NCBI GenBank assembly: GCA_029858255.1
Contig: JAOUFJ010000027.1
Span: 1 to 35,511 of the forward strand
Direction: 5' to 3'
Source: a candidate division WOR-3 bacterium
Lineage (GTDB): Bacteria > Hydrothermota > Tepidihabitantia > SM23-42
DNA: 35,511 bases
Below the pieces are notes generated by a model. That model ran no database searches, was not told the origin of the DNA, and worked only from the letters and a program-made list of their open reading frames with translations. Position 1 is the stretch's first letter. Every line of letters starts with the position of its first letter. The position numbers were made by a program, and so were the translations under genes. Of the stretch, positions 1 to 35,511 are shown piece after piece.

Positions 1-25
1 GAACCCTTCCACAACGCCGAAGATT

Positions 26-310
26 TTACCGACCACGTTTCAATTCCCTTAGCAGGTCAATCCACTCGCCCGGGTTTTCGCCTAATTTACGGATCTCGGC
101 ATCTCGATCTATACCGTATTTTTCCTTCAATAGCTTCAATGAATCCTGGAGCGCCTCTTCGCTCGATTCACTGTCCCTGAGTCTCTTTTCTTCCTTCAGG
201 TACTCGGCGAGGACAATTATCCGATCCTGGCTTTGACAGGATATGATGGACGATGCACAGAAAAAGAAGCAGACCGAGGTAATTCTAAATTCTTTTGTTT
301 TCAGCGCCAC
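26..310 (-). CDS. small putative lipoprotein, 94 aa
   Basis: Seen: a basic N-terminus, a hydrophobic stretch and a Cys at about residue 25 in the context IISC, which resembles a lipobox, followed by a charged, helical mature part rich in Glu, Lys and Arg. The start is a GTG that overlaps the 3' end of sppA by 10 bp, so the gene is probably translated by coupling from sppA; I see no Shine-Dalgarno sequence. Inference: an exported, lipid-anchored envelope protein in the sppA transcription unit. No domain family is recognised. The lipobox is imperfect (Ile rather than Leu at -3), so a plain signal anchor is possible. The window ends just downstream and nothing can be said of the next gene. Confidence 0.6.
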   Translation of the reverse strand: MALKTKEFRITSVCFFFCASSIISCQSQDRIIVLAEYLKEEKRLRDSESSEEALQDSLKLLKEKYGIDRDAEIRKLGENPGEWIDLLRELKRGR

Positions 311-1128
311 AGGAAATACAATTTCGGTATCGTGAGTTGCTCCATTGGTTTGACGAAGAGATCGACAAGGCTCAGCCGCCTTGCCGGGTAGACCAGATGG
401 GGCTCCTCGATGTTCACGAGATTTCCTGCAAGCTCGACGGCAAAATCAAATGAACCAAGCGTATCGACAAATCCAAGTGCTTTTGCCTGGTTTCCCGTGA
501 ATACCCTGCCGTCCGCATACTTGATAACGCTGTCAATCGGTATATTACGGTGCTCAGATGTTACCCTTACGAACTGCTCGTGGACATCCGTGACCACATC
601 CTGCATCAACTTTCGCTCTTTTTCGTTCAACCTCCGGTGGGACGATCCCATGTCTTTGTGTTCCCTTGATTTGATTACTTCAAATTCGATACCCAATTTC
701 TGCAGGAGTTTTTCCAGGACTGGCCATTCCATGATCACGCCGATCGATCCGGTTACTGTGCCGGGATTGGCGACGATGATATCGCTTGGCAGTGCGATAT
801 AATAAGCACCTGAAGCTGCAACCGATTCCATTGATGCGATTACTGGTTTCTTTTCTTGTTGGCGTTTCACCGCATCATAGATTTCCTGTGAAGCGGCAAC
901 GACGCCGCCAGGTGAGTTTATTCTGAGAATAATCGCCTTTATCGAAGGGTCATCGCCAAAATCATTCAGATCACTGACGATGTATTTCGGTGTATAGATG
1001 ATGTTGTCGATCTCAACGACGCCGACGCTCCCCCCAGATATCGGACCCCGCATTCCAATGCCGATCATGACACCGACAATGATCACCGCTATCACTACGG
1101 CGATGGCTACTATATGTTTCGTCTGCAT
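301..1128 (-). CDS. sppA: signal peptide peptidase SppA (short, 36K-type)
   Basis: A membrane-anchored serine protease of the S49 family that degrades leftover signal peptides and other membrane-embedded fragments. Seen: one N-terminal membrane segment (about residues 6-27), the SPGG motif near residue 72, the nucleophile Ser in the context VAASGAYY (about residue 106) and the general-base Lys in KSREHKDMGS (about residue 158). These fit the Ser-Lys dyad of the single-domain Bacillus/archaeal type, and the length of 275 aa fits too. A TTG lies one codon upstream, but the ATG at 1126-1128 sits 4 nt after GGAGG and is the better start. The gene has its own promoter (1145-1172) and is followed by a small lipoprotein gene overlapping its stop. 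Confidence 0.93.
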   Translation of the reverse strand: MQTKHIVAIAVVIAVIIVGVMIGIGMRGPISGGSVGVVEIDNIIYTPKYIVSDLNDFGDDPSIKAIILRINSPGGVVAASQEIYDAVKRQQEKKPVIASMESVAASGAYYIALPSDIIVANPGTVTGSIGVIMEWPVLEKLLQKLGIEFEVIKSREHKDMGSSHRRLNEKERKLMQDVVTDVHEQFVRVTSEHRNIPIDSVIKYADGRVFTGNQAKALGFVDTLGSFDFAVELAGNLVNIEEPHLVYPARRLSLVDLFVKPMEQLTIPKLYFLWR

Positions 1129-1144
1129 CAAACCTCCGGGGATT

Positions 1145-1172
1145 ATTTTAACTAAATGATGTCTGCTGTCAA
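1145..1172 (-). promoter_or_regulatory. promoter of sppA
   Basis: On the minus strand, TTGACA (1167-1172), a 16-bp spacer and TAAAAT (1145-1150). The expected start of transcription is near 1138, giving a leader of about ten bases that carries the GGAGG ribosome site of sppA. This separates sppA from the upstream folP-cdaA operon. Confidence 0.7.
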
Positions 1173-1263
1173 CCTGTTGGCATATTAACAGTAGAACATT
1201 GTGAATAAATCACTGCCAGCGCAAACACCAATGCCTGCTCTTCAGGAGGTGTAACCCGCACTT

Positions 1264-2019
1264 TTACTCCTGAACTATTCTTTCCATTGATTTCTTTAAT
1301 GATTCAACGTCGACTTTTGTGACCAGCTTACCCTTATAGGCATAGGCGATATTACCGGTCTCTTCGGATACTACTATGCTCAATGCATCACTCTGCTCGG
1401 CCATGCCGAGTGCTGCGCGATGGCGCAGACCGTAAGTAATGCCGAGGCTTGGGTTTTCGCTCAGGGGCAACACGCAACCAGCGGCAACGATCTTGTCACC
1501 TTGGATCACACATGCTCCATCATGCAAGGGGGTCTCCGGGAAGAATATCGTCCGCAAGAGCGACGAATTTACTTGAGCTTCAATGAGCACACCGGTGTCG
1601 ACGATGTCTTTCAGACCGATGTTTTTCTGTACTACTATCAACGCGCCGATACGGTCTTCTGACATTTTCCTCACAGCGTCAATGATTTCGTCAGTGACGC
1701 CCACTTCTTCCAGCTTGAGGAAGAACTTGACAGGTCTTTGGCGGCCGATCCGTGCAAGGGCGTTTCTGATCTCCGGTTGAAAGACAATAACGAAGGCAAC
1801 GACCCACAGGGCGAGTATTGAATTCATGATCCAGGATAGTGCCTTCAGATCCAGCCATCTGGATATGAACGAGACTACAAAGAAAAGAACTAACCCGACG
1901 AGGATTGATGTAGCTTTCGTTCCCTTGACGAACTTGAAAAACGCGTAGAGCAGGACCGCTACGACAATGATGTCAATAATATCTATTGCTCTGATTGGGA
2001 GAAATCCGAAGAGTTTCAT
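1264..2019 (-). CDS. cdaA: diadenylate cyclase CdaA (DAC domain)
   Basis: Makes the second messenger cyclic di-AMP from two ATP at the membrane. Seen: three hydrophobic segments in residues 10-80, then a DAC domain with the two signature motifs, DGA at residues 167-169 and RHR at 199-201. The length of 251 aa is normal for the family. It is the last gene of the HEAT/HD-GYP/folP/cdaA operon, and its ATG overlaps the folP stop (ATGA). In many bacteria cdaA is followed by the YbbR-domain regulator cdaR and glmM; neither is here, so the local regulator is missing or encoded elsewhere. Identification is firm; the role of c-di-AMP in this organism (osmotic or cell-wall control in other bacteria) is inference. 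Confidence 0.95.
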   Translation of the reverse strand: MKLFGFLPIRAIDIIDIIVVAVLLYAFFKFVKGTKATSILVGLVLFFVVSFISRWLDLKALSWIMNSILALWVVAFVIVFQPEIRNALARIGRQRPVKFFLKLEEVGVTDEIIDAVRKMSEDRIGALIVVQKNIGLKDIVDTGVLIEAQVNSSLLRTIFFPETPLHDGACVIQGDKIVAAGCVLPLSENPSLGITYGLRHRAALGMAEQSDALSIVVSEETGNIAYAYKGKLVTKVDVESLKKSMERIVQE

Positions 2020-3197
2020 CGTGTTATCAGGTCAATTATTGAAGCGACCCGTTTGGCCTCCATGACATCGTGCACTCTCAATATTGAAGCACCATTCTGG
2101 ATGAGCAATGACTGAATTCCTAATGTTCCTTCCAACCTATTTTCTGGTGAAAGACCGAAAGGATTGCCGACAAATGATTTTCTTGAGTGACCAACGAGTA
2201 CGGGTCGACCTAATTGCCTGAGTTCGGCAAGACGTCTTATTATGACGTAGTTATCAGCCAGCAGCTTGCCAAAACCGAGTCCTGGGTCGATCACTATCCG
2301 ATCCCGGTCAATGCCTGATTCTACGGCATGATCTATCCTCTCCTGGAGAAAATTATAAATTTCACGCATGAGATCCTTGTATTGAGGATTTCTTTGCATT
2401 GTTCTTGGTTTGCCTTTCATGTGCATGATTATCGTACTCACCCCACTGCGGGCTATCGTTTTGACCATGTACTGATCGAATCTGTGTCCTGACACGTCAT
2501 TTATTATACTCGCACCCTGATCGATCGCAAGTGCTGCGACTCTCGCCTTGTAGGTGTCAACAGATATTGGAACGCGCGTGAGTTTGGCCACCAGAGGCAG
2601 CACGCGTTTCAGTCTTCTTATTTCTTCCTTTTCATCGACTGGCGCGCTCTTTGGTCTTGTTGATTCAGCTCCAATATCAATAAAATCAACGCCCTCTTCG
2701 TTCATTTCATTCACAACCTTCTCGATGATCGACCTGTCGGTATAACGGCTGCCACTATAGAAAGAATCCGGCGTCAGGTTGATCACGCCCATAATATAAG
2801 TGCGGTTCATCACAAACCGCTTTCTGCCTATTTTCAACAGAGGTTCCTGTTTGTCTATCATGACCGAAGCCAACTGTATACGGATGTCTTCCATCCATGG
2901 CTGCTCACGCAGCCGCCTCTCGATTTTCTCGATTTCGCGGCGGTTCGCAAAGAGAATGAGCGGGTATTTTTTTCCGCGGCCGCCTTTGTATGCGCTCTTC
3001 GGGATCGCCGCGTCGGCGTCGCAGATGAGCGCAGTCTGCTTCAAGACATTGACCTGTGCACACGAGAGGCCATCGAATTTCAAGGCCATGTATTCGGCCT
3101 TCTTGATGAATATCTTATAAGCATCGGGGTCAACATGCATTCTCTTTAACTCGTTGGTGACCGTTTTTTCGTTATCGATGATTAATTTTCTCATCAT
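2016..3197 (-). CDS. folP: dihydropteroate synthase with extra N-terminal domain
   Basis: Condenses p-aminobenzoate with the pterin pyrophosphate in folate synthesis. Seen: the TIM-barrel core begins near residue 130 with MGVINLTPDSF (136-146), followed by DIGAESTRP (174-182), a conserved SVDT strand, NDVSG and the C-terminal VGHSRKSF motif. The core alone would be about 265 aa; the first 125 residues form an extra domain of unknown job containing a YPLILFANRREIEKI stretch. Long enzymes of this kind occur in several anaerobic lineages. Two adjacent ATGs compete for the start; no strong ribosome site is visible. It lies 30 bp after the HD-GYP gene and overlaps cdaA by 4 bp. Confidence 0.93.
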   Translation of the reverse strand: MMRKLIIDNEKTVTNELKRMHVDPDAYKIFIKKAEYMALKFDGLSCAQVNVLKQTALICDADAAIPKSAYKGGRGKKYPLILFANRREIEKIERRLREQPWMEDIRIQLASVMIDKQEPLLKIGRKRFVMNRTYIMGVINLTPDSFYSGSRYTDRSIIEKVVNEMNEEGVDFIDIGAESTRPKSAPVDEKEEIRRLKRVLPLVAKLTRVPISVDTYKARVAALAIDQGASIINDVSGHRFDQYMVKTIARSGVSTIIMHMKGKPRTMQRNPQYKDLMREIYNFLQERIDHAVESGIDRDRIVIDPGLGFGKLLADNYVIIRRLAELRQLGRPVLVGHSRKSFVGNPFGLSPENRLEGTLGIQSLLIQNGASILRVHDVMEAKRVASIIDLITR

Positions 3198-3227
3198 ATT
3201 CTCGTCGGTTCAAGCAGCGTACGGGAC

Positions 3228-4589
3228 CTACAGGAAATATGCAGCAGGATTGATGCCGTAGATTTGGGGGTAAGTCGGGCGGATGATTTTTATTTCGGTA
3301 TGTGATGCGAGGTCAATCGTCCTGCCGTCGATTTTGTTGTTATTGCTGTCGACGACGATCTTCACATTCGGCAGATCAATTGCGCTTGGGTTCTGTCTCA
3401 TGACGACGCCTATTTCGCCGGTGCTTAGCTCCAGACAGCTGCCAACTGGATAAATACCCAAAAGTTGTGTGAAAACCTTCGCCAGTATTGGATCAAACAA
3501 CCGGTTTTGGTTCGACCAGATCACACGCAAAGCAAAATGTGGTAAATACGGAACAGGCTGGTAGCCCCGGGCTGTTGTCATTGCATCATACGAATCGCAG
3601 ATCCTGACTATCCTGGAAAATAGAGTGGGTTCATCTTCTTTTTCCCTCAGCGGATAGCCCGTGCCATCATAATTCCAGTGATGTTGATAGGCAACGGTGA
3701 TAGCGAACATCGAGATTTCGTCGAGCCCGCGGGTCTTGAGAATTTCCCGTACCCCGTAATTTGAATGCAGTTTCAATGTTTCCCATTCCTGATCCGTAAG
3801 TTTCTGGATCTTGTTTATGAGCTCCTTAGATATTTCAACTTTGCCAATGTCGTGCAGGATTCCCGATGTGCCGAGCCGGGCAAGGTTCTTCCGGTCGAGT
3901 CCAATTCGTTGCCCGAGAGCCAGCGCGAGGATTCCGACGTTGAGGGAGTGGTTAAAAGTGTACTCATCGAAATTCTTTATCGTGGTGAGCGCGAGGATTC
4001 CGAATTCATCCCTGGATATTGAATCAACAAGACCGTATATGACCCGACGTGAACTCTTCACATCGACCGGTCTCCCGGTCCACAAATTTTGCATGAGGTT
4101 CTTGGTGACTTTCAAGGCCTTGAAATAAGTCCTTTTTGTCATCTGCCCATTCTCAATAGGTTCTTCCGGCTCTTTGTCCGTCTTGAGGAGTTCGATGTTG
4201 ATGTGGGGAAGTTTCTTCTCAGGTAGTAGTCGCTGGAAAGATGCTCGATCCTCTTTGAAAATACTGGCGAAGTCAATTACTTCTTGTTGCGTAACACCAC
4301 GCTTGAAGGTTATCGATTTGATGTTCAGCGTCTTCAGCTGAGTATTCATGAATTGTAGATTCGCATAGCTGTCGATTTCATATTTGAGTCTCTGTTTGTT
4401 GAAAAAGACATAATCACGGTACCGGACAAATTCAAGACTCGAGAAAGTCGTCAGGAGCTCTTCGATACCGCTCATGAATTTTTGTGCAGTATTGATCACT
4501 ACATTGTTGTTCACATCGTAAACCTGAACTGCCTTAAATAGCGGATACAGCAAACCGACAACAGTCTTACCTGCGATGTATATATTCAT
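3228..4589 (-). CDS. HD-GYP domain protein, probable c-di-GMP phosphodiesterase
   Basis: Seen: a C-terminal HD-GYP domain (about residues 205-375) with HDIGK at 246-250, HH at 303-304 and GYP at 311-313, so the metal ligands and the GYP signature are intact. Family knowledge: such proteins hydrolyse cyclic di-GMP. The N-terminal 115 residues are not a known receiver or PAS domain but match the N-terminus of the upstream HEAT protein (FKAVQVYDVNN at 18-28 against FKAMQMYGMNH). A tail of about 80 residues follows the HD-GYP core. The ATG overlaps the HEAT stop by 4 bp (ATGA), so the two are co-translated. Inference: the two proteins work together through the shared N-terminal module. Confidence 0.9.
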   Translation of the reverse strand: MNIYIAGKTVVGLLYPLFKAVQVYDVNNNVVINTAQKFMSGIEELLTTFSSLEFVRYRDYVFFNKQRLKYEIDSYANLQFMNTQLKTLNIKSITFKRGVTQQEVIDFASIFKEDRASFQRLLPEKKLPHINIELLKTDKEPEEPIENGQMTKRTYFKALKVTKNLMQNLWTGRPVDVKSSRRVIYGLVDSISRDEFGILALTTIKNFDEYTFNHSLNVGILALALGQRIGLDRKNLARLGTSGILHDIGKVEISKELINKIQKLTDQEWETLKLHSNYGVREILKTRGLDEISMFAITVAYQHHWNYDGTGYPLREKEDEPTLFSRIVRICDSYDAMTTARGYQPVPYLPHFALRVIWSNQNRLFDPILAKVFTQLLGIYPVGSCLELSTGEIGVVMRQNPSAIDLPNVKIVVDSNNNKIDGRTIDLASHTEIKIIRPTYPQIYGINPAAYFL

Positions 4590-6124
4590 GTCAATCGCTC
4601 CTTGAACACTGACTCGCAGGCAAACCTAATATCATTATTGCGTTTCTGCATTCCTTTTTTCAGCACCGCCAGTGATTCTTCGGTGCCGATCTGATTCAAC
4701 GCCAGTGCAGCCAAACGTCGCATTACCCTGTATTTCTTTTTCCCCAACCACTTACGTTTGCAGAGCATTTCCTGCATGATCTGGACAAAGTCGTCTCCAG
4801 CATTTACTGTCAGCGCGTTGAAAACCTCACGTTGTTCGGCAAAATCCAACCCGAGAAAACTACCGTGTTTTATACGTTCAAGTAATACAGGATATATATC
4901 CGGGCGCTTGAACTTGCTCAGTATGCGCAAGGACTTTATCCTTGCTTCTACATCCGGGTCATTGATGTATTTGGTTATGATATCGATTTGTTCGGCATTG
5001 CCCAGAGCTTCGATGACCGCCAGCCTAACCTCTCTGTTCGGGTGATCGACGAGAGGGTCCAGGATTTTGGCGATGCCGACTGGTTTGACCAGGCCAAGGA
5101 CGTTGATTGCATTAAGAACCGTGCCGGACTCTTTGCTTCGGAGAAAGGCGACAATCGGTGACGGATCGTCCTTTGCCATGTGTGCGACTCTGTGCCTCAG
5201 TGCGTTCAGACGGTCAGAACGTTCTATATATGGCATCAATTCTATTAGAAAGGGAATGGATTTCTTCCCAAAAAACCCAATGAACGCCAGGAATTCATTG
5301 AAAACATCATCTTCAGGCACATTGACAGTCTCCCTGAAGCTTGCAATTGTGGTTTCGTTCTCGAAACGTTCGATGAAATTTATATCCGGTATATCTTTCA
5401 ACTTGTAAGCGATACGGCGTGCGTTGTAAAAGTCCTTCGTGTTCACACAACTTTCCAAAATTTCGATCAAGCCGTCAATGATTTCCTGGGAGCGATCCGT
5501 ATGCAGATAGTCGCCAAGAGTTTTTATTACTACCGGGAGTATGGCCGTTTTCTCGTCGCTCGATATACATGTTTTCAGGTTTTCAACCTCCTGGGTGTCG
5601 AGATCGGGAATAATTACAGCGTCGATGTCTATTTTTTCCCTGAGTATTAGCTGTTTTAGCTTCTCGTCGTAATCAACGTACTGAATGGGCACTTCAGGTA
5701 CCCGGTAATCGAGCACTTCTTCTGCTTCTATAACGTAGAAGGTGATATGAGCGAAATTGCATTCCCACAGCCCCAATGCGACATCCCAATCCTTGGCAGG
5801 TCGGCTGATGACATCGACGAAGAGCAGGAGTTCGTCAGAGATCAGACCGCTCAAGAAACTGATGCTGCGGATGCCGTCTTTGAACAGCCTGAAGGCAATA
5901 CTCATGTCCATCTCTTCTTCTTTGTAGACCACCTGATCGAGATGTACAATCTGGAATTTCTCGACCTTAAGGCTTATTTCGTTATGTCCTCTGAGATATT
6001 CTGCTGTTTTCTGATAGAAAGGCTCAAAGAAATGACGAAATGATGAATGATTCATCCCGTACATCTGCATTGCCTTGAAGGATTTCGTAAGGCCTAGAAT
6101 GATTTGAGCTACATCGTCTTTCAT
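4586..6124 (-). CDS. HEAT-repeat protein with shared N-terminal module
   Basis: Seen: 512 residues. Positions 14-107 align by eye with the N-terminus of the downstream HD-GYP protein. A middle section (about 150-280) is helical. From about residue 280 to the end there are alpha-helical repeats of HEAT/armadillo type, for example 'DPLVDHPNREVRLAVIEALG' followed by 'INDPDVEARIKSLRILSKF'. There is no signal peptide or membrane segment, so it is probably cytoplasmic. It is the first gene of the operon that ends in cdaA. Its promoter box ends 8 nt before the ATG, so the mRNA is probably leaderless. Function is unknown; HEAT scaffolds usually bind proteins, and the HD-GYP protein is the obvious partner (inference). 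Confidence 0.8.
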   Translation of the reverse strand: MKDDVAQIILGLTKSFKAMQMYGMNHSSFRHFFEPFYQKTAEYLRGHNEISLKVEKFQIVHLDQVVYKEEEMDMSIAFRLFKDGIRSISFLSGLISDELLLFVDVISRPAKDWDVALGLWECNFAHITFYVIEAEEVLDYRVPEVPIQYVDYDEKLKQLILREKIDIDAVIIPDLDTQEVENLKTCISSDEKTAILPVVIKTLGDYLHTDRSQEIIDGLIEILESCVNTKDFYNARRIAYKLKDIPDINFIERFENETTIASFRETVNVPEDDVFNEFLAFIGFFGKKSIPFLIELMPYIERSDRLNALRHRVAHMAKDDPSPIVAFLRSKESGTVLNAINVLGLVKPVGIAKILDPLVDHPNREVRLAVIEALGNAEQIDIITKYINDPDVEARIKSLRILSKFKRPDIYPVLLERIKHGSFLGLDFAEQREVFNALTVNAGDDFVQIMQEMLCKRKWLGKKKYRVMRRLAALALNQIGTEESLAVLKKGMQKRNNDIRFACESVFKERLT

Positions 6125-6132
6125 TCAATGTA

Positions 6133-6160
6133 ATTATAGACATATCTTTTGTTTAGTCAA
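6133..6160 (-). promoter_or_regulatory. leaderless-type promoter of the HEAT/HD-GYP/folP/cdaA operon
   Basis: Minus strand: TTGACT (6155-6160), 16-bp spacer, TATAAT (6133-6138), then 8 nt to the ATG at 6124. There is no ribosome site. The block AATTGTTGACTAAACA around the -35 box recurs at the promoter of the EIIA-like gene (14161). Confidence 0.85.
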
Positions 6161-6237
6161 CAATTATGTATAAAATGTAGGTAAAATGCCCCGCGAAACC
6201 CATTTTCTTTCCGTTCGAACGACGCATCAACAAATTA

Positions 6238-6265
6238 TTGACTTCCTTCGAAAATTGAATATAAT
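6238..6265 (+). promoter_or_regulatory. leaderless-type promoter of rpmH operon
   Basis: TTGACT (6238-6243), 16-bp spacer, TATAAT (6260-6265), then 7 nt (AAATGCA) to the rpmH ATG at 6273. The expected start of transcription falls on or next to the start codon. It is divergent from the operon promoter at 6133-6160, with 77 bp between the two -35 boxes. Confidence 0.88.
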
Positions 6266-6272
6266 AAATGCA

Positions 6273-6407
6273 ATGAAACGAACCTATCAACCGAGTCGAA
6301 GAAAACGGAAAACGACGCATGGCTTTCGCAAGCGTATGAAGTCCAAAGCAGGCAAGCAGGTTCTGAAAAGAAGAAGAAAAAAGGGGCGGAAGAGGCTCGT
6401 TGTATAG
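6273..6407 (+). CDS. rpmH: 50S ribosomal protein L34
   Basis: A very basic 44-residue protein beginning [20 protein letters not shown], the unmistakable L34 sequence, with the usual [20 protein letters not shown] tail. The open frame extends 29 codons upstream, but the family start is the ATG at 6273, which also fits the promoter. No Shine-Dalgarno sequence precedes it, in keeping with a leaderless transcript. First gene of rpmH-rnpA-yidD-yidC-jag-mnmE. dnaA, commonly the divergent neighbour, is replaced here by the HEAT gene. Confidence 0.97.
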
Positions 6408-6433
6408 TCATACCTAAGGTATAAGGCAGCGAA

Positions 6434-6754
6434 ATAAAAAAACACGTACTTCCACGAACTGAAATACTCAAGGGGAGTTCGGCAATCAGAGAGTTATTCG
6501 TACGGGGTCGGAGAAGAAAGTACGGGAAAATCAAATTTATTTACGTTTCGTCTGACGTCCGGAAAGCTGGTTTTATTGCCTCCAGGAAAAGCGGTTGCGC
6601 CGTAGAGAGAAATAGGGCAAGGAGAATTTTAAGGGAGGCATATCGAGTGAACAGGGACAAATTTAAAGGGATGAAGATAATACTTTACACCGAGGAATGC
6701 ATTACACTCAAAGAAGCCCTTGAGACCATAAACAGATTCAAGGAGGGGGGATGA
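6434..6754 (+). CDS. rnpA: ribonuclease P protein component, apparent non-canonical ATA start
   Basis: The protein subunit of RNase P, which trims tRNA 5' ends. Seen: reading the frame that ends in TGA at 6752-6754 gives about 106 residues. It starts (I)KKHVLPRTEILKG, has FVRGRRRKYG, a strand FIYVSSD, and the family signature ERNRARRILREAYR. Position between rpmH and yidD is canonical, and the stop overlaps the yidD ATG (ATGA). The frame is closed by TAA at 6422-6424, and no ATG, GTG or TTG occurs before the conserved part. The best start is ATA at 6434, seven bases after AAGG (6423-6426). Alternatives are another rare start codon or a sequencing error. Identity is secure; the start is inferred. 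Confidence 0.88.
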   Translation: MKKHVLPRTEILKGSSAIRELFVRGRRRKYGKIKFIYVSSDVRKAGFIASRKSGCAVERNRARRILREAYRVNRDKFKGMKIILYTEECITLKEALETINRFKEGG

Positions 6755-6981
6755 GTCTGGTTCTAATCTGCCTCGTTCGGGCATATCAGTTGTCCATCGG
6801 AAAGCTCCTCCCCAGAGTCTGTCGTTTTGAGCCCACGTGTTCGACATACGCGATCGAAGCACTAAGAGAACACGGGTTCTTCCGCGGTCTTGCTTTGACT
6901 TTGTACCGTATTCTGCGTTGTAATCCTCTCTGTAACGGTGGTTGGGATCCAGTGCCAAAAAGGATGGTTGGAAATGAGTGA
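6751..6981 (+). CDS. yidD: membrane protein insertion efficiency factor YidD
   Basis: A small (76 aa) membrane-associated protein that helps YidC-dependent insertion. Seen: the family pattern LVRAYQLSIGKLLPRVCRFEPTCSTYAIEALREHG and the Cys/Pro-rich end CNPLCNGGWDPVP. The ATG overlaps the rnpA stop by 4 bp and is preceded by a strong AGGAGGGGGG ribosome site inside rnpA. The stop overlaps yidC by 8 bp. Confidence 0.95.
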   Translation: MSLVLICLVRAYQLSIGKLLPRVCRFEPTCSTYAIEALREHGFFRGLALTLYRILRCNPLCNGGWDPVPKRMVGNE

Positions 6982-8473
6982 TCGTACGAGGACCGCGATG
7001 GCTTTTGCCATCATCATTGGTATTTTACTTATCTGGACGTTCTTCAATAGACCTGCTCGAAAACAAGAAGTACCCGAACCGGTGGTCCAGGATACGTTTA
7101 TGGAGCCGGTTGAATCTGTTGAAGAAGAATACACCAAGGTTACCGAAGACACGATCGTCATTGACCGCCGCCATGTCCGATTAGTATTGTCCACCTATGG
7201 TGGATCTCTGGCGTCCCTGTATTTAAAAGACTACGATGTCGATATTGTTCCTCCCGGCCGTCATCTCTTTGCGAGTTCAATAAAGGACAGTGTCAACGAT
7301 GTCGCACAAATGTCTTATGCGATCAGCGATGATTCTGTTACTTTCTTCCATGGCGATGAAAAGAAATTGGTGAAGACCTACCGGTTTGACCACGATTACG
7401 GATTCTCTCTGCGCGTTAAAGGTGATACATCGAATCATATTCTCAGCCTGAAAGCGGGTCTCAATATAACCGAACCAAAGAATGAAGGCGACGACTTGCG
7501 CAACTTCAACGTCTATATTAAAAACGAAAAGGTCGAGACTGTAACAAAAAAAATCAAGGATTCTTATGTGTATGACAGCAAATTGGACTGGTTTGCCCTG
7601 CGTACCAAATACTTCATATTGATCGTTAACCACATTAATGGTATCGATAAGGTCTCGTTTCATAAGGTGCCGGGCGAAATAGAACAGATTGAAACACGCG
7701 ATGCATCTTTCGGATGTTACTACATGGGTGGTGCCAAAGATCGTTACGGAGCAGAGATCGTCAGCGAAGCCGATCTGGACATCAGTGTTCTCCTGCTACC
7801 TATGGACCGTGATCATCTTGCCAAATACGAAGAGGGTTATGAAGAGATGGCTTCAGGAGGTTTCTGGGGACCGATCTCGCGAGTTATAATGGCAGTACTG
7901 AACTTCATATACTCACTCATTGGCAACTATGGTTTCGCAATAATGATCTTTGGGCTATTGATCAAACTGATTTTCTTCCCATTGTCGCGTCAAATGATAT
8001 TATCCCAGCACAAGATGCAGATGGTCCAGCCCGAGCTTAAGAAGATTCAGCAAAAATACAAGAATGATCCCCAGCGAGTGAATCAGGAGATGATGCATCT
8101 CTACAAGACGTACAAGGTCAATCCACTCTCTGGTTGCTTGCCACTGATAATCCAGATGCCCATTTTCTTTGCCCTCTTCAGAACATTGACTACCTCCATA
8201 GAATTCCGCCACGCAAATTTCATTTTCTGGATCACTGACCTTTCGTTGAAGGATCCGTACTATGTTCTACCCATCAGCATGGGCATAATGATGGTGGTAC
8301 AGTCACTGACAACAACTATCGATCCACGCCAGCGGTTGATGATAATCTTCATGCCGATCGTTATGGTTTGGATTTTTATCAATTTACCCTCGGGGCTACA
8401 ATTGTACTGGTTTACGTACAACATATTTACTTTGCTTGAGCATTTCATAACCAAGAGAGGAGGACTAAAATGA
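6974..8473 (+). CDS. yidC: membrane protein insertase YidC
   Basis: Inserts proteins into the inner membrane, alone or with Sec. Seen: a first membrane anchor at residues 7-24, a large periplasmic beta domain (about 50-290), then the conserved five-helix insertase domain from FWGPISRVIM (about 296) to the end, including LPLIIQMPIFFALF and the Gln/Lys-rich cytoplasmic hairpin (HKMQMVQPELKKIQQKYKND). At 499 aa it is the Gram-negative form with the periplasmic domain, which points to a diderm cell. The ATG at 6974 follows AAAAGGATGG; an upstream in-frame start at 6938 would overlap yidD more and lies before the anchor. The stop overlaps jag (ATGA). Confidence 0.97.
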   Translation: MSDRTRTAMAFAIIIGILLIWTFFNRPARKQEVPEPVVQDTFMEPVESVEEEYTKVTEDTIVIDRRHVRLVLSTYGGSLASLYLKDYDVDIVPPGRHLFASSIKDSVNDVAQMSYAISDDSVTFFHGDEKKLVKTYRFDHDYGFSLRVKGDTSNHILSLKAGLNITEPKNEGDDLRNFNVYIKNEKVETVTKKIKDSYVYDSKLDWFALRTKYFILIVNHINGIDKVSFHKVPGEIEQIETRDASFGCYYMGGAKDRYGAEIVSEADLDISVLLLPMDRDHLAKYEEGYEEMASGGFWGPISRVIMAVLNFIYSLIGNYGFAIMIFGLLIKLIFFPLSRQMILSQHKMQMVQPELKKIQQKYKNDPQRVNQEMMHLYKTYKVNPLSGCLPLIIQMPIFFALFRTLTTSIEFRHANFIFWITDLSLKDPYYVLPISMGIMMVVQSLTTTIDPRQRLMIIFMPIVMVWIFINLPSGLQLYWFTYNIFTLLEHFITKRGGLK

Positions 8474-9069
8474 GACTGACTGAAGCATCAGGGAAAAACC
8501 TCGACGAAGCCATCGAATCCGGATTGAAAACATTAAGGGTGAGGCAGAATGAGGTCGAATACGAACTCATCTCCGAAACAGAGGATGAAGTAAAAATCAA
8601 GATGGAAGTCAAAGAGCCTCGCCAGCATCTTCTCGAAGTAACCAAATTCATACTTGAAAGCTGCGGATTCAGACCGAATATCAATATCGCCAAAGACGAT
8701 AAGGGTTTCTATGTTAACATTAAGACAAGGCATGCCGATGCTATTCTGATCGGGAAGAAAGGAGAAACATTGTGGGCGCTTCAGTACATAATAACGCGCC
8801 TGATCAAACGTTTTCACCCGAATCTGAAAATCCTCGTCGACGTCAGCGGCTATCGTATGCGTCGGACAAATTTCTTGAAGAAAAAAGCCGAAGCGATCGC
8901 GTGTATCGTGCTGCAAACCGGACGCGAAATGGCGCTCGATCCTCTGACTAAACGGGAACAACAGATAGTCGAGATCAAGCTGAGTGAAATAAAGGGTGTG
9001 AAACTTTATAGCATAGGAAAGGGAGCAAGCAAGAACGTTATAATTGCTCCGAATGATGAACCCAAATGA
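8470..9069 (+). CDS. jag: Jag/SpoIIIJ-associated RNA-binding protein (KhpB-like), degenerate R3H
   Basis: An RNA-binding protein usually encoded after yidC. Seen: a Jag-N domain (residues 1-50, LTEASGKNLDEAIESGL), a KH-type domain with the loop IGKKGETLWALQYII (about 97-111), and a C-terminal R3H-like region. The R3H signature R-x3-H is replaced: where relatives read ERRIIH, this protein has EQQIVE, so the conserved Arg and His are absent. GGAGG sits 6 nt before the ATG, inside yidC. It overlaps mnmE by 14 bp. Identity is clear from order, length (199 aa) and the first two domains. Confidence 0.9.
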   Translation: MRLTEASGKNLDEAIESGLKTLRVRQNEVEYELISETEDEVKIKMEVKEPRQHLLEVTKFILESCGFRPNINIAKDDKGFYVNIKTRHADAILIGKKGETLWALQYIITRLIKRFHPNLKILVDVSGYRMRRTNFLKKKAEAIACIVLQTGREMALDPLTKREQQIVEIKLSEIKGVKLYSIGKGASKNVIIAPNDEPK

Positions 9070-10402
9070 TACGATAGTCGCTTGTACAACTCCATCTGGC
9101 TACTCGAGTGTAGCTGTAATCAGACTTAGCGGCGTTCAGGCGATCCCCCTCCTGCAGAAAATATTCAAACCCACACTGTTGACGGGTGAATACACATCCC
9201 ATCATGTCTATCACGGCCATGTTATTGATCCCGATACCGGCGATAACGTCGATACTGCTCTTGCAGTACCTTTCAAAGCCCCCAATTCCTATACCGGTGA
9301 AGATGTGGTAGAGATTTCTTGCCATGGTAATCCATTGATCGTGGATAGGATTGTAAGGACTTTGAACGAACTCGGTGCGAGAACCGCACGGCGGGGAGAA
9401 TTCACAAGACGTGCTTTGATCAGCGGGAAGATCGATCTAATACAGGCCGAAGCCGTTCTCGATACAGTGAATGCATCGTGTGACCAGGCACGAAGACTGG
9501 CCGTGTTGCAGTACGAGGGAAAGTTGTCGGAAAAGATATACGACATGCGTTCTAAGGTCATTGATTCATTATTCCTGGTCGAAGCTGAGATCGATTTTCC
9601 TGAAGAGGAAGATGTCAGATATGACCCTGCCGGAATAAAAAATAATCTCGATGCGATAGTAGATGAGATCGATGAGTTGCTCAAGGGAGCATCGGTCGGA
9701 ATCAAGATCAAATCCGGATACCGCATTCTGATCACTGGAAGAGCCAATGTTGGTAAATCGACGTTGTTTAACCGGCTCGTCGGGCATGAACGCGCAATCG
9801 TGCATGAGAAACCCGGTACGACTCGAGATTTTATTGAAGAAGACGTGCAAATGGGGGACATCCACGCTTTGCTGTACGACACCGCAGGTATACTCTCCAA
9901 AGCGACGGGTCCAGATAAGATTGCCCAACAGAGGACAAAAGCGCTTATCTACGATGCTGATCTGATTCTCATGATGTTCGACGGCTCAGAACCAATGAAT
10001 GAAGAAGACATATTTCTGTATAATCTGGTGAAACACAAAATCAAGTTACTTCTTGTAAACAAGATCGACCTCAACGTAAGGCTGAGTAACGAATCGATCC
10101 TGTCGGATTCCATAAAAATATCGGCCAGGACAGGAAAGAATATCAATTTGCTGCAAGATGCCGTCAGAAGTACTCTACTACCTGAGGCTTCCAAAGAGGA
10201 TGTTCTCATAACGCGACACCGCCACATAGATGCGCTCACCAGAGCAAGAAGGTGCCTCGTTGAAGGAAAGAACGCACCGACTATTGAGACAATGGCTTAT
10301 GAAATGCATTGTGCCTTGAACGAGATCGGTGAGCTAACCGGGCAGACACTCCGCAAGGAAATCCTCGACCGCATATTTGAGGAGTTCTGTGTAGGGAAAT
10401 GA
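9056..10402 (+). CDS. mnmE: tRNA uridine-5-carboxymethylaminomethyl modification GTPase MnmE
   Basis: With MnmG it modifies the wobble uridine of several tRNAs. Seen: the N-terminal folate-binding domain (NDTIVACTTPSGYSSVAVIRLSG, then APNSYTGEDVVEISCHGN), a central helical domain, and an inserted G domain with GRANVGKSTLFN (P-loop), KPGTTRD, DTAG and NKID. It ends in CVGK, the catalytic C-x-GK tail. 448 aa is normal. ATG codons at 9053 and 9056 are possible; 9056 matches the family N-terminus. No mnmG, rsmG or parAB follows; the cluster stops here at a repeat island. Confidence 0.96.
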   Translation: MNPNDTIVACTTPSGYSSVAVIRLSGVQAIPLLQKIFKPTLLTGEYTSHHVYHGHVIDPDTGDNVDTALAVPFKAPNSYTGEDVVEISCHGNPLIVDRIVRTLNELGARTARRGEFTRRALISGKIDLIQAEAVLDTVNASCDQARRLAVLQYEGKLSEKIYDMRSKVIDSLFLVEAEIDFPEEEDVRYDPAGIKNNLDAIVDEIDELLKGASVGIKIKSGYRILITGRANVGKSTLFNRLVGHERAIVHEKPGTTRDFIEEDVQMGDIHALLYDTAGILSKATGPDKIAQQRTKALIYDADLILMMFDGSEPMNEEDIFLYNLVKHKIKLLLVNKIDLNVRLSNESILSDSIKISARTGKNINLLQDAVRSTLLPEASKEDVLITRHRHIDALTRARRCLVEGKNAPTIETMAYEMHCALNEIGELTGQTLRKEILDRIFEEFCVGK

Positions 10403-10403
10403 G

Positions 10404-10585
10404 GAACGAAAAACGTTATTTTCGTTTAGTCTGCTACTATCGTTAATCCCGTTAATTTCGTTAATATCGCTATTACCGTTAATACCGCTAAAAGACATTT
10501 CGAATTGCGAATTTAACAAGGAACGTTGGGTTCGTTACTATCGCTAATCTCGTTATTTTCGTTATTCCCGCTATTTTCGTTCACC
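10404..10585 (+). repeat. degenerate 9-bp tandem repeat, copy 1
   Basis: Units close to TTCGTTAAT / ATCGCTATT follow one another with phase kept at 9 bp, broken at 10495-10520 by a block (GACATTTCGAATT, GCGAATTTAACAA) that also occurs at 34487-34525. The opposite-strand ORF at 10334-10519 with its N-E-I-N-type residues is a by-product of the 9-bp period. Confidence 0.8.
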
Positions 10586-10590
10586 GACTG

Positions 10591-10623
10591 AGATTGCTTC
10601 GTCACTACACTCCTCGCAATGAC
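10591..10623. repeat. CATTGCGAG-type dispersed element, half copy
   Basis: AGATTGCTTCGTCAC followed by CACTCCTCGCAATGAC: one arm of the palindromic element seen more fully at 32099-32259 and again at 34738-34772. Confidence 0.75.
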
Positions 10624-10683
10624 GGGGAGGTATGGCGTCTCAGGTTCTCAACCGCCTTACATCTAAGCTTCTGGTTTCCCGCT

Positions 10684-10718
10684 ATGCGCCATGCTCCATG
10701 CCCTATGCTGCAGCATAG
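10684..10718. repeat. 7-bp period block ending in a perfect 16-bp palindrome
   Basis: Four units of the form ATGCNCC (10684-10711) lead into CTATGCTGCAGCATAG (10703-10718), which is fully self-complementary. Confidence 0.65.
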
Positions 10719-10730
10719 CGTATCCTCAGG

Positions 10731-10814
10731 AGCGAAGCGAGATGTCTGCAGTGAAACGTGTCTCCAGCGATAGCATGTCTTTAACGTAGTGTGTCTCCAG
10801 CTGAGTTTGTCTCA
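10731..10814. repeat. degenerate 16-19 bp tandem repeat, five units
   Basis: Units starting at 10731, 10750, 10766, 10783 and 10799 share the form AGCGAAGCGTGTCTCC with several substitutions; three of the five are exactly 16 bp. Confidence 0.65.
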
Positions 10815-10992
10815 ATGTCACCGGTGCACCGCTTCTCGGTGTGTTTCTCAACCTCTTATCCTCTGAAGTTCTGTTATTCACAGCTTCTTAACTTCTCAGA
10901 TTCTCATCTTCTGCTTTTCTATACTTCGCAGAGGTTTATTTTTCAATTGATATTATTACGATTACGATATACGGCAAACGAGTACGAGAATA

Positions 10993-11020
10993 TTGACTTC
11001 TCCATATTTTCGTCTATAAT
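10993..11020 (+). promoter_or_regulatory. leaderless-type promoter of the Lrp-like gene
   Basis: TTGACT (10993-10998), 16-bp spacer, TATAAT (11015-11020), then 6 nt (CCGCTA) to the GTG start at 11027. No ribosome site is present. Confidence 0.87.
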
Positions 11021-11026
11021 CCGCTA

Positions 11027-11929
11027 GTGATAATCGACCCCATCGATTTGAACCTCATTAGACAGCTCGAACTCCAGGGAACAATACCTGTGCACGATTT
11101 TGTGAGTAAATTCCACATCTCACAGAAGGAAATACTATTGCGGATCAGAAATTTCGAAGATACAGGATTAATAAGCGAATACGGATTCAAGCTGTTCTTG
11201 CCAGGTATTCATGGAGGTAAGTGGTATTGGGGCTGTATCGCAGGTGAAGCCTCACCACGGTTCAGATTGGGGAAGACAATTCCTTTCATCGAGGAGATGG
11301 TTGAGAACCTATCATTCCCGCAGGGTGTATGTCCAAATGTTTCACTTTTGTTCTATGCAAAGAATCTCAAAGAGATCAGGTCACTTTCGAACAAACTACC
11401 CGGTATGAAATATTCAGAGGTCTATAAGGTTGATGAATACAACTTGGTAATGCCGAGGTTGTTGGTCAAAGAAGATTGGCAGTTAATAGATGAGTTCTGC
11501 AACAGCAAGAAAATACGCTATACACTGATCAACAGGATAACACAGAAACCGAAATCTGAGAAAGAAGTAAGGCTTTCACGTTTGATATGGACGCGTGGAA
11601 ACCGTCAAGGTATTCTTTCGATCGCACCTAATTTCAACTGGAGTATCATAAAGAATTACATGCATGTTCATCTCGCTGTAGTAACAAAAATTCGGGTAAA
11701 GGAATTGCGCAGAATCGTCAAGGAAATCGGTTTTGTCGGAAATATTGCATCGCGTTTCAAGAAACGATACATTCAAATTGAATTCGATTTGTGGGGTTTT
11801 TCTGACTTCAGGGTCATCATGCATGCAATTACAAAGATCGAAGGTATTATCGTCGAGGGTTGTTCTTTTGCCTATAGAAATAGAATATACGATGATTGGG
11901 TCAGGGATTTTGTACAAAATCAGATTTAG
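11027..11929 (+). CDS. Lrp/AsnC-like winged-helix transcription regulator
   Basis: Seen: an N-terminal winged helix (residues 5-50) of Lrp type, IDLNLIRQLELQGTIPVHDF followed by SQKEILLRIRNFEDTGLISEYG, then about 250 residues that could hold two effector-like alpha/beta modules (around 60-140 and 205-290). At 300 aa it is about twice the length of a simple Lrp, as in two-lobed Lrp-like proteins. The GTG start gives the HTH a natural beginning and fits the promoter 6 nt upstream. It overlaps the M23 gene by 38 bp, so it is the first gene of an operon with the peptidase, nucleoside phosphorylase and rubredoxin. Target and ligand are unknown. Confidence 0.7.
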   Translation: MIIDPIDLNLIRQLELQGTIPVHDFVSKFHISQKEILLRIRNFEDTGLISEYGFKLFLPGIHGGKWYWGCIAGEASPRFRLGKTIPFIEEMVENLSFPQGVCPNVSLLFYAKNLKEIRSLSNKLPGMKYSEVYKVDEYNLVMPRLLVKEDWQLIDEFCNSKKIRYTLINRITQKPKSEKEVRLSRLIWTRGNRQGILSIAPNFNWSIIKNYMHVHLAVVTKIRVKELRRIVKEIGFVGNIASRFKKRYIQIEFDLWGFSDFRVIMHAITKIEGIIVEGCSFAYRNRIYDDWVRDFVQNQI

Positions 11930-13103
11930 CCAACTCATAATTCTCTTTTTTTTAATCGCTGGTTGTTCGAGGGAACCGGAATTCATCATAACAACGATCG
12001 TCACTGAGACAAAACACGTCGTGGAGAAGGGCGAAAATCTCGAGACGATTCTTGATAAACTCTCGGTCGCGGATTATCGGGCTGACATCATCACGGCGCT
12101 GCATAAAGCCGGATTCCCATTCCGAAAATGTTTGCCTGGAGACACAATCTCACTCGTGAAGGAAGACAGCAAATTTTCTCATTTGACCTACCGTCAAAAT
12201 TATCAAAACATCTACTACGTGAAAAAAGAAAGTGGTTGTCTGTCAGTAGCCATGAAATATCCCTATTTTGATACGATGCTGACCTATATCAACGGCAGCG
12301 TTAACTCTACCCTTTATGAATCCATGCTGGCTTATGACGAGACGTCGCAGCTGGTCATCCGGTTCGCCGATGTCTTTGCCTGGGAAGTAGATTTTTTCAC
12401 AGACACGCAGGACGGAGATTCGTTCTTCATCTATTTTGACAAGATTTTTTGTGATTCCGTTCTTGTCGACTATGGGTTGATCGGTTTTGCGCGATACAAA
12501 GGTGCAGCGGGTGATTTCTACGGCTTCTATTATTGCGACCCGGAAGGTCATGATGACTATTTCAATCGTGATGGGCAATCATTACGGAAATCACTGCTTA
12601 GATCACCGTTGCGTTTTTCGTATATCAGTTCGCACTACTCAAAACGCAGATATCACCCGATTCTCAAGAGATGGCGCCCACATCACGGGTTGGACTACGT
12701 TGCACCGATCGGCACGCCGATCGCCACGATCGGTGCTGGTCGGGTTACGTTCAAAGGATGGAAGGGTGGTTATGGCAACCTCGTGGAGATACGGCATGCC
12801 AATAACTTCAGATCAAGGTACGGGCATCTGTCGCGGTTTGCAAAGGGCCTTTATGTTGGTAAACGAGTGAAGTCGGGAGATCTAATTGGCTACCTTGGTT
12901 CAACCGGTTTATCGACCGGTCCTCATCTGCATTTTGAACTCCACAAGAACGGGGTACCTATAAATCCTATGCGAGTTGACATTCCCCGTGCTCCGTCGGT
13001 GAATAAGAAATATATGGATGCATTTATTGCCCATCGTGATTCAGTACTGAATGCTGTACATAAAGTAGCCAACGGTGGGGGAGAGGTTCTTCCGGAGACG
13101 TAG
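11892..13103 (+). CDS. M23-family peptidase (LytM type), lipoprotein
   Basis: A probable zinc-dependent peptidoglycan endopeptidase or an activator of amidases, anchored in the envelope. Seen: signal sequence and lipobox (FFLIAGC), an N-terminal LysM/OapA-like part (VEKGENLETILDKL), a beta-rich middle, and the LytM domain with HHGLDY (His and Asp ligands near residues 263-268), YGHL, and HLHFEL (near 344). The zinc ligands H-x3-D and HxH are all present, so it should be active. The open frame reaches back to 11733, but that part shadows the upstream gene. ATG 11892 or TTG 11910 is the likely start; the latter gives a more typical signal peptide. Confidence 0.88.
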   Translation: MIGSGILYKIRFSQLIILFFLIAGCSREPEFIITTIVTETKHVVEKGENLETILDKLSVADYRADIITALHKAGFPFRKCLPGDTISLVKEDSKFSHLTYRQNYQNIYYVKKESGCLSVAMKYPYFDTMLTYINGSVNSTLYESMLAYDETSQLVIRFADVFAWEVDFFTDTQDGDSFFIYFDKIFCDSVLVDYGLIGFARYKGAAGDFYGFYYCDPEGHDDYFNRDGQSLRKSLLRSPLRFSYISSHYSKRRYHPILKRWRPHHGLDYVAPIGTPIATIGAGRVTFKGWKGGYGNLVEIRHANNFRSRYGHLSRFAKGLYVGKRVKSGDLIGYLGSTGLSTGPHLHFELHKNGVPINPMRVDIPRAPSVNKKYMDAFIAHRDSVLNAVHKVANGGGEVLPET

Positions 13104-13183
13104 GATCGCGGGAATCTCTCGCAGGCATAATGGTCTGTAAAGAATCTTTGAAGTATTAAGTGAATTTTCATGGAGGAGGTTGA

Positions 13184-13909
13184 ATGCCGATACACCTGAG
13201 AGCAAACAAGGAGGATTATGCACCAACTACACTGTTGGTCGGTGATCCTGCAAGGTCGGTGAGGATTAGCCAGTTTCTAAAAGATTCTAAGATGGTTAAC
13301 AAAAACCGGGGCTTATTGGGATATACAGGTACATATAAAGATCAGAATATAAGTGTGCAGACTACAGGGATAGGTTGTCCTTCGGCAGCGATAGTCGTTG
13401 AAGAACTCATCCAGCTGGACGTGAAGACCTTGATCAGAATAGGTACATGCGGTGGTATCGGCGCACAAATCAAGCCGCTCGATATGATCGCCGCAGTTGC
13501 AGCATCGCCCTTTGATGGAGCCACGCGTACTTATCTCAACGGTGAACCCCATGCCCCGTATGCTACGTATGAAATACTACACGCTGCAAGTAACGTCGCA
13601 AAGGATAAAAATATTGACCTTATCTTTGGCGGTGTGGCGAGTGTTGATGTTTTCTACAATCCGTTTCCTGATTATGTTGAGAAGCTAAGGGGGAAAGGCA
13701 TAATTGCGGTGGAAATGGAAACGAGTTTGATATATTATCTGGCAAATAGAAGTGGTTTGAATGCGGCTTCATTCCTGCTCGTCTCTGATATCGTGGGCGG
13801 GGGAGAGGAATTCACAAAGTTCGTTTCTGACCAAGAACTGGCAAAAGCCATGGATGGACTTATCACATTGGTTCTTGACGTCAGTTCAAAAATAAGCGGC
13901 AGTTCGTAA
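13184..13909 (+). CDS. nucleoside phosphorylase (uridine/purine, PNP-UDP family)
   Basis: Splits nucleosides with phosphate to base and pentose-1-phosphate in salvage. Seen: GDPARS near residue 20 (phosphate binding), [22 protein letters not shown] near 86, and the ribose-binding VEMETS near 180, all typical of hexameric DeoD/Udp-type enzymes; 241 aa fits. The ATG follows GGAGGAGG by 4 nt. It lies 80 bp after the M23 gene with no promoter seen between them, and 17 bp before rubredoxin. Choice between uridine and purine substrate cannot be made from the sequence alone. Confidence 0.9.
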
Positions 13910-13926
13910 GATCGCAGGAGGAAATC

Positions 13927-14106
13927 ATGCAAAAGTGGCGCTGCTCTATTTGTGATTATGTGTACACATCACGAAAGGGTGATCCGGAATCAGGCATCAA
14001 ACCGGGAACTCGTTTTGAAGACCTGCCTGAGTACTGGGGTTGTCCTGATTGCGGTGCATCGAAACAGAATTTCGAGCTTGTAGTGGACGACGGATTTGAT
14101 TATTGA
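13927..14106 (+). CDS. rubredoxin
   Basis: A 59-residue iron protein for one-electron transfer, typical of anaerobes and used with superoxide or peroxide reduction. Seen: [20 protein letters not shown], then [24 protein letters not shown]. The two C-x2-C knuckles (CSIC and CPDC) and the conserved aromatic residues are all present. The ATG follows AGGAGG by 6 nt. It is last in the operon, just before the promoter at 14127. Its partner enzyme is not in the window. Confidence 0.95.
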
Positions 14107-14126
14107 TTCCTGCCATGGGTTAATTG

Positions 14127-14154
14127 TTGACTAAACATCTAAAGTAGAGATAAT
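14127..14154 (+). promoter_or_regulatory. leaderless-type promoter of the EIIA-like/vanZ/hisS operon
   Basis: TTGACT (14127-14132), 16-bp spacer, GATAAT (14149-14154), then 6 nt to the ATG at 14161. It shares the block AATTGTTGACTAAACA with the promoter at 6133-6160. Confidence 0.82.
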
Positions 14155-14160
14155 TTACTC

Positions 14161-14598
14161 ATGCTGTCTGAATACCTTGAACCTGGAAAGATACTACTAA
14201 ATGCTGAAGGCAACAGTTATCGAGAATTATTGTCGATGATGCTCGACAGGAGCAGTGTAACCGATATTCCCGGTACCGTTGACAAGATCCTCGAACGAGA
14301 GAAAATTATGCCGACTGCTTTAGGAAAGGGCATATTTCTTCCGCGTATTGTTGTCGATGACATAAAGCGAACCGAGGTGCTCGTCACACTGAACCATGGC
14401 GGTTTGGTGTTCGATGATTATGGCACTGGTGTCGCAAACGTTATAATGCTGTTTTTGTTTTCAAAGAATGATGACTACATAGCCCTTCTTGCTCAGAGTC
14501 TGCGTTTATTGAATGATGACTCCTTGCGTTCTGACCTCCTTCACTGCAGAAAAGCGGACGATGTGATCAAAACAGTGAATGATTGGGAAAAAGAGTGA
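14161..14598 (+). CDS. PTS EIIA type-2-like protein lacking the phosphorylated His
   Basis: Seen: a 145-residue single domain with the fold pattern of the fructose/nitrogen EIIA family (REKIMPTALGKGIFLP, LVTLNHGGLVFDD, ANVIMLFLFS, LLAQSLRLLNDDSL). In true EIIA proteins the motif is G-[IV]-A-x-PH; here it reads GIFLPRIV, with Arg 62 where the phospho-accepting His should be. No EI, HPr, EIIB or EIIC gene is nearby. Inference: a regulatory domain that can no longer carry phosphate. It overlaps the VanZ-like gene by 4 bp (GTGA) and starts a likely leaderless mRNA. Confidence 0.78.
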   Translation: MLSEYLEPGKILLNAEGNSYRELLSMMLDRSSVTDIPGTVDKILEREKIMPTALGKGIFLPRIVVDDIKRTEVLVTLNHGGLVFDDYGTGVANVIMLFLFSKNDDYIALLAQSLRLLNDDSLRSDLLHCRKADDVIKTVNDWEKE

Positions 14599-14942
14599 AA
14601 AGGAGTGTACGTTGGATATTTCTTGTTTTATGGATATTGACGATCTTCGTGCTGACCGGATATCCCAAATTCAATGTGCCCAAGGTAAAGGACCTTCCTG
14701 TGGACAAACTCTATCATTTTGTGGTTTTTTTCATCATGGGGCTGATCGCGGCGCGGTTGATGAAGGTTAGAAGTTTTTTCGTACTTGGTTTGTTGGTGGT
14801 TCTTTTTGCCGAGTGCCAACAACTAATCATTCCCGGGCGCGATTTTGAAGTAACTGATATGCTGGCTGGTGTGCTCGCGCTAATTGTGAGTTACCTGATT
14901 TTCAAACAGAAAAAGGCGGGGAGTTATGTATCAGAAGCCTAA
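14595..14942 (+). CDS. VanZ-like membrane protein
   Basis: Seen: 115 residues with four hydrophobic segments and the family landmarks: DKLYHFVVFFIMG near residue 37, and the acidic, Arg-containing pattern ECQQLIIPGRDFEVTDMLAG near 75-94. VanZ relatives are small inner-membrane proteins, one of which lowers teicoplanin binding; most have no known function. A TTG at 14583 is also in frame, but the GTG at 14595 forms a 4-bp overlap with the EIIA-like stop. Its end overlaps hisS by 17 bp. Confidence 0.82.
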   Translation: MKRSVRWIFLVLWILTIFVLTGYPKFNVPKVKDLPVDKLYHFVVFFIMGLIAARLMKVRSFFVLGLLVVLFAECQQLIIPGRDFEVTDMLAGVLALIVSYLIFKQKKAGSYVSEA

Positions 14943-16170
14943 AGGAACCAGGGATCTTTTTGGGCAGGAACTACGCAGGCTCGAGGCAATGAATGCTGCA
15001 GCAAGAGATTTTTTTGGTCGAAACGGCTATGAGGAAATGAGGACGCCTTCTTTTGAATTCGCTGCTCTTTTTGACCGTTCGATCGGGTCAACCACTGATA
15101 TCGTGGAACATGAGATCTATCAGTTTGAGGTGAACAAGAAAGTATATGCTTTAAGACCCGAAGGCACGGCATCTGTGCTCAGAGCATTTATCGAGAACAA
15201 AATCACGTTACCTGCACGATTCTTCTATATCTGTTCAATGTATCGCCGGGAAAGGCCGCAGAAAGGCAGGTACCGTGAGTTTGAGCAGATCGGCATAGAG
15301 TTATTGGGGGAGAGCAAACCATTCTTCGATGCCGAGATAATCGACCAAGGCAAGCGGTATCTGGATTTGATCGGTGCGAGGGACTATATGATCGAGCTCA
15401 ACTCAATTGGCTGTCCGGATTGCCGTGATAAATACCGGGAGAAATTGAAAGAGGTCTTACAGCCATATCTGGGAGATTTGTGTGACGATTGCCGCAGACG
15501 TTTTGAGAGGAATTTCCTGCGTATTTTTGATTGCAAGAAGGAAACCTGTCAGGGCGTGTATAACAAGGTGCCGAAGATTACGGACAATCTCTGCGCAGAT
15601 TGTGCAGAACACTATGCAAAAGTGAAGGAATACTTGGGCAAATTTAGCATTCAATATACCGAGAACAAGAAGCTGGTGCGGGGACTCGATTATTACACCA
15701 GAACCGTTTTCGAATTCAAACATTGCGGACTGGGCGCGCAAGATACGATCATAGCCGGTGGACGTTACGACCTGCTCATGAGAGAACTGGGTGGCCCAGA
15801 TACCCCTTGCACTGGTTGGGCAATGGGTCCGGAACGCCTGCTGATTACCATGCCTGAGGACCTGCCCGTGTTAGACAAGAAAGAGACTTTTTTCATTGCT
15901 GGTATGGGAGAGAGGTATGTTACTGACATTATTGCTCTTCGCGGTCAGATACAGGATCATGGTCATATATGCCTCGTCGGTGATCCGGGTGAAGCGATAA
16001 AAACACAGGTCAGGAAGGCTGATAAATCCGGGGCGACGTATACCGTCATCTATGGGGAAGATGAAGAGAAAAATGGTTATTACACTGTGAAGAATATGCA
16101 GTCCGGCGAACAGCGGAAAATCCCAATGAATGAATTCAGTTCCTTTATCAGGCAAACCAAAGGTAGTTAG
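14926..16170 (+). CDS. hisS: histidyl-tRNA synthetase
   Basis: Charges tRNA-His. Seen: class II motifs in order: PKGTRD at the start, ALRPEGTASVLRA, motif 2 RRERPQKGRYREFEQIGIE (about 107-125), the histidine-specific GLDYYTRTVFE, GGRYDLLMRELGG, and motif 3 TGWAMGPERL, then a C-terminal anticodon-binding domain. An insert at 163-226 has four Cys pairs (163/166, 186/189, 203/208, 223/226) that may bind zinc; this occurs in HisRS of other lineages. 414 aa is normal. GGGGAG precedes the ATG. Confidence 0.97.
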   Translation: MYQKPKGTRDLFGQELRRLEAMNAAARDFFGRNGYEEMRTPSFEFAALFDRSIGSTTDIVEHEIYQFEVNKKVYALRPEGTASVLRAFIENKITLPARFFYICSMYRRERPQKGRYREFEQIGIELLGESKPFFDAEIIDQGKRYLDLIGARDYMIELNSIGCPDCRDKYREKLKEVLQPYLGDLCDDCRRRFERNFLRIFDCKKETCQGVYNKVPKITDNLCADCAEHYAKVKEYLGKFSIQYTENKKLVRGLDYYTRTVFEFKHCGLGAQDTIIAGGRYDLLMRELGGPDTPCTGWAMGPERLLITMPEDLPVLDKKETFFIAGMGERYVTDIIALRGQIQDHGHICLVGDPGEAIKTQVRKADKSGATYTVIYGEDEEKNGYYTVKNMQSGEQRKIPMNEFSSFIRQTKGS

Positions 16171-16175
16171 AGAAT

Positions 16176-17108
16176 ATGGCGATTTCTTTTCTACAGGACT
16201 TAGAGAGTATTTTTGAATTCTTGCTTCGACGAAGCGACGCCAAGACCACGATAACTACTCTCTACGATGAGATCAAAGAGATGACCGAGGAACAAATCAC
16301 ACAGCGTGATGTCGAAAACTTCGTCGCTTACTTCGAAGTTATCCTCTCTGCTCCAAAGGTTCCGAAAAAAGTAAGATTCAACCGTGAGCTTGTAAAAGCG
16401 TTCATAGGCCGCACATACACAGGCATGCATAACTCTGCTCTCGAGAATAGGGTCGATAGTGTTTATGATTATCTCCAAAGCGAGATTGAAGATAATACCG
16501 AGATCACACACGAAGGGTTGAAGAAGATCCTTGCTGATTTGAACGAATCGAAGAAGCCGTCGCTGGAAAAGATCATGGCCCGGGCGAGAATCGCCACAAT
16601 ATTGAAATGGTTGCAGGGCCCGCTGAAGGAACAGTTGTCTTTAGAATTACAGGACAATGTGGTATTTCTGGCGACCGTCTATGGCCAGCACAAGAAAAAT
16701 ATCGCGATCAATGTTGACTGGCAGACTTATAAGGTGACAAAAGAGGACATGGAAATACTCGATAGTGAATACCGGATGCTTGAGATCGCTATCATCGAGG
16801 CCTTTGAAGATATCAAAGCTGCTCGCGAGAAATTGACCGAATCGAGCACATACCAGGATCAATTTCAAATCGTATTGACCAGCTTTGACAATCTGGTGAT
16901 GTTCGAAGAATCCGGTATACTGGATTCATTCGATTCATTCAAGGACAAACTTATCATATCGATCACGCTGATATACCTCCAAGACGAATATGTGAAGAAA
17001 GACCCCGAACTGAAGAAGTTGATCCAGTTATTTGTTTCCATGTATGTAAAATTCAGGGATGCGCATTACGGAACAGACTCGAAAATAGAGACTGCCGGAT
17101 ACCAGTAG
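16176..17108 (+). CDS. hypothetical helical cytoplasmic protein, 310 aa
   Basis: I do not recognise this family. Seen: an acidic, almost wholly helical protein with no signal peptide and no membrane segment. It has a basic patch near residue 120 (KKILADLNESKKPSLEKIMARARIATILKWLQG), a central beta-like stretch (DNVVFLATVYGQHKKNIAINVDW) and a long helical C-terminal part. The ATG is 5 nt after the hisS stop, so it is the last gene of the EIIA-like/vanZ/hisS operon. It could be a housekeeping accessory protein of this lineage; nothing ties it to tRNA charging beyond position. Confidence 0.75.
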   Translation: MAISFLQDLESIFEFLLRRSDAKTTITTLYDEIKEMTEEQITQRDVENFVAYFEVILSAPKVPKKVRFNRELVKAFIGRTYTGMHNSALENRVDSVYDYLQSEIEDNTEITHEGLKKILADLNESKKPSLEKIMARARIATILKWLQGPLKEQLSLELQDNVVFLATVYGQHKKNIAINVDWQTYKVTKEDMEILDSEYRMLEIAIIEAFEDIKAAREKLTESSTYQDQFQIVLTSFDNLVMFEESGILDSFDSFKDKLIISITLIYLQDEYVKKDPELKKLIQLFVSMYVKFRDAHYGTDSKIETAGYQ

Positions 17109-17220
17109 ACTACTAAATCTCAGAAGACGTAACATTTAATTTGCATGGATTCGATGAGCCGTCGAGAGTCAAGTTCTATTCAAAAAGGGGAGAGGTCGTG
17201 GTCAAACTTCCCCTATGTTC

Positions 17221-17628
17221 TTATCGGGCGATTGGCGGTTTATTCATCTTCTTGCCGATAATCCCAGCTAGTATCAGTGCCCAGAATCCAGCAATATAAC
17301 ACAGCAACAATCCCAGGGTGCCCACGTAGATTACTCCTGCAACCGCGCCCAAATGGCCTAAAACGATTGTAAGGAGGCCTCCCAATGCAACATAGCCTCT
17401 ATTTGGTCTTTTATACAGTGGTACAACGGCAAATACTATTAGAATTCCGAGAATTATGGCTGCAATGCCGGCAATGATGCCCACGTGACCCATATTACCA
17501 CCGGGATATGGGTAGTAATAAAGGGCACCAATGCTCATACCAAGGCCTGCATTGACGACCCCGCTGGCAATGATCAAATAGCCGCCAATCAAAGCGAGTT
17601 TCTTCGGCATACGTAGGTTCTGTTCCAT
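17221..17628 (-). CDS. small four-helix membrane protein, 135 aa
   Basis: Seen: four hydrophobic segments (about residues 12-32, 45-68, 80-102 and 104-124) joined by short loops, a Tyr/Pro-rich loop after the first (YYYPYPGG), and a KKMNKPP tail. It starts MEQNLRMPKKLALIGG, with GAGAGGAGT 5 nt before the ATG. No family is recognised; it resembles small uncharacterised inner-membrane proteins. It is convergent with the preceding operon, 112 bp from its end; that gap contains an imperfect hairpin of GGGGAG and CTTCCCC (about 17188-17215). Confidence 0.7.
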   Translation of the reverse strand: MEQNLRMPKKLALIGGYLIIASGVVNAGLGMSIGALYYYPYPGGNMGHVGIIAGIAAIILGILIVFAVVPLYKRPNRGYVALGGLLTIVLGHLGAVAGVIYVGTLGLLLCYIAGFWALILAGIIGKKMNKPPIAR

Positions 17629-18410
17629 TTCTGACTCCTCTCATGAGTAATACGCAGGAATGACTCGGAGGTCGCACATGCCAACCAATTTCTCTATTAC
17701 AGTGTATATATTTAACATCAAGAATATATCATAACCCACTATATTGTGTGATTTATCGCATTTAGCTTATGCGATGATTTAATATAAATATAGTCACTCA
17801 TAATCTTCATTGCACAGGTCAGGGCTGGGTAGGAGGATGATTGCCATATATGATATCGTGACAGCTTGAAACGGCATACTCATTGCGAGAGTCCCGTTTC
17901 TTTATGTCATTTGAATATGGTGCAGGACGACGAGGCAATCTCACCGGTGAATCAAGGGTCTGATGATACGAATAGAATTGACCTGGTCGTTGAACGTGTC
18001 GTCGCGAGAAGAAATAAGACCGGGCAGAGGCAAGTCAGAGAATTAGGTATCAGTCAACAATGCATTTAGTATCGCCGATCTGGTGTCACTTTGACTTCAG
18101 TGCACAATACGGCAAGACAGTCTCTAGTTAACGTACGATGGCTGGAAGAGGGGTACTTAGCTGCGAGTTGACTTAGATTTCTGTAATTCTCTTGTGTCTG
18201 ATAATATATATTACGTAAACTAATAAATTGATAGATATGACGCGTGGAAGCACTGACATCCCTAGCTTCCTCCTCTCGCCAATACGCTTGTCCTGATGCC
18301 GTATACCGAATCAACCACATCCAACCAATTATGCATACGTATTCTGATCGTTTAAATATTCCTCTTCGCCATTGTCCATATTTGATTGAAAACAGCAACA
18401 ACCCGGTTAA
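17629..18410. other. long spacer with a decayed dispersed element
   Basis: 782 bp without a convincing gene. It is AT-rich around 17700-17800, holds a degenerate CATTGCGAG-type element at 17881-17944, and has two weak ORFs (17866-18069 plus, 18066-18401 minus) that I do not accept. No clear promoter is seen. Confidence 0.6.
17881..17944. repeat. CATTGCGAG-type dispersed element, degenerate copy
   Basis: Starts CATTGCGAGAGTCCCG and ends GACGAGGCAATCTC, the two halves of the palindromic element separated by unrelated bases. Confidence 0.6.
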
Positions 18411-18575
18411 CTAACCCACACTATCTCCCGGCACCTCCTCCTGCATACATTTACACGGACGCTCGCTGACTATTTTACCGCACGACGTACAGACGCTTCG
18501 CACCATCTTACCACACTTCGCGCAGTAGACCAACTTGATATGGCTATGATCAGCTCCACAATGCGGGCATGACAT
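18411..18575 (-). CDS. small zinc-ribbon protein, 54 aa
   Basis: Seen: starts MSCPHCGADHSHIKLVYCAKCGK and contains four Cys pairs (CPHC, CAKC, CTSC, CKC), enough for two zinc sites. AGGAGGA stands 5 nt before the ATG at 18575; an upstream in-frame start at 18737 only shadows the neighbouring gene. It follows the 100-residue paralogue gene by 26 bp on the same strand, so the two are probably co-transcribed. Function unknown. Confidence 0.75.
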   Translation of the reverse strand: MSCPHCGADHSHIKLVYCAKCGKMVRSVCTSCGKIVSERPCKCMQEEVPGDSVG

Positions 18576-18601
18576 AGTTCTCCTCCTTTGTCGCAGACCT
18601 G

Positions 18602-18904
18602 CTATGGATGAGTCGAGGCGTTCTTCTTGTATGCGTATACGTTCAGTGCTTTTTGATCGACAATGCCACGAGGATCTCCATCTGTACCCAGGCGTGTGAT
18701 AAAATACTGTTTGACGTTCTTTGCATCTTCCATGCATGCTGCTGTTAGGTATACATAGCGGTCTAGGTCCAGGTTCACTCCGCGGGCAATTAACTCTTCC
18801 TCTGGCTGCTCTGCAAGACCAACATACCAGAAAGGGTAGTTCCCGCCATGTTGCTCGATGTAGTTCTTTATTTCAACAACGATCTTAATATCGCTCTCAG
18901 CCAT
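18602..18904 (-). CDS. 100-aa protein, paralogue of 21527-21829, possible inactive GIY-YIG-like fold
   Basis: Seen: IKNYIEQHGGNYPFWYVGLAEQP, a central part with YFITRLGTDGDPRG, and the end VYAYKKNASTHP, matching along its whole length the protein at 21527-21829. The WYVG-x-A-x-x-P region looks like the YVG strand of GIY-YIG nucleases. In this copy the positions that would be catalytic are changed: PEEEL where the sister has PRERL, no matching His, and VKQYF where the sister has IERHF. Inference: if the fold is GIY-YIG, this copy is inactive. GGGAGG precedes the ATG by 8 nt. It is upstream of a zinc-ribbon gene. Confidence 0.7.
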   Translation of the reverse strand: MAESDIKIVVEIKNYIEQHGGNYPFWYVGLAEQPEEELIARGVNLDLDRYVYLTAACMEDAKNVKQYFITRLGTDGDPRGIVDQKALNVYAYKKNASTHP

Positions 18905-19019
18905 CTTGGCTGCCTCCCTTTTTGCATAATGGAATCTACAGTGAAATTAACAGAAATTTTTTAGAGTATAATCCCTGCAGCCTCTACGTCAAGCTTTTTC
19001 AGCGTATACGGCGGAAAGC

Positions 19020-19367
19020 ATGAATGTGCTGTCAACTGCGAGCGGCCATCTAGCTGTCTCACCCCTCTTCCATCGTCAATATTCGCTTGACAGAGAGATC
19101 GTTTTCAGTAGAATAAAGGCATGTAGGGAGGCAGAATTGGCATTCGATGTATTAAGCAACGGTAAAGTAAGAACCTTAATTACACAAAATATCTGTCCGT
19201 ATTGTGGAAAAAGAACCGCTGTAAATCTTGGGGATGCAGTCGTCATGAACCTTGCGACGCGGGCAATGGAGGAAGGTGAATTGGTTTGTTACCACTGCAA
19301 GAATCCTGATTGTGAACACATGAATTACTATGTCAGAAAGGCGGATTTAAAAAACTGCATGCAGTGA
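19020..19367 (+). CDS. hypothetical protein with Cys-pair zinc motif, 115 aa
   Basis: Seen: an N-terminal helical half, then CPYCGKRTAVNLGDAVVMN near residues 59-77 and CYHCKNPDCEHMNYYVRK near 90-107, giving Cys pairs and a His suited to one zinc site. The domain resembles small metal-binding ribbons, but no named family is recognised. The start is the ATG at 19020 after GCGGAAAG; ribosome binding is weak. TATAAT at 18967-18972 could be a -10 box, without a good -35. It is divergent from the 18602-18904 gene. Confidence 0.6.
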   Translation: MNVLSTASGHLAVSPLFHRQYSLDREIVFSRIKACREAELAFDVLSNGKVRTLITQNICPYCGKRTAVNLGDAVVMNLATRAMEEGELVCYHCKNPDCEHMNYYVRKADLKNCMQ

Positions 19368-19872
19368 TTACGCTCTGCCAATAGAAAGACGTATCAGATA
19401 GCCATACTAGTACCCTACGACATTGTCAATGTCTGCTTGACACTCTATGCATGGCAAATTAATTGACCAATTTATGACAAGGATAAGTGCACTGGCGGTG
19501 TTAACGATGTTTACCATCCAAACGATCATAACGATATTATCGATCTAAACGCTCTTTGTATCCAGAATCGAGCGCGAATTTTGTACAAATCTCTGATTTG
19601 TATACAAAATTCAGTGTCCCTACATCCCGAAGGGATGAGGGGAATCCAGTATCAAGGATCAAAGTAGTGAAAGAGGCATGAATATCACTGGCTGGATTGT
19701 TCGGATATCGGTTTTGTTATGTATTCGGGATTGTACTGCTTGCGTAACGGGTTATAGCTTGCATCCGTTATTTCGAAAAAACCTGCGCGCAGGCTAGCAA
19801 TATTTAGGCTTTCTTCTAATGACTATGCAATCACGTCGAAGTGATCTAAGTCTTTTTGTTGATATACCGCGG
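19368..19872. other. spacer between convergent genes
   Basis: 505 bp without a gene. It holds the hairpin at 19576-19612, a short CATCCC-GAA-GGGATG palindrome near 19624-19638, and otherwise nothing I can name. Confidence 0.6.
19576..19612. terminator. long A/T-rich hairpin, possible two-way terminator or small element
   Basis: GAATTTTGTACAAATC (19576-19591), a 3-base loop, then its complement GATTTGTATACAAAATTC (19595-19612) with an extra TA. It lies between two convergent genes. There is no long T run, so the terminator role is uncertain. Confidence 0.45.
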
Positions 19873-20625
19873 TCACTTTTCTTTGTCAAACTTCTTGATG
19901 AATGGTGTGAAGAGATCAATCGGCACGGGGAAGATTGTCGTGGAGTTCTTCTCGGTGGCCACTTTGGATAGTGTTTGGAGAAAACGGAGTTGAATGCCGA
20001 CCGGTGTCTCACCGATAATCTTGGCCGCCCGGTTAATTTTGTCTGCGGCCTGAAATTCTCCTTCGGCATGTATCACCTTGGCTCTCCGTTCTCTTTCTGC
20101 TTCGGCTTGGCGAGCGATCGCCCTCTGCATGTCCTGAGGTATGTCGACATGTTTGATTTCGACCGTGGAAACCTTGATACCCCAGGGGTCGGTTTGCTGG
20201 TCGATTATCTTCTGTAGCCGGAGGTTGATTTTTTCCCGTTGCCCGAGTATCTCATCGAGTTCATATTCACCCAGCACGCTGCGCAGCGTCGTTTGCGCCA
20301 GCTGGCTTGTAGCATAGAGAAAATCTTCGACTTCGAGTATTGCCTTGGCCGGATCGAACACGCGGAAATAACCAACTGCATTCACCTTGATCGAGATATT
20401 ATCCTTAGTGATGACATCCTGAGGTGGTACATCCATCGTGATCACGCGGAGTGCGACCTTAGTCATTTTGTCAATACCGGGAAAGAGGATGAATATGCCC
20501 GGGCCCTTGACCTTGATGAATCGGCCGAGTCGGAACACAATTGCTCGTTCATATTCCTTTAAAACCTTGATAGAACTCAGAATAATCAAAATAATCACTA
20601 CGATTAGAATAGTGGTGACCCCCAT
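19873..20625 (-). CDS. slipin/stomatin-like SPFH (Band 7) membrane protein
   Basis: Seen: an N-terminal membrane hairpin segment (residues 4-20), then the SPFH domain ([63 protein letters not shown]), a coiled region rich in Ala, Glu and Arg ([22 protein letters not shown]), and the usual [12 protein letters not shown] ending. 250 aa is normal for prokaryotic slipins, which organise membrane domains. These are often paired with an NfeD membrane protease gene; none is adjacent here. The start is set by AAGGAGG 5 nt before the ATG at 20625; a longer frame to 20682 has no ribosome site and would overlap the promoter. Confidence 0.93.
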
Positions 20626-20967
20626 GGGGACCTCCTTTTGGTATATTCTATGTAAAGTCCTGAGAAAGTCAAGACTCTGCAAAGACGTGCGATTTTTCCC
20701 GAATACAACCGGGAAATTGACATTTTCTCAATTCTGGCTAAATTAAACCATGATTCTATTATCGTTCTGAATCTTTTCGTTTTTTATACAGTCATACGTT
20801 ACAAAGCAAATAGATTTGCCAAGAAGTTGTTTGGCAAGTAAAACAAATGATGGCAAGCTGGTTTGTTCGAGAGATCTGTCTGCGTTTCTAACTCGCTATC
20901 CCCTCCCCCTATTTCTAACTTCGAAACCCAATGAAGACCACACCTAACGCACCTATTATCATCTTTT
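20626..20967. other. spacer between PEGA lipoprotein gene and slipin gene
   Basis: 342 bp without a gene. It holds the slipin promoter (20645-20672) and a hairpin with perfect 7-bp arms (TTGCCAA at 20816-20822, TTGGCAA at 20831-20837), which could end transcription of the PEGA gene. Confidence 0.6.
20645..20672 (-). promoter_or_regulatory. promoter of slipin gene
   Basis: Minus strand: TTGACT (20667-20672), 16-bp spacer, TAGAAT (20645-20650). The leader is short and includes the AAGGAGG site, so this is the leadered version of the same promoter type. Confidence 0.75.
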
Positions 20968-21396
20968 CTACTGTTGCTCCTCCAACACAGCATTCACCGC
21001 AGCTTGATCGAGTTCGTACCATGAACCTGTTGCGGCATCAACTATAATAGGAACAAGACCAAATAGGACATCGAGAACGATCCAACCGACACCGACATGA
21101 TTTGTTATTGTATAGGTCTTAGGGTCATAGCCATCTTTCTTGAATTCAATCGTATAGGTTCTTTTGGACTCCAACTTCAGGTTTATTGGTGTAGTGCCCA
21201 TCAGGCTGCCGTTAACATAGACTTGCTCGCCAACAGGGTCGGAGTTGAAGTCAACATTGTTGTGGGCACCCTTGAAAATTGTGGCACATCCTCCGAGTAT
21301 GTGTACACCGATTATCACAACAACCATCACCGTGCTTAATGCAACCATTTTCTTTAATTGTGCAATCTGTGTCAAGTCTTGTTCCGCCTTATTCAT
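20968..21396 (-). CDS. PEGA-domain lipoprotein, 142 aa
   Basis: Seen: a hydrophobic signal segment ending in the lipobox ILGGC (Cys about residue 37), then a PEGA domain (VDFNSDPVGEQVYVNGSLMGTTPINLKLESKRTYTIEFKKDGY, split here only by line length), a hydrophobic Gly-rich stretch (about 100-125), and a charged tail. PEGA domains are small surface beta-modules of cell-envelope proteins. The N-region before the signal is long (16 residues); a start at the Met of MVALSTVMV is also possible. GGGGAGAAG precedes the ATG. Confidence 0.8.
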   Translation of the reverse strand: MNKAEQDLTQIAQLKKMVALSTVMVVVIIGVHILGGCATIFKGAHNNVDFNSDPVGEQVYVNGSLMGTTPINLKLESKRTYTIEFKKDGYDPKTYTITNHVGVGWIVLDVLFGLVPIIVDAATGSWYELDQAAVNAVLEEQQ

Positions 21397-21526
21397 GCGC
21401 TCTTCTCCCCTACTTAATTGCTATACTCATATCCTCTGTTAACAATCAAAAAAAAACATCCCCATGACATTCGTTAAATTCTAAGTAAATTATTATTGTG
21501 TAAAGACGATGCACGGAGGTCGTTGT

Positions 21527-21829
21527 ATGGCCAAGACAGAAAGCGATATTATAGAATATATCAAGAACTACATTGACGGGTATGGCGGAGATTATCCATC
21601 CTGGTATGTCGGCATTGCCGAAAACCCGAGGGAAAGGCTTATCAAAGGGCACAGATTGGATATCAATAATGACCTGTGGATATTCAGCACCGCAGAGAGT
21701 GCTCATGCTGCAAGGAGGATCGAGCGGCACTTCGCTGATATTTTAAAAACAGACGGCGGCATGGGTGGCGGTGCTGATACCGATTGCTGCGTATATGTCT
21801 ATAAGAAAAATCCCCACACTGACCCCTAG
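21527..21829 (+). CDS. 100-aa protein, possible GIY-YIG-like nuclease fold, paralogue of 18602-18904
   Basis: Seen: DIIEYIKNYIDGYGGDYPSW followed by YVGIAENPRERLIKGH, then ARRIERHFADILKTDGG, and a final VYVYKKNPHTDP. The order YVG - Arg - His - (I)E resembles the GIY-YIG nuclease core, with the first beta strand missing or diverged. All of these residues are kept here and lost in the paralogue 2.6 kb away. Family knowledge: similar uncharacterised 100-residue proteins occur in other bacteria, in my recollection. The start is set by CGGAGGT 6 nt before the ATG at 21527; an in-frame ATG at 21509 has no such site. It stands alone. Confidence 0.7.
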   Translation: MAKTESDIIEYIKNYIDGYGGDYPSWYVGIAENPRERLIKGHRLDINNDLWIFSTAESAHAARRIERHFADILKTDGGMGGGADTDCCVYVYKKNPHTDP

Positions 21830-21990
21830 TAACTCGCATAGCGAATAGTCATATTCATTCGGAACTTGCCCTGCGAAAGGATGTTCTCTTGATTGCCAAC
21901 AATAATTGTTATGCGCGCCCAAGAGATTATAATCCACTAACACCAAAAACGCTCTCGATGCGTTCTTTGCGTCACTTGCTCGAACTGTAA

Positions 21991-22040
21991 TCAGTTTCTA
22001 ACGAAATTAACGAGAATAACGGACTAAACGTAACTAACGT
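21991..22040 (-). repeat. degenerate 9-bp tandem repeat, copy 2 (reverse orientation)
   Basis: AACGAAATTAACGAGAATAACG and flanks are the complement of the TTCGTTAAT-type units at 10404-10585, 34531-34588 and 35168-35280. Confidence 0.65.
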
Positions 22041-22140
22041 CTATTTATCGCTGTAATCTTTGTGTTTATCATTGTCCCGCGACTGTGGGATACTCGATTG
22101 TCCTTTGCTCTGGCGATAATAATGAAAATTGGCATAATCG

Positions 22141-22170
22141 ATCTAATCTGATCTGCGGAGCAGATTAGAT
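22141..22170. terminator. hairpin with perfect 10-bp arms, possible terminator or operator
   Basis: ATCTAATCTG (22141-22150) and CAGATTAGAT (22161-22170) are exact complements around a 10-base loop; an alternative inner pairing ATCTG/CAGAT also exists. There is no T run, so its role is open. Confidence 0.45.
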
Positions 22171-22239
22171 GTGACATATCTTGTGAGTGCTATGTAATAG
22201 CCACGGCTATAATGTTCCAGTAGAAAAAAGGAGAACAAT

Positions 22240-23757
22240 ATGATACGTAAACGGTTATTTGTTTTGCGAATGATAGTAGTCTTGTGCCTGGGTTTTGTGC
22301 TGGCTTTTGCGCAATATCCGGACACGCTTTGGTCTAGGATACACAGCATATCCCCTGCTGGAGATATCGATGACGGGAAGTGCATTCGACAGACGATCGA
22401 TGGTGGCTATATCATCACAGGTGCGTGTGTACCCAATGGTATGGTTTCTGCTGCTGATGTGCTGCTTTTGAAAACGGATTCACTGGGCCAAATACAATGG
22501 GTGAATAGTTTTGGAATAGAGTTCATGGACGAAGGGCTTTCAGTCGAACAGACATTCGATGGCGGGTATGTTATTGGTGGCCGCGCATTGTTCATCACCG
22601 GGCCCAATCCCAATTCTGACAACCAGAGTGACATATGGCTTATCAAGACAGATTCGAACGGCGATACGATCTGGACACAAACCTATGGTGGTTCTGGACA
22701 CGACTATTGTACCTGGGTCGAGCAGACACCTGATTCAGGTTATATTATGGCTGGAACGATGAATTCCGGACGATCCTATCCCCCGACCTGTTTCCTTGAA
22801 TACACCCAATCAGCCACAGAATGTGCATTTCTCATGAAGACCAACCCTATTGGTGAGCTCGTTTGGACCAAAACTTACGCGACAGGCAGTTATGGAAATT
22901 GTGCGCGGCAGACTGCCGACGGTGGCTTTATACTGGCGGGAATCCGTGTTTCTAATGATCAACCTGATATTTACCTTGTCAGAACGGACTCGGTTGGTGA
23001 CACGATTTGGACAAAAACTATTGGCACTGTCGATTCCCTTGAATTTAGCAAGACGATTCAGATTCTGTCGGATGGATATGTGATAGGCGGTCATATCGGT
23101 CCGATGCCGCTGGCTGGTGTTGACGGCTTTGTTGTCAGGACCGACCTGTCCGGTAATGTTCTTTGGACGAATAGTTACGGCGACTCTCTCAGTGATGTAA
23201 TCAATGCAATTGAAGTGGCTTCAGATGGCAGTCTCTTTCTATTCGGGAATACTAATTGCATGTTTCACATTCACAATGGTAATATGTGGATATTCGGCAC
23301 GGATGCATACGGTACTCTGTTATGGGAGAGAACCTATGATTTTGCTTTGAACGATTATTGCTGGAGCTGTACAAAGACTTCTGATGGCTGCTATGCAGTG
23401 TCGGGTCTACTTGGCTATATGCTAGGCGGTGACCTCTGGCTGGCAAAGATCGGGATGGAACCGGGTGTGACAGAAAGTTCTCAACCGCAGGTTGGTTACC
23501 GTATGGTTACGAACACTCCCAATCCGTTCAGCAATACAACGAAGATTTCCTACGTGGTATCGCAGTCGGGTTTCCTGTCAATAGAAGTTTATGATGTACT
23601 CGGTAGAAAAATCCAAACACTGGTCAGCAGGTCTCAAGAACCAGGTGAATATTCAGTGCATTTTGATGCCACTAATATCCCGGGTGGCGTATATTTCTGC
23701 AAGTTACGCGTCGGCGACGGCGTCGTCGCAACGCATAAAATGCTGTTGCTCCGCTGA
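22240..23757 (+). CDS. secreted delta-60-type repeat protein with C-terminal sorting domain
   Basis: Seen: a signal peptide (residues 1-27, ending VLAFA), then about six repeats of 50-60 residues with the pattern QT-x-DGGY-I-x-x-G ... D-x-x-L-x-KTD-x-x-G-x-x-x-W-x-x-x-x-G, a beta-propeller-like unit. From about residue 418 there is a C-terminal module, NTPNPFSNTTKISYVV ... VYDVLGRKI ... GEYSVHFDATNIPGGVYFCKL, ending in a short basic tail. Such modules direct export by the type IX (Por) system in Bacteroidetes and are common in WOR-3-like phyla. AAAAGGAG precedes the ATG. Probably a cell-surface protein; ligand unknown. Confidence 0.85.
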   Translation: MIRKRLFVLRMIVVLCLGFVLAFAQYPDTLWSRIHSISPAGDIDDGKCIRQTIDGGYIITGACVPNGMVSAADVLLLKTDSLGQIQWVNSFGIEFMDEGLSVEQTFDGGYVIGGRALFITGPNPNSDNQSDIWLIKTDSNGDTIWTQTYGGSGHDYCTWVEQTPDSGYIMAGTMNSGRSYPPTCFLEYTQSATECAFLMKTNPIGELVWTKTYATGSYGNCARQTADGGFILAGIRVSNDQPDIYLVRTDSVGDTIWTKTIGTVDSLEFSKTIQILSDGYVIGGHIGPMPLAGVDGFVVRTDLSGNVLWTNSYGDSLSDVINAIEVASDGSLFLFGNTNCMFHIHNGNMWIFGTDAYGTLLWERTYDFALNDYCWSCTKTSDGCYAVSGLLGYMLGGDLWLAKIGMEPGVTESSQPQVGYRMVTNTPNPFSNTTKISYVVSQSGFLSIEVYDVLGRKIQTLVSRSQEPGEYSVHFDATNIPGGVYFCKLRVGDGVVATHKMLLLR

Positions 23758-23794
23758 AAAATATCAATAAAATAACTGGACGAAAGGAGATACA

Positions 23795-24508
23795 ATGCCA
23801 TATAAATTTGTGAAAGATGTAACTGACCTCCGCGGTCTGAAAGATGTGTTGGGCATTGATTTCAGTCCCAAGAAAACATGCACATTTGACTGCATAAACT
23901 GCGGTTTAGGAAGAACTAATATCCTGACTGATAAAAGAGACGAGTTCCATCCTCCTAATGATGTATTCAATGAAATCAAGTCATATATAGACGAAAAGAG
24001 TGCGCCGCAGCACATTATGCTGACCGGCAGCGGAGAACCGACCCTCTATGCGGGATTCGGCAGACTTGTTGAGATGATAAAAGGCGAATTCCCTGACATT
24101 AAAACCATGGTCTTCAGCAACTTCTCTTTACTTTACAGAGAAGAAGTTCGAAAAGAAGTTGTACTATGTGATATTGTCTGGGGTAATTTCAACACGGTGA
24201 TTGATGAAGAATTTAGAAAGATATATCGCCCCCACAAGTCCGTAACCATCCAAGACGTGATGGACGGGTTAAAGCAATTCAAGGCCGAGTACGATGGTAT
24301 TTTTGAAGCGGAGACGAGATTTCTCAGTGGAATAAACGATAATGAAAAGAACGTTGACGGACTCAAGGAGTACATGACTGATATCAATCCACACAAATAT
24401 CATATATTCGACGCCAAGTATGGAGGGCAGTCGTTATCTCCGGAGTTTGTTGAAACGCTTAGGAAGAAATTTGAAGACCTTCCTTTCCCGGTTGCATACA
24501 ACGTCTAA
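23795..24508 (+). CDS. radical SAM protein (COG0731-like)
   Basis: Seen: LGIDFSPKKTCTFDCINCGLG, in which the three Cys of C-x3-C-x2-C hold the [4Fe-4S] cluster, then the SAM-binding motif MLTGSGEPTLY near residue 75, and a short 237-residue barrel. This pattern matches the group of small radical SAM enzymes related to wybutosine-type Fe-S oxidoreductases; the reaction is not known. AAAGGAG precedes the ATG by 6 nt. It is 37 bp after the secreted repeat protein gene but need not be related to it. Confidence 0.87.
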   Translation: MPYKFVKDVTDLRGLKDVLGIDFSPKKTCTFDCINCGLGRTNILTDKRDEFHPPNDVFNEIKSYIDEKSAPQHIMLTGSGEPTLYAGFGRLVEMIKGEFPDIKTMVFSNFSLLYREEVRKEVVLCDIVWGNFNTVIDEEFRKIYRPHKSVTIQDVMDGLKQFKAEYDGIFEAETRFLSGINDNEKNVDGLKEYMTDINPHKYHIFDAKYGGQSLSPEFVETLRKKFEDLPFPVAYNV

Positions 24509-24604
24509 AGCGATGATAGCATGTACTTACGTACCCATCTCTTCCCCATCCACCGGTTGGCATACAAACAAGGTTAATAAATATGGATAACATGAAGATA
24601 TATG

Positions 24605-24632
24605 TTGACTAATCATATGATGGCGTTATAGT
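24605..24632 (+). promoter_or_regulatory. leaderless-type promoter of the iron-sulfur flavoprotein gene
   Basis: TTGACT (24605-24610), 16-bp spacer, TATAGT (24627-24632), then 9 nt to the ATG at 24642, leaving room for no more than a few leader bases. No ribosome site. Confidence 0.8.
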
Positions 24633-24641
24633 TGATGTAGC

Positions 24642-25232
24642 ATGGCAAAGAAGAAGTATATATTAGGTATTGTCGGAAGCCCCCGAATAAACGGGAACAC
24701 TGATTTCCTGGTGACCTCAATACTCGATGCAGCAGCAGAGGAAGGCTGTAGAGTTGAAAAGATAAACCTTAACAAGAGCAGAATAAATCCATGCCAGGCA
24801 TGTGATCACTGTAAAACTCACGTAAGGTGCATACAGAAAGACGATATGCAGATGCTTAATAGAAAACTTCGTAAAGCAGATGGCATTGTGCTCGGAACGC
24901 CGGCGTATTTTTGGCAGGAAACCGCACAGACAAAGATTTTCATCGATCGTCTTTACGCCTTCTACGACAAGGATTTCAAACTGCGCATAAGGGGCAAAAA
25001 ACGTGGAGCCGTCGTTTTTATCTGGGGCGAATCAGGCAGATCGGCGGCGCGAACTCTTAAGCCTGTTGTCAAATATCTTGAGAAGATATTGACCAGAGTG
25101 CTGAAAGCGGATTTAGTTGGCAGAATCGTTGCTGGAGGGATTCCCGAGAGTTGCGACGCTTCGGCCAGTATAAAATTGATTCGAAATGCAGAGGCAATTG
25201 GGAAAAAAATGGCTCGTTCTCTACACAAGTAG
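24642..25232 (+). CDS. iron-sulfur flavoprotein (NADPH-dependent FMN reductase fold)
   Basis: Seen: GIVGSPRINGNTDFLV at residues 9-24, the FMN phosphate loop, and a compact cysteine cluster PCQACDHCKTHVRC (C-x2-C-x2-C-x5-C, about 50-63) that in the ISF family binds a [4Fe-4S] cluster beside FMN. PAYFWQETAQTKIFIDR follows. 196 aa is normal. ISF proteins occur in anaerobes and pass electrons in oxygen or peroxide defence. It is convergent with a flavodoxin gene 96 bp away. Confidence 0.92.
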   Translation: MAKKKYILGIVGSPRINGNTDFLVTSILDAAAEEGCRVEKINLNKSRINPCQACDHCKTHVRCIQKDDMQMLNRKLRKADGIVLGTPAYFWQETAQTKIFIDRLYAFYDKDFKLRIRGKKRGAVVFIWGESGRSAARTLKPVVKYLEKILTRVLKADLVGRIVAGGIPESCDASASIKLIRNAEAIGKKMARSLHK

Positions 25233-25328
25233 CATATGTCAGCTGCGGCATGTCTGCAAGTTAGATGGATGATTACACAGTGTTCTTCAGGTCGTGATTT
25301 TTTTGTTTAGGACACTCACCCTCAGGGT

Positions 25329-25739
25329 TTAGGATTCAAACTTTTTCATTACTCTTTTTGCGAAACTACTCGCCCGATTCAGTCGTATAACATTAATATT
25401 CCCCTGACAATTGAAAAAGCCAACAAGTTCTGCTTCCTGTGCTACCTTTTTGCATTTTGCCAACCACTTCTGAAGACCTTTTGAATCTTCACGCGTCGAA
25501 TGCGTAACGAATAGGGCGATTTTCTTGCCCTGAGCGTGTTTCTCCAGGAAATTCTTTGCAGGCTTGGCAGGTCCACCGTAATGAAGCGGGAAACCGACGA
25601 ATACTAAATCATAGCCTTCGAGACTGTCTATTTCTTTTACCTCTTTTAGGTGTTTCTTCGTTTTTATCACCTGGAAAATGGCTTGAGCAATTTTCTTCGT
25701 ATTCCCAGTTTGAGAATAATATACTACTATGACTCTCAT
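25329..25739 (-). CDS. flavodoxin-like protein, 136 aa
   Basis: Seen: MRVIVVYYSQTGNTKKIAQA, the FMN phosphate-binding loop SQTGNT, then FVGFPLHYGGPAK, a flavin-contacting loop, and FVTHSTRED. It is a short single-domain flavodoxin (typical is 140-170 aa), so it is a one-electron carrier or a domain of the flavodoxin-like FMN family. AGGT lies upstream of the ATG, with weak ribosome binding. No promoter of the common type is seen; TACAAT at 25765-25770 is only a weak candidate. Confidence 0.88.
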   Translation of the reverse strand: MRVIVVYYSQTGNTKKIAQAIFQVIKTKKHLKEVKEIDSLEGYDLVFVGFPLHYGGPAKPAKNFLEKHAQGKKIALFVTHSTREDSKGLQKWLAKCKKVAQEAELVGFFNCQGNINVIRLNRASSFAKRVMKKFES

Positions 25740-25820
25740 TGTCTACCTGCTTATCTGTTGAAGCATTGTAGAATGGTGAATCTCGCCCTTAGCAGTGCGT
25801 CACATTTCACCATGTGCTCT

Positions 25821-26423
25821 TCACTGAATAGTTACGCTTTCAAGTTCTAATGAAAGCGTAACTGTGGTATCTGCGTAGGCGTCTATCGCGTACCCCTTAA
25901 CTTCGCCAATACCGTTGGCTAGATATACAAAAATGGTATCGTCTTCACCGATGTACGCGATTTCCCAACAGTCATTATACGTGCCTGCTGGCACAGATAT
26001 GTCGATACTGCCCAATACGACGGCAGTCTCCGCTGAGTTCACGATCCATGTACGGCCATTTTCTATGGGGAATTCCAGATAAGTATCCGGTAACGTGTCG
26101 TCAAGGGTTTCATAGAGGTATACGGCAGTATCGGTTCCACGGATGTAGAATGTATCGTTACCAGAATATCCATTAAGGGTAATTGCAGTAGCAAATTCGA
26201 ATACACTCATACCTCCTGCAAGTTGTGTTGTACCGACAATACGATCCTGACTATCGCCTGTAAAGGTATATGACGTATCAGGTATGTCTACGGTCATCGT
26301 GACTTCGTAGTTCCACTCATTCCCTATACTAAGCGGGTAGTAGTTTTCTTCTTCCTCTCCCCCACAGTTGATCAGGAATATCGCAATGGAGGTCAGGAGT
26401 ATGAAGATAAATAACTTTCTCAT
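25821..26423 (-). CDS. secreted lipoprotein, beta-rich, 200 aa
   Basis: Seen: MRKLFIFILLTSIAIFLINC, a signal peptide with the lipobox LINC (Cys 20), an acidic spacer (GGEEEENYYPLS), then IGNEWNYEVTMTV and a series of beta strands rich in Thr, Val and Tyr. 'YYPLxxGNxWxY' proteins are common outer lipoproteins in FCB-type phyla with no known ligand. The start is set by GGAGGTAAG directly before the ATG at 26423; the longer frame reaches 26492 without a ribosome site. Confidence 0.8.
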   Translation of the reverse strand: MRKLFIFILLTSIAIFLINCGGEEEENYYPLSIGNEWNYEVTMTVDIPDTSYTFTGDSQDRIVGTTQLAGGMSVFEFATAITLNGYSGNDTFYIRGTDTAVYLYETLDDTLPDTYLEFPIENGRTWIVNSAETAVVLGSIDISVPAGTYNDCWEIAYIGEDDTIFVYLANGIGEVKGYAIDAYADTTVTLSLELESVTIQ

Positions 26424-26455
26424 CTTACCTCCCCACAAAGTATTTACTGATGTAA

Positions 26456-26483
26456 AGCATACCTGCGTGACAATCATTGTCAA
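26456..26483 (-). promoter_or_regulatory. promoter of the beta-rich lipoprotein gene
   Basis: Minus strand: TTGACA (26478-26483), 16-bp spacer, TATGCT (26456-26461), with a leader of about 25 nt that contains the ribosome site. Confidence 0.65.
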
Positions 26484-26539
26484 GTCGCACAAATTGCACT
26501 TGATTGTCGCTGGAATGTACTTCGCCGGTCAGCGTGTTT

Positions 26540-28408
26540 TTATTCTGTTTTTGGTTTGAACCCGGCCTGGAGTAAATGATATTTCGCTTTTTCTCGATTA
26601 CCTAGTTTCGAATACAGTCTGGCAATATTATAGTGGATGTTCGCCACAGTCTCGGGATCTGGGAGATTTTGCAGGGATCTTTCCAGGTATTCAATGGCCA
26701 ATTGCGGCTGATTGTTATACGCATAATACATTCCCGTGTAGTAATTGACCTCTGAGTCAAGAGAATCAAGGGCAACAGCGCCGGTCAGGTATATCTTCGC
26801 GCTATCCATAATTCCAGATTGAAGATGTATTATTCCAAGTTTGCACATTGCATCGATGGTAACACTGGATTCGAGAGACCGCATAAACAATTTTTTCGCG
26901 TCATCCGTCCTCTCCATCAACAAATAGGTGTTGCCGAGTGCGTTCATTGCATCAGTACTCTGGAAGTTAAGTAAGAGCGCTTTTTTGTATTCTTCAGATG
27001 CCTCGATGAAATCGCCAGCCGCGAAATAACGATTTCCCAGACTTACATGCACTCTGGTGTAATCCACAATGTGCGTGCCGTAGAGGTCTGTATTGAAGAA
27101 AATTGTCATCACTGCTATTGCACCAATTGACAGCACGATCTTCTTGATTTGTATCTTCCTGATATTGCGAATGAACCAGAATATCGTAACGGCGGAAAAT
27201 ATTAACAGAAATGGTACCAGAGGTACACGGTACCGTTCTGTTACAAAAAATAGAACGATGGAGAATCCGTAAAACAGCAAGAAAAGCAGCGTCAATCTAG
27301 TGATCTTTTTGCCAAACGAACAAATAAAGCCCCAGATTGCCAACGCCAGTATCAAACCGAAATTGAAGAACGGAATCCTGAGCAGGAAAGAATAATCTTT
27401 CAACGTCTGAATAAATTGGTTATTTGAGAGTTCAAAGGAATTGCATAGCAAGTACGTTTTTTTTACCATTAATCCTAGCCACGCGATAGGTTGTGCAAAT
27501 ACGTACTCGATACCGCGTCCGAACCAATAATTAGATACCTGCGAAGGCAGTAGTTGGTGTCCACGTGCTCGTTCGGCAATGAGTATGGCATCCCTGTAAC
27601 CGCCCCACCAGGTTGCATCGATCTCCGGTGAAGTCGCTGACCATCCGTTGGACAATGGATTATTGCCGAGAAAGAAATTTATACCACCATTCCATGCGAC
27701 CACTACAAAGTCATTACCCGCTACGATGTTGATGAGCATTACTATAAGCAGAAGCGGTAGTAAGCCAGCGAGCATCAGCCAAATAGGCTTCATGCGTTCT
27801 TTTAAAGGCAATTTCTTTAAGTGCCAGAAAATGAATACCACAAAAGCCGGTATGATTATCAGAAAATTTGGTCTCGTTACCGATGCTAACCCCCAGAATA
27901 TGCCGGCTAATATCAGATGCAGATTTATTTTGGTTTTGATCCATTTTGCAGTATAGAAGAAGGCAAGCAGGCAGAAAAAGACCTCTAAATTGGTCGTCAA
28001 AAGCATGGTATCAAAATACAAGAACATGCCATACATACATCCCAATAATGCGGCGAGGATGCCGACCTTTCGAGAAAAGAGCATGCTACCTAAGAGATAA
28101 ATGATAACGCAGGAAAGCGCACCGATGATGGTGCCGATTAGTCTCGATATATAATATCCGTGACCAAAAACAGCATAGGTCAACCCGAGGAAATAGGGAT
28201 ACGCAGGAGCACGATAGAATGGAGCTCTCCCGAAGATATTGCCTTCCGCTATTTCCTGTCCCCACTCGTCATGATATTTCTCGTCCATTATGGGATCGTT
28301 GAAAAAGGGATTATTCTTGATTGATTCCAGATGTGCTATACGTATGCTGAAGGCAATTACAAAGATACCTATACATATCAACAAAGCCCTGCTACGCAAT
28401 GGATTCAC
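26540..28408 (-). CDS. membrane glycosyltransferase (GT-C, PMT/ArnT-like) fused to TPR repeats
   Basis: Seen: about ten hydrophobic segments in residues 8-430. The first outer loop has the acidic motif DPIMDEKYHDEWG and the pattern RAPFYRAPAYPYFLG, typical of lipid-sugar-dependent dolichyl-phosphate-mannose-like transferases. From about residue 450 to the end there are about five TPR units (for example VHVSLGNRYFAAGDFIEASE). Family knowledge: such fusions glycosylate envelope proteins or lipids, with the TPR part outside the membrane. GTG at 28408 is the start, 5 nt after the TATAAT box. The lipoprotein gene 25821-26423 lies downstream with its own promoter. Confidence 0.87.
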   Translation of the reverse strand: MNPLRSRALLICIGIFVIAFSIRIAHLESIKNNPFFNDPIMDEKYHDEWGQEIAEGNIFGRAPFYRAPAYPYFLGLTYAVFGHGYYISRLIGTIIGALSCVIIYLLGSMLFSRKVGILAALLGCMYGMFLYFDTMLLTTNLEVFFCLLAFFYTAKWIKTKINLHLILAGIFWGLASVTRPNFLIIIPAFVVFIFWHLKKLPLKERMKPIWLMLAGLLPLLLIVMLINIVAGNDFVVVAWNGGINFFLGNNPLSNGWSATSPEIDATWWGGYRDAILIAERARGHQLLPSQVSNYWFGRGIEYVFAQPIAWLGLMVKKTYLLCNSFELSNNQFIQTLKDYSFLLRIPFFNFGLILALAIWGFICSFGKKITRLTLLFLLFYGFSIVLFFVTERYRVPLVPFLLIFSAVTIFWFIRNIRKIQIKKIVLSIGAIAVMTIFFNTDLYGTHIVDYTRVHVSLGNRYFAAGDFIEASEEYKKALLLNFQSTDAMNALGNTYLLMERTDDAKKLFMRSLESSVTIDAMCKLGIIHLQSGIMDSAKIYLTGAVALDSLDSEVNYYTGMYYAYNNQPQLAIEYLERSLQNLPDPETVANIHYNIARLYSKLGNREKAKYHLLQAGFKPKTE

Positions 28409-28413
28409 AAATT

Positions 28414-28442
28414 ATTATATAAGCAGTAATTGCGATTGTCAA
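28414..28442 (-). promoter_or_regulatory. leaderless-type promoter of glycosyltransferase gene
   Basis: Minus strand: TTGACA (28437-28442), 17-bp spacer, TATAAT (28414-28419), then 5 nt to the GTG start. This is the only one of the set with a 17-bp spacer. Confidence 0.78.
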
Positions 28443-28492
28443 GCGGAGCACGTGCTGATTGAAAATTCAAAGAAAATGACCACCCGTCTCAC

Positions 28493-28520
28493 TTGACTAG
28501 GATTCTTGAGCGTATATTAT
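28493..28520 (+). promoter_or_regulatory. promoter of the DUF2007/FabK-like operon, probably leaderless
   Basis: TTGACT (28493-28498), 16-bp spacer, TATTAT (28515-28520), then 8 nt to the GTG at 28529. An ATG two codons later (28535) would have a leader of about 8-14 nt with only a weak AGGTG. Confidence 0.72.
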
Positions 28521-28528
28521 TATTGTAG

Positions 28529-28756
28529 GTGCATATGACCGAGGATATTGAGTTTATAGAAATCCTACAGACCACTGACCCGACCGAGATCGAGGTCATC
28601 AAAAGCATACTCAAGAACGCGGACATCAAGTATTATTTCAAGGGACAGGCATTAGGCAGGATATTCCCGACTATGAACAAACCCGTCCGCTTAATGGTTG
28701 AAAAAGAAAGATTTGAAGAGGCAAAGGAATTGTTGAAAGGTCATGGCACAGAATAG
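28529..28756 (+). CDS. DUF2007-type small protein (putative signal transducing)
   Basis: Seen: DIEFIEILQTTDPTEIEVIKSILKNADIKYYFKGQALGR, then PVRLMVEKERFEEAKELL; this is the beta-alpha-beta arrangement with the conserved L-x-x-AGI-like turn of the DUF2007 family, which is often labelled a putative signal transducing protein. 75 aa is normal. It overlaps the FabK-like gene by 14 bp, so the two are coupled. The start is GTG at 28529 or ATG at 28535. Confidence 0.82.
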   Translation: MHMTEDIEFIEILQTTDPTEIEVIKSILKNADIKYYFKGQALGRIFPTMNKPVRLMVEKERFEEAKELLKGHGTE

Positions 28757-29780
28757 TTTCGTACTGCTCGATAAGGTCTGGCAGAAGGGCAAGGAATTTC
28801 TCGGTGTTAAAAAGCCAATAATTTCCGGTGGAATGACATGGCTCAGCGACCATAAACTGGCAAAGGCAGTCAGTGATTGCGGAGCGTTTCCGGTAATCGC
28901 AGCCGGTAACATGACTCCAGAAGAGCTGGAACATGAAATAGACGCATGTGTGAAGACCTTAAAGACCCCTTTTGCAGTCAATTTGATAACGATAGCACCC
29001 AATTACCGTGCACACTGTGACCTAATACTAAATAAGAACGTCCAATATGTCATATTTGCCGGTAGCTTCCCCCGCAAAATAGACATTCGAGAGATGAAAA
29101 AACAGGGCATAAAGACGCTGTCTTTTGCGTCTGAACGAACGATCGCCGCAAGGCAAATTGATTATGGTGTAGATGCATTGATCCTCGAGGGCAGTGAAGC
29201 CGGCGGCCACATCGGCTACGTGTCTCTGATAATCCTGCTGCAGCAGGTCCTGTTCCAATTCCGTGATTTTCCGATATTCGTGGCCGGTGGTCTTGCAGAT
29301 GGTCGTCTCATGGCTTATTTGCTGCTTATGGGCGCTTATGGCTGCCAGTTTGGCTCGTTATTCGTCTGCAGCGATGAGTGCAATGCCCATCCCAAATTCA
29401 AGGAGGCGTTCATCCGCGCGCGGGCGCGGCAAGCGATGGCAACTCCGCAGTATGATTCGCGCCTACCAGTTGTTGCGGTCAGAGCGATCAAGAACCGGGC
29501 TACGGATGAATTCGGCAAATTGCAGTACAGTCTATTGCAGCAGCTGGAAAAAGGGGAAATCACCCGGGACAAGGCTCAATATGAAGTGGAGAAGTTCTGG
29601 GTGGGTAGTCTACGCAAAGCCGTGATCGATGGAGATGTTGATTTTGGTTCTCTGATGGCCGGTCAGAGCGTTGGTTTGATAAACGAGATAAAGCCTATTC
29701 GAGAAATAATCGAAAGGCTAATGCAGGATGCAGAGGGTGAACTGCAGAGGCTCGCTACTCTATTCGATAGATTCAAGTAA
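28743..29780 (+). CDS. nitronate monooxygenase / FabK-like FMN enzyme
   Basis: A TIM-barrel flavoprotein of the 2-nitropropane dioxygenase / enoyl-ACP reductase II family. Seen: IISGGMTWLSDHKLAKAVSD at the start (FMN-binding strand), VNLITIAPN, the signature EGSEAGGHIG near residue 150, FVAGGLADGRLM (phosphate-binding glycine loop), and a C-terminal MAGQSVGLINEIKPIREII that matches FabK. Inference: either the last reduction step of fatty-acid elongation or nitronate detoxification; the end region and length (345 aa) lean to FabK-like. AAAGG lies just before the ATG, inside the DUF2007 gene. Confidence 0.87.
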   Translation: MAQNSFVLLDKVWQKGKEFLGVKKPIISGGMTWLSDHKLAKAVSDCGAFPVIAAGNMTPEELEHEIDACVKTLKTPFAVNLITIAPNYRAHCDLILNKNVQYVIFAGSFPRKIDIREMKKQGIKTLSFASERTIAARQIDYGVDALILEGSEAGGHIGYVSLIILLQQVLFQFRDFPIFVAGGLADGRLMAYLLLMGAYGCQFGSLFVCSDECNAHPKFKEAFIRARARQAMATPQYDSRLPVVAVRAIKNRATDEFGKLQYSLLQQLEKGEITRDKAQYEVEKFWVGSLRKAVIDGDVDFGSLMAGQSVGLINEIKPIREIIERLMQDAEGELQRLATLFDRFK

Positions 29781-29819
29781 GAATAGTCAAATACCACGGA
29801 ATATTTTTATACATGCTAC

Positions 29820-29847
29820 TTGCTTCTTTTGTATGAACGATTATAAT
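29820..29847 (+). promoter_or_regulatory. promoter of the beta-propeller secreted protein gene
   Basis: TTGCTT (29820-29825), 16-bp spacer, TATAAT (29842-29847), then a leader of about 10 nt with GGAGGAA before the ATG at 29864. Confidence 0.7.
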
Positions 29848-29863
29848 CGAATGGAGGAATATT

Positions 29864-31438
29864 ATGAAGAACCATAAGTTACGTAAATTACACAGAATTT
29901 ATCCATTGACGTTATGCCTTTTCATGTTAGTAAACCTGGTTGCAGCAGATGACTGGACCGTGGGTGTTGGCGGCAAACCAGCACGATACAGCCTTTCGAG
30001 CGAATACGGTCCTACCGCTCCAAACATTCTCTGGCAGGGAGGTTTATTTGCAGTTATCGCGCAGCAAACAGTGATCGAAGGTAATGTTGTTGTTATGCCG
30101 CGGATCCAGAACCTCAGTGACGTTTTGCACGGCACGCTCATAGTCGCTCACGACCTGCAGACCGGAGATACGCTCTGGACCGTTGATTTGCCGGTTGATT
30201 TTCCTTATACTGACTGGAGAAATCGGGTTTCTGCGATGCGCGATGGCAGGGTATATGCGACGCGTGCCGGCAATACCAATGCCTCATACATGTATGCCCT
30301 GGATACTACAGATGGATCGATCATCTGGCGTTCAGACAGCCTGGTTGATGAAAGCACGACTGAAGGTGTTTCTTTCGCGGAGAACGGTGATTTGATCGTC
30401 GGTAACTTCAGCAGCGTCATGCGCATAAATGCTGCTGACGGCACGACAATGTGGAAGACGACACGATACAGTCCCACATCAGGTGGCAGTCAGGCCGCAG
30501 TTAGTGGCTATTCAGTCTATGCGTGGGAGGCAAGTGGCTATGGACCGAAGATCTCGGTCTTTGACATCACTACCGGTGGTTTTCTTTACTCAAGCTACGC
30601 CATCGGCGGTGGGTTGGCACAACAGGTCTCGCCATTCGTTGGACCAAACGGCCTTGTGTATGCAACCCGAACCCAGAATAATCCGGTGACCGATTCACTC
30701 GTTGCCTTTGTTGACATTGACACCGCGCTTGAGAAGATATGGAGCGTACCCCTCGGATACGTACCATTTGCATCCTTTGGCGTAGGACCCGATGGTAGTG
30801 TTTACAGTTATTCTACAAACGGCGAGGTGATACGCATCGATCCAACCGGTGCCGTAATCGATACTTCTCAACAAATACTGCTTGACTACCCTGCGCAACC
30901 ACGAATGGCGATCGGCGCTGATGGGATAATATATGTCACAAATGGCGGTTTTGCCAATGGCGCATTGTATTCCCTTAATCCTAACCTAACCTTGCGCTGG
31001 TCTGTGCCGATCGTGAATGTCAATGTCGGCGGTCCGGCAATCGGCAACGGCGGTATCCTGATCGTATGCGGCATTGGCACAGACGTGAGAGCATACGAAG
31101 GTGGAACCGGAATTGCAGAGTATGAAGGAGGGAATCTGCAGCACGATTATCTCGAGGTCTCCCCCAATCCTTTTAGGTACTCAGTGACAATTAGATGGTC
31201 CATAGTTGCTGATGGGAGTGCAGATAGTGATCACCGCACACAGACATTGCGCGTTTACGATGCAAGCGGTCGGGCAGTAAGGGACCTTTTCGGGCAGATA
31301 TCTGTCATCGGTCATCAAATATCAGTGCAGTGGGACGGCTGTGACGATCGTGGTATGCCTCTCCCTTATGGCGTCTACTTTATCAATCTCGAAGCAGGTG
31401 CTCATAGCGCGACTCAAAAAGTGCTCTTCGTAAAATAG
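29864..31438 (+). CDS. secreted PQQ-like beta-propeller protein with C-terminal sorting domain
   Basis: Seen: signal peptide residues 1-29 (LCLFMLVNLVAA), then beta-propeller blades of PQQ/WD type with the repeated pattern ALDTTDGSIIWRSD, MRINAADGTTMWK, VDIDTALEKIWSVPL, IRIDPTGAVI and SLNPNLTLRWSVP. From about residue 427 comes a C-terminal module, VSPNPFRYSVTIRWS ... LRVYDASGRAVRDL ... WDGCDDRGMPLPYGVYFINL, that fits the FlgD-like/type IX sorting group. GGAGG stands before the ATG at 29864. The stop is directly followed by the next ATG. Probably a surface protein; enzyme activity is not expected. Confidence 0.87.
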   Translation: MKNHKLRKLHRIYPLTLCLFMLVNLVAADDWTVGVGGKPARYSLSSEYGPTAPNILWQGGLFAVIAQQTVIEGNVVVMPRIQNLSDVLHGTLIVAHDLQTGDTLWTVDLPVDFPYTDWRNRVSAMRDGRVYATRAGNTNASYMYALDTTDGSIIWRSDSLVDESTTEGVSFAENGDLIVGNFSSVMRINAADGTTMWKTTRYSPTSGGSQAAVSGYSVYAWEASGYGPKISVFDITTGGFLYSSYAIGGGLAQQVSPFVGPNGLVYATRTQNNPVTDSLVAFVDIDTALEKIWSVPLGYVPFASFGVGPDGSVYSYSTNGEVIRIDPTGAVIDTSQQILLDYPAQPRMAIGADGIIYVTNGGFANGALYSLNPNLTLRWSVPIVNVNVGGPAIGNGGILIVCGIGTDVRAYEGGTGIAEYEGGNLQHDYLEVSPNPFRYSVTIRWSIVADGSADSDHRTQTLRVYDASGRAVRDLFGQISVIGHQISVQWDGCDDRGMPLPYGVYFINLEAGAHSATQKVLFVK

Positions 31439-32038
31439 ATGAATACGTTATACAAAAGAGCCTTATTCTTAGAATATTTTACAGTAGGCTACAATTTACT
31501 TGAAGCCGTTGTATCGATACTTTTTGGCAGCATGGCCAATAGTATCGCCTTAATCGGTTTCGGTCTTGATAGTGTTGTTGAATCGCTGTCTGGCATGGTC
31601 CTTGTATGGCGCTTGCGCAAACACGACAAGATCTCGGCCGAGCAGGAGGAAAAGATAGAAAAAAGAGCGCAGATGTTCGTAGCGGCCACTTTTTTCATCC
31701 TTGCCGCTTATGTCTTGTATGAATCTTTGAATAAATTGATAAGTCAGGAGATACCAGAACCAAGTTTGCCTGGAATAATTATCGCGATCGTCTCGATAAT
31801 TGTCATGCCACTGCTGATGGTACAGAAATACCGCATCGGCAAGCAGATCAATAGCAAAGCCCTGATCGCCGACTCCAAGGAAACTCTGGCGTGCGCGTTT
31901 CTGTCTGTGGCACTGTTTATCGGTTTAGGTTCTAATTACTTCTTCGGTTTTTGGCAAGCCGATCCCATCGTGGGGCTAGTTATTGTTGTCTTTTTGGTAA
32001 AAGAAGGAATAGAAAACTGGCAGGAATCTCGAGAATAA
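31439..32038 (+). CDS. short cation-efflux family membrane protein
   Basis: Seen: six hydrophobic segments in 199 residues, with ALIGFGLDSVVESLSG in the second and ADSKETLACAFLS in the fifth; these carry Asp and Ser/Glu positions at the zinc site of the cation diffusion facilitator fold. The cytoplasmic C-terminal domain of classic CDF exporters is absent, as in TMEM163-like proteins. Its ATG follows the upstream TAG with no gap and no ribosome site, so it is probably translated by re-initiation. The metal ion is not known. Confidence 0.82.
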   Translation: MNTLYKRALFLEYFTVGYNLLEAVVSILFGSMANSIALIGFGLDSVVESLSGMVLVWRLRKHDKISAEQEEKIEKRAQMFVAATFFILAAYVLYESLNKLISQEIPEPSLPGIIIAIVSIIVMPLLMVQKYRIGKQINSKALIADSKETLACAFLSVALFIGLGSNYFFGFWQADPIVGLVIVVFLVKEGIENWQESRE

Positions 32039-32052
32039 CGTACCGCATCTGG

Positions 32053-32080
32053 TTGACACCACAGGTGAGTTAAATATACT
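32053..32080 (+). promoter_or_regulatory. promoter upstream of the SDR gene, separated from it by a repeat element
   Basis: TTGACA (32053-32058), 16-bp spacer, TATACT (32075-32080). The nearest gene starts at 32293, so the leader would be about 205 nt, most of it the palindromic element at 32099-32259. Confidence 0.7.
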
Positions 32081-32098
32081 GATAGCATCTTTGAAATT

Positions 32099-32259
32099 GT
32101 CATTGCGAGGGAGTGAAGCGACCGAAGCAATCTCTGGATTGTTTGAAATATCAGGAGATTGCCGCGTCCAGCACTTTTTTAGTTTATTTACATCGACAAC
32201 GCGCTTTTTTTTGCACACATGTCGCACCTCTGGTATGATGGTGCTGCACTCGCAATGAC
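32099..32259. repeat. CATTGCGAG-type palindromic element, full copy with an insertion
   Basis: The outer ends are GTCATTGCGAG (32099-32109) and CGCAATGAC (32251-32259). The left half runs to GCAATCTC and a central GGATTGTTTGAAATATC; the right half GGAGATTGCCGCGTC is cut after 32168. The segment 32169-32246 (78 bp, ends CAGCAC and GTGCTG) is extra relative to the copy at 34738-34772. Confidence 0.75.
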
Positions 32260-32292
32260 CGATTAGAGAATTTGTGGAACCATAGGACAAAC

Positions 32293-33279
32293 ATGAAAAT
32301 ATTAGTCATTGGAGGTACAAGATTTGTGGGCCGGACATTGGTAGAGAATGCTACCAAACAAGGGCATGATCTTACGCTCTTCAATCGCGGCAAATCCAAC
32401 CCAGACTTGTTCCCTGATGTTGAGAGAATAGCAGGTGATCGGGACAATGATCTGGAACTGCTAAAAGGCCGCAAATGGGATATCGTAGTAGATACATGCG
32501 GTTACGTACCACGTGTGGTCCGGAAGTCTGCAGAGATGCTGAAAGATGCAGTAGATAGGTATGTTTTCATCTCAACATTGAACGTCTATGCCGACTTCAG
32601 CAAACCTGGTACTGATGAGGAATCTCCATTAGGCAAGATAAAGGACGAGACAGTTGAGGAAGTGACCGGTGAAACCTACGGACCATTAAAGGTGTTGTGC
32701 GAGAATGTGATCAGACAAGTCTATCCTGACAGTTCAATTTTGCTAAGGTGTGGATTGATAGTTGGACCATACGATCCGACCGACCGTTTCACATACTGGC
32801 CAGTGCGCGTCCAAAGGGGAGGCGAAATCCTATGCCCCTCCCCCCCAGACATGCAGGTGCAGTTCATTGATGCACGAGACCTTGCGGATTTCATTCTGCA
32901 TTTGTCAGAGAAACGTGGTTGCGGAGCGTACAACACAACTGGCCCGGCAGATAAATTTAGTATGCAGGAATTCCTCGGGATTTGCAGTACACAAACCGAC
33001 AGCAAAGCATCTATGACCTGGGTCAGTGAAGGATTCATCACCAGCAACGAAGTCGGCCACATACCGATGTGGACGCCGACAGACTGGCGCGGCATATTTG
33101 AGGTAAATTGCATAAAGGCAATGGGTGCAGGCCTGAAATTCAGAAAATCAACTGAAACCATAACGGATACTCTTTCATGGCACGCCACTCGGCCGGTCGA
33201 CTACGAGATGAAGGTCGGTCTGAAACCTGACAAAGAGAAAGAACTGCTTGCTAAATGGCACGGCGGCATAAAAAAGTAA
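32293..33279 (+). CDS. NAD(P)-dependent epimerase/dehydratase (extended SDR)
   Basis: Seen: MKILVIGGTRFVGRTLVENA, the Rossmann loop; VFISTLNVY (Ser 94); Y129-x3-K133 in ETYGPLKVLCE, the catalytic pair; and RCGLIVGPYDPTDR. These place it in the extended SDR family, with similarity to the plant CSP41-like group acting on nucleotide sugars or RNA; substrate not known. 328 aa is normal. The open frame reaches back to 32272, but the Rossmann loop needs the ATG at 32293, 5 nt after AGGA. Its stop overlaps the next gene by 25 bp. Confidence 0.87.
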   Translation: MKILVIGGTRFVGRTLVENATKQGHDLTLFNRGKSNPDLFPDVERIAGDRDNDLELLKGRKWDIVVDTCGYVPRVVRKSAEMLKDAVDRYVFISTLNVYADFSKPGTDEESPLGKIKDETVEEVTGETYGPLKVLCENVIRQVYPDSSILLRCGLIVGPYDPTDRFTYWPVRVQRGGEILCPSPPDMQVQFIDARDLADFILHLSEKRGCGAYNTTGPADKFSMQEFLGICSTQTDSKASMTWVSEGFITSNEVGHIPMWTPTDWRGIFEVNCIKAMGAGLKFRKSTETITDTLSWHATRPVDYEMKVGLKPDKEKELLAKWHGGIKK

Positions 33280-34478
33280 CACTGTCAAAAGAAAAAGCCC
33301 GCAATTTCTTTCTCAGCAGGCAGCTCTTAACAGGCAATAAATTCCCAAAAGGCAAAGTCGGTACCCAGCGAATAATAGAACATCTCGGGTATGTTCAAAT
33401 AGATACGATTAATGTAGTAGAGCGCTCACATCATCTTGTACTACACACGCGCCAACCAGACTACAAACAGTCATTCCTCCATGACCTACAGGCAAAAGAC
33501 CGGAAGATATTCGAATACTGGGCACATGCCGCATCCTATGTACCCATGAAAGATTACCGTTATTACCTACCAGCGATAAAGAGGAAACCCAAACCCGGTT
33601 CCTGGTTTGACCAATGGACAAAGAAAAATCCGAATCTGGTCAAACAAGTCAAGCGGCGGATAGAAAAAGAGGGCCCGTTGGCACCAAGTGACTTCGGTGA
33701 TGTTGAAAACAGGAAACGCGGACCCTGGTGGGATTGGAAACCGGCAAAATCGGCACTCGAGGTTCTCTTCTGGAGAGGCGATTTGATGATCACGGAACGC
33801 CGTAATTTCCAACGCGTCTACGACCTGACCGAAAGGGTGTTGCCAAAACACGTGGATAATACAATGCCTACAGCACTGGAGGAGAAGGAGTTCTTCGTCC
33901 GCAGGGCGCTCAGTGCGCTCGGTATCGCGACGATCGGCGATATAAACAGGTACATCGGTATCAGCGGGAAACTAAATAAATGGCTGAGCAGCATGCATGA
34001 GAGGGGTGAAATAGATGAAATTGAAATCACCGGGTCAGGTAAACCTTATTATGTGCTGACAAGGGATTTAGAAAAAATAACGCACAAATCAGAGTCCATC
34101 GATGATCTTGTGCACCTCCTCTCCCCTTTTGACAACACAATCATCCTGCGTGACCGCACCCAGGCGCTGTTCGATTTCGATTATAGTCTTGAGTGCTACG
34201 TTCCAAAGCCAAAAAGGAAATACGGATATTTCAGTCTGCCGATCTTATGGCACAATCAACTCGTGGGCAGGGTCGACCCAAAGGCTGACCGTTCACGTAA
34301 AGTGCTGTTGATTCAAAACCTGCATATAGAAAAGTATATTGATGACCAGGATGTATTTTTCAAAGTCCTTGCCACTGCGATAAATGACTTCGCAAGATTT
34401 AATAAGTGTGAGCACGTTGAGATGAATACTAAAATACCATCCAGTATCAAACGCAAGATGTCATCACGGCTGTCATAG
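33255..34478 (+). CDS. YcaQ/AlkZ-like DNA glycosylase (winged-helix domain protein)
   Basis: Seen: the winged-helix N-terminus and the catalytic motif Q48-I-D50 in VQIDTINVVERSHHLVL, the QxD motif of the E. coli YcaQ (AlkX) branch that unhooks DNA interstrand crosslinks; the AlkZ branch has QxQ instead. Further matches are EYWAHAASYVPMKDY, RGPWWDWKPAKSALEVLFWRGDL (split by length), LLSPFDNTIILRDR and GRVDPKADR. 407 aa is normal. The ATG lies 25 bp inside the SDR gene, without a good ribosome site, so translation is coupled. Inference: repair of bulky alkylated bases or crosslinks. Confidence 0.92.
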   Translation: MARRHKKVTLSKEKARNFFLSRQLLTGNKFPKGKVGTQRIIEHLGYVQIDTINVVERSHHLVLHTRQPDYKQSFLHDLQAKDRKIFEYWAHAASYVPMKDYRYYLPAIKRKPKPGSWFDQWTKKNPNLVKQVKRRIEKEGPLAPSDFGDVENRKRGPWWDWKPAKSALEVLFWRGDLMITERRNFQRVYDLTERVLPKHVDNTMPTALEEKEFFVRRALSALGIATIGDINRYIGISGKLNKWLSSMHERGEIDEIEITGSGKPYYVLTRDLEKITHKSESIDDLVHLLSPFDNTIILRDRTQALFDFDYSLECYVPKPKRKYGYFSLPILWHNQLVGRVDPKADRSRKVLLIQNLHIEKYIDDQDVFFKVLATAINDFARFNKCEHVEMNTKIPSSIKRKMSSRLS

Positions 34479-34530
34479 ATGCAATGACATTTCGAATTTG
34501 GAAATGCGAATTGCGAATTTAACAAAAGAC

Positions 34531-34588
34531 GTTAGTTTCGTTTGGTTCGTTAATTTCGTTATTCTCGCTAATTTCGTCAATCCCGCTG
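34531..34588 (+). repeat. degenerate 9-bp tandem repeat, copy 3
   Basis: Units TTCGTTTGG, TTCGTTAAT, TTCGTTATT, CTCGCTAAT, TTCGTCAAT in phase. Confidence 0.75.
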
Positions 34589-34737
34589 GAAACACTCAGA
34601 ACATGGATACGATGTAGGAGGTGTATTCTCGATGCGTTCCTTACGTCACTTACTCGCCTGTCTCGAACACGGTGAGAGGAACAGTAACCACCTTATTCTT
34701 CGAGCATGTCGAGAAGATATATTAGGAAGTTCAACAA

Positions 34738-34772
34738 GGAGATTGCCGCGTCGCTTCACTCCTCGCAATGAC
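34738..34772. repeat. CATTGCGAG-type dispersed element, half copy
   Basis: GGAGATTGCCGCGTCGCTTC followed by ACTCCTCGCAATGAC: an uninterrupted right arm, the reference for the broken arm at 32154-32259. Confidence 0.75.
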
Positions 34773-34908
34773 AGACTTAGCATAGCGTGATGCGTCCGTC
34801 CTGGATTCCCCGGTTAAACCGGAGAATGACACCGGCAACTGTGGTTTCGTTACCGCTCAACTTTAGATGATGATTGCAGACGAATGCGATCTACGAACAA
34901 CGAGTACG

Positions 34909-35121
34909 TTACTTGTGTGTTCCACAGGTGGTGCAACTCGAAGAACTGCAGGTATTACAGCCAGAGCTGCCTTTGGCTCCTTTGACCTGCACGGTGGTGA
35001 AAACCTGGCAGAGTGAGGAACTCTTGCACTCGGGGCACTTCACCTTGCTCTTTCCCGAAATGCTGGTGAATTCCTCGAATTCCTTTCCGCACTTCTTGCA
35101 TTTGAACTCATAAGTTGGCAT
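34909..35121 (-). CDS. FmdB-family zinc ribbon protein, 70 aa
   Basis: Seen: MPTYEFKCKKCGKEFEEF with CKKC, then KVKCPECKSSSL with CPEC: the two C-x2-C pairs of the FmdB/CxxC_CxxC_SSSS putative regulatory family. A tail rich in Gly, Ser and Cys (SSGCNTCSSSSCTTCG) may add a further metal site. The ATG is 5 nt after a TATAAT box, with no ribosome site. Function is unknown; related proteins are often small and stand alone. Confidence 0.9.
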   Translation of the reverse strand: MPTYEFKCKKCGKEFEEFTSISGKSKVKCPECKSSSLCQVFTTVQVKGAKGSSGCNTCSSSSCTTCGTHK

Positions 35122-35126
35122 ACACT

Positions 35127-35154
35127 ATTATAATTCCAGGGAAGTGAAAGTCAA
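35127..35154 (-). promoter_or_regulatory. leaderless-type promoter of the FmdB-type gene
   Basis: Minus strand: TTGACT (35149-35154), 16-bp spacer, TATAAT (35127-35132), then 5 nt (AGTGT) to the ATG. The -35 box sits a few bases from repeat copy 4. Confidence 0.87.
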
Positions 35155-35167
35155 GACGACTTATACA

Positions 35168-35280
35168 AGAACGTTATTTTCGTTAATTTCGCTAATCTCG
35201 TTAGTCTCGCTAGTTTCGTTAATTTCGCCAATACCGCTACTTTCGTTGGTCTCGTTAATGTCGTTAGTATCGCTGAGAAC
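35168..35280 (+). repeat. degenerate 9-bp tandem repeat, copy 4
   Basis: About twelve units such as TTCGTTAAT, TTCGCTAAT, CTCGTTAGT, ATCGCTGAG follow in phase. The minus-strand ORF at 35161-35409 reads N-E-I/T repeats here and is taken as an artefact. Confidence 0.8.
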
Positions 35281-35384
35281 TTGATACTCGATTCCTGATT
35301 CTTGCTGTTCCGGATTCGGAGATACTAGATATAACAAACGTTGATCGAAGGAAATCGTCCTACTTATTGATTCCCTTCCTTTGC

Positions 35385-35511
35385 GATAGGGGATCGACTC
35401 ATTATTCATTCACCCCCACCTTTATCCTCCCCCATCAAGGGGAGGCAGGTTAGTAAATGATAGGGGATCTACTCACTATTCATTCACCTCCCTTTGATGG
35501 GAGGGGATCAT
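35385..35511. repeat. direct repeat with two inverted hairpin copies at the window end
   Basis: GATAGGGGATC-x-ACTCA(T/C)TATTCATTCAC occurs at 35385-35413 and 35459-35487 (period 74 bp). Each is followed by a hairpin: CCTCCCC/GGGGAGG (35426-35445) and CCTCCC/GGGAGG (35487-35504); the loops CATCAA and TTTGAT show that the two hairpins are reverse copies. Confidence 0.7.

Follow-up and report, generated by a model that had tools for sequence, protein, structure and literature searches.

The closest described counterparts of the rnpA gene considered here are genes of the infC type, which begin at codons other than ATG, GTG, or TTG, and the overlapping rpmH and rnpA genes of Thermus. Genes of the infC type use AUU, and AUA starts have been shown for infC, ccpN, and citZ of S. 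aureus, with AUA reporters of ccpN and citZ giving ~10 to 30% of the output obtained with AUG (PMC13009471). Thermus has overlapping rpmH and rnpA genes (Feltens et al, 2003, according to the description in PMC9841429). The locus analyzed here lies in a 35,511-nt stretch of DNA from a WOR-3 bacterium (the window), and its rnpA resembles the infC-type genes in being an intact gene with a start other than ATG, GTG, or TTG, from which a lower output is expected. It shares with Thermus the gene pair and an unusual link between the translation of RnpA and that of L34. However, unlike the Thermus arrangement as far as that description goes, it has neither nesting nor a shared ATG start site, and the rnpA start lies at the rpmH stop codon or beyond it. 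A third likeness is to ATGA-type overlaps, since an ATA holds the exact place of the ATG at the rpmH stop, but a start there would be AUA, with a UAA six codons on in the window.

The gene order is rpmH, rnpA, yidD, and yidC. The rpmH gene for ribosomal protein L34 (6273..6407, plus strand; PF00468, E 6.5e-20) ends in CTC GTT GTA TAG, while yidD (6751..6981, plus strand; PF01809, E 3.3e-27) has a strong Shine-Dalgarno (SD) site of -11.7 kcal/mol. Between them, the rnpA frame occupies 6425-6754 on the plus strand, with a TGA stop at 6752-6754 and a TAA at 6422-6424 as its upstream limit. The codons after this TAA read GGC AGC GAA ATA AAA AAA CAC GTA CTT CCA CGA, and the first in-frame ATG, GTG, or TTG is the GTG at 6647, inside the conserved core and 3′ of the RNR motif. 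Read from the ATA at 6434, the gene for the RNase P protein (6434..6754, plus strand) encodes (M)KKHVLPRTEILKG..., which matches PF00825 (Ribonuclease_P; E 2.8e-15) with 56.7 bits, above the curated cut-off of 22.3 bits. It is the only rnpA copy in the studied genome, and its ortholog in the nearest relative is 84% identical. The sequence-only reading that drew attention to this gene was thus right that the frame is closed by TAA and has no usual start, that it overlaps yidD by ATGA (at 6751), and that AAGG stands 7 nt before ATA 6434 (at 6423..6426), although this last site proved energetically weak.

The locus was compared across eight species, a small set made up of the studied genome and the seven congeners found in the WOR-3 phylum, of which four are on single-contig genomes and three are the WOR-3 chromosomes CP070802, CP070705, and CP070795. 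None of the eight has an ATG, GTG, or TTG in the rnpA frame between the rpmH stop and the LPR motif of the conserved N-terminus, and a congener with a usual start, which could have contradicted the earlier claim, was not found among the seven. Because the usual start is missing in seven other species too, its loss is not an error of the studied assembly and is both real and old in the genus. Over ~17 kb of the window, none of the syntenic genes shared with the nearest relative is broken, which also argues against poor assembly here. When 48 ortholog pairs from two congeners were compared, a simple rule flagged eight, and once these were read, rnpA alone was without a plausible usual start in both. 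Changes in the rnpA core of the eight species fall mostly at the third codon position (89/84/165), indicating a frame under purifying selection. An assembly artefact behind the absent start codon, or a dead rnpA, has in its favor that the window and its relatives are assembled genomes; the relatives already contradict this explanation, as do the selection on the frame and the RNase P components described below, and we regard it as very improbable.

A class A RNase P RNA was found in all eight species and the protein-only HARP (PF08745) in none of them, and a protein-only RNase P in place of RnpA was rejected on this ground. With the RNA present, HARP absent, and the core changing mostly at third positions, rnpA must be translated, and the comparison supports the conclusion that it would need non-standard initiation throughout the genus. 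An altered code in which AUA specifies Met was rejected, as PF01171 (TilS-type, ~458 aa) is present in 8/8 species and AUA should therefore be read as Ile.

The RNase P RNAs of the genus have a feature of their own, a strongly folded module of ~207 nt that occurs in one to three related copies in the loops of different helices. There are two copies in G000, two in G007, three in G006 (with versions of 95 and 233 nt), and one in G004, with none in G003, G001, or G005. The two G000 modules are 69% alike, and no copy occurs elsewhere in that genome. The module-bearing RNAs (G000:C4:64487-65235, which is L165 and lies outside the window, and also L166, L167, and L168) gave no Rfam match beyond RNase P itself.

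Among the WOR-3 genomes surveyed beyond the genus, almost every rnpA gene starts at ATG, GTG, or TTG. The exceptions are G010 and G103, which have CTG where their relatives have TTG, as well as the less clear cases G014, G067, and possibly G044. In G014 (L014, ~1445-1480), from another genus, a TTG in the rnpA frame overlaps the rpmH stop and opens a short frame that ends in TAG, after which ATA ATA precedes the RnpA N-terminus, the same pattern as in the window. A match to rnpA is absent from 12 of 120 WOR-3 genomes (families f16, f30, and others), seven of which are at least 94% complete.

Two positions come into question as the start. Apart from the ATA at 6434..6436 (plus strand), no ATN codon lies between TAA 6422 and the LPR motif, and from the sequence and the eight-species alignment this ATA is the sole near-cognate rnpA start left in the studied genome. 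The sequence-only reading proposed it as the start and named a conserved ATA, ATT, or ATC there in relatives as a result that would support it. The proposal stands in part, since no other near-cognate codon remains in this genome, but ATA is not conserved at this codon: the equivalent codon is ATA in only four of the eight species (G000, G007, G003, and G006) and is ACA in G001, GAT in G004 and G002, and AGA in G005. The clade of G004, G002, and G005 has an ATC two codons upstream of this position, and G001 has no ATN codon between the overlap with the rpmH stop (ATA ATC) and LPR. Reciprocal loss from an ancestral ATC GAA ATA could account for this pattern, but G001 has neither codon. Of the two candidate solutions, an ATN near 6434 fails in G001, and the ATA at 6404 described below fails in the studied genome. 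No candidate rnpA start has a strong SD site: AAGG pairs with the anti-SD at ~-4.6 kcal/mol, within the range of random 20-mers and against -14.5 kcal/mol for infC and -11.7 kcal/mol for yidD, and the rnpA energies at the position equivalent to 6434 are -2.9 to -5.8 kcal/mol. Conceivably, the genus produces RnpA with no fixed near-cognate start at all, and ribosomes from rpmH reinitiate at a given position irrespective of its codon (AUA, ACA, GAU, or AGA), though we think this improbable.

The second position is the ATA at 6404..6406 (plus strand), which is in frame with rnpA, overlaps the stop codon of rpmH (AUAG), and is present in 8/8 species. This AUAG or AUAA, in the -1 frame relative to rpmH, has the same geometry as the NTGA overlaps that recur at WOR-3 rpmH/rnpA junctions (TTGA, ATGA, and GTGA, with CTGA in G103), and in G025, a member of the same taxonomic order, the corresponding position carries GTGA. 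If a TGA stop mutated to TAA, L34 would be unaffected but the ATG of an ATGA would become ATA. The genus as a whole might therefore start rnpA at AUA 6404-6406, in an ATGA-type overlap weakened by TGA becoming TAA or TAG, with RnpA gaining a short, poorly conserved tail and TAA 6422 being a base error or a recent mutation. In keeping with this, GCTCGTTGTATA is invariant, three synonymous sites included, and sister genera begin rnpA at TTG or GTG with similar tails. At the invariant rpmH 3′ end GCTCGTTGTATAR (6395..6407, plus strand), three 4- or 6-fold synonymous sites are unchanged in the eight species, as against a mean of 1.8 changes at comparable sites in the rest of rpmH; the chance of this is ~0.004-0.007, a post hoc figure for sites chosen after seeing the data. 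The linker frame from the rpmH stop to rnpA is also open in 7/8 species, with no indel over 41 inferred substitutions. However, the 29-nt linker does not change like coding sequence (12/18/11 by codon position), and its amino-acid similarity is not above that of shuffled columns (P 0.73). In the studied genome itself, the frame from ATA 6404 yields only M-VIPKV before the TAA at 6422..6424 (plus strand), which is GAA in the nearest relative and private to this genome among the eight, and the 17 kb of neighboring genes free of errors speak against dismissing it as a base error. We therefore consider a genus-wide start at 6404 unlikely, though a serious alternative. A UUG at 6400 is likewise conserved in 8/8 species, but it is out of the rnpA frame and is stopped at 6415 in the window. 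A separate rnpA promoter at TATAGT (6403-6408) was also rejected, being absent from the consensus scan and leaving the start codon still missing.

As rnpA lies in the -1 frame of rpmH and the slippery-looking run A AAA AAG occurs near the rpmH end in 6/8 species, -1 ribosomal frameshifting or polymerase slippage could in principle give an L34-RnpA fusion, and in 7/8 species the -1 frame is indeed open from this run into rnpA. We judge this quite improbable. In the studied genome the shifted frame is stopped by TAA 6422, the run is missing from G005 and reduced to G AAA AAG in G001, and the lysine codons are required by L34 anyway. Single-sequence folding of the rpmH/rnpA junction revealed no evident shared RNA structure, including downstream of the run.

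The promoter of rpmH (TTGACT, 16 nt, TATAAT; 6238..6265, plus strand) matches the consensus at 11 of 12 positions, and alignment of the eight genomes and the family shows that a gap of 7 nt separates its -10 element from the rpmH ATG in 8/8 species, a layout conserved across the family. Because of this spacing, the rpmH mRNA is probably leaderless or nearly so. A divergent promoter of like form is found on the minus strand at 6160-6133. The rpmH promoter bears on whether rnpA might, as in Thermus, start at or before the rpmH start and enclose rpmH in another frame, since it leaves no mRNA upstream for such a start. In 5/8 species no stop interrupts the rnpA frame anywhere within rpmH, and in the studied genome this frame stays open as far as TAA 6422. 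However, in-frame stops inside rpmH in G001 and G006, and TAA 6422 in the window, already refute nesting in these three by their sequences, and the enclosing frame has a single ATG, GTG, or TTG among the eight species and no ATG beside that of rpmH, making this arrangement exceedingly improbable for the genus.

The genus does have a rare-start infC, which begins at ATT after a perfect SD (GGAGGTG; -14.2 to -14.5 kcal/mol) in 8/8 species (L075-L082). The analogy with infC drawn in the sequence-only reading is nevertheless loose: in contrast to this invariant ATT and SD, rnpA has no fixed N-terminal start codon and no strong SD. Coupling to rpmH is for this reason likelier than infC-type start discrimination alone, and since none of the candidate starts has more than a weak SD, translation of rnpA most likely relies on ribosomes leaving rpmH. 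With the absence of a usual start in eight species, the sequence conservation, the weak SD sites, and the operon layout in hand, we cautiously favor a model in which translation of rnpA is coupled to that of rpmH and uses AUA- or AUC-type starts. The rnpA of the genus has lost all usual start codons, and in this model ribosomes that have completed rpmH (or, in the studied species, the AUA-VIPKV frame of six codons) would reinitiate on rnpA at such codons with little help from an SD. The rare start and the coupling together would probably hold RnpA low relative to L34. In the studied species, UAA 6422 cuts off entry from upstream, so initiation would most likely occur at AUA 6434.

Gene callers limited to ATG, GTG, and TTG would miss or shorten this essential gene throughout the genus. 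Together, the eight species provide a natural series in which an essential gene's start has degenerated beyond the usual codons, and in which one can examine how weak a start signal may become when translation is coupled. If the favored model is true, RnpA would join the few proteins that are kept low by a rare start codon.
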